Of a stretch of DNA of 60,306 nucleotides, positions 1 to 60,306 are shown one piece after another. Source of the DNA: Chloroflexota bacterium (GTDB lineage Bacteria > Chloroflexota > Anaerolineae > Anaerolineales > Villigracilaceae); assembly GCA_016235425.1 (NCBI GenBank), contig JACRLC010000084.1, positions 1 to 60,306 of the forward strand, in the 5' to 3' direction. The stretch's first letter is position 1, and the number at the start of each line of letters is the position of its first letter. Both the position numbers and the translations under genes were made by a program. Under the pieces are notes generated by a model. It had not been told where the DNA came from and did no database searches. It saw only the letters and a program-made list of their open reading frames with translations.

Positions 1-138
1 GGCGGTTTCTTGGGGCGCAAATCTGATGGCGAACCAGGCATTGTCGTTATTTGGCGCGGATGGAAAAGATTACAAGATTTGGCTGCAACTTGGAATCTGA
101 TTGCCGAGACTCGCGTTCAAGTTGTGGGTAATAGATAG
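1..138 (+). CDS. IS4-family transposase, C-terminal part (cut by window edge)
   Basis: The frame is open from the first base to a TAG at 136-138 and gives 45 residues. They begin GGFLGRKSDGEPG and continue with IWRGW, the glycine-rich C-terminal tail I recognise from IS4-type DDE transposases. The catalytic part lies outside the window. No terminal inverted repeat is obvious just after the stop, so whether the insertion sequence is intact cannot be judged. Confidence 0.7.
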   Translation, partial: GGFLGRKSDGEPGIVVIWRGWKRLQDLAATWNLIAETRVQVVGNR

Positions 139-152
139 GTCTGAGCAGACAT

Positions 153-521
153 TTGAAACTCCTTTTTGCTGTCACAGTTGCCTGGTTCCTGTTTTGGGCC
201 GCGGGGCTTCCAGATTATTACAGGCAATATTCCACAACATTCATGATCGTGTTTGATGTAGTTGTTCTCCCACCTCTCTGGTTTGTCTTATATTTCAGCA
301 TCAGAAAGAGCAAAAGAGGCAGAGGGTTTGCCAATTCGTTGTGGCTGGCATTTTATGTCACAACTCCTCTGTTCATATACGACCTGGTCTACTGCGGATA
401 TTACCTCGGTTATGGCATAAACTTCATTTGGGAATACTGGTATCTGACAGTCTATTATGTTCTCCCGTGGCTGATTCTTCCGCCGACTGGCTGGTGGGTT
501 GACCAACGATATAAAACATAA
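153..521 (+). CDS. Small four-helix membrane protein, unknown function
   Basis: Predicted 122 residues from a TTG start; no ATG fits. Hydrophobic segments lie near residues 1-20, 28-50, 62-85 and 95-116, with a short basic loop (RKSKRGRG) after the second, so the protein is almost entirely membrane embedded. It sits 12 bp before the ATPase gene of the exporter that follows and is on the same strand, so it may be co-transcribed with it. I do not recognise the family. The start is uncertain. Confidence 0.5.
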   Translation: MKLLFAVTVAWFLFWAAGLPDYYRQYSTTFMIVFDVVVLPPLWFVLYFSIRKSKRGRGFANSLWLAFYVTTPLFIYDLVYCGYYLGYGINFIWEYWYLTVYYVLPWLILPPTGWWVDQRYKT

Positions 522-533
522 ACAGGAAACCAT

Positions 534-1469
534 ATGTCTACAACCGTCCTTCAAACTCAGTCATTGACCAAACGCTATGGTTCGCTCACCGCCGTTGACA
601 ATCTCTCGCTGGAAATTTTCGAAGGCGAGGTTTTCGGCCTGCTCGGCCCGAACGGGGCGGGAAAAACCACTTCGATCAGCATGATGTGCGGTTTGCTCAA
701 ACCCAATTCCGGGCAGGTCATCGTTCGCGGGAAACCCATCACCAACGGAGACGCGTCCATTCGCGCCCGCGTGGGCGTTTGTCCGCAGAACATCGTTTTG
801 TGGAGTCAGTTGACCTGCCTCGAGCAAATGCAATTCATCGGCGAGATGTATGGCTTGAAAGGGAAAACCGCTCGCCAGCGCGGAACGCAACTCCTCAAAG
901 AACTTGACCTCGATGAGAAACGCGACAAGCCAGCCCGCACGCTTTCGGGAGGAATGCAGCGGCGCTTGAACCTGGCGATGGCGCTCGTCCACGACCCTGA
1001 AATTTTGGTGCTGGATGAACCCGAGGCAGGACTCGATCCGCAAAGCCGCGTGTTGGTGCGCGAGTATGTCAAGTCATTGGCGCGGCGCAAGACCATCATC
1101 CTCACCACGCACAACATGGACGAAGCCGAACGCATGGCAGACCGCGTCGCCATCATTGACCACGGAAAACTGCTCACCGTGGATACGCCTGAGGCGCTGA
1201 AACGAACTGTCGGGGAGGGAGATGTCCTCGAAATAGAAACAGGCCAAGGGGCGGTCGGAAGCGCTCTGTCGGTTATCTCAAAAATCGCCCCGCAGGTTTC
1301 CACATCGAATCATTCGCTGGTCATCCGCGCGCACGGCGTCGTTGAATTTCTGCCCGCCATCCTGGATGCGCTTCGTGCCGTTGATGTTCATCCAGGTGAA
1401 GTACGACTGCGCGCAAACACGCTGGAAGATGTGTTCATTTCACTGACTGGGAGGAGACTGCGCGAATGA
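534..1469 (+). CDS. ABC-2 type exporter, ATP-binding subunit
   Basis: A 311-residue ABC ATPase of the DrrA/CcmA type. Walker A is GPNGAGKTT (about residue 39), the signature is LSGGMQRRLNLA (about 138), Walker B is ILVLDEPEAGLDP, and the switch histidine is in LTTHNMDEAERMADR. The last 90 residues form the usual C-terminal extension of this class. A GGAAA-type ribosome site precedes the ATG. Its stop overlaps the start of the permease (ATGA), so the pair is translationally coupled and forms an exporter for a drug, lipid or polymer of unknown identity. Confidence 0.93.
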   Translation: MSTTVLQTQSLTKRYGSLTAVDNLSLEIFEGEVFGLLGPNGAGKTTSISMMCGLLKPNSGQVIVRGKPITNGDASIRARVGVCPQNIVLWSQLTCLEQMQFIGEMYGLKGKTARQRGTQLLKELDLDEKRDKPARTLSGGMQRRLNLAMALVHDPEILVLDEPEAGLDPQSRVLVREYVKSLARRKTIILTTHNMDEAERMADRVAIIDHGKLLTVDTPEALKRTVGEGDVLEIETGQGAVGSALSVISKIAPQVSTSNHSLVIRAHGVVEFLPAILDALRAVDVHPGEVRLRANTLEDVFISLTGRRLRE

Positions 1470-2632
1470 AAGCCATCACCGTCTTCCGCAAAACCCTGCT
1501 CGAAATGTCCCGCGATAAATGGATGCTGGGATTAACGCTGGCCTTCGCGCCATTCTTCGTTTTGCTCTATTGGCTGATTACCGCGGGCGGCTCGACCACC
1601 TACACCATTTTGACGATTAACGACGATAGAGGGATTCAGCTTGCGGATGGGGCAACGTTCAACGCGGGACGGGAGGCTGTCTCCGCCATAAGCGGCATTA
1701 CCTACGCTGACGGACAGCCCATCCTGAAGTCTGTGCCTGTTGCCAGCCGCGCCGAGGCGGAACCGATCCTGCGGAATCGCGGCGCGGCCGCCTTCATCCT
1801 CATCCCCGAAAATTTCTCGCAGACGCTTCAGGCTTTGCAAAGCGGTGACCGTTCAGTGACGACCAACATCATTTTTGGCGGCGATGTCTCCAACCCTTAT
1901 TACATGGTCGGTATCAATTTGAGTCTCACCGCCATAGACAGTTATGTGATGCAAGCCACGGGACAGCAACCGCTGATCGGGTACGTTGAAGAACCGTTGG
2001 GCGCATCGGCGGCGCGCACCGAGTTCGAGACCTACGTGCCTGGCACGCTCATCTTCGCTGTGATCCTGCTTATCTTTTTAGCGTCCATGACCGTGGCGCG
2101 CGAAATCGAAACGGGAACCCTGCGTCGTCTGCAAATGACGCCGATGACTTCGTTCGATTTACTTGGCGGGATTACTGCCGCGCTGGTACTGATCGGGACA
2201 GCCGCGTATGCGCTGGCGTTCGCGTGCGCGCTCGCGGTTGGCTTTCGGAGTCAGGGGCCGCTATGGGTGGCGATTCTGGTTGGCGCAATCACCTGCCTGT
2301 CGGTGATCGGACTCGGCATGATCGTCGCCAGTTTTACGCGCACGGTCTCGCAAGCCTTCGTCGTCGCCAATTTTCCCATGGCGTTGATGATGTTCTTTTC
2401 AAGCGTCATCTATCCCATGCCCAAAGTCATCATGTTCACCCTGAGCGGGCACGAAATCGGGTTGTACGATATTTTGCCAACCACCCATGCCGTAGCCGCG
2501 CTCAATAAAATCCTCACCCTGGGAGCGGACTTGAGTCAGGTGTTCTTTGAACTCTCCGCGCTGACGATTCTTTCAGCGCTTTACTTTTTCATCGGGGTCT
2601 GGCTATTCAAGCGATTCCATTTGAAGTCATAA
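1466..2632 (+). CDS. ABC-2 type exporter, permease subunit
   Basis: A 388-residue permease with one N-terminal membrane segment (about 20-42), a large extracytoplasmic loop (about 43-185) and five C-terminal segments, the YhgE/DrrB-like ABC-2 plan. The conserved stretch ARETETGTLRRLQMTP-like (here AREIETGTLRRLQMTP) follows the second helix, the usual coupling region to the ATPase. It overlaps the ATPase gene by four bases. Substrate cannot be told from sequence. Confidence 0.9.
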   Translation: MKAITVFRKTLLEMSRDKWMLGLTLAFAPFFVLLYWLITAGGSTTYTILTINDDRGIQLADGATFNAGREAVSAISGITYADGQPILKSVPVASRAEAEPILRNRGAAAFILIPENFSQTLQALQSGDRSVTTNIIFGGDVSNPYYMVGINLSLTAIDSYVMQATGQQPLIGYVEEPLGASAARTEFETYVPGTLIFAVILLIFLASMTVAREIETGTLRRLQMTPMTSFDLLGGITAALVLIGTAAYALAFACALAVGFRSQGPLWVAILVGAITCLSVIGLGMIVASFTRTVSQAFVVANFPMALMMFFSSVIYPMPKVIMFTLSGHEIGLYDILPTTHAVAALNKILTLGADLSQVFFELSALTILSALYFFIGVWLFKRFHLKS

Positions 2633-2787
2633 ATCCTGCTGGAAATTCTATGCTCGGCGCGATTGTCTTCGGATATTCCTACAACGCGACGCTCGCGCTG
2701 GGATGGGTGTGGGCGTGTTCATTCGACAAAGTAAGTATTGATGTTATGTTCTGTCAAATTATTCAATTGACGTAATAATTGCCAGCT
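2633..2787. other. Short intergenic stretch with a 41-codon ORF
   Basis: Between the converging exporter and methyltransferase genes there is an open frame from ATG 2650 to TAA 2775 that would encode 41 residues, hydrophobic at its start. It has no clear ribosome site or recognised homology and may be a remnant. I see no strong terminator here. Confidence 0.3.
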
Positions 2788-3378
2788 TCATACTTTTCGA
2801 CAAACCAGTACGCCTTTGCCGATTGGGGTGATGAGCGCATCCACGCGCTCATCACCCATGGCACGATCCAACATCGGCTTGAGCGTCTCTTGATGATTAA
2901 TGGCATTATCGGCGGCCAGAATTCCGCCTTTGACCATGCAGGGAATCACCATTTCGTAAATCTCATCATACACTTCCTTTTCGGCATCCAGAAAACAAAA
3001 GGCGATCTCATCAAATTCTGTGATGTGCCTGCGCGCATCATCCGGGATCAATTCAACGGTATTCTCCACACCTGCAAGACGAAACGTCTCTTGCGCCAGC
3101 GTCACTTTTTCAGGCAGGACCTCAAACGTCGTCACGCGTCTCCCCAGCATATTCGCCGCAAGGGAAAGCCAGAGCGTCGAATATCCCGCGCTTGTGCCGA
3201 CTTCCAGGTACGCGCCTTCGGGCACACTGGCCGCCAATAATGCAATGAACTTTCCTGTTTCAGGCGGGATTTGCCGCAGGCGTTGCATACGCGGTGTGCC
3301 GTCGTCACGGTCTTGCGCGTCGCGCGCTTCGAGAAAACGCATGCGATCCAAAATTGCGGAATGAATATTGTGGAACAT
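2788..3378 (-). CDS. Class I SAM-dependent O-methyltransferase
   Basis: About 196 residues from the ATG at 3378; the frame stays open to a TTG abutting the upstream stop, so the start is not certain. The SAM-binding loop is [15 protein letters not shown], followed by an acidic residue after the next strand (TFEVLPEK) and FLDAEKE and AADNA motifs typical of the O-methyltransferase family 3 (catechol/caffeoyl-CoA type), which carries metal-binding acidic residues there. It lies directly downstream of the FGE-type lipoprotein gene on the same strand and is probably co-transcribed. Confidence 0.85.
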
Positions 3379-3420
3379 GCCGGTCATCCCAAATCCATTA
3401 GCGGTGAACGGACATTTCAA

Positions 3421-4314
3421 TCACGGAGTTATACTACTTGCACAGCGGAATCCAACGCCATCATACGAATCGTCCAGTCCATACCATAGACGATACGCCG
3501 CGCGTCCAAAACCAAACGTGAAGTTCCACGAACCGCCGCGCATCCCGCGATAGTCTGTAATTGCAGGGTCAACACCCTGGGGATTGGATGCAGGCGAAAC
3601 AGCATAATAATTTTGAATGGAAGCGTTAATGGGATCAACTTCAATAAAGGCATCGTTCACCCATTCCCACACATTACCGCCCATGTCCAATGCCCCATAC
3701 GCGCTTGCACCTTCGGGAAAACTTCCAACTGGCGAGCTATGGGCAAATCCATCACAATTCGGTGCCGTATCCGGCATCAGGGAGGCGTCCAACTGAATCT
3801 CGTCGTCGAAATTTCCCTTTGTGCAGTCATACTCATTCCCCCACGGATATACCCGCTGTTCGTTTGCGATTGGATCCCAACTCGCGGCTTTCTCCCATTC
3901 TGCCTCTGTGGGCAGGCGGCGGCCGGCCCACGCGCAATAATTCCCTGCATCAACCCATGATACAGAGGCCACTGGATGATTGGCATACGCGGGATCGTCA
4001 AAATAAACTGTCGAATTCGGTTCTTTACATTGACCTGCTCCGACACAATTTCCATACATTTCATTGGTAATTTCAGTTTGATCCAGCCAAAAGGCATCAA
4101 GGAACACAGTGTGCAGAGGACGCTCGTCCGTCATCCCGGCTTCGCTTCCCATTTTGAATTCGCCCTCCGGCACGTAGACCATGGTCATTCCGTCTACCGG
4201 TGAAACAAGCGCACTCCCCAATGTCGGAGTAGAGGCCCCTGTTGGCGCAGGTGAGCATCCTGCCAAAGCAATCAAAGCTAAAACAACGGCGAACAGGCAA
4301 ACATTTTTACTCAT
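3421..4314 (-). CDS. SUMF1/FGE-domain lipoprotein
   Basis: A 297-residue exported protein. The signal peptide ends in a lipobox LAGC (Cys20). The rest is an FGE-sulfatase (SUMF1) domain with its usual signposts: YVPEGEFKMGS, RPLHTVFLDAFWLDQTEITN, RRLPTEAEWEKAA, YPWGNE, GNVWEWVND and a terminal MRGGSWNF...GFRCAS. A GGAAT ribosome site precedes the ATG. Such surface FGE folds are often binding rather than formylglycine-forming. It is a relative of the variable FGE protein at 26.6 kb but its C-terminus does not match that gene's template repeat. Confidence 0.88.
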   Translation of the reverse strand: MSKNVCLFAVVLALIALAGCSPAPTGASTPTLGSALVSPVDGMTMVYVPEGEFKMGSEAGMTDERPLHTVFLDAFWLDQTEITNEMYGNCVGAGQCKEPNSTVYFDDPAYANHPVASVSWVDAGNYCAWAGRRLPTEAEWEKAASWDPIANEQRVYPWGNEYDCTKGNFDDEIQLDASLMPDTAPNCDGFAHSSPVGSFPEGASAYGALDMGGNVWEWVNDAFIEVDPINASIQNYYAVSPASNPQGVDPAITDYRGMRGGSWNFTFGFGRAAYRLWYGLDDSYDGVGFRCASSITP

Positions 4315-4497
4315 GGTTCATTCCTTTCTATTCTTTTTATGGTCTACCGTAAATGAAACTTCTAATTTTGTGAAAGAATTATGAACTGCAAGCCTTTGCA
4401 TTCTTCACGTCAAAGTTGGGTACAGTTGGTTTGGAAACAGATATGCTGAAAACCCGGTACAGCAATCATCTTTTTTACCGAAAAAGTATATATTGAT

Positions 4498-4511
4498 GGT
4501 AAAATCTTACC
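4498..4511. promoter_or_regulatory. GGTAA-N4-TTACC palindrome upstream of the CGNR gene
   Basis: A perfect inverted repeat GGTAAAATCTTACC sits about 40 bp before the CGNR-protein ATG. Further TTTACC half-sites lie on both sides (about 4475 and 4520). It could be an operator for this transcription factor-like gene; this is inference from symmetry and position only. Confidence 0.3.
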
Positions 4512-4551
4512 TGAAATAATTTTACCTGTCAATGGAGTTTTGATAGTAAAA

Positions 4552-5163
4552 ATGGCAAAAGGAAATCGAACGCTGGAAACACTTGAAATCAATGGCGGGG
4601 TGTTGTGCTTGAACTTCATCAACACGGTCAGTTCACTCCCAAAATTTGAGCACGATTATTTGGGAAACTATTCAGCTTTGGCGGGTTGGGGTGAAAAGAT
4701 AGGGATTTACTCAGCGAAGCAAAGCAGTCGATTACAAAAACAGGCGAAGGAAGAAGCCGTGGAAGCGGAAAAAGCCCTGCAGGAAATTAAGGTTTTCAGG
4801 GAATTGCTTTATCGCGTATTTGCAAACGCAATCAAGCGCACCGACCCGGATGAAGGTGATATGGCGGCCCTTATTCAATTTTGCGGGATGGCTGTGTCGA
4901 ACGGTCGCTTTGCAAAAAGGGACAATTTCTACACGATGGATTGGATAATCGATCAAACATACAACGCTATTCTGTGGCCGATTGCCTATTCGGCGGGAAA
5001 GTTGCTTTTATCCAAAGAACTGATCCAGGTCAAAGCGTGTGATGGTTGCGGCTGGCTGTTTCTGGATACATCCAAAAATCAGAGCCGACGCTGGTGCAGC
5101 ATGGACGCTTGCGGGGTCAGCGATAAAATGCGCCGGTATTATCGAAAGTCTCAAATGAAATAG
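4552..5163 (+). CDS. CGNR zinc-finger / ABATE domain protein
   Basis: About 203 residues from ATG 4552, with GGAG upstream. The N-terminal ABATE-type region begins with the characteristic GGVLCLNFINTVS motif, and the C-terminal zinc ribbon has Cys pairs CDGCGWLF and RWCSMDACG followed by DKMRRYYRK, matching the CGNR family in which the last Cys pair precedes N/S-K-x-R. These proteins are thought to be stress-linked transcription regulators. It stands alone before the YdeI-like gene. Confidence 0.87.
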   Translation: MAKGNRTLETLEINGGVLCLNFINTVSSLPKFEHDYLGNYSALAGWGEKIGIYSAKQSSRLQKQAKEEAVEAEKALQEIKVFRELLYRVFANAIKRTDPDEGDMAALIQFCGMAVSNGRFAKRDNFYTMDWIIDQTYNAILWPIAYSAGKLLLSKELIQVKACDGCGWLFLDTSKNQSRRWCSMDACGVSDKMRRYYRKSQMK

Positions 5164-5193
5164 ATGGTTCTTCCAATTATAGGAATTTAAAAA

Positions 5194-5778
5194 ATGACCC
5201 TCGATAAAAGTAAAAAGAAGATTCTCAATACACTGCACGTGACCAATCGGAAAGAATGGCGGGCCTGGCTAAGAAAACATTACAAGACCGAAAAAGAAAT
5301 CTGGCTGGTTTATGCCAGGAAGGAAACCGGCGAACCGCGTATCTCTTACAACGACGCGGTGGAGGAAGCGCTGTGTTTTGGCTGGATTGACAGTACCTTC
5401 AAGACCCTCGATGAAAAACACACCGCTCAAAGGTTTTCACCAAGGCGACCTAAAAGCGGATACTCGCTGGCTAACAAGGAAAGATTGAAGACATTGATTA
5501 AACAGGGGAAAGTGATTAAAGATGTGCGAGAGACTTTGGGATTTCTTTTCGAGGAGAAATTTCAAATCCCCGCCGATATTTTGGAGGCGCTTCAGGAAAG
5601 TGAGCAGGTGTGGCAAAATTTTCAAAAATTTTCGGCGGCTTATCAGCGGATTCGGATTGGTTTCATCGAAGGGGCGAGAAACAGGCCGGAGGAATTTCAA
5701 AAGCGCCTGCGCTATTTCATCAAGATGACAGAGAAAAACAAACAATATGGATTCGGCGGAATCGAGAAGCATTTCTAG
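5194..5778 (+). CDS. YdeI/OmpD-associated family protein
   Basis: A 194-residue protein matching the YdeI family: NRKEWRAWLRKHY near the start, IWLVYARK, the block DAVEEALCFGWIDS, and QRFSPRRPKSGYSLANKERL, which are its diagnostic segments. The family is associated with outer-membrane or cationic-peptide tolerance in proteobacteria; its function here is unknown. The gene is 30 bp after the CGNR gene and likely in the same transcript. Confidence 0.85.
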   Translation: MTLDKSKKKILNTLHVTNRKEWRAWLRKHYKTEKEIWLVYARKETGEPRISYNDAVEEALCFGWIDSTFKTLDEKHTAQRFSPRRPKSGYSLANKERLKTLIKQGKVIKDVRETLGFLFEEKFQIPADILEALQESEQVWQNFQKFSAAYQRIRIGFIEGARNRPEEFQKRLRYFIKMTEKNKQYGFGGIEKHF

Positions 5779-5826
5779 GTGAAAACGCCGCGGCTGAAAA
5801 TCAGCAATCCTACAGCCACCCAAAAA

Positions 5827-5859
5827 AGTGACAGTCACCTTTTTAAGGTGACTGTCACT
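5827..5859. repeat. 15-bp perfect palindromic hairpin
   Basis: AGTGACAGTCACCTT is followed by a three-base loop and its exact reverse complement. It lies between the YdeI-like gene and the tRNA 3' end. The strength fits a bidirectional terminator, and the GTGACTGTCAC core is also typical of dispersed palindromic repeats. The flanks lack a long T-run. Confidence 0.6.
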
Positions 5860-5863
5860 GGTG

Positions 5864-5936
5864 TGCCCCCAAGCGGACTCGAACCGCTGTTTAAGCCTTG
5901 AGAGGGCTTCGTCCTGGGCCGCTAGACGATGGGGGC
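5864..5936 (-). tRNA. tRNA-Glu (anticodon CTC)
   Basis: On the minus strand the sequence folds as a complete tRNA: acceptor GCCCCCA paired with TGGGGGC, anticodon stem AAGCC/GGCTT enclosing loop CTCTCAA (anticodon CTC, reads GAG), T-arm AGCGG-TTCGAGT-CCGCT, and discriminator A. CCA is not encoded. A discriminator A instead of the usual G for tRNA-Glu is a minor oddity. Confidence 0.95.
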
Positions 5937-5943
5937 GCTTGTG

Positions 5944-5958
5944 CTGAGCTTGTCGAAG
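5944..5958. repeat. REP-type 15-mer beside tRNA-Glu
   Basis: The 15-mer CTGAGCTTGTCGAAG occurs here just upstream (in tRNA sense) of tRNA-Glu and again, identically, inside the LutBC coding region at 7581-7595. It belongs to the widely dispersed family read on the other strand as CTTCGACAAGCTCAG. A diverged relative lies at about 25880. Confidence 0.65.
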
Positions 5959-5991
5959 CGCTGAGCGGGTTGCATTGTATCACCGTGTAAA

Positions 5992-8031
5992 TCACCCGTC
6001 AACGAGAAAGACGTGAAGTTCGCCGGGGCCATGCACTCCGATGGTGAGCGTCATTTCGATGTCCGCGGTGCGCGAGGGGCCGGTGATGAAAACCGCGGAT
6101 TTGGTCCCACGAACCAAATTTACCGCATCTTCAAGCGACGGCAAAATATCGGACCTTTTCAACACCGCGATGTGGACTTCAGGAAGCAGGGACGCGTGCA
6201 ATGGGTTTCCTTCCCCATCCGCTTCCAAAATGGACCCGGTATCTGCCAGCCCACAAATGGCCCTCGTCACCCCGACGCGGATCGCGGGGTCAGGTATGCT
6301 GGTTGATGTGATGTTTGCATATGCCAACGCGGATTCGTCGAGGATGTTTGGCTCCAGATGAATATGATTGACGCCGCGTGATTTTAGGAATGCAACAATG
6401 TCGCGCGTGGGGTTGCCCGTTGGGATGACTTGTCCGCCGAGGGCGGTGAGTTCGGTAGTGAAATCTGTCTTGTGGAGTCCAACGTCTTCGCGAAGCACCC
6501 CCGTGGGGCCTGACGTTGGATGTTCTGGTTCACGCCGAAGTCGGGAGACGTTGGACTCCGTTTCTTTCTCAAACCTCGCCCGAAACGGTTTCACCGCGAA
6601 TCTTGGAAAGTCCTTGCTGTAGCCCCAGCCTGTGAATGCGGGAATGCGGAACATGTGTGAGCGAGGGGAAACGAGATGACTTTCAGCCGCCGCGAGTCTC
6701 TGCGAAACGGCGAACAGGCGCGGGTCCCGCGCGATGCGGCTGTAAATCTGCATGAAGAATCTTGAGGAGGGCGAAAGTCCCTCACCCCTGGCCCCTCTCC
6801 CAAAGGTAGAGGGGGATTGTCCTGCGCGGACTCTGGTTAGAAGTTTTGGGAGGTCAATGTCAACGGGACAGGCGTCTTTGCACGCACCGCACAGGGACGA
6901 GGCTTGGGCGAGCGGGACGAATTCGCTTCCAAAGAGTCCCGCGGAAATGACGGAGCCGATGGGGCCGGGGTAAACGCTTCCGTAGGCGTGGCCGCCGAGT
7001 TCGCGGAAAACGGGACAGGCGTTGAGGCACGCGCCACAACGGATGCAGTAAAGCGATTCGGCGAGTGGGGAATTACGGAGGCGCGTACGGCCGTTGTCGA
7101 GGATGACGATGTGACGTTGCTGGCCTTCGAGCGGGCTATGAAGTATCTGGGTGTAGACGCTGAGTTTTTGACCCGTTGCCGAACGAGGAAGAAGCGAGAG
7201 CATGAGGGCGAGATCGTCGAGAGTCGGGACGAGGCGTTCCATGCCCATCAGCGCGATGTGCGTCTGCGGGAGCGTGGTGACCATGCGTCCGTTGCCTTCG
7301 TTGGTGACGATGCAGATGCCGCCCGTCTCCGCAATGCCGAAGTTGACGCCGCTGATGCCTATGTCGGCGGTGAGGAAAACTTCGCGCAGGACTTTGCGCG
7401 CGGTGTTGGTGAGGGTAGGGATGTCTTCGGTGTAGGGAATGCCGAGTTTTTCGTGGAAGAGCTGGCCGACGTCGCCGCGGCGAAGATGCACGGCGGGCGT
7501 GATGATATGTGCGGGGCGCTCATTGCGGAGTTGCACAATGTACTCGCCGAGGTCGGTCTCGACGACGCGAATGCGCCGTCCTGAGCTTGTCGAAGGGCCT
7601 TCTCTTTCCAGAGCGTGGTTGAGGTTGATTTCCTCGCTGACCATGCTCTTGGATTTGGCGACCAGGATGTTGCGTGGTTGGTGGTCGAGTAGGCGGTGTT
7701 CGTCCGCCATATCGGGACCTGCGTGTTGCGCAGCTCGTAATTGGTAATTCGTAATTTCAATGACTGCGCGGATTGCTTCGTCTGCATTCGCGGCGCGATG
7801 GACAGTGACATGGTTCTCTTTCGCTTTTGCGATGAATTGTTCGAGATGTTCGTCGAGATGCGCGATAACTTCGGCGCGGACGGCGTGTGCGCGCTGGCGT
7901 CTTTCCCTCCAATCAGGCAGGGAGGCGAATGCGGTGACGCGTCCCTGCACACGGCGTTCGGCGTTGGCGTCGAGCGCGGCTTGCAGGGATGAGTTTGCCA
8001 GGGATGAGCGGATGCGGGCGCGGAAGGTCAT
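5992..8031 (-). CDS. LutB-LutC fusion: lactate-utilisation iron-sulfur protein
   Basis: 679 residues from the ATG at 8031, chosen because it follows the upstream stop by one base. Domains: LutB-type LUD domain (about 30-320), two [4Fe-4S] motifs (CIRCGACLNACPVF near 328-340 and LCGACKDACPVDI near 378-390), then a second LUD domain resembling LutC (about 520-679). In Bacillus LutB and LutC are separate subunits that, with LutA, oxidise L-lactate. Here they are fused, and the linker is largely made of translated repeats (see findings). It is the last gene of a cluster with a binding protein and a giant membrane protein; LutA is upstream on its own promoter. Confidence 0.88.
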   Translation of the reverse strand: MTFRARIRSSLANSSLQAALDANAERRVQGRVTAFASLPDWRERRQRAHAVRAEVIAHLDEHLEQFIAKAKENHVTVHRAANADEAIRAVIEITNYQLRAAQHAGPDMADEHRLLDHQPRNILVAKSKSMVSEEINLNHALEREGPSTSSGRRIRVVETDLGEYIVQLRNERPAHIITPAVHLRRGDVGQLFHEKLGIPYTEDIPTLTNTARKVLREVFLTADIGISGVNFGIAETGGICIVTNEGNGRMVTTLPQTHIALMGMERLVPTLDDLALMLSLLPRSATGQKLSVYTQILHSPLEGQQRHIVILDNGRTRLRNSPLAESLYCIRCGACLNACPVFRELGGHAYGSVYPGPIGSVISAGLFGSEFVPLAQASSLCGACKDACPVDIDLPKLLTRVRAGQSPSTFGRGARGEGLSPSSRFFMQIYSRIARDPRLFAVSQRLAAAESHLVSPRSHMFRIPAFTGWGYSKDFPRFAVKPFRARFEKETESNVSRLRREPEHPTSGPTGVLREDVGLHKTDFTTELTALGGQVIPTGNPTRDIVAFLKSRGVNHIHLEPNILDESALAYANITSTSIPDPAIRVGVTRAICGLADTGSILEADGEGNPLHASLLPEVHIAVLKRSDILPSLEDAVNLVRGTKSAVFITGPSRTADIEMTLTIGVHGPGELHVFLVDG
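6474..6559. repeat. 86-bp element with 14-bp terminal inverted repeats inside LutBC
   Basis: GGAGTCCAACGTCT at 6474-6487 is exactly inverted at 6546-6559. The element is read in frame as about 28 residues (ESNVSRLRREPEHPTSG...) of the LutB-LutC linker. A related copy with GAAGTCGGGAGACTTCGGACTCC lies between genes at about 29745-29770, showing that this is a mobile repeat rather than a protein motif. Confidence 0.75.
6780..6801. repeat. 22-mer repeat copy inside LutBC
   Basis: A 22-base block beginning CCTCACCCCTGG is identical to 57061-57082 at the 3' end of the EcfA1 gene. Here it is translated on the minus strand as part of GRGARGEGLS in the linker after the second iron-sulfur motif. Confidence 0.75.
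7581..7595. repeat. REP-type 15-mer inside LutBC
   Basis: Identical to the intergenic copy at 5944-5958. In LutBC it is translated in frame as PSTSSG, within the N-terminal LUD domain at the point where homologues would continue from NHALE to RIRVVETDLGE. Confidence 0.75.
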
Positions 8032-8032
8032 G

Positions 8033-9724
8033 TTATGGGGAGATCGTTGTGAACAATTTAAACTCACCGCCAAATTCACCGACCGAGTTGTAGCGATAGA
8101 TTTCAATCACGGGCTGGCCGCAGTCACCGTATTGATTGCAGGTAAGCGTCCCTGTTTTTCCGGGGAAGTTACGTCTTGCATAAAGAACGTCGCGGATGGC
8201 CTGCCTGCCGATGTGCATGGTTCCATCGGCGTCAACTTCTGCGACTTTCGCAATGGCTTCGAGCAGCAAAGTGGTGACGTCATAGCCAAACTCGAATGAT
8301 CGTTCAAAGTAATCCGGGACGATTCTTGGATAGTGGGTTGTGTACCCGCTGGAACCGGATTCATCCACATAGGTGTTGTTGAAGGTCATGGATGAGAGTC
8401 CGAGCAGGGCGACGCTATCGCCATAATATTCATAAGTAATGTTCGCGAAGGAGCTGCCGAATGCCGGCAGTGGGAAGTAAATGGCATCCGGGGTTTGCTG
8501 GCCTGCGGCAATTCTGGTGTAGATTATTTCCTGGTAAATGCTCATATCGTAAATCTCATCGGTATCCAGAATTTTTCCTCCCAATTCCAGGAACTGGGCC
8601 GAAAAGGTCTCCGCGAGTTCTTTTGAGTAGTCATTGCCCTCATAAGCGACCGAAACGTATCTTGCGCCAAGATACTCGTACGCGTAGATTGCCATGCCGC
8701 GCGCTTCCACACCATCCGCCGCGGAGATGCGGAAATAGCCCTCCGGGTGAGTCCCCGGCGCGGTGAGGGATGTACGCGTATTGGACGGTGAAATCATGGT
8801 ATAGCCGGCGCCGGAGAAATAGGACATGGCGGCTATTGCCGCGCCAGAGCAAATGGTTCCAACGACGCCTGCAATGGACGGGTCGTTGACGATTCGTTCG
8901 GCGCTGGCAGAGGCCAGGTCGGAGTTACAGCCGTCATCGAAGGTCACGGCTTCAATTCCATGGCCTTTAATTTCTCCATAGTCATCAATCGCTGTGAAGA
9001 ATCCCTTCTCATTGCTGTAAGCAAGTTCCACAGCGGAACCGCTTTCGCCTGAATAGGAAAGCAATGCCGCGAGTCGAACCGGCTCGCCGGGCGCGTAGTT
9101 GATGCATCCCAGCGGGTCGGTGCAGGTAAATGTGACGGGGGGTACGGTGGGCGGTTCAGTGACCGGGACCGGGATTGCCGCCGTTTCAAAAGCGATGAAC
9201 GTGGTGAAGTGATTCACGCTGGCCTGGGCGCACCAGCCCGTGCAATTGACCTGCGCTTGAACGACCTCCTCGAACAGGTTGTTGTTATCTTCGTCGAAAA
9301 TGTAGACATCCACGTACTGCGCGCTCACCTGCCGGATCAGGGGAATGGTGATCGTGACAAAGGAATCGAACTGCATCCCCGACGGACTGAGCTTGATTGC
9401 GCCCAGCACTTCGCCGGTCTGGCCTGTTGAATTTTCGACCGCCTCGTCGAGTTGGGTTTGTTCGGATGTGCTGAGGCAGTCAATGGAGATGGTCTCCGTC
9501 CCTGAAAAACTGCCTGCGGGAATGTTGATATTTCCGGTCGCGGTCCCGCAGTCCACGGGGATGCCCTCGGCGGGCGTGCCGACATCTCCGTCAACGACTT
9601 CTTGATTGCTGTCGGATGGTATGGTGGATGACGGTGGATTGGTTGGAGTCGGGGTGGGCGTGGGGCCGCAAAAGATCGAGGTCAGCAGGATGGCGGCAAG
9701 TGCCAATGCGAATTTCCGGTTCAT
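8033..9724 (-). CDS. Branched-chain-amino-acid-type ABC substrate-binding protein
   Basis: A 563-residue exported protein. Residues 1-20 are a signal sequence ending SIFCG, an imperfect lipobox, followed by a Pro/Thr linker. Residues about 40-205 form an extra beta-rich region. From about 208 the protein is a type I periplasmic-binding domain (LivJ/Peripla_BP_6): VRLAALLSYSG, FDDGCNSDLASASAERIV, GVVGTICSGAAIAA, MISPSNT and YVSVAYEGNDYSKELAETF. An AGGAGG site overlaps the stop of the upstream gene and LutBC starts one base after this stop, so the three are one operon. No permease or ATPase for it lies here, so it may be a receptor rather than a transporter part. Confidence 0.82.
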   Translation of the reverse strand: MNRKFALALAAILLTSIFCGPTPTPTPTNPPSSTIPSDSNQEVVDGDVGTPAEGIPVDCGTATGNINIPAGSFSGTETISIDCLSTSEQTQLDEAVENSTGQTGEVLGAIKLSPSGMQFDSFVTITIPLIRQVSAQYVDVYIFDEDNNNLFEEVVQAQVNCTGWCAQASVNHFTTFIAFETAAIPVPVTEPPTVPPVTFTCTDPLGCINYAPGEPVRLAALLSYSGESGSAVELAYSNEKGFFTAIDDYGEIKGHGIEAVTFDDGCNSDLASASAERIVNDPSIAGVVGTICSGAAIAAMSYFSGAGYTMISPSNTRTSLTAPGTHPEGYFRISAADGVEARGMAIYAYEYLGARYVSVAYEGNDYSKELAETFSAQFLELGGKILDTDEIYDMSIYQEIIYTRIAAGQQTPDAIYFPLPAFGSSFANITYEYYGDSVALLGLSSMTFNNTYVDESGSSGYTTHYPRIVPDYFERSFEFGYDVTTLLLEAIAKVAEVDADGTMHIGRQAIRDVLYARRNFPGKTGTLTCNQYGDCGQPVIEIYRYNSVGEFGGEFKLFTTISP

Positions 9725-9736
9725 GGCAATACCTCC

Positions 9737-12700
9737 TTACTTGAGCACGCCAGAAGCGATGCGACTGGCCAGGTCGAGCAGCATTTGAAGCAGTTCGAAT
9801 TGGGCACTGCTCAAAGTGAACGACGGGAACATTACTTTCAAAATCGAGGGGACAAGCTCCTCAAGACTGCCAAAGATGGCAGTAAAAGTCGTTGTGATGA
9901 GAGGCACGCCGGAGCCGGTCAAGTAGACTGCCAGGGTGCCGAAGTCATAAAGGTCCGGGAGCCGGCTCCAGCCCAGGTTGAAGCGGGTGAGGGTGCGGAT
10001 GTCGAAGGCCAAAAGCCCAATCAGCAGGTTGTAAGCCAGCACGGAACCGGCCCAGATGAGGATGGCGGTCCAGTCACTTATGGATGAGGCATAAAGCAGG
10101 TGATAGGGAAGGAAGGCAAGGACAATGGTCAATGCAAGCCAGCCGCCTTTTTCCAAACCGTTGCGTCCGCGCACGTACGGGAAAAAGTATCCGAGGAAAA
10201 CAGCCGACGCCAGATATTGCGCCGCGAACGCGGCCAGGCGAATGGCAGTATTCAAGAATGGGAAGGGTAATGCCTGTTCAATTCCCGCCGCGGCGAGAGG
10301 CCAGCCGTGGATCAGCAGCATCGGCGCGGCGAGCAATACGCCCCAGGCCAGCGCGTGTTTCAGGTTGTCGCGGTGATTCGGCCCCGCGCCGAAATTGAAT
10401 CCCAAGTCGCGCAGGGTAATGGCGCTGTTTTGAGTCTTGAGATATTTTGGGCGCTCCAACTCGCGCGCGGATTTTTCCAGTTTTTCGCGCTGAGTGCGAT
10501 AGTTCTCGTCTTCCATTTTTCCTTCGCGCACCTGCTTTTGCATGTTCGATTCGGTTGCGCGCCACAAGCGGGTCTGGCGATTTAACAACAGCGTTTGCTT
10601 CACGCCCTCGCTGTGATGTTTGTTCACAAATTCGTGAGCAGTATTATCGGGCGGCAGAAGGATCATCGGAACCAGCCACTCGAACATGATCAGCCCGATC
10701 ACAATTGAAAGCGGAATGAATCCCCAGGCAGGACTGAGCCCAACGGCAAACGCGACCAAAATGACGCGGGCATAACCGCGTTCGAGCGATGACATTTTGC
10801 CGCCAAGCGAACGGTCATGCTTGCGGCGCAGGGTCATGGTGATGCCGAGGAGCAGGGCCAACGGCAATAGCGGGCGGATCAATGCCACGCCGAAGGTGGA
10901 GACTCCCAGCGCGCCACTCAACTGTGCGGAGAGTGGCAGGGATTGAATCGGCAGGCTCAGCCCGAACACGATTAAAAGCGCGAGCACTGCAATTCCTGCC
11001 GAGGGCGGTTTTGCTCTGTCACTGCCTGCCTGCGAGGCAAGCCAGATCAGCGAAAAGAATCCGAGCAGGGATAAACCCGTCAGCAACGCACTGACCCAGC
11101 CATCGGGCAAAAGGGCCAGTGCGAAATCTGCGGCAAACGCCGAGACCGGCGCGGCCAAAACTAAAAGGGCGAATAATGCCGTAGGACGCTGGGCCAGCCA
11201 GCGGGTCCAGGAGGGAAGCGGGAGGAAGAAAATTTCAAAGGTCAGCAGTCCCGCAGTCAGCCAGTGGATGTACGCCTCGCGATCCAATTCAATCCGGTTC
11301 ATCAAAGGCAGCCAGTTGATCGTCAGCAGAACCAGCGCGGCAATGCCGGACGCGAGGCAGGCAAGGCTGGAGTCGAGCGCGTTTTCTTTTTGCAGAGTCC
11401 ACAACATCAACGCGGAAGGGATGACCCACAGCGCGCCGAAAAGCAGGTTCGTGATCCAATCCGGGACGCGGGAGGGGAGGTCGCGCAAAAATGTTTGGAA
11501 GGTCGGCCTGGCGGCCAGTGTGTCGGTGAACGGGTCGGCGAGGTAGACCGCGCGATACGTGTCGTAGACTTGCGCCTGCACTGCGGCAGGAACGCGCGCG
11601 GGCAGTAACCCGACGATTTGCCCTTCGAGTGTTTCGCGCAAAAGCGGAGAGGGTTGAATTTGCAGACTGCTCACGATTTTCGAGATCGCATCCCGCAAGC
11701 GGGCGCGGCCGATTGGGTCGGCGGGCGGGTTCGGATTGCGGCTGACCCAGAACGTGAGAGTCGGTGTGCTTGCAAGCGCGCCGCGCCAGGTTTGTGTTGC
11801 GCCCTCGCTTGCTGAGGGCGTCGGCGAATTTTTGATCCCGCGCACGCCATCGAGAGTCGCGGTCACTGTATCCGTAATTTTGTATGGTGGAATTGATTCG
11901 CGTAACTCGTGCGTATCCAATTGAAAGACCGTGGCCGTATCTTCGGCGATCAAATAGGCCAGCGGCTGTGTTTCGATCAACACGCGCACGCGGTCACTGC
12001 CTGCCTGTTTTTCCTGACGCCACGTCATCAGGCGCGGGTCGAGAAAAGTATTCAGAGTCACTTTGCCAAACACGTATTCAAGGAATTGCGACTCGCTGAT
12101 ATTCCCCCCGGCCAGGTTCCGATAAATGAGATAGCCGTCGGGCATTTCGACTGAGAAGATGAGGCGGACATCGGTCGCGGAAAACTGCAAATCAACGGAT
12201 CGCTCCCAAACTCCCTCGCCTCTCGCGGGACTAAAAGTTGGCGCGGCCACGAGAAACTGATCCGCCGCCTCAACCTCCGCCTGGGGAATCACGCTCAGGC
12301 AAAAGGTTTTGATGGGTGTGTCGTTTGCGCTGTCCGGCAGGATTGCGTGGAAACTTCCCTCCTCATCAGAGGTCGCTTCCACCAGCGCTATACTCGAACA
12401 ACTTTCCCTGCCGATCTCGATCCTGCTCATCGGCGCGGCGGAACCATACAAGTGCAAGCCGTCCTCCTGGTTGACCAGCGCGGCTAAAAATGGCGCTTCC
12501 ACCTTCGTATGCGCCGGAAGAACGTTCAGTTTTTGAAAGCCGGTGGGATCGTAAAACAGCGGCAGAGTGGACGGGTCTATCTGTGTGGGCAGGGCGGCGA
12601 TCTCATTGCGTCTCTGCGGCAGGACGGGCATGTCGAGAAAATATTTGCCGAGCGCGTCGGTTTTTACCACGTCCAGCAGACGGTCGTTGAGGTAGACGGC

Positions 12701-12910
12701 CAGTTCCATGTTGGGCGGGGCCGTGACTTCGAGCTTATCCGCCACCCCCGGTTCATCGGTGGGATTGTATTTCAGGTCAATGGTGAACGGCTCGCTTGCG
12801 GACGTGTCCGGCGGATTGAATTGCGCCAATCCAAGCGTTGCCAGTAATGGAAAAAAACATATACCCAATAACAATAAAAACGTAAGCGGACGGTCGGTCG
12901 CTGGTCTCAT
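9737..12910 (-). CDS. Giant membrane protein with beta-rich ectodomain, unknown function
   Basis: 1057 residues. A signal or anchor helix (about 9-29) is followed by roughly 470 mainly extracytoplasmic residues with Ig-like features (TAPPNMELAVYLNDRLLD, GKYFLDMPVLPQ). From about 508 there are a dozen or so hydrophobic segments, broken by a charged cytoplasmic stretch near 790-850 (MQKQVREGKMEDENYR, EKLEKSARELERPKYL). I recognise no family. It begins the operon with the binding protein and LutBC, with GGAG before the ATG. The ectodomain contains two repeat-like insertions (ARGEGVWER; a GCCCTC...GAGGGC hairpin at 11803-11821). Confidence 0.75.
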   Translation of the reverse strand: MRPATDRPLTFLLLLGICFFPLLATLGLAQFNPPDTSASEPFTIDLKYNPTDEPGVADKLEVTAPPNMELAVYLNDRLLDVVKTDALGKYFLDMPVLPQRRNEIAALPTQIDPSTLPLFYDPTGFQKLNVLPAHTKVEAPFLAALVNQEDGLHLYGSAAPMSRIEIGRESCSSIALVEATSDEEGSFHAILPDSANDTPIKTFCLSVIPQAEVEAADQFLVAAPTFSPARGEGVWERSVDLQFSATDVRLIFSVEMPDGYLIYRNLAGGNISESQFLEYVFGKVTLNTFLDPRLMTWRQEKQAGSDRVRVLIETQPLAYLIAEDTATVFQLDTHELRESIPPYKITDTVTATLDGVRGIKNSPTPSASEGATQTWRGALASTPTLTFWVSRNPNPPADPIGRARLRDAISKIVSSLQIQPSPLLRETLEGQIVGLLPARVPAAVQAQVYDTYRAVYLADPFTDTLAARPTFQTFLRDLPSRVPDWITNLLFGALWVIPSALMLWTLQKENALDSSLACLASGIAALVLLTINWLPLMNRIELDREAYIHWLTAGLLTFEIFFLPLPSWTRWLAQRPTALFALLVLAAPVSAFAADFALALLPDGWVSALLTGLSLLGFFSLIWLASQAGSDRAKPPSAGIAVLALLIVFGLSLPIQSLPLSAQLSGALGVSTFGVALIRPLLPLALLLGITMTLRRKHDRSLGGKMSSLERGYARVILVAFAVGLSPAWGFIPLSIVIGLIMFEWLVPMILLPPDNTAHEFVNKHHSEGVKQTLLLNRQTRLWRATESNMQKQVREGKMEDENYRTQREKLEKSARELERPKYLKTQNSAITLRDLGFNFGAGPNHRDNLKHALAWGVLLAAPMLLIHGWPLAAAGIEQALPFPFLNTAIRLAAFAAQYLASAVFLGYFFPYVRGRNGLEKGGWLALTIVLAFLPYHLLYASSISDWTAILIWAGSVLAYNLLIGLLAFDIRTLTRFNLGWSRLPDLYDFGTLAVYLTGSGVPLITTTFTAIFGSLEELVPSILKVMFPSFTLSSAQFELLQMLLDLASRIASGVLK

Positions 12911-12945
12911 CTCTGTTCTCCAAGTTGGCGTAGTCCTGCAAAAAG

Positions 12946-12975
12946 ACTATATAACAAAAGGGGGAGGAAAGTCAA
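12946..12975 (-). promoter_or_regulatory. Sigma-70-type promoter for the giant membrane protein/SBP/LutBC operon
   Basis: On the minus strand TTGACT (12970-12975) is followed after 18 bases by TATAGT (12946-12951), or after 16 by TATATA. It lies just past the lutA stop and about 35 bp before the ATG at 12910, so this operon need not depend on read-through from lutA. Confidence 0.6.
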
Positions 12976-12984
12976 TCAGTTTTT

Positions 12985-13710
12985 TTACCGGTGATTCAGC
13001 ACTTCTGCAATATGCACCACGCGTTGACTCTTCTTCTGCCTGTGCAATCCGCCTGCGATGTGCATGAGACAGCCTGCCTCAGCCAGGACCAGCGTTGGCG
13101 ATTTCGTTTCCTCAAGATTCGAAATCTTTCGTTTCAACCATTCCGCCGAAAGTTCAGGGTGTTCCAGTGAGAAGACGCCGCCGAAGCCGCAACATTCTTC
13201 CGCATTGGGCAAGTCCACGATTTGCGCGCCGCGGACGTTTGCCAGCAGGGCGCGCGGCTGGCGGTCAATGTTCATGCCGCGCAGGAGGTGGCAGGATGGA
13301 TGATAGGTGAGAACGCCATCCCAGCGTGCGCCGAGGTCGGTGACGCCCAATTTGTCAACGAGATATTCTGTGAATTCGTAAACGCGCGAACCCAACGCCT
13401 GCGCGCGCGTCAGCCAGCGCGGGTCATCGGCGAATAATTCGGGATAGTTGTGCTTAATCATGTGCGCGCATGAGCCGGAAGGCATGACCACGTCACCGGT
13501 CGTTTTTTCAAAGACGCGAATCGTGTGCTCGGCCATCGGTCGCGCTTCGGCGCGCAGGCCTGCGTTGAACAGAGGCTGCCCGCAACAGGTCTGGTCGCGC
13601 GGGAAATCCACGGAGAGGCCGAGGCGGCGGAGAATGTCCACGATGGCCTCACCAGTTTCGGGGTAGAAAGAATCGACGAGACAGGTGATGAAGAGTTGTA
13701 CGTCGGCCAT
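12985..13710 (-). CDS. lutA: LutA-type (Fe)-S oxidoreductase
   Basis: 241 residues with two CCG domains: DQTCCGQPLFNAG in the first half and HPSCHLLRGM ... AEECCGFGGVFS in the second, as in LutA/GlcF-type heterodisulfide-reductase-like subunits. It should pair with the LutB part of the fusion encoded downstream in lactate oxidation. No Shine-Dalgarno is present; a TACAAT box ends six bases before the ATG, so the mRNA is probably leaderless. Confidence 0.9.
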   Translation of the reverse strand: MADVQLFITCLVDSFYPETGEAIVDILRRLGLSVDFPRDQTCCGQPLFNAGLRAEARPMAEHTIRVFEKTTGDVVMPSGSCAHMIKHNYPELFADDPRWLTRAQALGSRVYEFTEYLVDKLGVTDLGARWDGVLTYHPSCHLLRGMNIDRQPRALLANVRGAQIVDLPNAEECCGFGGVFSLEHPELSAEWLKRKISNLEETKSPTLVLAEAGCLMHIAGGLHRQKKSQRVVHIAEVLNHR

Positions 13711-13716
13711 GCGGCG

Positions 13717-13722
13717 ATTGTA
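13717..13722 (-). promoter_or_regulatory. -10 box of a leaderless lutA promoter
   Basis: TACAAT on the minus strand, separated from the ATG at 13710 by exactly six bases. The same geometry recurs before seven other genes in the window. Confidence 0.5.
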
Positions 13723-13761
13723 ATCCCGAAAGGCATAAACAACTATTTCTCCCTGAAAGTT

Positions 13762-13770
13762 TGGTATGAT
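13762..13770 (+). promoter_or_regulatory. Extended -10 promoter of glgP
   Basis: TGGTATGAT, an extended -10 element, ends eight bases before the ATG at 13779. No ribosome site is visible in the gap, so a leaderless or nearly leaderless transcript is likely. The 68-bp gap to lutA thus carries divergent promoters. Confidence 0.45.
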
Positions 13771-13778
13771 TGCCCGCT

Positions 13779-15917
13779 ATGAATACTTTCCGCACTCAAT
13801 TACCCGATTCATTTAATCTTCCCAAAAAACTGGCACGCCTCGGCGAACTCGCCTACAACCTGTGGTGGACGTGGAACCCAAATGCCACGCGTCTGTTTGC
13901 CCGCCTCGACTTTGCCTTGTGGGAACGTCTCAACCACAATCCGATTCGGATGCTGCGTGAAATCAAACGCGCCCGTCTGGATGAAGTGGAAAAAGACGCC
14001 GACTACATGTACTCGTACAAACGAGTCTTTTCGGACTTCGACGCGTATCTCGCTCAACCGGATGCGTGGTCACCTCGGACTCACCCTGAGCTGATCAACC
14101 GTCCCATAGCTTATTTTTCCATGGAGTTTGGTCTGCACGAAACCCTCCCGATTTATTCGGGCGGACTCGGCGTACTGTCTGGCGACCACTTGAAAGAAGC
14201 GTCTGATTTGGGATTACCGCTCGCGGCCATGGGTTTCATGTACGCGCAGGGATATTTCACGCAACGAATCACCGAAGACGGCTGGCAGGAAACGTTGAAT
14301 AATCCGTTGGTTTTTGATGATTTGCCCGCACTGCCAGTGTGTGAAAACGGTGAGCGCCTGACGATTGAGGTTGAATTCCCAGACCGTGTCGTGTCTGTCC
14401 AAATCTGGGAAGTGCGCGTGGGACGCGTGCCTTTATATCTGCTCGACTCAAATGTGGAGGGCAACTCTGAAAACGACCGCCTGCTCACGGCGCGGCTTTA
14501 CTGGTCAGACCTCGACCGCCGCATCATGCAGGAAGTTGTGCTCGGCATCGGCGGCGTGCGTGCCTTGCGTGCGCTCGGGTATAACCCGTCGGTCTGGCAC
14601 ATGAACGAAGGTCACGCCGCGTTTTTGATTCTGGAACGCGCACGCGAATTGGTTGCGTCTGGTTATACGTTTGAACAAGCCATCGAGCAAACGCGCGGAC
14701 AAAATATCTTCACCACGCACACACCCGTCCCCGCGGGCAATGACGAATTCCCGCTCTGGCTCATGGACAAATATCTCGCCGCCATCTGGCCGCAGCTTGG
14801 ACTTAATCAGGAGCAGTTCTACAATCTTGCGCGTCACCAACAGCCTCACGGTGAGACGTTCAGTATGGGGGTGCTGGCTTTGCGATTCTCCGAGGGACGC
14901 AACGCAGTCTCCGAATTGCACGGACAGGTCTCGCGCAAGATGTGGCATTCCCTATGGCAGGATAAAAAGGAAGAGGACGTCCCCATCACGTATGTGACCA
15001 ACGGCGTCCACACTGCAAACTGGATGGCGCGCCGCCTCCGCAACCTGCTCACCGATGAATTTGGCGCAGACTGGCTCGACCATCTCGACGAGCCTGAACT
15101 ATGGGCAAAACTCGATGACATCCAAATTGAAAAACTCTGGGCAGTCCGTTTACACCTCAAACGCAAACTCGTCTTTTATCTGCGCGAACGCGTCCGTGAC
15201 CGTTGGACGCATGGCGGATTCCATCCTGTGCAGGTGGTCTCTTCGGGTGTGATGGTCAATCCCTACGCGTTGACGATTGGCTTTGCGCGCCGCTTCGCAA
15301 CTTACAAACGCGCCAGCCTGATTCTTTCGGATGTGGAACGCCTGCTTAACATCATCAACCGTCCGAATATGCCCGTGCAAATCATCTTTGCCGGAAAGGC
15401 GCATCCCGCCGATGACCCTGGCAAGCAGCTGATTCAGAAAATCTACCGCCAGGTCAAGCGCGCGGAGACGGGTGGGCGGCTGGTCTTCATCGAAGACTAC
15501 GATATGAATTTAGCCCGCTATCTGGTTCAAGGCGTGGATGTGTGGATGAACACGCCGCGTCGTCCGCTGGAAGCATCCGGCACTTCGGGTATGAAGGCTG
15601 GTCTCAACGGCGCGTTGAACTTCTCCGTGCTGGATGGCTGGTGGCGCGAATCCTACAATGGCAAAAATGGCTGGGCCATCGGCGAAGACAAGGAACACGT
15701 CTCACCTGAAGTTCAGGATGCGACAGATGCAGAGACCTTGTACTCCACGCTTGAAAACGAAATCATTCCGCTGTTCTACGACCGCGACATCAAGGACGTG
15801 CCGCGCGGCTGGCTGGAACGCGTGAAGGAATCCATCAAGACCGTCACACCGCAATTTTCCACGCGCAGGATGTTGAAGGAGTATGTGGAGAAATTGTATT
15901 TGAAGGCGTTGGGATAA
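13779..15917 (+). CDS. glgP: Alpha-glucan (glycogen) phosphorylase
   Basis: 712 residues, the short GT35 form that starts with a DUF3417-type N-terminal region (LARLGELAYNLWWTWNP). Family blocks include YFSMEFGLHETLPIYSGGLGVL split over 14100-14180, VWHMNEGHAAF, TTHTPVPAGNDEF, YVTNGVHTANWMA, and the PLP site EASGTSGMKAGLNG, whose Lys binds the cofactor. The enzyme releases glucose-1-phosphate from stored glucan. ATG 13779 is chosen over an upstream TTG because of the adjacent -10 box. Confidence 0.95.
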   Translation: MNTFRTQLPDSFNLPKKLARLGELAYNLWWTWNPNATRLFARLDFALWERLNHNPIRMLREIKRARLDEVEKDADYMYSYKRVFSDFDAYLAQPDAWSPRTHPELINRPIAYFSMEFGLHETLPIYSGGLGVLSGDHLKEASDLGLPLAAMGFMYAQGYFTQRITEDGWQETLNNPLVFDDLPALPVCENGERLTIEVEFPDRVVSVQIWEVRVGRVPLYLLDSNVEGNSENDRLLTARLYWSDLDRRIMQEVVLGIGGVRALRALGYNPSVWHMNEGHAAFLILERARELVASGYTFEQAIEQTRGQNIFTTHTPVPAGNDEFPLWLMDKYLAAIWPQLGLNQEQFYNLARHQQPHGETFSMGVLALRFSEGRNAVSELHGQVSRKMWHSLWQDKKEEDVPITYVTNGVHTANWMARRLRNLLTDEFGADWLDHLDEPELWAKLDDIQIEKLWAVRLHLKRKLVFYLRERVRDRWTHGGFHPVQVVSSGVMVNPYALTIGFARRFATYKRASLILSDVERLLNIINRPNMPVQIIFAGKAHPADDPGKQLIQKIYRQVKRAETGGRLVFIEDYDMNLARYLVQGVDVWMNTPRRPLEASGTSGMKAGLNGALNFSVLDGWWRESYNGKNGWAIGEDKEHVSPEVQDATDAETLYSTLENEIIPLFYDRDIKDVPRGWLERVKESIKTVTPQFSTRRMLKEYVEKLYLKALG

Positions 15918-15925
15918 ACAATTTG

Positions 15926-15994
15926 AACCGCAAAGAACGCAAAGGCCGCGAAGAAAAAATCTTTGCGCTCTTAGCGGGCTTCGCGGTTCATTAA
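15926..15994. repeat. Imperfect palindromic repeat (AACCGCAAAGAACGCAAAG type)
   Basis: GAACCGCAAAGAACGCAAAGGCCGCGAAG is mirrored by CTTTGCGCTCTTAGCGGGCTTCGCGGTTC. This fills the gap between glgP and the rhodanese gene and could act as a terminator. It is a common dispersed bacterial repeat type. Confidence 0.55.
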
Positions 15995-16009
15995 TAAAGG
16001 GTAAAAAAC

Positions 16010-16354
16010 ATGGTTCCCGAAATTACTGTTACCGAACTTGCTAATAAATTGAAATCTCAAGAGCAATTTGTCTTATTGGATGTCCGCGAACTGCTTGAGC
16101 TTGGATATGCCAAATTAACGGACAGCAGGCTCGAGGTCACGCCGATGAGCCGATTGGCCTCTCAAGGCGTGGATGCCCTGCCCGAGTCCGCGAAATCCAG
16201 GGACGCGGAAATCTACGTGATGTGTCATCATGGCAACCGCAGTGCTGACGTAACGCGCTGGCTCGCCGCGCAAGGCTGGACGAATATCTTCAACGTCCGC
16301 GGCGGGATTGATGCCTACGCGCGTGAAATTGATAAAACAGTGGGATTTTATTAG
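16010..16354 (+). CDS. Single-domain rhodanese-like protein
   Basis: 114 residues forming one rhodanese domain. FVLLDVRELLELGYAKL holds the conserved DVRE, and the active-site loop is MCHHGNRS, a C-x3-x-R loop with the catalytic Cys. GWTNIFNVRGGIDAYA is the usual terminal block. It likely transfers sulfane sulfur to an unknown acceptor. The gene is separate from its neighbours. Confidence 0.9.
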   Translation: MVPEITVTELANKLKSQEQFVLLDVRELLELGYAKLTDSRLEVTPMSRLASQGVDALPESAKSRDAEIYVMCHHGNRSADVTRWLAAQGWTNIFNVRGGIDAYAREIDKTVGFY

Positions 16355-16389
16355 CCCGTTATCAAGTTGGAAGGTTATCAGGTTTGAAA

Positions 16390-16520
16390 GTTAAACAAAG
16401 AAGGTTGAGAACGCATTACGCACCGTCCCGAAGGTTCAAGTGGAAATCCAGCCTGAATTACGGGAACCTTCGGGACGTTTTGCGTAAGGTGAGTTAAACA
16501 AAGAAGGTTGAGAACGCATT
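16390..16520. repeat. Composite repeat: 28-bp direct repeats flanking a palindromic element
   Basis: A 28-bp sequence starting GTTAAACAAAGAAGG occurs at 16390-16417 and again at 16493-16520. Between them lies an inverted repeat CGTCCCGAAGGTTC (16424-16437) / GAACCTTCGGGACG (16464-16477). The core matches the element at 49538-49589 in design and sequence. The arrangement resembles a small non-autonomous element with a duplicated flank. Confidence 0.65.
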
Positions 16521-16589
16521 CGGCGACTCTCAACCTTCAAACTTTTAAACCATCAGACTACCCAACTACCAAACTATCGAACTACAAAA

Positions 16590-17717
16590 CTACTTCCCAA
16601 ACACAAACTGCCCATTCTTGTAAAATAACTGGCCGTCCACGAGGATTTCGGAATCGGTTCGCATGTCACAAATCATGTCCCAGTGAATCGCGGACTTGTT
16701 CTTCGAGCCAGTTTCAGGATAACCCGCGCCGAGCGCCATGTGGAAGGAACCGCCGATTTTCTCATCGAAGAGAATGTTGCCAGTGAACCTGTTGATGTCG
16801 AAGTTGGTGCCGATGGCGAACTCGCCGAGGAAGCGTGAGCCTGCGTCGGTTTCGAGCGTCTTGAGCAGGTAATCGAGATTCTTGTCCGCTTTGGCCTGTT
16901 CCACGCGGCCGTTGGAAAAGGTCAACTCCGCGCCTTCCACGCTGACACCGACATAGTTGGCGGGATACGTGAACTTCACCCAGCCGTTGACCGATTCTTC
17001 CACCGGCCCGGTATATACTTCACCGTCGGGCATGTTATACGTGCCGAAGGAATTCATGAACGTGCGGCCCTTGACCGAAAGAGTCAAATCCACATTCGGG
17101 CCGCGCAGGACGACCTGGTTCTTGCCTTTCATGAAATCCACGGCGGCCTGCTGTTTGGCTTCGATGTTTTGCCAGAATGCAATCGGGTCATCTTCGCTCG
17201 TGTGCATCGCGCCGAACACAAAGTCCTCATATTCTTTCAGGCTCATGTTGGCGTCCTGCGCGTATGCTTCGGTGGGGAAGAGTGTGGTCACCCACTTGAA
17301 CGTCCCCTCCGCACCGCGGCGGAATTGTGTCTCGGTGATGTAACTCAATGCCCGCGCGTGCCGCGTGGATTTGACCGGGTCTGCGTTGGTCTGTCCGCGC
17401 GTATTGGTCGCGGAGTGGATGCGGATGCGGCTCTCGAACTGCTCGTAAGCCATTTTATAGAACGTCGGCACAAAGTCCAGTTGCGCGTCGGTCTTGGCGT
17501 AAGTCAGGAACATCTCCTCCTGGCTGAACGGCATGGTTCCGGGCAATAACATCATCAGGTGCGGATGTCCGCCCTTTTCCATAATTTGGATGTACAGTTC
17601 ACGAAGCAGCGGCTCTGCCGCGGTTGTGCCTTCCAATAAAACGCGGTCGCCGGGGACAATCCGGGCGGAATGTTCCACCAGGATTTTTGCAAATTTCTGA
17701 ACACGGATGTCGGCCAC
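16590..17717 (-). CDS. M29 family aminopeptidase
   Basis: 375 residues from a GTG start backed by AGGAG. The whole protein follows the thermophilic metallo-aminopeptidase (AmpS/AmpT, M29) family, including GDRVLLEG near the N-terminus, NGRVEQAKADKNLDYL, GEFAIGTN and the C-terminal HMALGAGYPETG and SAIHWDMICDMR blocks carrying metal ligands (Glu, His, Asp). It removes N-terminal residues from peptides in the cytoplasm. A TATAAT box lies 28 bases before the start. Confidence 0.92.
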   Translation of the reverse strand: MADIRVQKFAKILVEHSARIVPGDRVLLEGTTAAEPLLRELYIQIMEKGGHPHLMMLLPGTMPFSQEEMFLTYAKTDAQLDFVPTFYKMAYEQFESRIRIHSATNTRGQTNADPVKSTRHARALSYITETQFRRGAEGTFKWVTTLFPTEAYAQDANMSLKEYEDFVFGAMHTSEDDPIAFWQNIEAKQQAAVDFMKGKNQVVLRGPNVDLTLSVKGRTFMNSFGTYNMPDGEVYTGPVEESVNGWVKFTYPANYVGVSVEGAELTFSNGRVEQAKADKNLDYLLKTLETDAGSRFLGEFAIGTNFDINRFTGNILFDEKIGGSFHMALGAGYPETGSKNKSAIHWDMICDMRTDSEILVDGQLFYKNGQFVFGK

Positions 17718-17745
17718 AGGTATCTCCTGATAGTAGGTTGATTGG

Positions 17746-17751
17746 ATTATA
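17746..17751 (-). promoter_or_regulatory. -10 box for the M29 aminopeptidase gene
   Basis: TATAAT on the minus strand, 28 bases before the GTG start. This gene has a leader with AGGAG, in contrast to the leaderless pattern elsewhere. Confidence 0.45.
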
Positions 17752-17862
17752 TCATCGGCTTACAATCAGATTGTCATTTGAGTTTCTGTAACTTTTGTCA
17801 CTATGATTTTAATTGAAATTAGGTAATATTGGTGGTAATTGGTTTGAAGCAAGGAGCGCGAC

Positions 17863-19128
17863 ATGGTTCTTTCGACGAAATCTACAACAGCCTGGGCAGA
17901 AGTGGACGAAAACGGACGCCTCATCATCCCGCCCGAAGTTGCCCGGCAATATGGGTTGAATCCTGGCTCCAGAGTCCGCCTCGACGAAGGCCACAACTTT
18001 GTCCGCATGCACCGGCCTGTCACGCACCTGACCAAAGTCTACATCGAGCCGACCGTCGCCTGCAATCTGGACTGTATCACCTGTTTCCGCAACGCGTGGG
18101 AACAGCCCATCGGACGCATGACTGAGGAGACCTTCGAGCGCATCTTCGCGGGACTGAAAGAACTGTCCCCGATACCGAGCGTTTACTTCGGCGGAATCGG
18201 GGAACCGCTATTTCATCAAAAGACAATTGAGTGGATTCGCCGCATCAAAGAACTGGGTGTCAAGGTTGAACTCATCACCAACGGCACCATCCTGAACGAA
18301 AAGATTTCCCGCCAGTTAATCGACTCCGGCCTCGATGTGCTGTGGGTTTCGCTGGACGGCGGCACTCCAGAAAGTTATGAAGATGTCCGGCTGGGAGCGG
18401 AACTGCCCGCCGTCATTGCGAACATGAAACGATTTGCCAAGATGCGCAAAGGCAGTCACTTTCCCACGCCTGCCATTGGCGTCGCGTTCGTTGCCATGAA
18501 GCGTAACATCGCCGACCTGCCCAAGGTTATCAAGCTCGGCATGTCGTTCCGCGCCAAATTTTTCTCGGTCAGCAACGTCCAGCCTGCAACCGCTGAAATG
18601 CAGGATGACCGCCTCTACCTTCGCACAATGAAGGATATTGCCTACCTGCCCTCCCATTCCGTGCCGACCATCAGCCTCCCGAAAATGGACTTCAACGAGC
18701 AAACCCGCGACGCTCTCTTCGACGCGTTCACCAGCGGATGCAACGTCAACTTTGCGGGGAATAACTGGGGCGGCGCCAACGATGTATGTAACTTCGTCGA
18801 AAGCGGAACCATGTCTGTGGCGTGGACGGGCGATGTCAGTCCGTGCTGGCCGTTGATGCACACCCATATCAGTTATTTGCACAACAAGCCGCGGCTTTCC
18901 AAAAAACACGTCATTGGCAACGTGCGCGAACGCTCCCTCGAAGACATTTGGCTCGACCCCGAATATCTGGCATATCGCGAACGCCTGCACAATTTCAGCT
19001 TTGCGCCCTGCACCTTCTGTGGCGGCTGCGAGCTTGCCGAGGCGAACGAGGAGGATTGCCTTGGGAATGTAGTTGCCCCTGTCTGCGGCGGTTGCCTCTG
19101 GGCGCAGGGAATTATTCAGTGCCCGTAA
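17863..19128 (+). CDS. Tungsten-oxidoreductase radical SAM maturase with AbrB-like N-terminus
   Basis: 421 residues. Residues about 8-50 resemble a SpoVT/AbrB swapped-hairpin domain (AEVDENGRLIIPPEVARQYG). A radical SAM core follows with CNLDCITC (CxxxCxxC) and FGGIGEPLFH, and the C-terminal region has a SPASM-like cysteine set (CTFCGGCELAEANEEDC, CGGCLW). This combination matches the family annotated as tungsten cofactor oxidoreductase maturase, and the aldehyde ferredoxin oxidoreductase gene is 1.5 kb away. AAGGAG precedes the ATG. Confidence 0.87.
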   Translation: MVLSTKSTTAWAEVDENGRLIIPPEVARQYGLNPGSRVRLDEGHNFVRMHRPVTHLTKVYIEPTVACNLDCITCFRNAWEQPIGRMTEETFERIFAGLKELSPIPSVYFGGIGEPLFHQKTIEWIRRIKELGVKVELITNGTILNEKISRQLIDSGLDVLWVSLDGGTPESYEDVRLGAELPAVIANMKRFAKMRKGSHFPTPAIGVAFVAMKRNIADLPKVIKLGMSFRAKFFSVSNVQPATAEMQDDRLYLRTMKDIAYLPSHSVPTISLPKMDFNEQTRDALFDAFTSGCNVNFAGNNWGGANDVCNFVESGTMSVAWTGDVSPCWPLMHTHISYLHNKPRLSKKHVIGNVRERSLEDIWLDPEYLAYRERLHNFSFAPCTFCGGCELAEANEEDCLGNVVAPVCGGCLWAQGIIQCP

Positions 19129-19153
19129 AAAATCTCTTCTTTGTGGGTATTGG

Positions 19154-19180
19154 CTCGGATAAGACAATCCGAGTCTTTTT
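19154..19180 (+). terminator. Rho-independent terminator after the radical SAM gene
   Basis: CTCGGAT/ATCCGAG stem with a six-base loop, then TCTTTTT. Confidence 0.75.
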
Positions 19181-19181
19181 A

Positions 19182-19215
19182 TTTGTGACCTTTTATGGTA
19201 AAATGTGGTCACAAA
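19182..19215. promoter_or_regulatory. Operator-promoter of the Phd/VapC module
   Basis: A 9-bp perfect inverted repeat TTTGTGACC (19182-19190) / GGTCACAAA (19207-19215) flanks an AT-rich stretch with a -10-like TAAAAT. The position just before the antitoxin gene fits autoregulation by the antitoxin, as is usual for Phd/YefM. Confidence 0.6.
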
Positions 19216-19225
19216 GGAGTTCATT

Positions 19226-19513
19226 ATGGCTCAATACACAATCGGTATACGCGACCTCAAGGCGCACTTGAGCGCTTATCTTGAAAAAGCGCAAAAAGGT
19301 CACACAATTGTTATCACATCACATGGCAGGCCCATTGCACAACTCACCCCTACCCGGGAGAACTTAATGGAACGCGTCAAAGCTTTGCAGGCGACGGGGT
19401 TGATTGCATGGAGCGGAAAAAAACCAACCATTCGACAGCCAGTGTTGGTGAATAAAAGCGACAAACTTGTGTCTGATATTTTCCTGGAAATGCAAAACGA
19501 ATCTATATATTGA
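19226..19513 (+). CDS. Phd/YefM-type antitoxin
   Basis: 95 residues from ATG 19226 with AAAGGAG. The N-terminal half is a Phd/YefM DNA-binding domain (IGIRDLKAHLSAYLEKAQKG then IVITSHGRPIAQLTP). The C-terminus should wrap the PIN toxin encoded next. The module interrupts the tungsten-enzyme maturation genes. Confidence 0.9.
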   Translation: MAQYTIGIRDLKAHLSAYLEKAQKGHTIVITSHGRPIAQLTPTRENLMERVKALQATGLIAWSGKKPTIRQPVLVNKSDKLVSDIFLEMQNESIY

Positions 19514-19928
19514 CACCAGTGCGCTGCTCAAACTGTTCATCCAGGAAGCCTATTCAGACGAGGTCAGGCTGTGGGTGAAAGACGCCGACCTTGTTGCCAC
19601 AGGGCTGCTCACCCGCGCAGAGACGCCGGCGGGTTTGAACAGATTGGCAAGGATGAGCATTCTCGATCAGGAGCAATGTGATACAGCACTGGCTAATTTT
19701 CGGAGCGAATGGCAGGATTACCACCGCATCCCCATCACCGAACAGATTGTCGCACGGGCAGATTTTCTTACCTGTCAATATTCCCTGCGCGGTTACGATG
19801 CAGTTCACCTCGCCTGCGCGTTGACATGGAGTGAATTGCTCGGCGCACCTGTTACCATTGCCACATTCGACAGGGAACTTCACGACGCGGCGAAAAAGTC
19901 AGGATTGGATGTTCTGCCACAGGAGTAA
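19467..19928 (+). CDS. VapC-type PIN-domain toxin
   Basis: PIN ribonuclease of about 143-153 residues. Acidic residues of the metal site are in YIDTSALLKLF, TRAETPAG, YDAVHLACAL and TFDREL. The family normally starts at MNLYIDT; here that codon is ACG (19497-19499), so translation may use ACG, or the TTG at 19467 given as the start. It overlaps the antitoxin gene, which suggests coupled translation. Confidence 0.85.
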   Translation: MCLIFSWKCKTNLYIDTSALLKLFIQEAYSDEVRLWVKDADLVATGLLTRAETPAGLNRLARMSILDQEQCDTALANFRSEWQDYHRIPITEQIVARADFLTCQYSLRGYDAVHLACALTWSELLGAPVTIATFDRELHDAAKKSGLDVLPQE

Positions 19929-19934
19929 GTTTTT

Positions 19935-20213
19935 ATGAAGGTAAATTTTTATGCAACCCTGCGCGCCATAGTTGGACAGAAGACCGTCGAAATTGACGCC
20001 CATCCCAACATCACTGCCATGGAAGTGGTGAACAAGGTGGTGGAGATTTATCCCGCGCTTGGACCGGAATTATTGGATGCGGAAAAACGATTTCAGAGGC
20101 ACATGAAATTCTTTATCAACGGCCGCGATACGGATTATCTGGATGGCAAGATGGATGCTGTTGTCCAGCCTGAGGATAAGGTGGATATTTTTCCTCCGGT
20201 GGGTGGAGGATAA
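19935..20213 (+). CDS. moaD: MoaD/ThiS-family sulfur carrier
   Basis: 92 residues with a ubiquitin-like fold and a C-terminal Gly-Gly tail (FPPVGGG) that would be adenylated and thiocarboxylated. It supplies dithiolene sulfur for molybdopterin or tungstopterin. GGAG precedes it. Its place between the maturase and the tungsten enzyme suggests dedication to that cofactor. It overlaps the next ORF by one base (TAATG). Confidence 0.9.
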   Translation: MKVNFYATLRAIVGQKTVEIDAHPNITAMEVVNKVVEIYPALGPELLDAEKRFQRHMKFFINGRDTDYLDGKMDAVVQPEDKVDIFPPVGGG

Positions 20214-20470
20214 TGCAAACCATCATCCGCGAGATGCGCGGGATTCCATATTTTTTGCTCAGGGAATATTTGCAGGAATTGGGCGGCACTCTCGTGGATG
20301 AGGATCTTGTTCGCGGAGAGGGGTGGAGTGTGAGACTTGAGCGGATGGAGCCTTTTCGATTAGGTTCGCTCGAGGTGGGTCAAACCCGGCTGACGATGGA
20401 ACTGGATGAGTCGGTTGCAGAGGATTTTCTGGCGCGGTTTGTGATGAAAACTCTCAGGGCAGGGGCGTAA
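20213..20470 (+). CDS. Small protein coupled to MoaD, unknown function
   Basis: 85 residues, acidic and basic patches, no membrane segment or Cys motif. Its start overlaps the moaD stop, so the two are translated together and it may work with the sulfur carrier or its target. Recurring elements are IREMRGIPYFLLREYL at the start and DFLARFVMKTLRAGA at the end. I cannot name the family. Confidence 0.75.
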   Translation: MQTIIREMRGIPYFLLREYLQELGGTLVDEDLVRGEGWSVRLERMEPFRLGSLEVGQTRLTMELDESVAEDFLARFVMKTLRAGA

Positions 20471-20568
20471 TTGGAAGGATGAATGGGGAAATGATGAGGC
20501 GGGGATCAAGGTCAATGAAACGGGAGCAGGTTTGAGGTCGGGAAAGAAGCGAAAAAAATCGGACAGCA

Positions 20569-20628
20569 AGCTGTCCGACTCCAGGGTCAAACAAAAGAAG
20601 ACGACGCGCCCAAAAGGACGCGTCGTCT
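20569..20628. terminator. Two hairpins between converging genes
   Basis: CGGACAGC/GCTGTCCG (about 20570-20579) is followed by a 10-bp stem AGACGACGCG/CGCGTCGTCT (20599-20628) with T-rich flanks on both strands, fitting a bidirectional terminator between the MoaD operon and the oxidoreductase gene. Confidence 0.75.
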
Positions 20629-20645
20629 TTTACTGATTACTGGAT

Positions 20646-22472
<1,827 letters not shown>

Positions 22473-22793
22473 GTTACCTTGCTCCTCTCTTTTTGGGGAA
22501 TGAATACTAAATATAGCCATCGCACATGGATGGCCTAAGATGAGAATAGCATTTCAAAAAACGGAAGTCAATAATTAAGAATTTCCTTAACCGTAAAGGT
22601 GACAGATGTCATGATTGGAATTAGGAGTTGCAAATTGGGCAACTTGTGTTGCGTGTTACGTGGAGCGGGAACCACCTGAGGCAGGGCTTTAGTCCGACAG
22701 AACTGTGGTAAAAAAGAGCCGAACGAATGCGGTTATACTTTCCCAATCGAAAATCCAAAACCTGAAATCGTAAATTGAAAATCGTAAATCGAA
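22473..22793. promoter_or_regulatory. 321-bp divergent intergenic region with TGACA-N2-TGTCA palindrome
   Basis: The region separates the oxidoreductase genes. A perfect palindrome TGACAGATGTCA (22600-22611) could be an operator. A TATACT box lies at about 22733. The last 45 bases before the right-hand ATG consist of the dispersed AAATCGTAAATC-type repeat (about 22747-22793) with no ribosome site. Nothing coding is evident. Confidence 0.4.
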
Positions 22794-24980
22794 ATGAAAC
22801 AACTCCTCCAAAACATCAAAACAGGTCAAGCCACCATCGAAGAGATTCCCATCCCCACTCCGCGTGCGGGACAGGCCCTTGTCAAAGTATCTGCATCCCT
22901 CGTCTCTGCTGGAACCGAACGCATGGTCGTCGAATTTGCTGAAAAGAGTCTTGTCGGCAAAGCGCGCTCGCGTCCCGATCTCGTCAAGCAGGTTCTCGAC
23001 AAAGCCAAACGTGAAGGTGTTGTCAATACCATGCAGGCCGCCTTCAATCGTCTCGACCAGCCGATGGCGCTTGGCTATTCCACGGCTGGCACAATCGTTG
23101 CGCTTGGCCCAAACATGCAGGGCTTCAAAATCGGTCAACGCGTGGCCTGCGCGGGCGGCGGTTATGCCACGCACGCCGAATACAACATCGTCCCTCGCAA
23201 CCTGCTCACGCCTCTCCCCAAAAAAGTTGATTTTGAGTCAGCCGCCTTCACCACCCTCGGCGCGATTGCCCTTCACGGATTCCGCCTGGCCGAGCCGCAA
23301 ATCGGAGAGAACGTCGCAATTATCGGTCTGGGTCTTTTGGGATTATTGACGATTCAACTGGCGTCTGCGGCAGGATGCAACGTTCTCGGCATTGACCTCG
23401 ACCCGAAGAGGATTGCCCTCGCATCATCTCTTGGACTTGAGGCTGTCGCGCGTCAAAATGCTGAATCAGCGTCTGAATCATTCACCGCCAATCGCGGCTT
23501 CGACGCAGTCATCATCTGCGCGGACACCTCCTCCAACGACCCGATTGAACTTGCAGGCGTCATTGCCCGCGACCGCGCCCGCGTTGTCGCCACCGGTGCG
23601 GTTGGCTTGAGTATCCCTCGCAAGGTTTATTACGAAAAAGAAATTTCCTTCATCAACTCGCGTTCCTACGGCCCCGGCCGCTACGATGCCAACTACGAAG
23701 AAAACGGAAACGACTACCCCATCGGCTACATCCGCTGGACGGAGGGGCGAAATTTCAAGGCAATCGTTGATTTATTATCCAGTCGAAAGTTGAAGGTCGA
23801 AAGTCTCATCACGCATCGTTTCCCCATCGAAGAAGCGACGACTGCGTACGAAGTCATCACGGGAAAAAAGAAGGAACCGTTCCTCGGCGTACTTCTCACC
23901 TATTCAGAAGAAAACAGGAAGGAAGAAAGAAAGATCGTCTTTCCGACAATCGGCAATCGTAAATCGGCAGTCGTAAATCTTGGTGTCCTCGGTGCTGGGC
24001 TTTACGCCAATGCAACCTTACTTCCAGCCATAAAAAAAATAAGCGACATTGAGTTGGTCGGCATCGCGTCCCCCGGCGGATTGCACGCCCAGCACTCAGG
24101 CAAAAAATTCGGCTTCCAATACGCCACCTCCAGCGACAATGAAATCCTCAGTGACCCGAATATCAACACCATCGCCATCCTCACCCGCCACGATTCCCAC
24201 GCGGATCTGGTCATCAAGGCCCTGAAAGCAGGCAAGCACGTCTTTGTTGAGAAACCGTTGGCGATTAATGAACAGGAACTGAAAAAAGTTATTCGGACTC
24301 TGACCGTAGACCGTAGACCGAAGACCGAAAAAGACGGTCTACCGTCTGCCGTCCATGGTCTACTGATTGTTGGCTTCAACCGCCGCTTCTCCCCTCTCGC
24401 CCAATCTCTTAATTCTCAAATCTCTAATCTCCGCGAACCAAAGTACATCCATTATCGCGTCAACGCCGGCTGCCTCCCCTTCAACCACTGGACTCAAGAC
24501 CCCAACCTCGGCGGCGGGCGCATCATCGGCGAAGCCTGTCACTTCATTGACTTCATCACCTTCCTCGTCGGCGCGGCTCCCGTCAGCGTGACCGCGCACG
24601 CGCTCCCCGACGGCGGCAAATACCGCGAAGACAACGTCTCCATGACCTTCACTTTCCCCGATGGCTCTCTCGGCATCGTGGACTACCTCGCCAATGGCGA
24701 CAAATCCTTCCCCAAGGAGCGCGTCGAAGTATTTTGCGGCGGGCAAATTGCGATTTTGGATGATTTTGTTTCGCTGGTCACGGTCAAAGATGGAAAGAAG
24801 AAAGAGGAAAGACGGGCGCAGGATAAAGGCTGGAAGAACGAAATGGAGACCTTCGCCAAAGCCATCCGCGAAGGCGGACAGCCGCCGATTCCCTACGAGC
24901 AACTCATCGGTGTGACCAGGTCCACATTCGCGGTGGTGGCGTCATTGCGAAAAAATTCGCAGAGTATAATAGTTGCATGA
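22794..24980 (+). CDS. Bi-domain oxidoreductase (zinc-type MDR plus Gfo/Idh/MocA)
   Basis: 728 residues. Residues about 1-355 are a medium-chain (zinc-alcohol type) dehydrogenase (AGQALVKVSASLVSAGTER, VAIIGLGLLGLLTIQLA as Rossmann loop). Residues about 385-728 are a Gfo/Idh/MocA dehydrogenase (LGVLGAGLYANATLLPAI, HVFVEKPLAI, GGRIIGEACHFIDF). Such fusions usually sit in cell-surface sugar pathways. At least three short repeats are translated in frame in the joining and loop regions (GNRKSAVVN, VDRRPKTEKDGLPSAVHG, DGKKKEERR). The last codons contain the promoter of the next gene, and TGA overlaps its ATG. Confidence 0.9.
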   Translation: MKQLLQNIKTGQATIEEIPIPTPRAGQALVKVSASLVSAGTERMVVEFAEKSLVGKARSRPDLVKQVLDKAKREGVVNTMQAAFNRLDQPMALGYSTAGTIVALGPNMQGFKIGQRVACAGGGYATHAEYNIVPRNLLTPLPKKVDFESAAFTTLGAIALHGFRLAEPQIGENVAIIGLGLLGLLTIQLASAAGCNVLGIDLDPKRIALASSLGLEAVARQNAESASESFTANRGFDAVIICADTSSNDPIELAGVIARDRARVVATGAVGLSIPRKVYYEKEISFINSRSYGPGRYDANYEENGNDYPIGYIRWTEGRNFKAIVDLLSSRKLKVESLITHRFPIEEATTAYEVITGKKKEPFLGVLLTYSEENRKEERKIVFPTIGNRKSAVVNLGVLGAGLYANATLLPAIKKISDIELVGIASPGGLHAQHSGKKFGFQYATSSDNEILSDPNINTIAILTRHDSHADLVIKALKAGKHVFVEKPLAINEQELKKVIRTLTVDRRPKTEKDGLPSAVHGLLIVGFNRRFSPLAQSLNSQISNLREPKYIHYRVNAGCLPFNHWTQDPNLGGGRIIGEACHFIDFITFLVGAAPVSVTAHALPDGGKYREDNVSMTFTFPDGSLGIVDYLANGDKSFPKERVEVFCGGQIAILDDFVSLVTVKDGKKKEERRAQDKGWKNEMETFAKAIREGGQPPIPYEQLIGVTRSTFAVVASLRKNSQSIIVA
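24301..24364. repeat. Imperfect inverted repeat inside the bi-domain oxidoreductase
   Basis: CCGTAGACCGTAGACCGAAGACCG is mirrored by CGGTCTACCGTCTGCCGTCCATGGTCTAC. It is translated in frame as a loop between HVFVEKPLAI... and LLIVGFNRR, where ordinary family members have only a short turn. Confidence 0.6.
24965..24970 (+). promoter_or_regulatory. -10 box of the first MNT gene, inside the oxidoreductase 3' end
   Basis: TATAAT ends six bases before ATG 24977 and is read as codons for Ser-Ile-Ile near the oxidoreductase C-terminus. The same arrangement recurs at 25940-25945. Confidence 0.6.
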
Positions 24981-25393
24981 ACACGCGCTTGCAAACGATT
25001 GAGCAATTATGCAGGAAATACCAAGTCAAAGCGTTGTATGTCTTTGGCAGCCGCAGCGCGGACATGCTCCATGCAATCAATAATGACACATATCAACTTG
25101 CTTCATCTCAAAGCGACCTGGATATTGGTGTCCTAACCCATTCCCCGTTTTCGATTGAAAGCAAAGTAAACCTGACGCTTGAACTGGAAGCGGTATTTAA
25201 CGCTCCTCGTGTGGACTTGTTCATCTTGCAGGAAGCGGATACTTTCCTTGCGGCAAACATCATTCGCGGCGAGCGCATTTATGCAGAGGATACTTATCTC
25301 GCCGACGAATACGACCTGTTTGTTCTTCGCCGCGCAGGAGATTTGGCGGAATTGGAACGCCAGCGCATGGCAATGATTTTGCAGGAGAGCTAG
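24977..25393 (+). CDS. MNT-type nucleotidyltransferase antitoxin
   Basis: 138 residues with the minimal nucleotidyltransferase motif: GSRS then SDLDIGVL and a third Asp in APRVDLFIL. In HEPN/MNT systems this protein AMPylates or binds the HEPN toxin. The HEPN gene follows after one base. No ribosome site is seen; the start overlaps the upstream stop (ATGA) and has its own -10 box. Confidence 0.87.
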   Translation: MNTRLQTIEQLCRKYQVKALYVFGSRSADMLHAINNDTYQLASSQSDLDIGVLTHSPFSIESKVNLTLELEAVFNAPRVDLFILQEADTFLAANIIRGERIYAEDTYLADEYDLFVLRRAGDLAELERQRMAMILQES

Positions 25394-25394
25394 C

Positions 25395-25853
25395 ATGTTG
25401 CCCGGAAAAATTTCAAAACGCGTCGTGAGTGACCGCCTTGCATGGGTGGATCGGATGTTGAGTGAAATCCGCAGTCTTCCTTTGGAATCCAAGCCGAAAT
25501 TCATGCAGGATAAGAGAAATATTTGGGCGGCGGAATCCTGCCTGCGCCGCTCGCTGGAGGCCCTCTTTGACATGGGCAGGCACATCGCCGCAAAGGGATT
25601 CGGTGAAGCTGTTACAGAATATAAAGAGATTGCATCAACCTTGAACAGGCGAAATGTAATTTCAGCCAGCGATCTTGAACTTATGCAAAAACTGGCGGGA
25701 TATCGCAATCGCCTTGTCCATTTCTATCACGATGTCAGCGCGGATGAATTATTTGAGATCTGCGCCTCTCATTTGGGAGATGTTGAGCGAATCGTAAATG
25801 CCTTGCGTTCATGGCTTGCAAATAACCCAAAAATCATGGATGAAACTTTATAG
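25395..25853 (+). CDS. HEPN-domain toxin (HepT-like)
   Basis: 152 residues, all helical, with the HEPN RNase motif R-x4-H in YRNRLVHFYHDV (Arg-Asn ... His). It pairs with the MNT gene before it as a type VII-like toxin-antitoxin module. The protein is larger and of a different subfamily from the second HEPN at 26247. Confidence 0.87.
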   Translation: MLPGKISKRVVSDRLAWVDRMLSEIRSLPLESKPKFMQDKRNIWAAESCLRRSLEALFDMGRHIAAKGFGEAVTEYKEIASTLNRRNVISASDLELMQKLAGYRNRLVHFYHDVSADELFEICASHLGDVERIVNALRSWLANNPKIMDETL

Positions 25854-25954
25854 CAACTCATCGGCGTGACCAGGCCCGCACTTCGATAAACTCAGTGCAT
25901 CGCATTTGCGGCGGTGGAGTCGATTCGCTCTCGCACGAGTATAATAATTGCATG
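25853..25954 (+). pseudogene. Remnant of a second bi-domain oxidoreductase 3' end with REP insertion
   Basis: Removing a 24-base REP-like insertion (about 25878-25901, containing CTTCGATAAACTCAG) leaves an open frame QLIGVTRPAFAAVES... ending SIIIA and TGA. This parallels the real gene's last residues QLIGVTRSTFAVVAS... SIIVA at 24899-24980. DNA differences are mostly synonymous or conservative, so it derives from a different, coding oxidoreductase copy rather than a recent duplication. Confidence 0.7.
25940..25945 (+). promoter_or_regulatory. -10 box of the second MNT gene
   Basis: TATAAT six bases before ATG 25952, at the position equivalent to 24965-24970 relative to the oxidoreductase remnant. 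Confidence 0.6.
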
Positions 25955-26257
25955 ATAAAGATAAAAGTTCCCCGCAGAAAATTGACGGCGTTTTGCCGAA
26001 AGTATCGCATCCAAAAACTGGCGTTTTTTGGGTCGGTTCTGCGTGAGGACTTCAAACCTACAAGCGATGTGGACGTGCTTGTAGAGTTTGAAAAAGGTTA
26101 TACCCCTGGGCTTGCCTTCTTCGCCATGCCCGACGAGTTGAAAGAAATCCTTGGGCGCGACGTGGATTTGCTCACTTATCAAGGGATAACAGCCAGCAAA
26201 AACCCGATCCGCCGCAAAGCGATTTTGGAGTCTGCCCAGGTGTATTATGTTTCGTGA
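25952..26257 (+). CDS. Second MNT-type nucleotidyltransferase antitoxin
   Basis: 101 residues. Motif GSVLREDFKPTSDVDVLVEF holds the GS and D-x-D metal site, and GRDVDLLTYQGI the third Asp. This is the MntA (COG1669) type, different from the first module. Its 3' end overlaps the next HEPN gene by 11 bases. Confidence 0.9.
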   Translation: MIKIKVPRRKLTAFCRKYRIQKLAFFGSVLREDFKPTSDVDVLVEFEKGYTPGLAFFAMPDELKEILGRDVDLLTYQGITASKNPIRRKAILESAQVYYVS

Positions 26258-26576
26258 TGATGCTTATTTGTACGACATCCTAGAATCATCGCGCGCCGCG
26301 CTCGAATACACACGCGGCAAAACGTGGGATGAATTTTCAACAAGCCCACTTTTGCAGGATGCTGTTGTTCGTCGTTTGGAAATTATTGGTGAAGCGTCGG
26401 GTAGGGTTTCAAAGGCGACACAAAAGAAATATTCCCACCTGCCCTGGCAGGCCATGAAGGGGACACGCAACAAGATCATTCACGAATACGACTCAATCGA
26501 ACTCGATATTATTTGGGACATAATTCAACAGGACTTGCCATATCTGGTCAGCGAGTTGGAAAAAATAATTTTCTAA
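26247..26576 (+). CDS. Second HEPN toxin (DUF86/HepT)
   Basis: 109 residues of the DUF86 family: RRLEIIGEAS, LPWQAMKGTRNKIIHEYDSI with the RNxxxHEY ribonuclease motif, then IIQQDLPYLV. It forms a toxin-antitoxin pair with the overlapping MNT gene. It is the gene immediately before the DGR target. Confidence 0.93.
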   Translation: MFRDDAYLYDILESSRAALEYTRGKTWDEFSTSPLLQDAVVRRLEIIGEASGRVSKATQKKYSHLPWQAMKGTRNKIIHEYDSIELDIIWDIIQQDLPYLVSELEKIIF

Positions 26577-26653
26577 CCGCCAAAACACATCCTTCATCAT
26601 TCATCCCTCATCCTTATGATCTTTCGCAATCCGTTTCCATTCGTGAGTCCGTT
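26577..26653 (+). promoter_or_regulatory. Gap before the DGR target gene
   Basis: 77 bp. It includes ATCCTTCATCATTCATCCCTCATCC-like repeat sequence and a TATGAT box (26615-26620) 33 bases before the ATG. No good ribosome site precedes the ATG. Confidence 0.3.
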
Positions 26654-27967
26654 ATGAAGTCCGTTGACAGACATCTCCGCGTCTTCCTCTGCCACTCCAG
26701 CAATGACAAACCCGCTGTCCGCGAGTTGTACCAAAAACTCCGCGCCGAGCCGTGGATTCAACCCTGGCTGGACGAAGAAGAACTCTACCCGGGGCAGGAT
26801 TGGAACCTGGAGATCGAAAAAGCCGTCGAAGCCGCCGATGCGATCATTGTTTGCCTTTCCAAAGGTTCGATTACCAAGGAAGGTTATGTTCAACGCGAAT
26901 TAAGAATTGTGCTGGACTACGCCGACTACAAACCCGAAGGCACGTTATACCTTATGCCCGTGCGTTTGGAAGAATGTGAGCCGCCGCGCCGCTTGCGCCC
27001 GTGGCAATATGCCGATTATTTTGAAGGAAACCGTGAACGTGCATTGCAAAGACTGCTTGTCAGTTTAAAACGCCGCGCTGAGTCGCTGGACTTGACGATG
27101 GAAGAGCCTGCTCCGAACAAAGAGAGCAAAGAAAAGAAATCTGAAGTTAAAACCCCTGTCGCAAAAGCAGAACCTCTCTCGAAGCCTGCTGAAAAGAAAC
27201 CCCTCATCGAAACGCCCAGACCCGCGCCCGTTGCTGCCCCGCCGCCAAACAAACTCACCCTCTCCAATGACATGGAATTTATGCGTGTGCCAGCGGGTAA
27301 ATTCTTAATGGGCAGTACAAAAGAAAACAAATCTGCCTATGACGATGAACGCCCTCAACACACCGTTGACATCCCCTACGATTACTGGATGGCGCGTTTC
27401 CCTGTAACCAATGCGCAATACAACCAATTCAAGAAAAAGGATTTTGACAAGGGCAAAGAAAATCATCCTGTTGTTCGAGTGAACTGGAATGACGCGATGG
27501 AATACTGCAAATGGCTGAATCAATTAATGAAAGCCGAATTGCCGTCAGATTCGGTTTTACGGTTGCCCACCGAATCGGAATGGGAGAAAGCCGCGCGCGG
27601 AACAGACGGGCGAGAATATCCCTGGGGCAACACCTTCGACAAAAACAAATGCAACACTGATGAAGGCGGCAAAGGCGGGACAACTCCTGTCGGACTTTAT
27701 TCCCAACGAGGTGACTCCCCTTACGGTTGCGCTGACATGGGCGGCAACGTTTGGGAATGGACCCACAGCTTGAAACAGGCATACCCCTATAAGTTCAATG
27801 ATGGACGCGAAGATGAAAAGACTTCCGGGCGCCGTGTGCTGCGCGGCGGTTCCTTCCTCTTCAATGTGAGGGGCGCGCGCTGTGCCTGCCGCTACGCTTA
27901 CGGCTTCGCTTACTTCGGCGGCCGCGTCGGTTTTCGTGTGGTGGTGGCGTCCCCTATTCTCTCCTGA
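26654..27967 (+). CDS. DGR target: TIR domain fused to variable FGE/SUMF1 domain
   Basis: 437 residues from ATG 26654. Residues about 8-125 are a TIR domain (RVFLCHSSNDKPAVRELY, WLDEEELYPGQDW, SKGSITKEGYVQREL); TIR NADases carry the catalytic Glu in the second block. A Lys/Pro/Ala-rich linker (about 140-195) leads to an FGE-type C-type-lectin fold (about 200-437): FMRVPAGKFLMGS, RLPTESEWEKAAR, YPWGN, GGNVWEWTHS, RVLRGGSF, GFRVVVAS. The final 42 residues are the variable repeat of a diversity-generating retroelement. A cytoplasmic, sensor-plus-effector protein is implied, since there is no signal peptide. It follows two MNT/HEPN modules. Confidence 0.93.
   Translation: MKSVDRHLRVFLCHSSNDKPAVRELYQKLRAEPWIQPWLDEEELYPGQDWNLEIEKAVEAADAIIVCLSKGSITKEGYVQRELRIVLDYADYKPEGTLYLMPVRLEECEPPRRLRPWQYADYFEGNRERALQRLLVSLKRRAESLDLTMEEPAPNKESKEKKSEVKTPVAKAEPLSKPAEKKPLIETPRPAPVAAPPPNKLTLSNDMEFMRVPAGKFLMGSTKENKSAYDDERPQHTVDIPYDYWMARFPVTNAQYNQFKKKDFDKGKENHPVVRVNWNDAMEYCKWLNQLMKAELPSDSVLRLPTESEWEKAARGTDGREYPWGNTFDKNKCNTDEGGKGGTTPVGLYSQRGDSPYGCADMGGNVWEWTHSLKQAYPYKFNDGREDEKTSGRRVLRGGSFLFNVRGARCACRYAYGFAYFGGRVGFRVVVASPILS
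27828..27953 (+). repeat. DGR variable repeat (VR)
   Basis: 126 bp, ungapped match to the template repeat at 28097-28222. There are 21 differences and each lies at a template adenine (21 of 27 adenines changed; 0 of 99 other positions). In the protein, template Asn/Asp/Ile/Glu codons have become Leu, Phe, Val, Gly, Tyr, Ala and Arg. The last 25 bases (GGTTTTCGTGTGG onward) are GC-rich and identical, fitting an initiation-of-mutagenic-homology site. Both copies are followed by TGAAGGTTT. Confidence 0.97.
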
Positions 27968-28017
27968 AGGTTTTGAATTTCTGTTTTCTGAATTTCTGAA
28001 TCCTGTGTTCTTTCCCT

Positions 28018-28041
28018 CCCGCCGAAGGCGGGGATTTTTTT
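28018..28041 (+). terminator. Terminator of the DGR target gene
   Basis: CCCGCC-GAA-GGCGGG stem-loop followed by GA and seven T, 50 bp after the stop and before the template repeat's own -10 box. Confidence 0.8.
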
Positions 28042-28053
28042 GAAAAATGGGGC

Positions 28054-28059
28054 TATAAT
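28054..28059 (+). promoter_or_regulatory. -10 box for the template-repeat RNA
   Basis: GCTATAATG lies between the target-gene terminator and the template repeat, 38 bases before the repeat. No ORF with a start codon follows it sensibly, so it likely drives a non-coding template RNA. No clear -35 is seen. Confidence 0.5.
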
Positions 28060-28096
28060 GCCTGTGTCACTTTCAAGTGGCAGGGCTGACCGATCC

Positions 28097-28222
28097 AACG
28101 CCGTGTGCTGCGCGGCGGTTCCTTCATCAACAATGAGAGGAACGCGCGCTGTGCCTGCCGCAACGATAACGACATCGCTAACTTCAACAACAACATCGGT
28201 TTTCGTGTGGTGGTGGCGTCCC
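28097..28222 (+). repeat. DGR template repeat (TR)
   Basis: 126 bp, same strand as the target. Read in the target's frame it is rich in AAC (Asn) codons, e.g. NDNDIANFNNNIG, the hallmark of DGR templates because A-substitution at AAC gives many residues but no stop codon. See the variable repeat for the comparison. Confidence 0.96.
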
Positions 28223-28663
28223 ATGCCTCTCTATTTTTTGAAGGTTTCAAAGGCTTGCCTTTGTGCCGAATGCCAGCAGTGCTCTACGTTCACGGACGTA
28301 AGCCGAGGCGAAACAGGAGAGATAGCGCGGTCATTGCCCTGGCTGGGCGTTTTCCGTGTTCATCAATGGGCGGTGAAAGCGGGTTGGGGGAGGGCGTTCA
28401 GGCAAATATAAAAGAGGCTCACGCTTCGATGGCTCGACCATCCCAGCATGAGCCGCCCTTTTTAACTCCTGCCCGCTCCCGCTGGGGGAAGTAACCATCC
28501 ACGAATGAGCCACGAATACTCGAATTGCAGACTCTCATTCGTGAATTCGTGGTTCTATTCGTGGACGGCTTTTTGAATCTTCCTTTCCTCTTGCCCACTT
28601 CCATTGTGGGAAGTAAACTTTTACCACCAATTACCAATCACTAATTACCAACTGGAGTCCCCC
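28223..28663. other. 441-bp region downstream of the TR without a gene
   Basis: The place where a DGR reverse transcriptase is usually found. No RT motif (such as a Y-x-D-D box) can be read in any frame. It holds the probable 3' part of the template RNA, a terminator-like hairpin, then CACGAAT-type dispersed repeats (28498-28570) and CCAATTACCAATCACTAATTACC-type repeats up to the dapA-like fragment. Confidence 0.6.
28416..28463 (+). terminator. Nested hairpin with T-run downstream of the TR
   Basis: Outer stem GGCTCACGC/GCATGAGCC encloses an inner stem GATGG/CCATC; GCCCTTTTT follows. A plausible end for the template RNA. Confidence 0.5.
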
Positions 28664-28744
28664 ATGCACCTCAAAGGAATCTACGCCCCCATCGTCACCC
28701 CCTTCAACACAGACGAAAGCATCAACTATCCTGATCCTCTCTAA
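28664..28744 (+). pseudogene. Truncated dihydrodipicolinate-synthase-family gene start
   Basis: ATG with GGAG upstream, then 26 codons to TAA. The first 20 residues (MHLKGIYAPIVTPFNTDESI) are the unmistakable N-terminus of the DapA/NAL family, which normally runs to about 300 residues. The reading is cut after Asn-Tyr, so a deletion junction lies near 28730, just before the LysE-type gene. Confidence 0.7.
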
Positions 28745-28760
28745 ATTTACTTTTCAGACG

Positions 28761-29366
28761 ATGTGGATTTATCTTATTCAAGGGATCGGCTACGGACTTG
28801 CCGCCGCTTCCCAACCCGGACCGTTTCAGACGTATCTCATTTCCCAGTCATTGACGCGCGGCTGGAAGCGAACCCTGCCAGCCGCGTTCGCGCCGCTGGT
28901 GAGCGATGGCCCGATCATCTTGATCTGCCTGCTTGTGTTAAGCCAGGTCCCCGAATGGCTAGAGCGCGCGCTTCACATCGCAGGCGGGTTGTTTATTTTG
29001 TATTTGGCTTACGGCTCGTTCAAATCCTGGCGAAATTTTGACCTGCAAACAACACAGATTGATTCCGCCGCTGAACAAAGCATCCTCAGGGCCGCGATGA
29101 TGAACGCGCTCAATCCCAACCCGTATATTTTCTGGACTCTCGTGACAGGGCCGATTCTTTTGGCAGGCTGGCGCGAGACGCCAGTGAATGGGATTGGATT
29201 TTTGGCAGGTTTTTATGCGACCATGATCGCCAGCCTGGCCGCGATCATCCTTGTCTTTGGGATTGCGGCCAGGCTTGGGCCGAAGGTGAATCAAATCTTG
29301 TTGGGAGTCTCAGTGATTGCGCTGGTTTGTTTTGGGTTGTATCAGTTGTGGTTGGGGATGTTGTAG
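28761..29366 (+). CDS. LysE/RhtB-family exporter
   Basis: 201 residues with six hydrophobic segments and the family's N-terminal layout: GLAAASQPGPFQTYLISQSL, LVSDGPIILICLLV, YLAYGSFKSWR, and MNALNPNPYIFWTLVTGP with the conserved NPxP. These export amino acids or related small molecules. The gene begins at the deletion junction and lacks a clear ribosome site. Confidence 0.88.
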   Translation: MWIYLIQGIGYGLAAASQPGPFQTYLISQSLTRGWKRTLPAAFAPLVSDGPIILICLLVLSQVPEWLERALHIAGGLFILYLAYGSFKSWRNFDLQTTQIDSAAEQSILRAAMMNALNPNPYIFWTLVTGPILLAGWRETPVNGIGFLAGFYATMIASLAAIILVFGIAARLGPKVNQILLGVSVIALVCFGLYQLWLGML

Positions 29367-29405
29367 CAGGAAGCGCATCACCCCTTTTAGACAAAGGAGA
29401 ATCAA

Positions 29406-29711
29406 ATGCATATTGTCCTTGTTCACGTGAATGTCAAATCTCAATTTGTGGAAGCTTTTAAACAGGCGACCATCGAGAATGCAGGCAATAGTGTGAAGGA
29501 GCCCGGCATCGCGCGCTTCGATGTCATTCAGCAGGAGGATGATCCAACAAGGTTTATCCTTGTTGAGGTCTACAAAACTGCGGGGGCCGCTGCCGCGCAC
29601 AAGGAGACCGCGCATTACATCCGCTGGCGCGATACGGTGGCTGAGATGATGGCCGAGCCGAGGAAGGGAGTCAAGTATGGCAATGTGTTCCCTGGGGATG
29701 CAGGTTGGTAG
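29406..29711 (+). CDS. ABM-domain protein (LsrG/quinol monooxygenase-like)
   Basis: 101 residues with an antibiotic-biosynthesis-monooxygenase fold: [40 protein letters not shown], and [18 protein letters not shown]. Close in layout to LsrG-type proteins and small quinol monooxygenases; the substrate is unknown. AAAGGAG precedes the ATG. It may form a short operon with the alcohol dehydrogenase after it. Confidence 0.87.
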
Positions 29712-29714
29712 TAG

Positions 29715-29775
29715 TGGAATCCAACGACTCCTGTTGTTGGACTACCGAAGTCGGGAGACTTCGGACTCCGCGTAA
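29715..29775. repeat. GAAGTCGGGAGACTTCGGACTCC-type repeat
   Basis: Intergenic copy of the family that also forms the translated element at 6474-6559. Contains CCGAAGTCGGGAGACTTCGG, a near-perfect palindrome. Confidence 0.6.
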
Positions 29776-29791
29776 CCAGAGGTGAAAAGCC

Positions 29792-30949
29792 ATGTCCTCT
29801 TTTGAATTCGCCACGGCAAACCGGGTCATTTTCGGGACGGGGAAACTGAATCAGTTACGAGAGCAGGTTGAGGGGCGCGCGAAGCGCCTGCTTTTGGTGC
29901 GGGGAAAATCGTCAGATGCGATTCCGCGCGTGCGGGAGATTCTGTCTGCGCAGGAAGTTCAATTCATCGAATTTGAAGTGCGCGATGAACCGACGGTGAA
30001 GATCATCCGCGAGGGCGTAAGAGCCGCGGGCGATTTTAACGCGGACGCAGTTATCGGCCTGGGCGGAGGCAGTGTGCTGGACGCGGGAAAGGCAATTGCC
30101 GCGTTGGTGACCAACCCCGGAGATGTGCTCGATTATTTGGAAGTGGTTGGGAAGGGACAGGCGCTGGTGAACGCGCCGCTGACGTATATCGCCATCCCGA
30201 CGACGGCTGGCACAGGTTCGGAGGTGACGCGCAACGCGGTGATTGAGTCGGAGGGGCATGGAGTGAAGGTGAGTTTACGAAGCGCGAGGATGTTGCCGAG
30301 TGTCGCAATTGTTGACCCGGAGTTGACGTACAGCCTGCCGCCCGCCATTACCGCAAGCACGGGACTCGACGCGCTGACGCAGTTGATCGAGCCGTTCGTC
30401 TCGGTAAAGTCGAACCCGATGACGGATGCGATTTGCCGCGAGGGGATGAGACACGCGGCGCGGTCGCTGAGGCGCGCGTTTGAAAACGGCGCGGATAAAG
30501 AGGCGCGGGAGGGAATGTCGCTGGCGAGTCTGTTTGGCGGGATGGCGCTTGCAAACTCGGCGCTGGGAGCGGTGCATGGATTCGCCGGGCCGCTGGGAGG
30601 AATGTTGCACGCGCCGCATGGGGCGCTCTGCGCGCGCCTTCTGCCGTTGGTGATGGATGCAAATCTCAAAGCGTTGGAAGCGCGAGAACCTGGGCATCCG
30701 GCAATTGCACGCTACACGGAAATTGCACAGATTTTGACGGGCGACAAAAACTTCACCGCATCTGATGGCGTGGGTTGGATGAGCTATCTGGTGCGCGCGA
30801 TGGAAATCCCCGCGCTTTCGGAGTATGGGATGACGCGGGAACATTTCCCCGAGGCCGTGGAAAAAACGATGAAGGCGAATAGTTATAAAGGGAATCCAAT
30901 CTCGTTGAGAGAGGATGAGTTGATGGAGATTTTGGAGAGGGCGATGTAG
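29792..30949 (+). CDS. Iron-containing alcohol dehydrogenase
   Basis: 385 residues of the group III dehydrogenase family. The NAD(P)-binding loop is GLGGGSVLDAGKAIA; IPTTAGTGSEVTRNAVI follows; metal ligands are expected in the Asp of TGLDALTQLIEP region and in HGFAGPLGGMLHAPHGALCA (two His). It reduces or oxidises an unknown alcohol/aldehyde. GAGGTG precedes the ATG. Confidence 0.92.
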   Translation: MSSFEFATANRVIFGTGKLNQLREQVEGRAKRLLLVRGKSSDAIPRVREILSAQEVQFIEFEVRDEPTVKIIREGVRAAGDFNADAVIGLGGGSVLDAGKAIAALVTNPGDVLDYLEVVGKGQALVNAPLTYIAIPTTAGTGSEVTRNAVIESEGHGVKVSLRSARMLPSVAIVDPELTYSLPPAITASTGLDALTQLIEPFVSVKSNPMTDAICREGMRHAARSLRRAFENGADKEAREGMSLASLFGGMALANSALGAVHGFAGPLGGMLHAPHGALCARLLPLVMDANLKALEAREPGHPAIARYTEIAQILTGDKNFTASDGVGWMSYLVRAMEIPALSEYGMTREHFPEAVEKTMKANSYKGNPISLREDELMEILERAM

Positions 30950-30976
30950 CTTTTCCTGTTTGTTGTCAGTTCACCC

Positions 30977-31006
30977 TTGAGGCGACACCGTATACGGTGC
31001 TATAAT
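30977..31006 (+). promoter_or_regulatory. Promoter-operator of the PIN/RHH module
   Basis: TTGAGG (30977-30982), 18 bases, then TATAAT (31001-31006), six bases before ATG 31013. The palindrome ACCGTATACGGT (30988-30999) sits between the two boxes, the expected place for an antitoxin operator. Confidence 0.65.
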
Positions 31007-31012
31007 GACGCC

Positions 31013-31444
31013 ATGCTTGGCAAAGGCAAACTTCGAGCGATCATAGACACCAATGTGGTCTTTGAAGGATTGACCAAGCAGGGGGGCGCGTCAGGATTGA
31101 TAGTTGATTCGTGGCAAGCAGGATTATTCCACCCATTCATTTCCACTGCGCTTGCATACGAGTACGCGGATGTGCTTTCTCGAAAGTTATCCGGGCATCG
31201 CTGGCAGGAGATTCGGCCGGTTTTGGGCATTTTGCTAAAACAAGCCAGTTTTGTCACGATTTATTACACCTAGCGGCCATCATCACCTGACCCTGCCGAC
31301 GAACATTTGATTGATTGCGCCATGAACGCGGGCGCAAGTATCGTTACATGGAACATGAACATCAAGGATTTTAAAAATGCTCAAAGGTCTCTTGGATTAC
31401 AAGTAATGACGCCGATTGATTTCCTTGTCAAGTTGAGTGAGTAG
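31013..31444 (+). pseudogene. PIN-family toxin interrupted by an amber codon
   Basis: The frame from ATG 31013 (MLGKGKLRAIIDTNVVFEGL) is a COG1569-type PIN toxin. It hits TAG at 31271-31273 after FVTIYYT, but the same frame continues for 57 more codons with the rest of the domain (RPSSPDPADEHLIDCAMNAG, IVTWNMNIKDFKNA). TAG stands where the family has Trp, so TGG-to-TAG is likely. It is either an inactivated toxin or one needing suppression. The RHH gene 8 bp later is intact. Confidence 0.85.
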
Positions 31445-31452
31445 GAGAAATT

Positions 31453-31776
31453 ATGAGCCGACTAACTTTACGATTGCCCGACAGCCTGCACCGCCAGTTG
31501 GAACAACTCGCGGATAATGAAGCCGTTTCGCTAAATCAATATATCGTTTATGCTCTCACGCGTCAGATTACATTAGCCTATACAGTTCAGGCAATTCCTG
31601 AAAAAGCCATTGCCGAGCAACGCGCCACCTACACCGCGCTCCTGCAAAATTTAGGTGAAGCCAGTTTTGATGAGATCAAGAAAACGCTTGATAAGCGTGA
31701 AAAGGTCAAACCGGAAACGGGGCTAGCGCCAGATGTTCTTGAGCGCGTTAAACGCAAAATCGAAAAAGTTAAATAA
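31453..31776 (+). CDS. Ribbon-helix-helix (HicB/Arc-like) antitoxin
   Basis: 107 residues. The N-terminal RLTLRLPDSLHRQLEQLADNEAVSLNQYIVYAL is an RHH DNA-binding domain; the rest is charged and helical. TAGGAG overlaps the upstream toxin stop. It probably represses at the palindrome in front of the toxin gene. Toxin-first order is the reverse of most such modules. Confidence 0.85.
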   Translation: MSRLTLRLPDSLHRQLEQLADNEAVSLNQYIVYALTRQITLAYTVQAIPEKAIAEQRATYTALLQNLGEASFDEIKKTLDKREKVKPETGLAPDVLERVKRKIEKVK

Positions 31777-31813
31777 CCGAAAGCCCGCCTCCCCACGAGG
31801 CGGGCTTTCGGTT
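31775..31813. terminator. 16-bp perfect-stem bidirectional terminator
   Basis: AACCGAAAGCCCGCCT / AGGCGGGCTTTCGGTT with a seven-base loop and TTAC after; its left arm overlaps the antitoxin stop. It separates two converging genes. Confidence 0.88.
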
Positions 31814-31840
31814 TTACTGGTTACTGCTCACTGATTACTT

Positions 31841-32938
31841 TCAGATTCCCGACACCCCGCCCGCTGTCCTCAATGCAGAGCGGATCATCAAAAGCTCGGT
31901 AATGTTTTCCGATGTGATGAGTCCAACGAACTGACCGGTGTGCATCACGGGCAGGGTTTTTGAACCGGACTCCTGCAAGCGCGTGACGGCCATCTCAACC
32001 ATGTCATGAGAATCGACAACAGGCAGGTCACGGCGCATCACGCTGATCACGGGGGTACTCGGTCCGCTTCGCGAGAGGCCATTGATGAAGTTGTCGCGCG
32101 TCAGCACGCCGACGAAGTGACCGTCTTCCACAACGGGGAAATCCTGCTGTGACCCGGCCAGGATCAGGCTGACGACGCGGGCGAGGGTATCGTCGGGTGA
32201 GAGTGTTTCAAATTTGGTCTGCATGGCGCGCGTGATGGGAATACCGCTGATGGAATTTCTCATCTGCACCATGCTGGCTTCCTCCGCCGCGCCGATCCAC
32301 ACGAAGAGGGCGATGAAGAGCAGGAATGGATTACTGAACAAGCCGATCAACCCAAACAAGAATGCCATGCCCTGCCCCACATTGGCGGCAATCTGCGTGG
32401 CGTGGACGTAGTCCATGTTCATGGCGAGCAGGGCGCGCAAGACGCGGCCTCCGTCCATGGGGAAAGCGGGGATCAGGTTGAAGAGGACGAGGGTAATGTT
32501 GACCGCCATCAGGCGTTCGAGGAAAGAGCCTGAGGCTACGGTCAATTGATTAAGCGGAACCAGGTTATGGGTCAGGAAAAGATACGCAAATAGAGCGGCC
32601 GCGATGACCAGATTAACGGCAGGCCCCATCAGCGCGACCCAAAGTTCCTCAATCGGTTTTTCCGGCATACGTTCCAAACGGGCAACGCCGCCAATCGGGT
32701 AAAGGGTGATGTCACGCGTCCGAATCCCATATTTGCGCGCGGTGAGGGCATGTCCGTATTCGTGGAGGACAACACAGGCGAACAGCGCGAGGATGAAGAG
32801 GATGCCGACCAGGACCTCGCCCCAGCTTCGATTCTCCAGCCAGTGACTGTAACCCACCCAGCCGATCAGCAAAAGAAAGGTGGCGTGGACATAAACGTCA
32901 ATACCGGCAAAGCGTCCAAGTTTCCATTGCCATTTCAT
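31841..32938 (-). CDS. Site-2 protease (M50) with CBS domains
   Basis: 365 residues. Six membrane segments in the first 215 residues carry the zinc motif HEYGH (59-63) and the third ligand in FPMDGGRVLRALL. Two CBS domains follow (about 240-355; AMQTKFETLSPDDTLA, VMRRDLPVVDS), which may sense adenine nucleotides. It is an intramembrane protease of the SpoIVFB-like group. GGAG precedes the ATG. Confidence 0.95.
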   Translation of the reverse strand: MKWQWKLGRFAGIDVYVHATFLLLIGWVGYSHWLENRSWGEVLVGILFILALFACVVLHEYGHALTARKYGIRTRDITLYPIGGVARLERMPEKPIEELWVALMGPAVNLVIAAALFAYLFLTHNLVPLNQLTVASGSFLERLMAVNITLVLFNLIPAFPMDGGRVLRALLAMNMDYVHATQIAANVGQGMAFLFGLIGLFSNPFLLFIALFVWIGAAEEASMVQMRNSISGIPITRAMQTKFETLSPDDTLARVVSLILAGSQQDFPVVEDGHFVGVLTRDNFINGLSRSGPSTPVISVMRRDLPVVDSHDMVEMAVTRLQESGSKTLPVMHTGQFVGLITSENITELLMIRSALRTAGGVSGI

Positions 32939-33178
32939 TTTTTATCTCCATTTAATATCGTTGGTTGAGCAGCCCTGAGTGTAAGCCGAGGGCGTATCGA
33001 AACCAATACTTATATAAGCATGATTGCAATTGTACATAGTGAATGTTAGAAATTCGTCTAAAAACCACGATGCAGGAGCATTGGGATAAGGCCTGCATGC
33101 TTGCAGAAAAGGCAGATAGAGGATGAGGAAGACAAGCGGTAGGGGGGAATAAAGCCGCGCCAATCTCTTGCCAAACCC
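32939..33178. other. Intergenic region, no gene seen
   Basis: AT-richer stretch between divergent genes with diverged REP-type sequence (CCTGAGTGTAAGCCGAGGG, about 32973) and a GCATGC palindrome near 33093. No supported ORF. Confidence 0.4.
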
Positions 33179-33179
33179 A

Positions 33180-33218
33180 AAAATCTCCTGTATCATCATT
33201 GTAGATACAGGAGATTTT
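33180..33218. promoter_or_regulatory. 15-bp inverted repeat covering the mazE ribosome site
   Basis: AAAATCTCCTGTATC / GATACAGGAGATTTT with a nine-base loop. The right arm contains AGGAG, the ribosome site of mazE (ATG 33222). As DNA it could be an operator; as RNA a hairpin would hide the ribosome site. Confidence 0.65.
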
Positions 33219-33221
33219 GCC

Positions 33222-33464
33222 ATGAAAACAACCATTCAAAAATGGGGCAACAGTTACGCCGTGCGTATTCCCAAGTCCTTTATCAAGGAAGTTGGGCTGG
33301 ACTATCGCACCGATGTTGAGTTGTCCCTGGAAGATGGAAAGCTAATCATCAAACCCATCCTGGAAGAAACGATTTCTCTTGATGACCTGCTAGCCAGGGT
33401 AAATTCCAGGAATTTGCATACCTCAGTGGATACCGGCGAACCTGTTGGGAATGAGGTCTGGTGA
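33222..33464 (+). CDS. mazE: MazE-type antitoxin
   Basis: 80 residues with the AbrB-like MazE domain: TTIQKWGNSYAVRIPKSFIK then VELSLEDGKLIIKP. The C-terminal half should neutralise MazF, whose gene starts one base after this stop. The start is fixed by AGGAG and by domain length. Confidence 0.93.
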   Translation: MKTTIQKWGNSYAVRIPKSFIKEVGLDYRTDVELSLEDGKLIIKPILEETISLDDLLARVNSRNLHTSVDTGEPVGNEVW

Positions 33465-33465
33465 T

Positions 33466-33798
33466 ATGGCCTATATTCCCGAACGCGGTGACGTAGTATG
33501 GATTACGTTCAATCCACAGGCGGGACATGAACAGGCAGGCCGTCGTCCCGCCGTTGTGCTTTCCCCTAAGGCCTATAACGGGAAAGTTGGGCTGGCCCTA
33601 CTTTGCCCTATAACGAGTCAGGTCAAAGGTTATCCGTTTGAAGTTGCAATTCCCGATGATTTGCCCGTGAGCGGTGTAATTCTTTCAGACCAGGTTAAGA
33701 GTCTCGATTGGCGGGCACGGAATGCAGAGAAGGCATGTGCCTTACCTGAAGATGTAATGGTGAAAGTGCTGCAAAGAGTGAAGGCTTTGATAGCGTAG
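33466..33798 (+). CDS. mazF: MazF-type endoribonuclease toxin
   Basis: 110 residues of the PemK/MazF family: RGDVVWITFNPQAGHEQAGRRP with the conserved Arg, AVVLSP, LLCPITSQVKGYPFEV, and LSDQVKSLDWRAR. It cleaves mRNA at short motifs. Directly follows mazE. Confidence 0.94.
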   Translation: MAYIPERGDVVWITFNPQAGHEQAGRRPAVVLSPKAYNGKVGLALLCPITSQVKGYPFEVAIPDDLPVSGVILSDQVKSLDWRARNAEKACALPEDVMVKVLQRVKALIA

Positions 33799-33812
33799 GA
33801 TTATGCTTCCAA

Positions 33813-33842
33813 AAACAGCCCGTCATTTTTGACGGGCTGTTT
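33813..33842. terminator. Bidirectional terminator after mazF
   Basis: AAACAGCCCGTCA/TGACGGGCTGTTT, 13-bp stem, T4 loop, between converging genes. Confidence 0.88.
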
Positions 33843-33857
33843 CCTTCTTTCCTCTTT

Positions 33858-35069
33858 CTACTTAATAATCCCCAACTTCTTCCCCGCCTCCCCAATCACA
33901 TCCATCGCGCGTTCGATTTCACTTGGGTCATGCGCGGCAGTGACCGTGGCACGCAGGCGGGCCAATCCCTCGGGAACCGCAGGGGAGACAACCGGCAGAA
34001 CGAACACATCCTTGTGTTGCGCTTCGCGCGTCATGGCAAAAGCGACGTCATCTTCACCGCACAACACAGGGACAATCGCGGTCTCGGTCAGCATGGTATC
34101 GAAGCCCATGCTCTTGAGGCCGCCGATGAATTGTTTGGTATTCAAGTTCAGTTTTTCGACACGTTCCGGTTCATCCAAGATCACCTTGAAGGCTTCGTTG
34201 GCGGCCGCGGCTTGCGCGGGAGGCAACGCGGCAGAGAAAATATACGCGCGGCTCGCGTGGCGCAGATACGTGATGATTTCCTTCTTCGCGGCCACGTAGC
34301 CGCCCACCGACGGAATTGTCTTGCTCAACGTGCCCATCTTGATGTCAATTTCATCACCGAGGCCGAAGTATTCCTCGATACCGGTTCCTTTTTTGCCGAG
34401 CACACCCAGCGAGTGGGCCTCGTCAATCATCAGCCAGGCATGGTATTTCTTCGTCAATTCAAGCATCTTCGGCAGGTCAATGATGTCGCCATCCATGCTA
34501 AAGACGGAATCTGCAATCACGAGTTTGGCGACATCCGCGGGTGCGTTCTTGAGCAGGCCTTCGAGATGAGCCATGTCATTGTGACGGAAGCGGCGGAATT
34601 CCGCACCAGACATGAGACAGCCATCCACGATGGAAGCATGATTCAACTTATCGGAAAAGACGTAATCGCCGCGCCCCATCAACGTCGAAATGACGCTCAG
34701 GTTTGTGGCGTAGCCCGATGAATACGTAATCGCGGCCTCGGCGTGCTTGAAGTTCGCAATCGTCTCCTCGAGCTCAGTGTGAATCGTCAACGTGCCGGCC
34801 AGTGTCCGCACGCCGTTCGTGCCTGTGCCGAATTTGTCCACGGCTTTCTTGGCGGCTTCATTGATGCGCGGATGCCCCACCAACCCCAGGTAACTGTACG
34901 ACGCGTACATGCCCATCTCGCGTCCATTCACGCGCACTTTCGAGCCGGGCAGGATTTCCTCAACAGGCTGGTTGTAGAAATACAAGTCGTTTGCTTTGAG
35001 ACCGCTGATGCGGTCGGTCATCGCCTTGATGCGGCGGGTTACAGAATCATCAGTGTTGTGAAAATCCAT
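33858..35069 (-). CDS. Alpha-oxoamine synthase (Kbl/BioF type)
   Basis: 403 residues of the PLP-dependent family that includes glycine C-acetyltransferase, 8-amino-7-oxononanoate synthase and serine palmitoyltransferase. The PLP lysine is in MGTLSKTIPSVGG; WLMIDEAHSLGVLGKKG and YSSGYATNLSVI are conserved. No biotin or threonine genes are adjacent, so the acyl-CoA substrate is open. GGAGG precedes the ATG. Confidence 0.93.
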   Translation of the reverse strand: MDFHNTDDSVTRRIKAMTDRISGLKANDLYFYNQPVEEILPGSKVRVNGREMGMYASYSYLGLVGHPRINEAAKKAVDKFGTGTNGVRTLAGTLTIHTELEETIANFKHAEAAITYSSGYATNLSVISTLMGRGDYVFSDKLNHASIVDGCLMSGAEFRRFRHNDMAHLEGLLKNAPADVAKLVIADSVFSMDGDIIDLPKMLELTKKYHAWLMIDEAHSLGVLGKKGTGIEEYFGLGDEIDIKMGTLSKTIPSVGGYVAAKKEIITYLRHASRAYIFSAALPPAQAAAANEAFKVILDEPERVEKLNLNTKQFIGGLKSMGFDTMLTETAIVPVLCGEDDVAFAMTREAQHKDVFVLPVVSPAVPEGLARLRATVTAAHDPSEIERAMDVIGEAGKKLGIIK

Positions 35070-35179
35070 GTGGCCTCCAAAAATATTGACGCAAGTTTAG
35101 TCGAGGGAGGCGGGATTGTCTAGTTCATGTCATTGCCCCGCCAAATTACGGCGGGATTCTGAGGAGGATGCTCTTTCCG

Positions 35180-35252
35180 ACAAAGCAATCCCCTGTATGT
35201 TAATTAGCCCGATCGATGAGGAGATTGCTTCGTAACGAACGCTCGCAATGAC
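35180..35252. repeat. GATTGCTTCG...CTCGCAATGACA dispersed repeat
   Basis: CAAAGCAATC is inverted as GATTGCTTCG, followed by CGCTCGCAATGACA. It is a common interspersed repeat of many genomes and lies between the oxoamine synthase and SulP genes; it may terminate the latter's neighbour. Confidence 0.55.
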
Positions 35253-35254
35253 AT

Positions 35255-36910
35255 TTACGGGCAAAACCCACACCCTCGCTTCTCTGCCTCGACGATGGCC
35301 TGGTCACTGCTCCAAAAGAAATTTTCCTCTCTGATGGTTTCGACCAGCCCCCCTCGCTCCATCATGTTGCGCGCGTTGTCGTGGACACCTGCAAACATGA
35401 GCGTGCCGCCTTGCGCGTGCAAACGTTCGTGCAAACGATGAATGGCTTCAAGCCCAGCCGAATCAACAAGAGGAACGCCGCGCATCGAAAGGATTAGCGC
35501 GTGCGTGTCGCCGAGATTTTGGAAGGCTTCGTTGAATTGGCCCGTCGCCGCGAAAAACAGCGGCCCCGTCAAAAATGCGACGCGCACGTGCTGGCATTTG
35601 CCCGCCGTTTCAATGCCGCGCTGGCGGAGTTTGTCCGCATCCACTTCCTGCACGTCAATGTCAATGCTGGCGATTTTATTGAGAAAGACTGCGCCCGCGA
35701 GGATCGAGCCGAGCAAAATCGCTTGAGTCAAATCAAGAACGATGGTGGCAAGCATGGTGATCGTGAAGGCGATCATGTCCGTTTTGAAGCGCTTGCCAAA
35801 AATAAATTTAATCGCATGCCACTCGTTCATACGGACGGCGGTCACCATCAGCACGCCAGCCAGCGCGGCCAATGGGATGCGCGCCATGTACGGCGCGAGC
35901 AGAAACATCGAGAGCAACAGTCCCACCGCGTGAACAATGCTGACCATGCGCGTCTGTCCGCCCGATTTGATGCCCACGCTTGCACGCGCGATCGCGGCCG
36001 TTGCCGGGACTCCGCCAAAGAACGGGATCAACATGTTGCCTACGCCCTGCGCAATGAGTTCCTGGTTTGCTTGCAGGCGGACGCCTGTCATGTTGGAACC
36101 GACTGCTCCGCACAACAACGATTCGACCGCGCCCAAGGCTGTAATGGTAAGGACGGGTGCGAGAAAGTCGGGGAGATTTGACCAGGGGATGTTCGAGAGG
36201 TTGAGGCGAGATTGGAGAATTAGAGATTGGGGGATGTCGCCGATGATCGAGGCTGACCAGTTCAAAGTCGAGGAAAGAAGCGTGGCGAGGATGATGCCAA
36301 GGAGCGAAGCGGGGAAGCGCGCGTTCCATTTCGTCGGCCAAAATAGCATGGATCCAATGACGACGAGCCCGAGAGTCAGCGCGTGCCAGTCCGGGGTGAA
36401 GGTCGTCGAAAAATATCCAAGCAATTTTTGAGCGGCGGTTTCGGTGGCGGGAGTCTTGACGCCGAGGAAGTTGTCAATTTGGCCGATGAAGATAATGAGT
36501 GCGATGCCTGAGGTGAAGCCGCTGATGACGGCAGAGGGAATGAAGGCAATGAAGCGGCCCAGGCGCAGGAGGCCGATGAGGAGGAGCAGTGCGCCCGAAA
36601 AGAGGCCCGCGACCCAGATTCCTTCGAGACCATAACGAGTGACCAACACAATCAGCACCGCGGACATCGCGCCCGTTGGTCCGCTGATTTGATACGGCGC
36701 GCCCGCGAGCAGGCCCATGATGAGGCCCGCGATGATCGCGGTGACAAGTCCCGCCGCGGCGGATGCACCCGAGGCAACTCCGAACGCAAGCGCGAGCGGA
36801 AGCGCAACCGCGGCAACGGTCAGACCTGCGAGCAGGTCTTGTTGGAATTTGGCAGGTGAATACCCAGAGAACTCGTCCGTGTAGAGACGAGTGAGGCTTC
36901 TGCGTGGCAT
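35255..36910 (-). CDS. SulP-family anion transporter with STAS domain
   Basis: 551 residues. The membrane part starts with QQDLLAGLTVAAVALPLALAFG-type signature (here from about residue 23) and has 10-12 hydrophobic segments, including GLVTAIIAG and ISGPTGAMSA. A STAS domain (about 435-540; ALILSMRGVPLVDSAGLEAI) ends the protein. SulP proteins move sulfate, bicarbonate or other anions. GGAG before ATG. Confidence 0.95.
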   Translation of the reverse strand: MPRRSLTRLYTDEFSGYSPAKFQQDLLAGLTVAAVALPLALAFGVASGASAAAGLVTAIIAGLIMGLLAGAPYQISGPTGAMSAVLIVLVTRYGLEGIWVAGLFSGALLLLIGLLRLGRFIAFIPSAVISGFTSGIALIIFIGQIDNFLGVKTPATETAAQKLLGYFSTTFTPDWHALTLGLVVIGSMLFWPTKWNARFPASLLGIILATLLSSTLNWSASIIGDIPQSLILQSRLNLSNIPWSNLPDFLAPVLTITALGAVESLLCGAVGSNMTGVRLQANQELIAQGVGNMLIPFFGGVPATAAIARASVGIKSGGQTRMVSIVHAVGLLLSMFLLAPYMARIPLAALAGVLMVTAVRMNEWHAIKFIFGKRFKTDMIAFTITMLATIVLDLTQAILLGSILAGAVFLNKIASIDIDVQEVDADKLRQRGIETAGKCQHVRVAFLTGPLFFAATGQFNEAFQNLGDTHALILSMRGVPLVDSAGLEAIHRLHERLHAQGGTLMFAGVHDNARNMMERGGLVETIREENFFWSSDQAIVEAEKRGCGFCP

Positions 36911-37053
36911 ATTGAATTGTTCTCCTTACAAATAATTTTACAAAGGCTACGTGCTCCCCCAGACGGTCTTTGTTCTAAATCGAGCGGTATTTTATCACAA
37001 GAAAACTTATCCGCTAATCTCACCAATCAGTACACGGATTTACACGAAAAGAT

Positions 37054-37824
37054 TTAGAACATCACCCCACAATCATACGGGACAAGGTTTTCCTCTTTGA
37101 CGTCAATTATCATATGTGGAAATGAGCGATTGATCGAATACGTGAGACGATAAAACCCGCCCCACTTGGTAAAGGTAATCACCTGAACGATCGCGGCAGT
37201 ATCGGTCAAATTGACGATGGGTTCGATGTTCTTCATCGCGCGGGCTTTTGTTTGCTGGGCAAGATCAAGTTCAAGTCCAAAGTCTGCCGAATTGATATCC
37301 GAGATGATTGCATTGACTTCGTCGCGGTTGCATACGATTTGGGTATCGTTGTAATTGGCGTGCCAGTATAGATAGAATTGCTCCGCCATAATATCCATCA
37401 CGACATATTCAAAATATCCCTGTTCCACGTCATCAACTATGACGCGCTCATGGAAATCGGGCAATGTCACGTTTTCAGGCACATCACCAATGGAAGCATA
37501 CGGAGTCTGTTCTTCGGGGCGGGCATAAAGCATGGGATTTGAGCCAAGAAAATCGGTGAGATATACATAGTCCAACACATATCCTTCCTGCATGGAAACG
37601 TGTGTGAGGACATTGAAATATTCGTTCGCGTCGAATTCTCCTCCCTGTTTTACGCCTGTTTCAGTGAGATGTTTCGGGATGTTCACCGGCTGGGTGTCGT
37701 ACACAGCAGTCACGATATCTTTGCAATCGGAGATAACCGTCCCATTTCTGGGTGGGAACAAGAACTGGCAAGCCAGCAAAAAGACAAAGACCACGAGCAG
37801 GAGAAAAACCGTTTGTTTTTTCAT
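37054..37824 (-). CDS. Lipoprotein of unknown function
   Basis: 256 residues from ATG 37824 (GGAGG upstream; the frame extends further without support). The signal peptide ends in a lipobox LLAC (Cys19). The mature part is acidic with no recognised domain. It sits alone between SulP and the RAYT gene. Confidence 0.75.
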   Translation of the reverse strand: MKKQTVFLLLVVFVFLLACQFLFPPRNGTVISDCKDIVTAVYDTQPVNIPKHLTETGVKQGGEFDANEYFNVLTHVSMQEGYVLDYVYLTDFLGSNPMLYARPEEQTPYASIGDVPENVTLPDFHERVIVDDVEQGYFEYVVMDIMAEQFYLYWHANYNDTQIVCNRDEVNAIISDINSADFGLELDLAQQTKARAMKNIEPIVNLTDTAAIVQVITFTKWGGFYRLTYSINRSFPHMIIDVKEENLVPYDCGVMF

Positions 37825-37898
37825 GGCAAGCCTCCGCATGTCTATTGTCATTGTACATGAATTTGGAGGGCAATGAAACCTATAAGCTCTTTGTAACT

Positions 37899-38360
37899 TT
37901 ATCCAATCCACTCAAACAAGAATTTAACATCGTGCTCGATTTCGAACTTCTTGAGGAAGTCCATGTATTCTTCCTGAAACGATTGTCTGCTGTGGTGCTT
38001 CTCCTGATTCAGGATGTAACTGTACACATTTTCGATTTGCGAATGACTGTATGAAAATGCCCCGTAGCCTTCCTGCCAACTGAATTTTCCGTTTATCCAC
38101 GGGTGGTCGTTTATGAAATTAGTCGAGTTGTTCTTCACGTCCCGAACAAGGTCAGATAGCGCCATGGACGGCTTCAGCCCAATGAATGCGTGAACGTGGT
38201 CGGCAACGCCATTCACGATGATGGGCTTCTGTCCCTTGTTTTTTATGATGCCTGCCATATATTTGAAGACTTCGTCCCGCCATTCCCTGCCAAGCAAATT
38301 CTCCCTGCCTTGTACTGCAAAGACGACCTGAATGTAGATTTGGGAATAAGTGCCTGCCAT
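37899..38360 (-). CDS. REP-associated tyrosine transposase (RAYT, IS200-like)
   Basis: 153 residues of the Y1 HUH superfamily: the metal-binding HUH motif is in GVADHVHAFIGL and the catalytic Tyr in VYSYILNQEKHH. Length and context fit a single-copy RAYT rather than a full IS200, since the gene is followed upstream by an array of palindromic repeats (38373-38728). GAGG precedes the ATG. Confidence 0.9.
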   Translation of the reverse strand: MAGTYSQIYIQVVFAVQGRENLLGREWRDEVFKYMAGIIKNKGQKPIIVNGVADHVHAFIGLKPSMALSDLVRDVKNNSTNFINDHPWINGKFSWQEGYGAFSYSHSQIENVYSYILNQEKHHSRQSFQEEYMDFLKKFEIEHDVKFLFEWIG

Positions 38361-38372
38361 GTTTTCCTCTGT

Positions 38373-38727
38373 AACCCCGTAGGGGTGAAATGATTGTAGA
38401 TTGTGAGTTTGGAATTGTCCAAACCACGAAGGGTGTCATGATTAAGGAATTATGTCATCCCTTCGGGATTTGTTTGTGGGTTGATTACAGCTTTACAATC
38501 CTGCCATCCCTTCGGGATTGTTGATTTGCCAATCCCGAAGGGATGAAACAATTATAGAATCCAATGGGCATTTGTCCCAACCCCGAAGGGGTGTCACAGG
38601 TTGGAGAATCATTTCATCCCTTCGGAATTTGTTTTTGGGTTTGGTTCCGCGGTTACAATCCTATCATCCCTTCGGGATTGTTTTCCTAATTTTGTAATAT
38701 TGGAGGATTGTCGTCTCTTCGGGATTG

Positions 38728-38728
<1 letters not shown>
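38373..38728. repeat. Nine-copy REP array beside the RAYT gene
   Basis: Nine copies of a CATCCCTTCGGGATTG-type palindrome in both orientations start at about 38373, 38421, 38455, 38504, 38531, 38580, 38614, 38664 and 38712. Spacing is irregular (20-50 bases) and copies vary. This is the substrate type moved by RAYTs. The last copy runs into the ligA stop. Confidence 0.8.
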
Positions 38729-40788
<2,060 letters not shown>

Positions 40789-40805
40789 TCAATTTCAGCG
40801 ACGGG

Positions 40806-41087
40806 TCACTTCGACGAGGAGATTTCATAATAAGTTTCTTCCTTGCCAGGCCTGGGAAGGAGGTTCAGCAAATGCCGCTCGATGAGAAGTTCCGCGATAC
40901 GTTTTGCCTGGCCGCGCTTGAATTTAAGCTGGTCGGTAAATTCGGTCAGGGTGAACCGTTTGGCGCTCAATGCAAAATTCAACGCAGAACGCAGCGGTTC
41001 TGAAAACATCACGACGCTGGAAGGAGGAATATCCCCTTTGCCGGCTTCCAATTCTTGAAGGATTTGCTCGTAAAGTTTGTCGGTCAT
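40806..41087 (-). CDS. Small winged-helix-like protein, unknown function
   Basis: 93 residues. FTLTEFTDQLKFKRGQAKRIAELLIERHLL reads like a helix-turn-helix/winged-helix core, and EETYYEIS like a wing strand. AAGGAG precedes the ATG. It sits just upstream of ligA on the same strand, but ligA has its own promoter. No family recognised. Confidence 0.65.
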   Translation of the reverse strand: MTDKLYEQILQELEAGKGDIPPSSVVMFSEPLRSALNFALSAKRFTLTEFTDQLKFKRGQAKRIAELLIERHLLNLLPRPGKEETYYEISSSK

Positions 41088-41347
41088 TGTGCACTCCTTT
41101 TAACGGGAGGGATGCCAGGTTCTCGTTCCTAAACTCGTTGGCAGAAATTACGGGTAAAAATGATAGTTCCGGTTTGGTTGGTTATGCGGTTCTGTGTAAA
41201 TTATAGCCCATGCGCCTGCGTCCGGTCTTTTCTATTCTCCTTCGGTTTTATGTTATATTCCATTCGGCACCGTTTCGCGTGGACACGAATATCACAAATC
41301 TCCCCAAAAACGGCGACCCTTTTGTACCATTCCCTGCGACTAATTAC

Positions 41348-41935
41348 ATGGAAAACATTTCCAAGACAATCATCTCGAATGCCAGCGATGAGACCTTGAT
41401 CCAGCAGTTCAAAAATGGAAGCAAGGATGCCTTCGGTATGCTCTATCATCGCTACCTGCCCAACGTCTACAGGCGGGTGCGGTTCACTGTTCCCGCGGAC
41501 GACGTGGATGATGTAACACAGGAAATCTTCATTGCGGCGCTAAAATCGCTCCCGGGTTTTCGAGGCGAAGCGCAGTTTAGCACATGGCTTCGCACTTTAA
41601 CAAACAACAAAATTTCCGAGTTTTACAGAAAGCGCAGCCGCAAGCAGGAGCCTCTCCTGGCCCCTCTCTCCGATGCTTTGGGCCGCACTGAAGATCACAC
41701 TTCCACCAACCTGGAAAAGCAGGTCATTGTGCAACGGGCGTTCCAGGAACTTTCGGAAAGCCACCGGGAGGTGATCCTTCTGAGATTTGCCGAGGGGCTG
41801 CAATTCAGTGAAATTTCCCAAGTCACCGGCCAAAGCCTGGATGGGATCAAGTCCCTTTTCCGCCGCGCCGTGATTGCGCTTCGCAGCAATTTATCCAAAC
41901 AAGAAGAAGACGAATATGACGAACATACCAAATGA
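41348..41935 (+). CDS. ECF-type RNA polymerase sigma factor
   Basis: 195 residues from ATG 41348; the frame opens earlier, but sigma region 2 begins right after this start (DETLIQQFKNGSKDAFGMLYH). Region 2 has VDDVTQEIFIAALKSLPGF and region 4 has ESHREVILLRFAEGLQFSEIS. The following gene overlaps by 20 bases and looks like its anti-sigma partner. Confidence 0.92.
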   Translation: MENISKTIISNASDETLIQQFKNGSKDAFGMLYHRYLPNVYRRVRFTVPADDVDDVTQEIFIAALKSLPGFRGEAQFSTWLRTLTNNKISEFYRKRSRKQEPLLAPLSDALGRTEDHTSTNLEKQVIVQRAFQELSESHREVILLRFAEGLQFSEISQVTGQSLDGIKSLFRRAVIALRSNLSKQEEDEYDEHTK

Positions 41936-42401
41936 AACTCCCGAATCTTTGGATGACCGGCTGGCCGACTTTACCGACCAGGTTCTAGCCGGGAAAACCG
42001 AACAATCCGCCTCACGCGCGGACGATGAACTGCTCAGCCTCGAGGAAACGATCCTCCGTTTGAATCAGGCCGCCCCCCGCGTGGAGCTGAATGAAACCGA
42101 GATCAAACACATGTATGCGCGTTTGAATGCCCGCATCCGCCGGGAAAGCGGGCAGGCCAAACCGGCGTTCTGGCAAAAATGGTTTACAGGCCAGCGCGCA
42201 TACAGCCACCCTCGTCCGCAGGCGGCCATCATGGCGATCATTTTGATCCTTGGCGCGCTTGCACTGCTGATCACGCCGATGTTCTCCGCCGGCGGCCCGG
42301 CACTGACTGCCACCGCCTTTGCAAACACGCAGACCATTCTCACACTCGGCGCGCTGGCAGGAGTAATCCTTCTGGCCCTGTTGATCAACCGCCGCAAATA
42401 G
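41916..42401 (+). CDS. Putative anti-sigma factor, membrane protein
   Basis: 161 residues. The first 100 are cytoplasmic and helical; two membrane segments (about 105-125 and 135-155) end the protein with NRRK. It lacks a Cys/His zinc motif. Assignment as anti-sigma rests on overlap with the sigma gene and topology. Confidence 0.65.
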   Translation: MTNIPNETPESLDDRLADFTDQVLAGKTEQSASRADDELLSLEETILRLNQAAPRVELNETEIKHMYARLNARIRRESGQAKPAFWQKWFTGQRAYSHPRPQAAIMAIILILGALALLITPMFSAGGPALTATAFANTQTILTLGALAGVILLALLINRRK

Positions 42402-42467
42402 TCTCGCATTCGATCCTGCGCAATTATCTCGGCTCGCCCGGCATTTTTAATGAGGGGTAGGGGCAAA

Positions 42468-42512
42468 AAGGCGGCAACAGTCAGATATCCTGTTGCCGCC
42501 TTGAGCCTTTTT
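42468..42512 (+). terminator. Terminator after the sigma/anti-sigma pair
   Basis: AAGGCGGCAACAG/CTGTTGCCGCCTT, 13-bp stem with nine-base loop, then GAGCCTTTTTT. Confidence 0.88.
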
Positions 42513-42538
42513 TATGCGGGAATGATTGTTTGTATAAT

Positions 42539-43645
42539 ATGCTCATCATCGCACTGCTGATTGCATTCCTTGTTCCGCCGGGATTCCTGTTCCTGATCCG
42601 CACCCTGGATTTTCATGGAACGGGAAAGTTTCGTTACAATATCCTTTCCCTGTTCTGGGGAGGGATCGCTTACACCCTGGCGATATCTGTTAATTCGATC
42701 ATCATAAAAAGCGGGCTTGTCGCCGACGACACTCAACTGACGCGCGGGATCGCTCCTTTTACAGAGGAAATCCTCAAAGCAGCCATCCTGTTTTATCTGG
42801 TGCGCCGCGCCGATTTCAATTACGTGGTGGACGGTGCAATCTATGGCTTCGGCGTGGGGATCGGTTTTGCCATGATCGAAAATTACCAGTACATCATGGG
42901 CGGCCATCCTGACTTAGCGATTACACTGGCCTTTTCGCGTGCCTTCTCAACCAATCTTGTCCATGCCACGGCCAGCGGACTGGTTGGGAGCGTCCTGGCC
43001 GCAGTACGCACGGAACGCAAAATCATACGCATCTTTTCCACTGCGGTCATTTTGGCCGTTGCCATTGGCATTCATATGGGTTTCAATATCATGGTCACCA
43101 ATGGCGCTTTTTTGATCATTGCCATCGCCTTTGGGGCCGCAGGCGCAGCGTTGATCGTGGTCATCATAAAGAGAAGTTTGAATATCCAGCAGGCATGGAT
43201 CGCGGAACAGCTTGGAAAGACGGGCCGCGTGACGTCGAACGAGGCAGCCCTTGTCAACCGCATCCAAAGCCTGGACGATATTCTGGATCCGATTTATTTG
43301 CAGTTCGGCCCCGAAAAAGCGGCGCAGGCAGGGGCGCTTCTTCGCAAACAGGCCGAGATCGGGATTAAGCACAGGCTTTTGAACGATATGCAGGATATAA
43401 ATGGACGCGGCGGCATCCAAATGGAAATCGAACGCCTGGTAATCGAAATGGATTCGATCCGCAAGGCGATTGGGCCGTATTGCATGTTGTTCGTGCGGAC
43501 GGTCTATCTCGAAAGCGGGAGCAAGGTTTGGGACGTGATCAAACAAAGGGTGGCCGCGGCAGGTTCGGGTCCAGTAGGAGGCGGTTTGTGGTCCGTGTTG
43601 GATGAACGGGTGCGGGAATCCAAAAAAAAGGAAAGCGCGTCATGA
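42539..43645 (+). CDS. PrsW-family intramembrane protease
   Basis: 368 residues. About eight hydrophobic segments in the first 210 residues hold the glutamic-protease motifs: FTEEILKA (Glu76-Glu77), FGVGIGFAMIENYQYI and the later His in HMGFNI. A long cytoplasmic tail (about 215-368) ends in GLWSVLDERVRES, a peptide shared with the last gene of this cluster. PrsW proteins cut membrane anti-sigma factors; one lies just upstream. A TATAAT box abuts the ATG, so the true transcription start is unclear. Confidence 0.9.
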   Translation: MLIIALLIAFLVPPGFLFLIRTLDFHGTGKFRYNILSLFWGGIAYTLAISVNSIIIKSGLVADDTQLTRGIAPFTEEILKAAILFYLVRRADFNYVVDGAIYGFGVGIGFAMIENYQYIMGGHPDLAITLAFSRAFSTNLVHATASGLVGSVLAAVRTERKIIRIFSTAVILAVAIGIHMGFNIMVTNGAFLIIAIAFGAAGAALIVVIIKRSLNIQQAWIAEQLGKTGRVTSNEAALVNRIQSLDDILDPIYLQFGPEKAAQAGALLRKQAEIGIKHRLLNDMQDINGRGGIQMEIERLVIEMDSIRKAIGPYCMLFVRTVYLESGSKVWDVIKQRVAAAGSGPVGGGLWSVLDERVRESKKKESAS

Positions 43646-44385
43646 GCGAAGACATCATCCAGCAGTTGAAAACGGTTTATCTCTTTCGCGGCCTGTCCGA
43701 TGAGGCGCTTTCACCCCTGGCACAGAAGGTGGGCGTCCTCAAATTGATGAGGGACGATGTGCTGATGCGAAAGGGCGAGAGGGGCGAATCGCTGTACATG
43801 ATCCACGACGGCTGGATGAAGGTCGTGACGGAGGATTCGAGAGGCGGCGAGTTGATCATCAACAAGTGCGGGCCGGGCGAAACGATCGGTGAGATGGCCC
43901 TGTTCGATCAGGCGCCGCGCTCCGCGTCGGTGATTGCGCTGGAAGATGTGACCGTGCTGGAATTGAAGCAGGACGATTTTCAAAAGATACTTGACGAGCG
44001 CCCCGGCCTTTCGCTTGTGATTATTCACGGCCTTTCATCACGGCTTCGCTTTTCAACCACCTATATCGAAAAAGCCATTGACTGGAGCCAGAAGATCGCC
44101 GAGGGAGATTATTCCTTTATTGACTACACTCCCACTCTCCTCAGGCGCGCAGGATCGGACGAAGATAAAGCGGGCCAACTGCTCTCCGCTTTTTTCAAAA
44201 TGGTCAAACGCGTGAAGGAGCGTGAGGATGGCTTGAAACAACAAGTGGAAAAACTGACCTTTGAAATTGATCAGGCGCGCAGGAAACGTGAGTTTGACGA
44301 AATCACCAGCACCGAGCTTTACACCAGAATCAAGGAGCAGGCCAGGAAACTGCGCGAGCAGAGATTCGAGAGGCAGGATGAATAA
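43642..44385 (+). CDS. Cyclic-nucleotide-binding-domain protein without DNA-binding domain
   Basis: 247 residues. Residues about 10-130 are a CRP-type cNMP fold (YLFRGLSDEALSPLAQK, FGETIGEMALFD-like GETIGEMALFDQAPRSASV with the phosphate cassette). The C-terminal part is helical, with a coiled coil (about 195-245), and there is no helix-turn-helix. It overlaps the PrsW gene by four bases and the MinD gene by eight, so it is likely a signalling subunit of the same complex. Confidence 0.88.
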   Translation: MSEDIIQQLKTVYLFRGLSDEALSPLAQKVGVLKLMRDDVLMRKGERGESLYMIHDGWMKVVTEDSRGGELIINKCGPGETIGEMALFDQAPRSASVIALEDVTVLELKQDDFQKILDERPGLSLVIIHGLSSRLRFSTTYIEKAIDWSQKIAEGDYSFIDYTPTLLRRAGSDEDKAGQLLSAFFKMVKRVKEREDGLKQQVEKLTFEIDQARRKREFDEITSTELYTRIKEQARKLREQRFERQDE

Positions 44386-45163
44386 AGGCAGGATCATTTC
44401 CATTCATTCATTTCGGGGCGGGACGGGGAAATCGAACATCACGGCCAACCTGGCCGCGCAGGCGGCGTTGGCAGGGAAACGCGTGGGCGTGGTGGATGCG
44501 GACATCCAATCGCCGGGCATTCACGTTTTGTTCGGGCTGAATGAAAGCAAAATGGGCAGGACTTTGAACGACTTTCTGCACGGCAAATGCGCCATCGTGG
44601 AAGCCGCTTTCGCCGTTGGAAAAAACAGCGGGGATGCGGAAGGCCGCGCGAAACTTGCCGGGAAGGATTTGTGGCTCATCCCCTCCTCCATTGCAGGCAG
44701 GGAGATCAGCCAGGTTCTGCGGAGCGGCTACGACTTCAACAAGCTGAACGAGGGGCTTCAGACGCTGATCAAGGAACTCAACCTGGATTATCTTTTCATT
44801 GATACGCATCCGGGCTTGAACGAGGAGACCCTGTTATCCATCGCCATCTCGGATATCATCATCGTCATTTTACGCCCGGACGATCAGGATATTCAAGGCA
44901 CAGCCGTGACGGTGGATGTGGCGCGCAGTCTGGATGTGCCGAAAATGATCCTGCTGGTCAATAAAGCATTGCCCAAACTGGATCGCGCAGATATCAAAGC
45001 GCGCTTCGAGGCCGAGTTCGACGCTCCCGTGGCCGGGTTCATGCCTCTCACGTTCGATCTGGCCGAAAATGCGAGCAAGGATCTTTTCTCGCTCAGCAGG
45101 CCGGAGCATGAATGGTCACTGGCTTTGCGCGAAGTGGCCGGGGCCGTGCTGGCCATGAAATAG
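44378..45163 (+). CDS. MinD/ParA-like P-loop ATPase
   Basis: 261 residues from ATG 44378. Deviant Walker A FRGGTGKSN (Gly14-Lys18-Ser19), VVDADIQSPGIHVLFG as A', and DYLFIDTHPGLNEETL as switch II place it in the MinD/Mrp group. It lacks an obvious amphipathic membrane helix. Tightly packed in the PrsW cluster. Possibly couples nucleotide state to a membrane-bound partner. Confidence 0.9.
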   Translation: MNKGRIISIHSFRGGTGKSNITANLAAQAALAGKRVGVVDADIQSPGIHVLFGLNESKMGRTLNDFLHGKCAIVEAAFAVGKNSGDAEGRAKLAGKDLWLIPSSIAGREISQVLRSGYDFNKLNEGLQTLIKELNLDYLFIDTHPGLNEETLLSIAISDIIIVILRPDDQDIQGTAVTVDVARSLDVPKMILLVNKALPKLDRADIKARFEAEFDAPVAGFMPLTFDLAENASKDLFSLSRPEHEWSLALREVAGAVLAMK

Positions 45164-45172
45164 GAGGAGACG

Positions 45173-45385
45173 ATGAAATGCTGGCATTGTGAAGAAGCGG
45201 CCCGCGCTTCCTGCTCTTTTTGCGGCAGGTTCGTGTGCAAGGAACACGCCCTGACCATGTCCACTTTTTTGACGATGTACGTGGGCGAAAACAACACGCC
45301 CAAAGGCCTGGCAGTAGCAAACGTCATCTGGTGCGGTGAGTGTGAGCCGCAGCCTGAACCGATCAGCATGCCTGAGTTATATTAA
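45173..45385 (+). CDS. B-box-type zinc-binding small protein
   Basis: 70 residues. Cys/His pattern CWHCEEAARASCSFCGRFVCKEH resembles a B-box zinc finger; a further CGEC lies near the end. AGGAG precedes the ATG. It may be an adaptor in the PrsW/cNMP/MinD cluster. Confidence 0.8.
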   Translation: MKCWHCEEAARASCSFCGRFVCKEHALTMSTFLTMYVGENNTPKGLAVANVIWCGECEPQPEPISMPELY

Positions 45386-45400
45386 CGGAAAGGGGCACTT

Positions 45401-45769
45401 ATGGCTGGAGTCTTTGACCGGTTACAACAGCAAATCAATAGTCAAAAACAGGAAAAGGGGATCACCGCGCTCGACCTGGCGGACCTCTCCCCCGGGTTGC
45501 GCAAGATCATGCGCTTGATGCTGCGCGAGATGCAGTTGAATTATCCGCGCCTGTGCGAGGAAATGGATTCCCTGCCCGCGGAGGAACGTCTCACGCGCAC
45601 AGACCTCAATGGCGCGCTGGATAAGCTCACCGCGCAATTTTGGCTTACCCGTGTCGGCGAAGGAGAACGTGCAATTTATAAAGTCAACCTGAAACGACGT
45701 TCAGGCAGTTCGTTGCCTTCGGGGATTTGGACTATGCTGGATACAAAACTAAAAGACAGACCGAAATAA
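45401..45769 (+). CDS. Winged-helix-like protein with shared C-terminal peptide
   Basis: 122 residues. The middle (LSPGLRKIMRLMLREMQLNYPRL ... TRTDLNGALDKLTAQFWLTR) has the look of a winged helix. The C-terminus, LPSGIWTMLDTKLKDR, closely resembles the PrsW tail GGGLWSVLDERVRES from the first gene of the cluster. It ends the five-gene run. Confidence 0.7.
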   Translation: MAGVFDRLQQQINSQKQEKGITALDLADLSPGLRKIMRLMLREMQLNYPRLCEEMDSLPAEERLTRTDLNGALDKLTAQFWLTRVGEGERAIYKVNLKRRSGSSLPSGIWTMLDTKLKDRPK

Positions 45770-45775
45770 AAAGCC

Positions 45776-45850
45776 CTCATCCCCAGCCCTTCCCCCGAAA
45801 GGGGAAGGGAGTCATCTCCTCTCCCTTCGGGAGAGGTTAGGGTGAGGGTT
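45776..45850. repeat. CCCTCATCCCCAGCCC...GGGTGAGGG palindromic repeat
   Basis: A compound palindrome with two GC-rich hairpins between converging genes, of the same broad family as the 22-mer at 6780 and 57061. It likely also serves as a terminator. Confidence 0.6.
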
Positions 45851-47017
45851 TTATCTCCAGATATTGCCGTAATCGTGTTCGCCTTTTAGGAATTCACCGC
45901 GCTCGAAGCGGCCAGGGTCAAAACCGGAGATATCCACCGCCTTCGCCGCGCCATCCAAAATCAACTCAGACATGCACAGCCCAACCGCGGGCGAAGTCTT
46001 GAATCCCGTGCCGCTAAACCCTGTGGCAAGATAAAACCCCTGCGGCCCCGCCGCGCCGATCACCGCGCGCTGGTCGGGCGTCAACCCATCGCGGCCGACG
46101 TGCGACGAATGCAATGACCCGGCTTCCATCGCCGGGATGCGGCGGCAAATCCGCTCCACCGCGCGTTCGACAAAATCCTTCGCAACATACCCGACCTCGG
46201 AATCGGGCGGCTCACCCAGGCGGTTATCATCCTCCAAAGCGACCAGCGTTAAACCCCCCGAATCAGGGCGGAAATACATATTCTGTGAACTATCAATCAC
46301 CGTGGGATGCTCGCCAACTTCCGCCGGTCTGCGGATGTGAGCCACGTCATGCGTCCACGTATCGAGCGGAATTTTGACTCCCGCCATCTCAGCGACCCAC
46401 GCCGCCCACGCGCCCGCCGTGTTGATAATGATTGGCGCGCTAAAATCGCCGCGCGTCGTCTTCACGCCCGTCACCTTTTCGTTGGCAACGTCAATGCCGG
46501 TCACAACGCAATCCTGCACGTAGACCGCGCCAAGCGCTTTTGCGGCAGTGAGAAATGAATTTGAAGTCAACACCGGGTCGGCATATCCTGATTCAGGCTC
46601 GTAGGCCGCGAATTCAAAATCATCCGTGTTGAAAGACGGGACAAGTTTCTTCACATCCGCAGAGCTGATCACATCGGTCGGGATGCCGATGCGCTTGTGC
46701 ATTTCCACGTTGGCGCGCATGGCCTGGATATGTTCAGGGCTTTCGATGAACAGGAAGCCCGTCCGCGTGAATCCGCATTCCCCGCCCACGCGGTTTCGCC
46801 AATCGCGAAAATACTGAAAACTGACCCACGCCAGCCGCGAATCGGCTTCGAGATCGTAGTGCATACGGACAAGCCCGCTGGAACGGCCAGTCGCGCCGGA
46901 GGCGATCTCTTTTCGCTCCAATATAACAGGTTTCAGTCCGCGCTCCGCCAGATGAAATGCTGCACTCACCCCCACCACCCCCGCCCCGATCACAATAGCA
47001 TCATAGTTTTGAGTCAT
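45851..47017 (-). CDS. FAD-dependent oxidoreductase (DAO family)
   Basis: 388 residues with an N-terminal FAD Rossmann motif (IVIGAGVVGVSAAFHLAERG), the DAO-family SGATGRSSGLVR block and a C-terminal GFSGTGFKTSPAVG motif. Resembles sarcosine/dimethylglycine oxidase-type amine oxidases; the substrate is unknown. AGGAG before the ATG. Confidence 0.9.
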   Translation of the reverse strand: MTQNYDAIVIGAGVVGVSAAFHLAERGLKPVILERKEIASGATGRSSGLVRMHYDLEADSRLAWVSFQYFRDWRNRVGGECGFTRTGFLFIESPEHIQAMRANVEMHKRIGIPTDVISSADVKKLVPSFNTDDFEFAAYEPESGYADPVLTSNSFLTAAKALGAVYVQDCVVTGIDVANEKVTGVKTTRGDFSAPIIINTAGAWAAWVAEMAGVKIPLDTWTHDVAHIRRPAEVGEHPTVIDSSQNMYFRPDSGGLTLVALEDDNRLGEPPDSEVGYVAKDFVERAVERICRRIPAMEAGSLHSSHVGRDGLTPDQRAVIGAAGPQGFYLATGFSGTGFKTSPAVGLCMSELILDGAAKAVDISGFDPGRFERGEFLKGEHDYGNIWR

Positions 47018-47314
47018 GATGTTTTTCTCCTGTCTCGGCAGTATACCACCCTCAATTTACGATTTCAGATTGACGATTTACGATTTTTGATTGACGATTG
47101 TTTTCCAACAGTGGTCGAGCGGCTGTCGAGACACAACCTGAGGGTTGAGTAGCTATGAAGCGGTGCATCGAAACCCGAGGGCGTACCGCGAAGTCCCCGC
47201 AGGGGGAGACCACGATTCACGATTTTAGAATAACGAGTAGTTAACAGCTAATCGCCAACAGCTAAATGCTAATAGCTATTGGCGATTGAGAATAAATTTA
47301 ACAACGAAATCAGC
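47018..47314. repeat. Repeat-filled intergenic region
   Basis: Contains ACGATTTACGATTT-type repeats (47047-47100), REP-like GTCGAG/GTATCGAAACCCGAGGGCGTA sequence (about 47110-47200) and an imperfect 14-bp inverted repeat AATCGCCAACAGCT / AGCTATTGGCGATT (47250-47263, 47274-47287). No gene. Confidence 0.6.
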
Positions 47315-47578
47315 CTACTGCGGTTTCGCTGTCAGATACTTCACCAGCGCGGCGATCCCCAGCACGATCAGTGCAATGACGCCCAACGGGATCAGCCACA
47401 TGAAGATCATCGCAAACGGCATAAAGCCGTAGCCATAACCGCCCATCATCGGCATGTGTCCGTAGCCCATCATCCCATAACCATACGACGGGAAAACAGC
47501 CTGCCAAACGAAGGGCAATGCAAACAACGCGATCAAACCGACGACGATTCCGATAACCCATTTGGTTGTAGTTGACAT
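47315..47578 (-). CDS. Small two-helix membrane protein, Gly/Tyr/Met-rich loop
   Basis: 87 residues from ATG 47578 (AGGAG). Two membrane segments (about 5-27 and 50-80) flank a loop of the type SYGYGMMGYGHMPMMGGYGYG. The Met/His-rich loop could bind copper, but no metal genes are nearby. Function unknown. Confidence 0.7.
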   Translation of the reverse strand: MSTTTKWVIGIVVGLIALFALPFVWQAVFPSYGYGMMGYGHMPMMGGYGYGFMPFAMIFMWLIPLGVIALIVLGIAALVKYLTAKPQ

Positions 47579-47686
47579 ATTTTCTCCTTTCTTGATGATC
47601 ACATCATAATCTTCGCATGTAAAGATTCAGTAAAGAATGGAAAAACATCCGATAAACATCGGGCTTCGGAAGTTATTTCTTTGAGA

Positions 47687-47692
47687 TATACT
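47687..47692 (+). promoter_or_regulatory. -10 box of leaderless nadD
   Basis: TATACT, then six bases (ACCTGC), then ATG 47699. Confidence 0.55.
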
Positions 47693-47698
47693 ACCTGC

Positions 47699-48331
47699 AT
47701 GACACGACAACAAATCGGCATCTTCGGAGGCACCTTCGACCCGCCTCATCTTGCCCACCTCCTGCTCGCAAGCGAAGCCGCATATCAATTTCAACTCAAC
47801 CGCGTGCTTTGGGTACTCACACCAAATCCCCCTCACAAAAACGGACAATCCATCACGCCCCTCGAACATCGCCTTGCGATGCTTCAACTCACCATCGCAG
47901 ATGACCCGCTCTTTGAACTCTCGCGCATCGAAATTGACCGTCCCGGCCTGCATTATTCCGTGGATACCATTCGACAAATCGCCGCGCAGGAATACAATGC
48001 CGACATCACCCTCCTGATCGGCGGCGACTCATTGCGCGATCTCCCCACCTGGCGCTTCCCATCGGACCTCGTAACTGCCGTCCGTCAAATCGGGGTTCTC
48101 CGCCGCCCAGGCGACTCCGTCAACCTTCCCGAACTCGAAGCGCGCCTCCCCGGAATCACGGACAAAGTCCGCTTTGTGGATGCGCTCCTGCAAGACATCT
48201 CCTCCACTGAAATCCGCCGCCGCGTTGCAAGCGGAGAACCCTATCGCTACTACGTCCCCGCGCCGGTCTATCACTACATCACAGAGCACGACCTCTACCG
48301 GCAATCGTCAACCGAAAATCGTAAATCGTAA
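47699..48331 (+). CDS. nadD: Nicotinate-nucleotide adenylyltransferase
   Basis: 210 residues. IGIFGGTFDPPHLAH holds the nucleotidyltransferase HxGH-like motif and DISSTEIRRR the second conserved site; TPNPPHK is also typical. It makes nicotinate adenine dinucleotide for NAD synthesis. The last residues (STENRKS) are encoded by the dispersed AAATCGTAAATC repeat that continues downstream. No ribosome site. Confidence 0.94.
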   Translation: MTRQQIGIFGGTFDPPHLAHLLLASEAAYQFQLNRVLWVLTPNPPHKNGQSITPLEHRLAMLQLTIADDPLFELSRIEIDRPGLHYSVDTIRQIAAQEYNADITLLIGGDSLRDLPTWRFPSDLVTAVRQIGVLRRPGDSVNLPELEARLPGITDKVRFVDALLQDISSTEIRRRVASGEPYRYYVPAPVYHYITEHDLYRQSSTENRKS

Positions 48332-48371
48332 ATCGTAAATCTGAAATCGTAAATCTGAAATCGTAAATCAA
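48313..48371. repeat. Tandem AAATCGTAAATCTG repeats
   Basis: AAATCGT/AAATCTG units repeat eight to nine times, covering the nadD 3' end and the whole gap to the MFS gene. Related stretches lie at 22747-22793 and 47047-47100. Confidence 0.7.
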
Positions 48372-48373
48372 AG

Positions 48374-49522
48374 ATGCCCCTGCTCTTCGACTCCCTCTTC
48401 TCATCCATCGCCATCGGCCACTTGATGGTGGATACGTTCAACGCCAGCCGCCCCGTGTTATTAACCTACCTCGGCCTCAGCGAAACACAGATCGCTGTGT
48501 TCTCCACCATTTACATCTGGGCATCGGCGCTCACCCAACCCATCTTCGGCTGGGTCTCAGATCGCGTCGGGCCGCGTTGGCTGGCGGCAGGAGGAGTCCT
48601 GTGGATGACGCTGTTTTATTCCGGCGCAATCTTCTTTCCCGGAAATGCCGGGCTGGTTTGTTTGATCATTGCCGCGCTGGGATCGTCCGCTTTTCATCCG
48701 GTGGGAACCGTGCAAGCCACATTGCAGGGACGCAGTCATCTCAAAGGCCGCGAGACCACGGCCGCGTCGCTGTTCTTCATGGCCGGGCAAACGGGACATT
48801 TCATCGGGCCGATCATCACAGGCTTGATCCTCGCCGCGCTGGGCGTGCCGGGGTTGCTGATCCTGCCCGTCATTTCCATCCCGGTCGGGCTGGCCATCGC
48901 GCGTCAACTGCGATCCAATCCCCCGCATCCCAGTTCGCCGCACGGACAAAGCAAACGCATGGAAGTTGGCTGGTTGTTCATCCTTTCGCTTGCGCTGGTT
49001 GCCGCGTTCCAATCCTGGGCGCAGGCCAACATGGTCAACCTCATGCCAAAGTACATCAAAGACCTCGGGCAAAGCGCCACGGTCTACGGCAGTATGGCTG
49101 GACTCTTCATGGGCGGCTCGGCGCTCGGCAACGTAATCGGCGGTCACCTCGGCGATAAATATCCCAAACGCTTCGTGGCCGCGCTGGCTTTGTTTTTATC
49201 TGCATTGCCAATTTACATGGCAAGCAAAATCGGATGGTCGTGGTGGCTGTTCGTTCTCATTCCCCTCGCAGGCGCATTCACCGGATCGGTGCACAGCATC
49301 ATGGTCGTGCTCGCCCAGCGCATGATCCCCGGCGGCATGGCGCTCGCATCCGGCCTCGTGCTCGGCTTCATCTTTTCTTCGGGCGCGCTTGGATTACTTT
49401 ACACCGGCCCTCTCGCGGAAACCTACGGCTTCCCCTTCGTGCTGACCCTGACCACAGGTTTAGTGTTGGCAGGCGCGCCGCTGGCATTGATGTTGAAAGA
49501 GCCAAAAGCGGTGCCACAATAG
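48374..49522 (+). CDS. MFS transporter (fosmidomycin-resistance-like)
   Basis: 382 residues, 12 hydrophobic segments, with the MFS motif A between helices 2 and 3 (FGWVSDRVGPRW) and a repeat of it (GGHLGDKYPKR) between helices 8 and 9. SAFHPVGTVQATLQ resembles the HP-x-A region of FSR-type exporters. Substrate unknown. It begins directly after the repeat tract and lacks a ribosome site. Confidence 0.88.
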   Translation: MPLLFDSLFSSIAIGHLMVDTFNASRPVLLTYLGLSETQIAVFSTIYIWASALTQPIFGWVSDRVGPRWLAAGGVLWMTLFYSGAIFFPGNAGLVCLIIAALGSSAFHPVGTVQATLQGRSHLKGRETTAASLFFMAGQTGHFIGPIITGLILAALGVPGLLILPVISIPVGLAIARQLRSNPPHPSSPHGQSKRMEVGWLFILSLALVAAFQSWAQANMVNLMPKYIKDLGQSATVYGSMAGLFMGGSALGNVIGGHLGDKYPKRFVAALALFLSALPIYMASKIGWSWWLFVLIPLAGAFTGSVHSIMVVLAQRMIPGGMALASGLVLGFIFSSGALGLLYTGPLAETYGFPFVLTLTTGLVLAGAPLALMLKEPKAVPQ

Positions 49523-49537
49523 TGTATCCTAAAAAAA

Positions 49538-49589
49538 CGTCCCGCAGGTTTTATCCCAAGCTTGTTTGCTTGTATAAACCTGCGGGACG
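49538..49589. repeat. Palindromic element CGTCCCGCAGGTTT / AAACCTGCGGGACG
   Basis: 14-bp perfect inverted repeat with a 24-base loop. It shares its arms with the element at 16424-16477, including the GGTGCG extension. It follows the MFS gene and may also terminate it. Confidence 0.65.
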
Positions 49590-49720
49590 GTGCGCATCGG
49601 AAAGTACGTTGTTAGTCATCCATCGTTAGATTATAGTATTACCCTGTGAAAACTACGTCAACCGCGAAGATTTTGTAGCGCGATATTTATATCGCCTTTG
49701 GTTGCGGAATGAATTCCGCG

Positions 49721-50842
49721 TTACGCATTCAAATGATACGTGTGATACGAATTTTGGCAGGGATTACCCCATACGATGTGCATCTCGCGCGAGGTCAGGT
49801 CAATGACCAGGGCGTTGATGGTCTTCTCGCGGTCGAGCGGATCGAGTCCTTCGATGGCGTGGTTGCAGATCGAATTCGGGAGGTTGACGTGATCCTTTTG
49901 AATGGCCTGCATGGTCTTAATGGTATGGGCTGGACTCTCACGCAGGAGACGGTTGGCGCGGAAATAGCGCACACGTGAGGAGATCAATTCTTCGGGGTCG
50001 CTCTCCACTTCCTTCATGCTCGGGGAGATGTAATGATTGGTGTGAACCATGTAGCCGTCTGTGCCGTGCAAAATCTCGAATTTGCGTGACGAGACTTCAA
50101 TCGAATAGATCTCGCCGCTCTCGTGAACAATGATATGGTTATAGCCCGCCGCGCGGTGAGGGACAAGCGCCCGCCCGATCGCGCCGGAAATGCGCTTCGC
50201 CGATAACACCGCGCGCGCCACCACCAGCCGGGGGATGCCGATGCGCGAATCGGTCGGGTAAACGGAATCTATTAGTTGGGCAATGCCAAAGGCGTTGAAT
50301 CCCACGTTGGGCAGAAGCCCGCCATAGGTCATGGCAAGAAACGGGGCTTCATCCTTCGGCTTGGCGGAAACCACGTACACATCATCCTCATCTTCGGGAA
50401 TCCAGTCCTCATTATGCGCGGCAAGCACGTGACCATCCGCTGTGCGCTGTTCGTTGACGGCAAAACTGGTGCAACGTGTAAGGTGGAGCGCGTCCATCGT
50501 GACCGCTTCCATGGCATTCAAAACCATCAGATCATCGAAGACTACGTTCGCACCTTCGGCGATGCCGCGCAGTTCATCCACATATTGCTGGTAACGCTCC
50601 TCGGCGAACGGCAGGTATTTGCGCGCCTGGATTTGAGCGCCTTCCCACGTCAGCCCGAGCTGGCCGTAGGATTGATCAATCAAGATGTGCGCGTTGGCAA
50701 TGCTGTGCTGGATTTGTTCACGCCGCGCTTCACCGATCTGGCATCCCATCTCGCGATGTGCGCCAAAGATTTCGATCAACGGCGGCGGTGTGCTATGAAC
50801 CGGGGTATTGGGGATCTCGTTCTTTGTAACTGTTGGAACCAT
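49721..50842 (-). CDS. C45-family peptidase / acyltransferase-like Ntn hydrolase
   Basis: 373 residues. LTRCTSFAV holds the likely autoprocessing nucleophile Cys124, followed by HVLAAHNEDW, the layout of acyl-CoA:6-aminopenicillanate acyltransferase relatives. The usual cleavage before Cys would leave an N-terminal chain of 123 residues. No signal peptide. GGAGG before the ATG. Substrate unknown. Confidence 0.87.
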   Translation of the reverse strand: MVPTVTKNEIPNTPVHSTPPPLIEIFGAHREMGCQIGEARREQIQHSIANAHILIDQSYGQLGLTWEGAQIQARKYLPFAEERYQQYVDELRGIAEGANVVFDDLMVLNAMEAVTMDALHLTRCTSFAVNEQRTADGHVLAAHNEDWIPEDEDDVYVVSAKPKDEAPFLAMTYGGLLPNVGFNAFGIAQLIDSVYPTDSRIGIPRLVVARAVLSAKRISGAIGRALVPHRAAGYNHIIVHESGEIYSIEVSSRKFEILHGTDGYMVHTNHYISPSMKEVESDPEELISSRVRYFRANRLLRESPAHTIKTMQAIQKDHVNLPNSICNHAIEGLDPLDREKTINALVIDLTSREMHIVWGNPCQNSYHTYHLNA

Positions 50843-50855
50843 ACTTCCTCCATAA

Positions 50856-50897
50856 ATGAAACCGCCTCGGGGTTCTTTCCCCGAGGCGGTTTCATTA
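50856..50897. terminator. 18-bp hairpin between the bactofilin-like and C45 genes
   Basis: AATGAAACCGCCTCGGGG and its complement around a six-base loop, only 14 bp before the C45 ATG and 77 bp after the upstream stop. No T-run follows on the minus strand, so it may be an attenuator or processing site rather than a simple terminator. Confidence 0.6.
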
Positions 50898-50974
50898 TAT
50901 CATGCAGGTATTTTGTTACATGGCAGTATAACTGCCGTAGAAAAGTCAGCAGTTGTACTGCCGACGAACAATAT

Positions 50975-52042
50975 CTACGAAGCAGGCGGAACCTCCACAG
51001 GTTGCGCCATTGTTCCCGGCGCAAAACGTGACCCAAACCAGGTCATCACCACACCGCCAATGCCCATCAGGCCAATCAGGAACGGTGCAAGCCAGCCCAC
51101 ACATGGGATCATGCCAATAAAACCACCGACGAGCATGAGCAGGAATGCGCCAAAGCCAGCCGTTAGCACCGGCGCCCAGCTTTGGTTGATGGCCTTCGTA
51201 AAGCGCTCACCCACCTCCTGTCCGAGAGCAATGACTCCAAACAGCCACATGAGCGGCAGAAGAATGGCCGCCAGTAAAGCCACCGGGATGAGGATCAACG
51301 TCACAACCATGATCACGATGACGAACGGCGCGACCACGGCAGTCAACATACCGAAACTCCCCGCCAAAACCGGCTGGCGGATAACCGCATCAGAGACGCG
51401 CTCCAATTGCGGCTGCAGGAAGAGGGCCAGCAACATGGCAAGCGCCGCCACCGCTAACGCACGGAAGACTACATTGATTGGCTCCCAAAGCGGGTTGACA
51501 TCCACGCGGACATCAGGGGGTGGCGGTACATCCGGCACATTTGGCACGTTCGGAATGGTGGGCAGATCTGGAATATCAACCGTCGGTGCGGGGACATTTT
51601 CAAGAATGTCGCCATCCACCTGCGCTTTGGCATCGCGTTTGATCTCGCCGCCCATCGCCGCAATATCTCCATGGACAATCGCAGTATCGGTCAACGAAAC
51701 TTGTCCGCCCAGGATAAAGATATCGCCATCCACGACCCCGCTGATATCCATTGTGCCGCCGATCATGGCGGTGTCGCTGTTGATGGAGGCATTTTCGGCG
51801 AGATCAATATTCCCGCCAAAGACAACCACACTGCCCTCCACGACAGCATCTTCTTCTATTTTCACGTTCCCGCCAAAGACGACGAGATCGCCCTCCAGCG
51901 TCTCACCGCTTTCAAGCGTAAAGTTCTCGCCAAAGACGACCTTTCCGCCTCCGTCCGGGCCTTGCGCCTGTGCGGATTGGGTTGGCAGGAGCAGGAACGC
52001 CATCAGGGCGAAAACCGCAATCAGCTTATTTATTTTCTTCAT
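50975..52042 (-). CDS. Exported bactofilin-like (polymer-forming) membrane protein
   Basis: 355 residues from ATG 52042. A signal sequence ends near QAQ, then residues about 30-150 form right-handed beta-helix-like repeats (GDLVVFGGNVKIEEDAVVEG and GSVVVFGGNIDLAEN), as in polymer-forming cytoskeletal proteins, but exported. A Pro-rich linker (PTIPNVPNVPDVPPPP) leads to four membrane segments. Directly downstream of the sigma/anti-sigma pair and probably part of that regulon. AAGGAG before the start. Confidence 0.87.
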   Translation of the reverse strand: MKKINKLIAVFALMAFLLLPTQSAQAQGPDGGGKVVFGENFTLESGETLEGDLVVFGGNVKIEEDAVVEGSVVVFGGNIDLAENASINSDTAMIGGTMDISGVVDGDIFILGGQVSLTDTAIVHGDIAAMGGEIKRDAKAQVDGDILENVPAPTVDIPDLPTIPNVPNVPDVPPPPDVRVDVNPLWEPINVVFRALAVAALAMLLALFLQPQLERVSDAVIRQPVLAGSFGMLTAVVAPFVIVIMVVTLILIPVALLAAILLPLMWLFGVIALGQEVGERFTKAINQSWAPVLTAGFGAFLLMLVGGFIGMIPCVGWLAPFLIGLMGIGGVVMTWFGSRFAPGTMAQPVEVPPAS

Positions 52043-52069
52043 AATCAAACTCCTTGTTCCGCAACTTCC

Positions 52070-52609
52070 TTAAGATGAATGTTGTTGCGGTATTCGCGGA
52101 AAGCGGCTAAACCGCCATATTGAAACTGTCCACAAAAGGCCAAGGCCAGCCAATGCAGAAACAATTACCATCCACACATAAGGCGGGATGAAACCCGGAA
52201 CCACACGCAGGAATACCAGTGCAACGTCAGCCAATGTCTGTACGGACGAAACGATAAACAGCACATAACCGATCGCGATGGTAAGCCACTGGGCCGGTGA
52301 ACGGAACAAGGCCAAAAGCAGTGGCGCGGTCAACCAGAGCAACAAACCACCGCCGCCAAGCAACAACACAATCAGCCCCCATAACCTGCGGCGGCGTTCT
52401 GCGATCCTCCGCGTGGCAAGCCGCTGTTGGAAGCGCGCCGTAAAACCGGGCGCGGGCGAAACCTTGCGAACCGAGCGCAACTCCAGCCCGGTCTCGGTGA
52501 GCGCGGTGCAATACTTGCAAGTCCGCAGGTGCGCGTCCAGGTCTCGCTTTTCAGCGGGGGTAAGCTGTTGTTCATTCAATAGCCAGTCTTCAAAAGGCCG
52601 GTGATTCAT
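52070..52609 (-). CDS. Zinc-binding anti-sigma factor
   Basis: 179 residues. The N-terminal ZAS motif is LDAHLRTCKYC (H-x3-C-x2-C); three membrane segments follow. It overlaps the sigma gene by 20 bases, the usual pairing for ECF control. Confidence 0.9.
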   Translation of the reverse strand: MNHRPFEDWLLNEQQLTPAEKRDLDAHLRTCKYCTALTETGLELRSVRKVSPAPGFTARFQQRLATRRIAERRRRLWGLIVLLLGGGGLLLWLTAPLLLALFRSPAQWLTIAIGYVLFIVSSVQTLADVALVFLRVVPGFIPPYVWMVIVSALAGLGLLWTVSIWRFSRFPRIPQQHSS

Positions 52610-53192
52610 GGGGCCTCCTTTCGGGTTGAGCGTGCGCTTTATCTTCCTGCCACAAACCGGCCAGTTCCTTGCGTGCGCGGTGCAGGCGGCTCTTCACCGC
52701 GCTCACCGTCAGCCGCAAAGACTGGGCAATTTCTGCTTCAGAATAATCGTACCAATATCGCATGATGATCGCGGCCCGGTCGGTATCATCCAGGTCTTTC
52801 AACATGGCGTGGATCCGGTCACGCGTTTCTCCTTTCACGGATTCAGCTTCGGGGTCGGGAGAATCGGGATCGGGCAATTCAAACGTGTTGCCTTCATCGT
52901 CCTCCGCATCCATCGAAAACATCGCGAACTTGCGCCGGCGCAGGCGGTCAATGCAATAGTGAGCAGCAATCGAGAGAAGCCAGGTTGCAAACGGCCGTTT
53001 CTGATCGTAGCGATGCAGGTGCTGGAACGCCCGCAGGAAGGTCTCCTGCGCGGCATCCTCCGCCGCCTCCGGCTCGCCCAACATGCGATAGCACAAGTTA
53101 TAAACGGGGGTCTGATAGGTTTCGACAAGCCGGGTAAAAGCCTCGTCACTGCCTTGCTGGGCCTGGGCAACCCAGACCATTTCTTCGTTCAC
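52590..53192 (-). CDS. ECF-type RNA polymerase sigma factor (second)
   Basis: 200 residues from a GTG at 53192 with AAGGAG; the open frame upstream is outside the family. Region 2: ETYQTPVYNLCYRML then AEDAAQETFLRAFQ; region 4: DRAAIIMRYWYDYSEAEIAQSL and TVSAVKSRLHRARKEL. An acidic insert (EDDEGNTFELPDPDSPDPEAE) joins them. Confidence 0.93.
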   Translation of the reverse strand: MNEEMVWVAQAQQGSDEAFTRLVETYQTPVYNLCYRMLGEPEAAEDAAQETFLRAFQHLHRYDQKRPFATWLLSIAAHYCIDRLRRRKFAMFSMDAEDDEGNTFELPDPDSPDPEAESVKGETRDRIHAMLKDLDDTDRAAIIMRYWYDYSEAEIAQSLRLTVSAVKSRLHRARKELAGLWQEDKAHAQPERRPHESPAF

Positions 53193-53260
53193 GCGCGCTC
53201 CTTGTGGAATTGCTACTTCTTTTACGCACGACACCAGGCAAGGTTGCAGGCGAATCAAGG

Positions 53261-53349
53261 GTGCGTCGCACCTTACTAAACAGGACAATCCGAATCGAGA
53301 GAGATTCTCTTGCTTAATGGAAAATCCCTACTCGTCAGGTGCGACGCAC
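53261..53349. repeat. 89-bp element with 13-bp terminal inverted repeats
   Basis: GTGCGTCGCACCT at 53261-53273 and its exact complement AGGTGCGACGCAC at 53337-53349. The right end supplies the first base of the YibE/F stop codon and the left end lies in the sigma-factor upstream region. Likely a non-autonomous mobile element. Confidence 0.65.
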
Positions 53350-54524
53350 TAATGCACATGCCCGCTTCCTTCTGGACCTAAAACCTGCTCCCATTTAAGA
53401 AGCGACTCAGCTCTGAGAGCAAAGAGGATGGCAATCGCCGTTGTCAACGGCACGGCCGCGATCAGGCCAAGTGACCCAACCAGTGTCCGCACCACCTCTT
53501 CGGCAATGAAGGAAAAATTGACGAGATAGCCATAGTCCCCACGGGCGAGGGAGAACATCAACAGCATGGGCAGGGATGCTCCAGCGTAGGCCAAAACCAG
53601 GGTGTTAACGGTGGCCGCCACATGGTCCTGGCCGATGCGCATGGCCGATTTATAGAGGCCGCGAAAGCCGAGGCTGGGATTCGCATGGTGGAGTTCAAAA
53701 ACCGCCGAGGCTTGAGTCGTCACCAAATCATCCAACACACCCAGCGCGCCGATAATCATGCCGCCAAGCAAAAGCCCGCGCAGGTTGATCGGCGTTTCCA
53801 TCAACTGCATGAGGAACATCACATTCTCGTCGCCGGAGCCGTTCAAGCGCGCAAAGTTGACAAAGAGAACCGAGAGCGCGCCCGTGAGCAGTAAAACGAG
53901 AATCATGCCGAGAACCGCCGCGTGCGTTTTGAGAGTCCAGCCATAGGTGAGATAAAGAGTGACCGCCAGCAAAATCACCGAGCCAATGATGCTGACCTGG
54001 AGCGGGTCTTCGCCCGCGAGGATGTGAGGGATGATGTAGCCAATAATGATGAAGAGACTGAACGCCATGCTGAGGAGCGCGCGCAATCCCTTCCACGTGC
54101 TGATGATGAGGATGGCCGCCGCGAAAATAGCCGTGAGCCACAAAATCGGCGTAGTGCGGACAAAGTCCACAAAATAGGCATTGACCACGTTATCCAGAGT
54201 GGTGCTGATGGCGACCATGATCTTATCGCCCGGCGAGAGCAGATAATCATCCGAGCGTACCTGGCGTTTCCCGTAATCTATCTCCATCGGCACACCCGCG
54301 AACTCCCCTTCGAGAATTTCCACGCGGGCAATTTGATACGTCTGCGTGTGGCCGCCCATATCCACTGTGCCTTCCTCGGTGATCTCGATCACCTTCGCGC
54401 GCACGGTCTCCGAGCCAAAAGGGGAAATCCCTGCATCGGGTAATTTCACGTTTGTGAAGTACGGCCATGCAAAAAAAGCGGCCACCGCCGCCAGAATTAA
54501 CGTGATGATCCAATATTTTTTCAT
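53349..54524 (-). CDS. YibE/F-family membrane protein
   Basis: 391 residues from ATG 54524. One N-terminal segment, an extracytoplasmic beta-rich domain (about 30-125), then seven or so membrane segments with LLLGGMIIGALGVLDDLVTTQ, the YibE/YibF signature. Function is uncharacterised. TATAAT ends six bases before the ATG and no ribosome site is present. The stop lies in a mobile element end. Confidence 0.92.
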   Translation of the reverse strand: MKKYWIITLILAAVAAFFAWPYFTNVKLPDAGISPFGSETVRAKVIEITEEGTVDMGGHTQTYQIARVEILEGEFAGVPMEIDYGKRQVRSDDYLLSPGDKIMVAISTTLDNVVNAYFVDFVRTTPILWLTAIFAAAILIISTWKGLRALLSMAFSLFIIIGYIIPHILAGEDPLQVSIIGSVILLAVTLYLTYGWTLKTHAAVLGMILVLLLTGALSVLFVNFARLNGSGDENVMFLMQLMETPINLRGLLLGGMIIGALGVLDDLVTTQASAVFELHHANPSLGFRGLYKSAMRIGQDHVAATVNTLVLAYAGASLPMLLMFSLARGDYGYLVNFSFIAEEVVRTLVGSLGLIAAVPLTTAIAILFALRAESLLKWEQVLGPEGSGHVH

Positions 54525-54530
54525 GCCTAA

Positions 54531-54536
54531 ATTATA
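54531..54536 (-). promoter_or_regulatory. -10 box of leaderless yibE/F gene
   Basis: TATAAT on the minus strand, six bases (TTAGGC) before ATG 54524. Confidence 0.6.
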
Positions 54537-54690
54537 CACTTTCGAGGAGGCTTCCCTTTTCCCAAAAACGAATAGGTTATCCACAGATTATGCAGATTTT
54601 TTTACCAGCCCTATACAGTGTCGTTCTGAGCAACACTTGCACAGCAGCTCAAGATGGGTCTGGTCACGCTGGAAAAGGCGCAGGTCAAGC

Positions 54691-55188
54691 TTATCGGCTT
54701 GAGAAGAAATGATGTGTCTCGTGTTTAAATTCCACTTTATCCAAAATGCCTGCAACCCGTCGAATCAAATCCTTTTCCGTAAACAACATGGTCGGTAAAT
54801 CATTGACGGCAAAATATTTCATCTCGCATATTTCCAGGCTTTCCTTGAACTCGCCGTCCACGATTTTGCACAGATAAATCAAACTGACATGATGATCAAC
54901 TTTTGAACTTTCAGCAAGCAACAAGCGCCGGACATCAATCTTCATCCCCGTTTCCTCGAGGAATTCACGAACCACCGCATTCTCTGGGGCTTCATCGTGC
55001 TCGAGAGCGCCCGCAGGAATCCCCCACTGGAACTTTCGATACGTATGTTTGAACAGAAGGATTTGTCCCTTCTCATCGAAGACCATCGCCGCAACGGCGA
55101 CGCGGAATCTCGGCCGCACAATCCGCGCGGCAAGGATGTGCACCCAAAGCGGCAGCGTTCGCCAAAGACGCAGGAAAATTTTCATCAT
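54691..55188 (-). CDS. Nudix hydrolase
   Basis: About 165 residues. The Nudix box GALEHDEAPENAVVREFLEE plus TGM matches G-x5-E-x7-REUxEExGU. FRVAVAAMVFDEKGQILLFKH is the preceding strand pair, and an N-terminal hydrophobic stretch (about 3-20) may anchor the protein. Two adjacent ATGs (55188, 55185) are possible starts. Confidence 0.88.
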   Translation of the reverse strand: MMKIFLRLWRTLPLWVHILAARIVRPRFRVAVAAMVFDEKGQILLFKHTYRKFQWGIPAGALEHDEAPENAVVREFLEETGMKIDVRRLLLAESSKVDHHVSLIYLCKIVDGEFKESLEICEMKYFAVNDLPTMLFTEKDLIRRVAGILDKVEFKHETHHFFSSR

Positions 55189-55460
55189 GAAAGAAAATCC
55201 AAAATATCCGTGCAATCTCGTAAAACGAAATCGTCGTTCATGAGTGCATATGAATTCTGCCCGCTGCGCCTAAAACGTCCATCCTTTGCTACACGATTGC
55301 CCATTACGATTTTGACCATTGTGAAATTATAAAGCAAAGCGACAGTTTGCTTTCCATGGCCGGGACCCGGTCTTTTCGTCGTTTATAATAAATTCACCAT
55401 TCCCGCAGGCTCCTCGGATTTCTTATCCACAGGACATTGCGAACAGGAGAACCATTTGCA
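55189..55460. other. Intergenic region before the ECF transporter genes
   Basis: 272 bp. A TATAAT box at 55384-55389 lies 71 bases before the EcfT ATG, leaving a leader. I looked for a riboswitch-like fold and see none I can name. No ORF is supported. Confidence 0.35.
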
Positions 55461-56240
55461 ATGCATGAACGCCTCTCCTTCTACGTCCACCGTGAAAGTT
55501 TTTTGCACCACCTCAATCCTCTGACCAAACTAACGCTTGTGCTTGGATTGATCCTGGTTGCCTTCATGGCGCCATTTTATTGGACGCCGCATTTTTTAAT
55601 TCTTTTCGCCATCATCCCATTGGGTTTTCTGGGACGCGTGGCATATCAATATTTCAATGCCGCGTTGAAGCTCATCCTCCCCGCGGCGGGATTCCTTTTC
55701 ATCATGCAGGCGCTCTTTCAACCATTTGAGGGGCAGGAACTTTTCCGTTTCTATTTTCTACATCCGACATTAGAAAGTGTGATGTTCGCCTTCAGCAATG
55801 CAACGCGCATCATCGTGATGGTTTCGTCCTTCACACTGCTTCTGCTCACTACGCATCCAAGCGAATTAATGTCCGATCTCACGCGCCGCGGACTGCCTCC
55901 GCAGTTTGCATACGTTATCATTTCCACATTGCAGATCCTGCCGCAGATGCAGGCCAAAGCACAGACCATCATCGCCGCGCAACGTTCCCGCGGACTCGAC
56001 ACCGACGGCTCTTTCGTAAAACGCGTTGGCGCGCTCGTGCCATTGGTTGGGCCGCTCGTGTTTGGTTCGCTTGTGGAAGTGGAAGAGCGCGCCATTGCAA
56101 TCGAAGCACGCGGCTTTACATCCACACACCCAAAAACATCTCTGCGCGAAATCCCAGATTCAAACCTCGACAGAATCATCCGTTGGTTTCTCGTTGTGAT
56201 CGTCATCGTCACAGTCGGGTTGAAAATATGGCTATCGTAA
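55461..56240 (+). CDS. ecfT: ECF transporter T component
   Basis: 259 residues from ATG 55461 with AGGAG. Five to six membrane segments; the two cytosolic coupling motifs are AQRSRGLD and IEARGF (A-R-G type), separated by about 35 residues, that bind the two ATPases. The last 13 bases overlap ecfA1. No S component is encoded nearby, so it is probably a shared group II module. Confidence 0.92.
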   Translation: MHERLSFYVHRESFLHHLNPLTKLTLVLGLILVAFMAPFYWTPHFLILFAIIPLGFLGRVAYQYFNAALKLILPAAGFLFIMQALFQPFEGQELFRFYFLHPTLESVMFAFSNATRIIVMVSSFTLLLLTTHPSELMSDLTRRGLPPQFAYVIISTLQILPQMQAKAQTIIAAQRSRGLDTDGSFVKRVGALVPLVGPLVFGSLVEVEERAIAIEARGFTSTHPKTSLREIPDSNLDRIIRWFLVVIVIVTVGLKIWLS

Positions 56241-57100
56241 ATCTTCAGAACGTCACGTACAAATATCCGCTCACGGAATCGCTTGCGTTGAACAACATCA
56301 ATTTGCAGGTGAACGAGGGCGAGTTTGTCGCAATCGTCGGGCCGAATGGAGCGGGCAAGTCTACGTTGTGTTATACGCTGGCAGGTTTCGTCCCGCATTT
56401 TTTCAAAGGCGAATTGACTGGCATGGTTGAAGTCGCAGGCGTCGAATCACAAAAATCGAAACTGCATGAATGGGTGTTGAATGTCGGTCTTGCGTTCCAG
56501 AATCCGTTCAACCAGATCAGTGGCGCGAAATACACGGTTTACGAGGAACTCGCTTTCGGTTTGGAAAACATCGGCATCCCGCGCGACGAAATCAAGATCC
56601 GCGTGGAGGATGCCATGTCCCTGACAGGCATCCGCGATCTGGCAGACCGCTCGCCCTATTCACTCTCCGGCGGACAACAGCAACGCGTCGCTCTGACCTC
56701 CATCCTGGTCATGCAACCGAAGGTACTCGTCCTCGACGAACCGACTTCGCAGATGGACCCGATTGGCACGCGCGAAGTCTTCGGCGTGATCCGTCAAATG
56801 GCGCATCGCGGCCTGACCGTTATCCTGGTCGAACACAAAGTGGAGTGGATCGCCAATTTTGCAGACCGCGTCGTGGCGCTGAAAGATGGGAGCATCCTGC
56901 TCGAAGGGACTCCCAGCGAAGTACTCACGTCAGATTTGCTGGCGGAGAATGGATTCGGGATTTCGCGTTACACGTCTGTGGCGAGGAAGGCGAAAGCACA
57001 GGGACTGTGGAAGAAGGAAAGATTGCCTGTCACTTTGGATGAGGCGGTGGAGGGGTTTGCCCTCACCCCTGGCCCCTCTCCCGAGGGGAGAGGAGAGTAA
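56228..57100 (+). CDS. ecfA1: ECF transporter ATPase A1
   Basis: 290 residues from ATG 56228. Walker A GPNGAGKST, Q-loop in GLAFQNPFNQISG, intact signature SLSGGQQQRVALTS, Walker B VLVLDEPTSQMDP and switch ILVEHKVEW. The last 14 or so residues (ALTPGPSPEGRGE) and the stop are encoded by a dispersed repeat. Confidence 0.94.
   Translation: MAIVNLQNVTYKYPLTESLALNNINLQVNEGEFVAIVGPNGAGKSTLCYTLAGFVPHFFKGELTGMVEVAGVESQKSKLHEWVLNVGLAFQNPFNQISGAKYTVYEELAFGLENIGIPRDEIKIRVEDAMSLTGIRDLADRSPYSLSGGQQQRVALTSILVMQPKVLVLDEPTSQMDPIGTREVFGVIRQMAHRGLTVILVEHKVEWIANFADRVVALKDGSILLEGTPSEVLTSDLLAENGFGISRYTSVARKAKAQGLWKKERLPVTLDEAVEGFALTPGPSPEGRGE
57061..57097. repeat. Dispersed GC-rich repeat forming the ecfA1 3' end
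   Basis: Begins with a 22-base block identical to 6780-6801 and continues to the mirrored GAGGGGAGAGGAGAG. It replaces or extends the native C-terminus of EcfA1. Confidence 0.7.
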
Positions 57101-57103
57101 AAC

Positions 57104-57901
57104 ATGGAAATCACAATCTCCAATCTCCAATTCTCTTACCCCGCTGGCGTTCATGCTTTGCGGGGTATTTCGCTCGAAATTAACTCCGGCGAGCAAGTTG
57201 CCATTGTCGGGCAGAACGGCGCAGGAAAGACGACGCTGGTCAAACACTTCAACGGGTTGTTACAGCCCACGTCGGGGTCTGTTCTGATCGGCGATTGGGA
57301 CACGACGAAGTATTCCGTGTCCAAGCTTGCCCGCAGAGTCGGCTACGTGTTTCAGAATCCTGATGAGCAGTTGTTCTGCAAGACGGTTGGGGAGGAAGTC
57401 GCTTTCGGACCAAAAAATCTCGGTTATGACAAGGCGCGAGTCGAAAGTCTCGCCAAGGATGCTTTGGCAATGACTGAACTCAGCGAAAAGACTGAGACCA
57501 ACCCGTATGATTTGTCTGCGACGTGGCGCAAGATGGTCGCGCTGGCATCCATCATCGCGATGGACACGGACATCGTCATTTTCGACGAACCGACGACGGG
57601 GCAGGACGCGGTCAATGTGGCGCGGATTGCACACGTTGTCAAGACGTTGCGCGAACGCGGCAAGACAGTCATTACAATTACGCACGATATTGATTTCTGC
57701 GCGGAAAATTTTGAGCGCGTGATTGCGTTGTCTCAGGGGAAGGTGTTACTGGATGGGCAGGCAAACGATGTGCTGGGTCAGGAGGAAATTCTGGCAACGA
57801 CATATGTTGACCCGCCGCAATTAACACGTTTGGGGAAACGATTGGGATTTAAGCAAACGGTGAGAAACCAGGAGGAATTTCTCACCGCGTTGAAAGGATA
57901 G
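57104..57901 (+). CDS. ecfA2: ECF transporter ATPase A2 with degenerate signature
   Basis: 265 residues. Walker A GQNGAGKTT, Q-loop YVFQNPDEQLF, Walker B DIVIFDEPTTGQDA and switch ITITHDIDF are intact. The ABC signature, normally LSGGQ, reads LSATWRKMVALAS, so the composite site using this motif may be non-hydrolytic. Starts three bases after ecfA1. Confidence 0.93.
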   Translation: MEITISNLQFSYPAGVHALRGISLEINSGEQVAIVGQNGAGKTTLVKHFNGLLQPTSGSVLIGDWDTTKYSVSKLARRVGYVFQNPDEQLFCKTVGEEVAFGPKNLGYDKARVESLAKDALAMTELSEKTETNPYDLSATWRKMVALASIIAMDTDIVIFDEPTTGQDAVNVARIAHVVKTLRERGKTVITITHDIDFCAENFERVIALSQGKVLLDGQANDVLGQEEILATTYVDPPQLTRLGKRLGFKQTVRNQEEFLTALKG

Positions 57902-57945
57902 TTTTGCTGGGGCAACCATAACCGGGGCAACCGCAAGGGTCGCCC

Positions 57946-58341
57946 CTACGATTTGTACACCGCTAATTCCTCATATCCCGAATCTTCGGCGAATTCACGT
58001 TTGTAGATAACATCATCAAATGCGGCGATGACGATTTCCGCGGTGGTGTAGATTTTGCATCCGCTGACGAGGTGGCCGCCAATGGTTTTTCCGTCGCCGT
58101 CAGAGATGGAGATGTGCAGGTGTGAGCCGTTGGTTGAGACTGTGCCATTTAGCGACACAATCTCGAAATGACCGTCGTATTCGGTGTAGTCGCTTCGGTT
58201 GGCAAGGCGCAAAGTCGCATGGGTGAGGCTTCCAACGGAGGAAAGCACACAGCCTGCTTCGATGTTATGTGCGGCAACGAAGGATTCGATTTCGTCGAAT
58301 AAATCCTGGTTGGGTTTGAGGCGGAAGGTGTGGGTTTTCAT
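57946..58341 (-). CDS. PPC/DUF296-domain protein
   Basis: 131 residues: FRLKPNQDLFDEIESFVAAHNI at the start, VLSSVGSLTHATLR, and GSHLHISISDGDGKTIGGHL with His ligands of the likely metal site. Single-domain bacterial members bind metal and may act in nucleotide or redox metabolism; DNA binding as in plant AHL proteins is not implied. Confidence 0.9.
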   Translation of the reverse strand: MKTHTFRLKPNQDLFDEIESFVAAHNIEAGCVLSSVGSLTHATLRLANRSDYTEYDGHFEIVSLNGTVSTNGSHLHISISDGDGKTIGGHLVSGCKIYTTAEIVIAAFDDVIYKREFAEDSGYEELAVYKS

Positions 58342-58354
58342 GGTCTTCCAGAAA

Positions 58355-58450
58355 AGACCCTAAAGGTTTTTGTGTTCATTTTAATTTCGGCAACATTTTC
58401 ATCTGTTGCAAAAAACAATACATGCTTCATGTGCAAAACCTTTAGGGTCT
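58355..58450. repeat. 96-bp element with 16-bp terminal inverted repeats
   Basis: AGACCCTAAAGGTTTT (58355-58370) and its exact complement AAAACCTTTAGGGTCT (58435-58450) flank 64 AT-rich bases without coding capacity. It fills the gap between two genes and looks like a miniature inverted-repeat element. Confidence 0.7.
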
Positions 58451-58457
58451 GAGAACA

Positions 58458-60056
58458 TCAATCGTAATAATAAGTCGAGCAGGAGAATTGCTCTCCTTCG
58501 GGAGTCGTGACCGTGATGGGCCAATCGTTGTAATGGATTTTGTAGCCATCCAAGGTTTTTTTCACGGAGGCGAGAGACTTGTCCGCGGTGAAGCGCGAGA
58601 GATGGAACCATTGCCAGGATGCGTCACTCGTGCCTGGGCGGCGCTCATAACGGATGCAGGCCAGGGACGCGGCTACTTTGTCTTTGACGGAAGCAGGCAG
58701 GGCCGAAGTCTGAAGCGCAGACACAAGCGCGGGAACGGCGTCATCTGAAAGGTTGAGAAAATATTGTGTATCGAGGTCAACCACATCGGCGTTTTTTCCC
58801 GCACGAAGTTCACGTTGAATGTTTTGCCGGACGATGAACGCGTCCACGTTCAGGATGGGCAGGGACATTGCGAAGCCGAACGAGGCAATCACCGCCGCAA
58901 GGGCAAAGTTTCGCTCCCTGCGAAGGATTTCGAGGACAATGGTCGCGACGAGGAGCAGGCCAATCCAGATGAGGAAGACGTGGGTGTAGGTGCGGAGGCG
59001 GGAGAAACCGTACGCCGCTTCATACAGGACGAGTCGCTGGTACGCCGAAACGAGCATGACCAGCACGAGAAAGACAAGCGCAACGCCAAGACCTGAAAAG
59101 GCACGCCGCTGGGATTCGGTCTCGCGTTTTGTGACGGCGCTGAGGGTGAGGAGCATGAGGAGGGCAAAGAACGCAACCGCGACGAGTTCGCCAAAACCCT
59201 TGCGCGCGTATTCCGAGTAAGTGTAGCCGTCAATGTGGATATTGGTTTCGCCGCCGAAGAAATATTGGAATTGAATGACGACGAAGACCGTGAAGAGCGC
59301 GACGACACTGCCAAGAACGATGGCAGATTCCACGAAACCCAGAAATGGAGGGATGAGGGGCTTGTCGTCGCCGACAAGTTTTTCGTCGGTGGACTGGGTG
59401 GATGCGTGAAGGACGGCACCCGCGAGTGCGTAGCCGATGACGAGAATGTAAATGAGGCGAAAGATGTATTCAGGAAGTTTTTCGAGGTTGAAGAGTTCAA
59501 CGAAGTCTGCGAGTTTTTGGCTGAAGACAACGTCGGCTGAGGCGAGCAGGGAGGCAAAAATGGCAACGATGGGAAGCGCGATGACAACGCCGCGCAGGAT
59601 GGGCCAGACGTTGCGTTTCGGCGGCGTGATGCCCGATTCAACCTGCGCCTTACGGACTTCGCCTATGAAAATCAGAGGGCGGGCAACCATACTGCCAACG
59701 AGGTTGAGTATCTTTCCCAAGTAGTCTGTGACGGCGTATTGAATCCAACGCCCACTAAGATATGTGACTGCGAGGACGCTCATCGAAAAGATGGTGAAAG
59801 TGTAGGCGAGGAACGTTGTCATCGGCTCGGCACGGAGGAAGGTGATGACCGCGAAGAAGCCGAAGAGAGGAAGCAGGAGCAGGCTGTAGCGATTCGGGCG
59901 GAGACCGTCGCTGAGGAGGAGATAGAACGCGCCCACGAGACAAAGCGTTACAAAGATGGCAAAGTTGACGCCGGGGACTTTCTTCCAGAAGAGGAAGTCG
60001 AACAGCCAGCCGAGGGTAATGACCGTTATCCAGAGTTTGTTCGGGTTGATTTTCAT
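58458..60056 (-). CDS. DUF4173/DUF4153-like multi-span membrane protein
   Basis: 532 residues from ATG 60056 (AGGAG six bases before). Eleven to thirteen hydrophobic segments in the first 430 residues, including HVFLIWIGLLLVATIVLEIL and the motif FVRQNIQRELRAGKN-like VDAFIVRQNIQR, typical of the family. A soluble C-terminal part follows (about 440-532). Function is unknown. Confidence 0.87.
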   Translation of the reverse strand: MKINPNKLWITVITLGWLFDFLFWKKVPGVNFAIFVTLCLVGAFYLLLSDGLRPNRYSLLLLPLFGFFAVITFLRAEPMTTFLAYTFTIFSMSVLAVTYLSGRWIQYAVTDYLGKILNLVGSMVARPLIFIGEVRKAQVESGITPPKRNVWPILRGVVIALPIVAIFASLLASADVVFSQKLADFVELFNLEKLPEYIFRLIYILVIGYALAGAVLHASTQSTDEKLVGDDKPLIPPFLGFVESAIVLGSVVALFTVFVVIQFQYFFGGETNIHIDGYTYSEYARKGFGELVAVAFFALLMLLTLSAVTKRETESQRRAFSGLGVALVFLVLVMLVSAYQRLVLYEAAYGFSRLRTYTHVFLIWIGLLLVATIVLEILRRERNFALAAVIASFGFAMSLPILNVDAFIVRQNIQRELRAGKNADVVDLDTQYFLNLSDDAVPALVSALQTSALPASVKDKVAASLACIRYERRPGTSDASWQWFHLSRFTADKSLASVKKTLDGYKIHYNDWPITVTTPEGEQFSCSTYYYD

Positions 60057-60269
60057 GTGCATCTCCTGAATTGATTTGTTACATCGTAGCCGCGATAGTC
60101 TGGCGGAGGCTGTCAAAAGGTATCAGAAAAATTCCTAAACGGACTTTATCACAAATTCACAGAGCTTACTCGACTTTTGCAGCACATTACCAGCCAAATA
60201 CTCCAACAACCAGACAAAAAGGGGGAGCAGTTGTACAATTCGTAACGATCCCGATTCTGGAGGTGCAAC
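60057..60269. other. Intergenic region at the right edge
   Basis: Contains a TACAAT box (60233-60238), a poly-A/G stretch and GGAGG before the ATG at 60270. It may be the left end of an insertion sequence, but no inverted repeat partner is in view. Confidence 0.35.
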
Positions 60270-60306
60270 ATGCTACCTTTGGTGGAATTTCCTGAACTGG
60301 TGCAAC
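60270..60306 (+). CDS. Start of an ORF cut by the window edge, possibly a transposase
   Basis: ATG with GGAGG seven bases upstream, then MLPLVEFPELVQ up to the edge. The opening resembles N-termini of some IS4-superfamily transposases, but 12 residues are too few to be sure. Confidence 0.4.
   Translation, partial: MLPLVEFPELVQ

Follow-up and report, generated by a model that had tools for sequence, protein, structure and literature searches.

How can a diversity-generating retroelement (DGR) show a regular TR/VR pair when no reverse transcriptase (RT) is encoded beside it? The question is raised by a locus in a 60,306-nucleotide stretch of DNA from a Chloroflexota bacterium, referred to as the window, which is contig C75 of assembly G000 (5.0 Mb, 109 contigs, estimated completeness 99.57%). 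The target gene, the TR, and the features between them are as follows.

26654 to 27967, forward strand: target gene, an open reading frame with TIR_2 (Pfam PF13676) and FGE-sulfatase (PF03781, C-type-lectin-like) domains
27830 to 27955, forward strand: VR, at the 3' end of the TIR-FGE target gene, with 20 mismatches to the TR, all at TR adenines
28017 to 28033, forward strand: stem-loop CCCGCCGAAGGCGGG, about 62 nt 3' of the VR, a candidate DGR target-side stem-loop and/or target-gene terminator
28054 to 28059, forward strand: TATAAT, a candidate -10 box of a separate TR-RNA promoter, suggested by alignment conservation
28099 to 28224, forward strand: TR, from pair comparison with the VR

The target frame is open from 26513, and the ATG at 26654 is its likely start, judging from homologues. 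The FGE domain occupies residues 255 to 477 of the 484-residue protein, making it a DGR target of the C-type-lectin-like kind, and the VR ends 12 nt before the end of the open reading frame. Over 126 nt the TR and VR differ at 20 of 26 TR adenines and at none of the 100 other positions; with random placement, the probability that all 20 mismatches fall on TR adenines is about 2e-14. The adenine-only TR/VR signature, the hallmark of a DGR, is present in the window. Comparable stem-loops follow the VR in G048, G131, G044, G008, and G033, and unlike ones in G024, G020, and G013. The TATAAT motif was found in seven of the nine sequences that reach the site in alignment A1; G013 has TACAAT and G125 is without it. 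A sigma-70 promoter scan of 27900 to 28800 detected no promoter.

The original observation was that the window holds neither an RT nor an Avd-like open reading frame, and both absences held up. A tblastn search of the window with 30 DGR RTs (Brt and 29 frames taken from relatives) detected no RT. None of the three matches obtained was an RT: two came from the target-gene part (residues 192 to 417) of one query with a frame continuing from its target, and the third spanned 33 aa with an E value of 0.04. A divergent RT hidden 3' of the TR was also considered, and the 30 queries returned nothing for it. No Avd was found within 3 kb of the cassette or in genome G000, where the sole PF22296 candidate (C47, below cut-off) fits the 23S rRNA IVP family better (125.5 versus 25.6 bits). 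The DGR components absent from the window locus are a DGR-clade RT and Avd or an equivalent.

One explanation proposed at the outset was that an RT had been deleted in cis between the TR and LysE, with a broken dapA gene as the scar. The genes in question are the following.

28664 to 28744, forward strand: dapA 5' remnant, with homology ending near 28731; not an RT scar
28761 to 29366, forward strand: LysE-family translocator (PF01810), a neighbor

The truncated dapA followed by LysE had been recognized correctly. dapA is truly broken, its homology ending after about 23 conserved residues, and the break near 28731 is on the LysE side. Nevertheless, a cis deletion is very improbable. Sister loci were compared for an RT between TR and dapA, and in G135, G122, G125, and G114 the target gene is followed by an intact dapA (289 to 291 aa) with no RT there. 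Cassettes with the same RNA type as the window (described below) precede one gene type, which we take to be queA-like, in six genomes (G020, G013, G008, G024, G032, and G033), again without an RT. Furthermore, tblastn found no RT fragment in 28474 to 28760. Among the sisters, the target is split over two frames in G135 and in G122, a contig end truncates it in G114, and in G125 two short open reading frames separate it from dapA. Elsewhere in these genomes, G125 and G135 had no DGR-RT match, and G114 and G122 had matches only on other contigs. The gene after the intact dapA in the four sisters is presumably proline-racemase-like, whereas LysE follows the cut dapA in the window.

The interval 3' of the TR, previously described as repeats, is the most informative part of the locus. 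A conserved structured RNA is encoded by most of its first 250 bp.

28239 to 28473, forward strand: DGR RNA scaffold (spacer RNA) common to RT-less and RT-bearing DGRs; 198 bits with RNA model R1, of which it is a training sequence
28272 to 28309, forward strand: arm with invariant closing GCC...GGC in the RNA alignment, containing hairpin H1 (28285 to 28300)
28302 to 28326, forward strand: conserved core of the RNA scaffold
28416 to 28454, forward strand: 3' GC hairpin H4 followed by CCCTTTTT, terminator-like, with both-side changes in 7 of 10 pairs
28498 to 28565, forward strand: imperfect repeat that lies between the RNA and dapA, forms a hairpin as judged by eye, and is not part of the DGR

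An alignment of this RNA from 10 RT-less loci has 40 predicted consensus pairs, 14 of them with both-side (compensatory) changes. In H1, both-side changes affect two pairs, and the closing pairs of the arm are invariant. H4 did not appear in the output of a terminator scan, which considers loops of at most 8 nt. Compared with shuffled sequences, the stability of the RNA folded alone was modest for the window (z of -1.9) and strong for G048 (z of -6.3). These predictions point to a structured spacer RNA 3' of the TR, a feature by which DGRs are recognized. Rfam gave no credible match; the five matches with E values up to 5 were all far under the gathering score. The core pattern was found in 11 stretches in genome_contigs, all titled Chloroflexi, Anaerolineae, Anaerolineales, or Anaerolinea. 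When up to 2 mismatches were allowed, the pattern matched 4 of the 396 genomes from the class, all in the window's family. Positions 28463 to 28572 have an 89% identical match in G114. A phage origin was considered and set aside, as the core pattern had no exact match in viral_contigs. Among the matches listed (10 of 20 records), the TIR-FGE protein resembled phage proteins in its FGE part only, at 30 to 33% identity.

Model R1, built from the 10 RT-less loci only, was run over 56 sources and evaluated on 19 distinct RT-bearing loci with a scored TR/VR pair. In this held-out test 17 of the 19 loci gave a match immediately 3' of the TR, with E values of 5e-19 to 3e-5, and L085 (G036) and L092 (G073) were missed. 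The run gave three stray matches (E values of 0.05 to 0.1) and no match in BPP-1 or in two loci of G058. Scores above 150 bits were obtained at 11 places, 10 of which score high partly by construction; G033 was outside the training set. The model therefore indicates a homologous RNA common to the RT-less cassettes and their autonomous relatives. In BPP-1, the spacer after the TR is described as folding and recruiting RT-Avd (PMC12875486). Because R1 finds the RNA in 17 of 19 RT-bearing loci, the window cassette has kept a DGR RNA scaffold of this RT-Avd-recruiting kind. The likeness to BPP-1, as far as that account describes it, lies in adenine-specific transfer from TR to VR and in a folded spacer 3' of the TR; the difference is that BPP-1 encodes its RT and Avd beside the TR and the window cassette has neither.

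Across the 152 genomes of the family, R1 produced 64 rows in 37 genomes, of which 60 were classified; those left out were G027:C104, which has an RT nearby, a second piece of G133:C19, and fragmentary matches of about 20 bits in G022 and G065. Among 47 RNAs that were not of the window type, 39 had RT sequence no more than 4 kb away (partial and remnant copies counted) and 8 had none, several of these being at contig ends. The expectation that the RT usually comes after the TR does not suit this family: of the 39 RT-bearing places, 29 have the RT before the RNA and 10 have it after, judged by coordinates. An RT lies downstream of the RNA in G147:C59, G020:C314, and G024:C4, and the order in the RT-bearing relatives G012, G114, and G138 is Avd, TR, RNA, RT.

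The window-type RNA occurs in 13 of the 152 genomes, in five genera (G000, G008, G013, G019, G020, G024, G032, G033, G044, G048, G125, G131, and G133). The type was chosen by DNA similarity and the core pattern, not by RT absence, and in G033 by R1 alone; G131 and G133 score lower with R1 because contig ends cut their RNA, and their type was assigned by the core pattern. As far as the contigs reach, none of the 13 has a DGR RT within 4 kb; at least 1.6 kb is available on both sides in 10, and contig ends cut G032 and G133:C19 upstream and G131 downstream. G008 has a second, RT-bearing DGR about 11 kb from its RT-less cassette. A Pfam scan of seven targets found TIR-FGE proteins in the window, G048, G044, and G033, NACHT-FGE proteins in G024 and G131, and a KAP-FGE protein in G013. 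An Avd gene has been retained between VR and TR in G020, G024 (PF22296, 80.6 bits), and G033, and the layout of these three is that of the RT-bearing relatives minus the RT. This suggests that the RT was lost from a VR-Avd-TR-RT element and that Avd was later lost in some lines. In G131:C3 (L055) a gene of about 450 aa, which we take to be transposase-like, lies between the VR and TR of the RT-less cassette.

From the adenine-only signature, the conserved RNA and its homology, the RT-less layout in 13 genomes, and the concerted evolution of TR and VR documented below, all directly observed, we infer that RT-Avd acts in trans. The window would then be a non-autonomous, or satellite, DGR with a target and VR, a TR, and a DGR RNA, and with no RT or Avd of its own, a reading that we regard as likely. 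The TR RNA would be transcribed, probably from its own promoter, and the scaffold kept in that RNA would recruit an RT-Avd complex. In copying the TR, the RT-Avd from another DGR would make errors at adenines, and the resulting cDNA would replace the VR of the TIR-FGE sensor. Of the two explanations first offered for the missing RT, action in trans is thus the better one, given the shared RNA, the 13 RT-less genomes, and an RT elsewhere in 8 of them, and the dapA deletion scar falls away.

DGR RTs elsewhere in the genomes were counted at a profile E value of at most 1e-60, with a profile built from 22 RTs (21 from the family plus Brt). Such an RT was found in 39 of the 152 family genomes: 8 of the 13 with the cassette, including G044, whose RT a contig end truncates, and 31 of the 139 others (Fisher p of 0.005, not corrected for kinship). 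No intact DGR RT was found in the assemblies of the other five cassette genomes (G000, G013, G033, G125, and G131). G033 is in 4 contigs and 96% complete, and G131 has no RVT_1 match at all. Nearly all of the genomes compared are multi-contig drafts.

Comparison between lineages indicates that the cassettes were active after they diverged. The TR of the window differs from that of G048 at 11 of 90 non-adenine sites and from that of G044 at 22 of 89. At such sites the window VR follows its own TR without exception (11/11 versus G048, 13/13 versus G131, 16/16 versus G024, 22/22 versus G044, and 19/19 versus G013), and the partner VRs likewise follow their own TRs, that of G020 in 17 of 21. Because the VRs track their own TRs, retrohoming must have occurred after the lineages split, even though the loci hold no RT. 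The numbers of mismatches at adenines and at other positions are 20 and 0 in G000, 18 and 1 in G048, 17 and 0 in G131 and in G024, 16 and 0 in G044, 9 and 0 over 75 nt in G033, 9 and 2 in G013, 8 and 5 in G020, and 14 and 9 in G008. The VR lies beyond the contig end in G032 and G133. The TR is gone from G125 and G019, where target gene and scaffold remain (L142, about 9050 to 9300, and L150, about 7270 to 7470); in G125 the VR is joined directly to the scaffold, an arrangement that recombination between VR and TR would give.

The chief weakness of the trans reading is that some cassette genomes are RT free and that clean pairs occur independently of RT presence. A link between a clean TR/VR pair and RT presence was sought among these genomes and none was found: G000, G131, and G033 have clean pairs and no RT, and the less clean pairs of G020 and G008 are in genomes with an RT. 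Recent loss, incomplete assemblies, or turnover of RTs in the population would each account for this.

A PF00078 search of G000, the genome of the window (E values up to 0.001), found two RTs, one on contig C91, adjoining what we take to be a Cas1-like gene, the other retron-like and on C24. No other full-length RT was found in G000, but it is hardly credible that either of the two serves the cassette. The SQ motif is a mark of DGR RTs, and neither has it: the sequences at the site are PLGSPLSP (C91) and AQGFPTSS (C24), compared with IGNLTSQ in the DGR RTs of the family. Moreover, G131 carries the same cassette type without any RVT_1 match.

A whole-genome search of G000 with the DGR-RT profile, which bears on the idea of an RT at another locus, found no intact DGR RT in the assembly. 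It added one trace, an N-terminal remnant at C81:18813-19052 that covers profile positions 4 to 83 of 355. The remnant lies directly 3' of a second FGE target gene (FGE only by Pfam), is internal rather than at a contig end, and shares 89 to 90% identity with RTs from G025 and G030. Its frame is kept over 77 codons, its nucleotide identity to G025 is 0.80, and of 78 codons compared with G025, 27 differ synonymously and 9 non-synonymously. The loss of the C81 RT looks recent because the frame is kept and the codon differences are rich in synonymous changes. R1 finds only one RNA in G000, that of the window; therefore, the RNA of the C81 element has also been lost or is unassembled. The RT remnants G000:C81 (L021, 7814 to 8050) and G024:C4 (L202) both break off after ISAAPF, at almost the same codon.

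It is quite possible, if short of probable, that the DGR in this genome died recently, with RT and Avd lost, the cassette frozen, and the clean pair a sign of how recent the loss was; this would be compatible with action in trans in relatives. The in-frame, synonymous-rich C81 remnant fits such a history, as do the complete loss of the TR in G125 and G019 and a one-contig genome, G368, that has only RT fragments and yet a pair with 22 adenine mismatches and 0 others. What a dead DGR leaves unexplained is the RT-less layout together with the RNA in 13 genomes of five genera. Another possibility, which we hold to be somewhat doubtful, is an assembly or binning gap, in which an ordinary RT-bearing DGR elsewhere in G000 was missed. 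This would be a form of the trans reading, as the cassette itself would remain RT-less. G000 is in 109 contigs, and in relatives contig ends sometimes truncate a DGR RT (G044:C335 and G133:C247), but the high estimated completeness and the internal position of the C81 remnant speak against such a gap. With reconstituted BPP-1, inactivation of Avd was reported to cut repair to about 1e-9, like inactivation of the RT (PMC12875486). That no Avd was found in G000 counts against the trans reading. Under the trans reading, the donor in G000 appears broken, and the cassette, recently active, may be stalled, unless the RT is missing from the assembly.

RNAs recognized by R1 are not confined to the family. 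R1 matched 47 of 396 genomes of the class at E values up to 1e-5, and 20 places outside the family were taken from the top of the R1 list, omitting G474:C116 and G521. DGR-RT sequence was nearby in 12 of the 20 (7 intact, 5 partial or broken); 8 had none, several of them at contig ends and 5 with less than 1 kb on one side. G474 (14 adenine mismatches, 1 other) and G355 (10 and 1, with only 456 nt of downstream flank) have TR, VR, and RNA with no RT in the flanks; both genomes encode an intact RT at another place. G316 has a TR/VR pair with 17 and 0 mismatches and a kept Avd, with no RT found nearby or elsewhere. Within G073, L068 (C474) has 18 and 0 mismatches and no RT in a 12.5-kb stretch, and there is a DGR RT on another contig. 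The one-contig genome G368 (L237, C1:368270-368484) has, besides its RT fragments, Avd and scaffold RNA, and no other DGR RT was found in it. G058, the only other genome of the window's genus among those compared, has two more distant DGR-like RTs (L152 and L153, 333 and 309 bits) and no R1 RNA.

A broader proposal, offered tentatively, is that stable DGR satellites, consisting of a sensor gene, a TR, and a scaffold, RT free and often Avd free, are maintained over genera and use the RT-Avd of others as a resource that comes and goes, so that RT-free strains would update the sensor only upon regaining an RT. Degenerate DGR loci, and action in trans via the TR of a complete locus, have been described for Thiohalocapsa PB-PSB1 (PMC10907252). 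Its DGRs 1, 3, 4, 5, and 7 resemble the window in being incomplete loci or remote targets and in having TIR, NACHT, and CLec sensor-like targets, and trans action was proposed for DGRs 4 and 5. As described there, the VRs of DGRs 4 and 5 match the TR of the complete DGR 2, whereas the window-type cassette has its own diverged TR and RNA and its RT-less state spans genera. Partial DGRs of DUSEL4 nanoarchaea also consist of target, VR, and cis elements only, and one DGR there is without an RT open reading frame, but the partial loci are described without a TR and the account, as far as it goes, mentions no conserved RNA lineage (PMC4372165). Remote variable proteins of cyanobacteria likewise have a VR distant from the RT, but those genes match the TR of the genome's DGR, whereas the window has its TR beside the target and lacks an RT (PMC7517822). 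The open-access literature searched, to the extent that its content was available, held no report of a conserved RT-less TR/VR lineage with its own scaffold RNA. Judged from sequence comparison, such a lineage appears to be what is new here relative to known degenerate or trans-acting DGRs. The RNA model describes a conserved RNA that has no credible Rfam counterpart, locates DGR places independently of the RT, and makes trans action testable. The results suggest that these bacteria have a sensor repertoire exceeding their RTs in number.

Two other features of the window were observed. Immediately 5' of the TIR-FGE gene, at 24977 to 26576, two MntA/HepT-type (type VII toxin-antitoxin) gene pairs lie in tandem, the second of which scores under the NCBIfam cut-offs and over those of Pfam. 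The open reading frame at 3421 to 4314 is possibly another FGE-domain gene, and positions 3490 to 4005 on the reverse strand resemble the target-gene part of a DGR query, with 27% identity over 194 aa.
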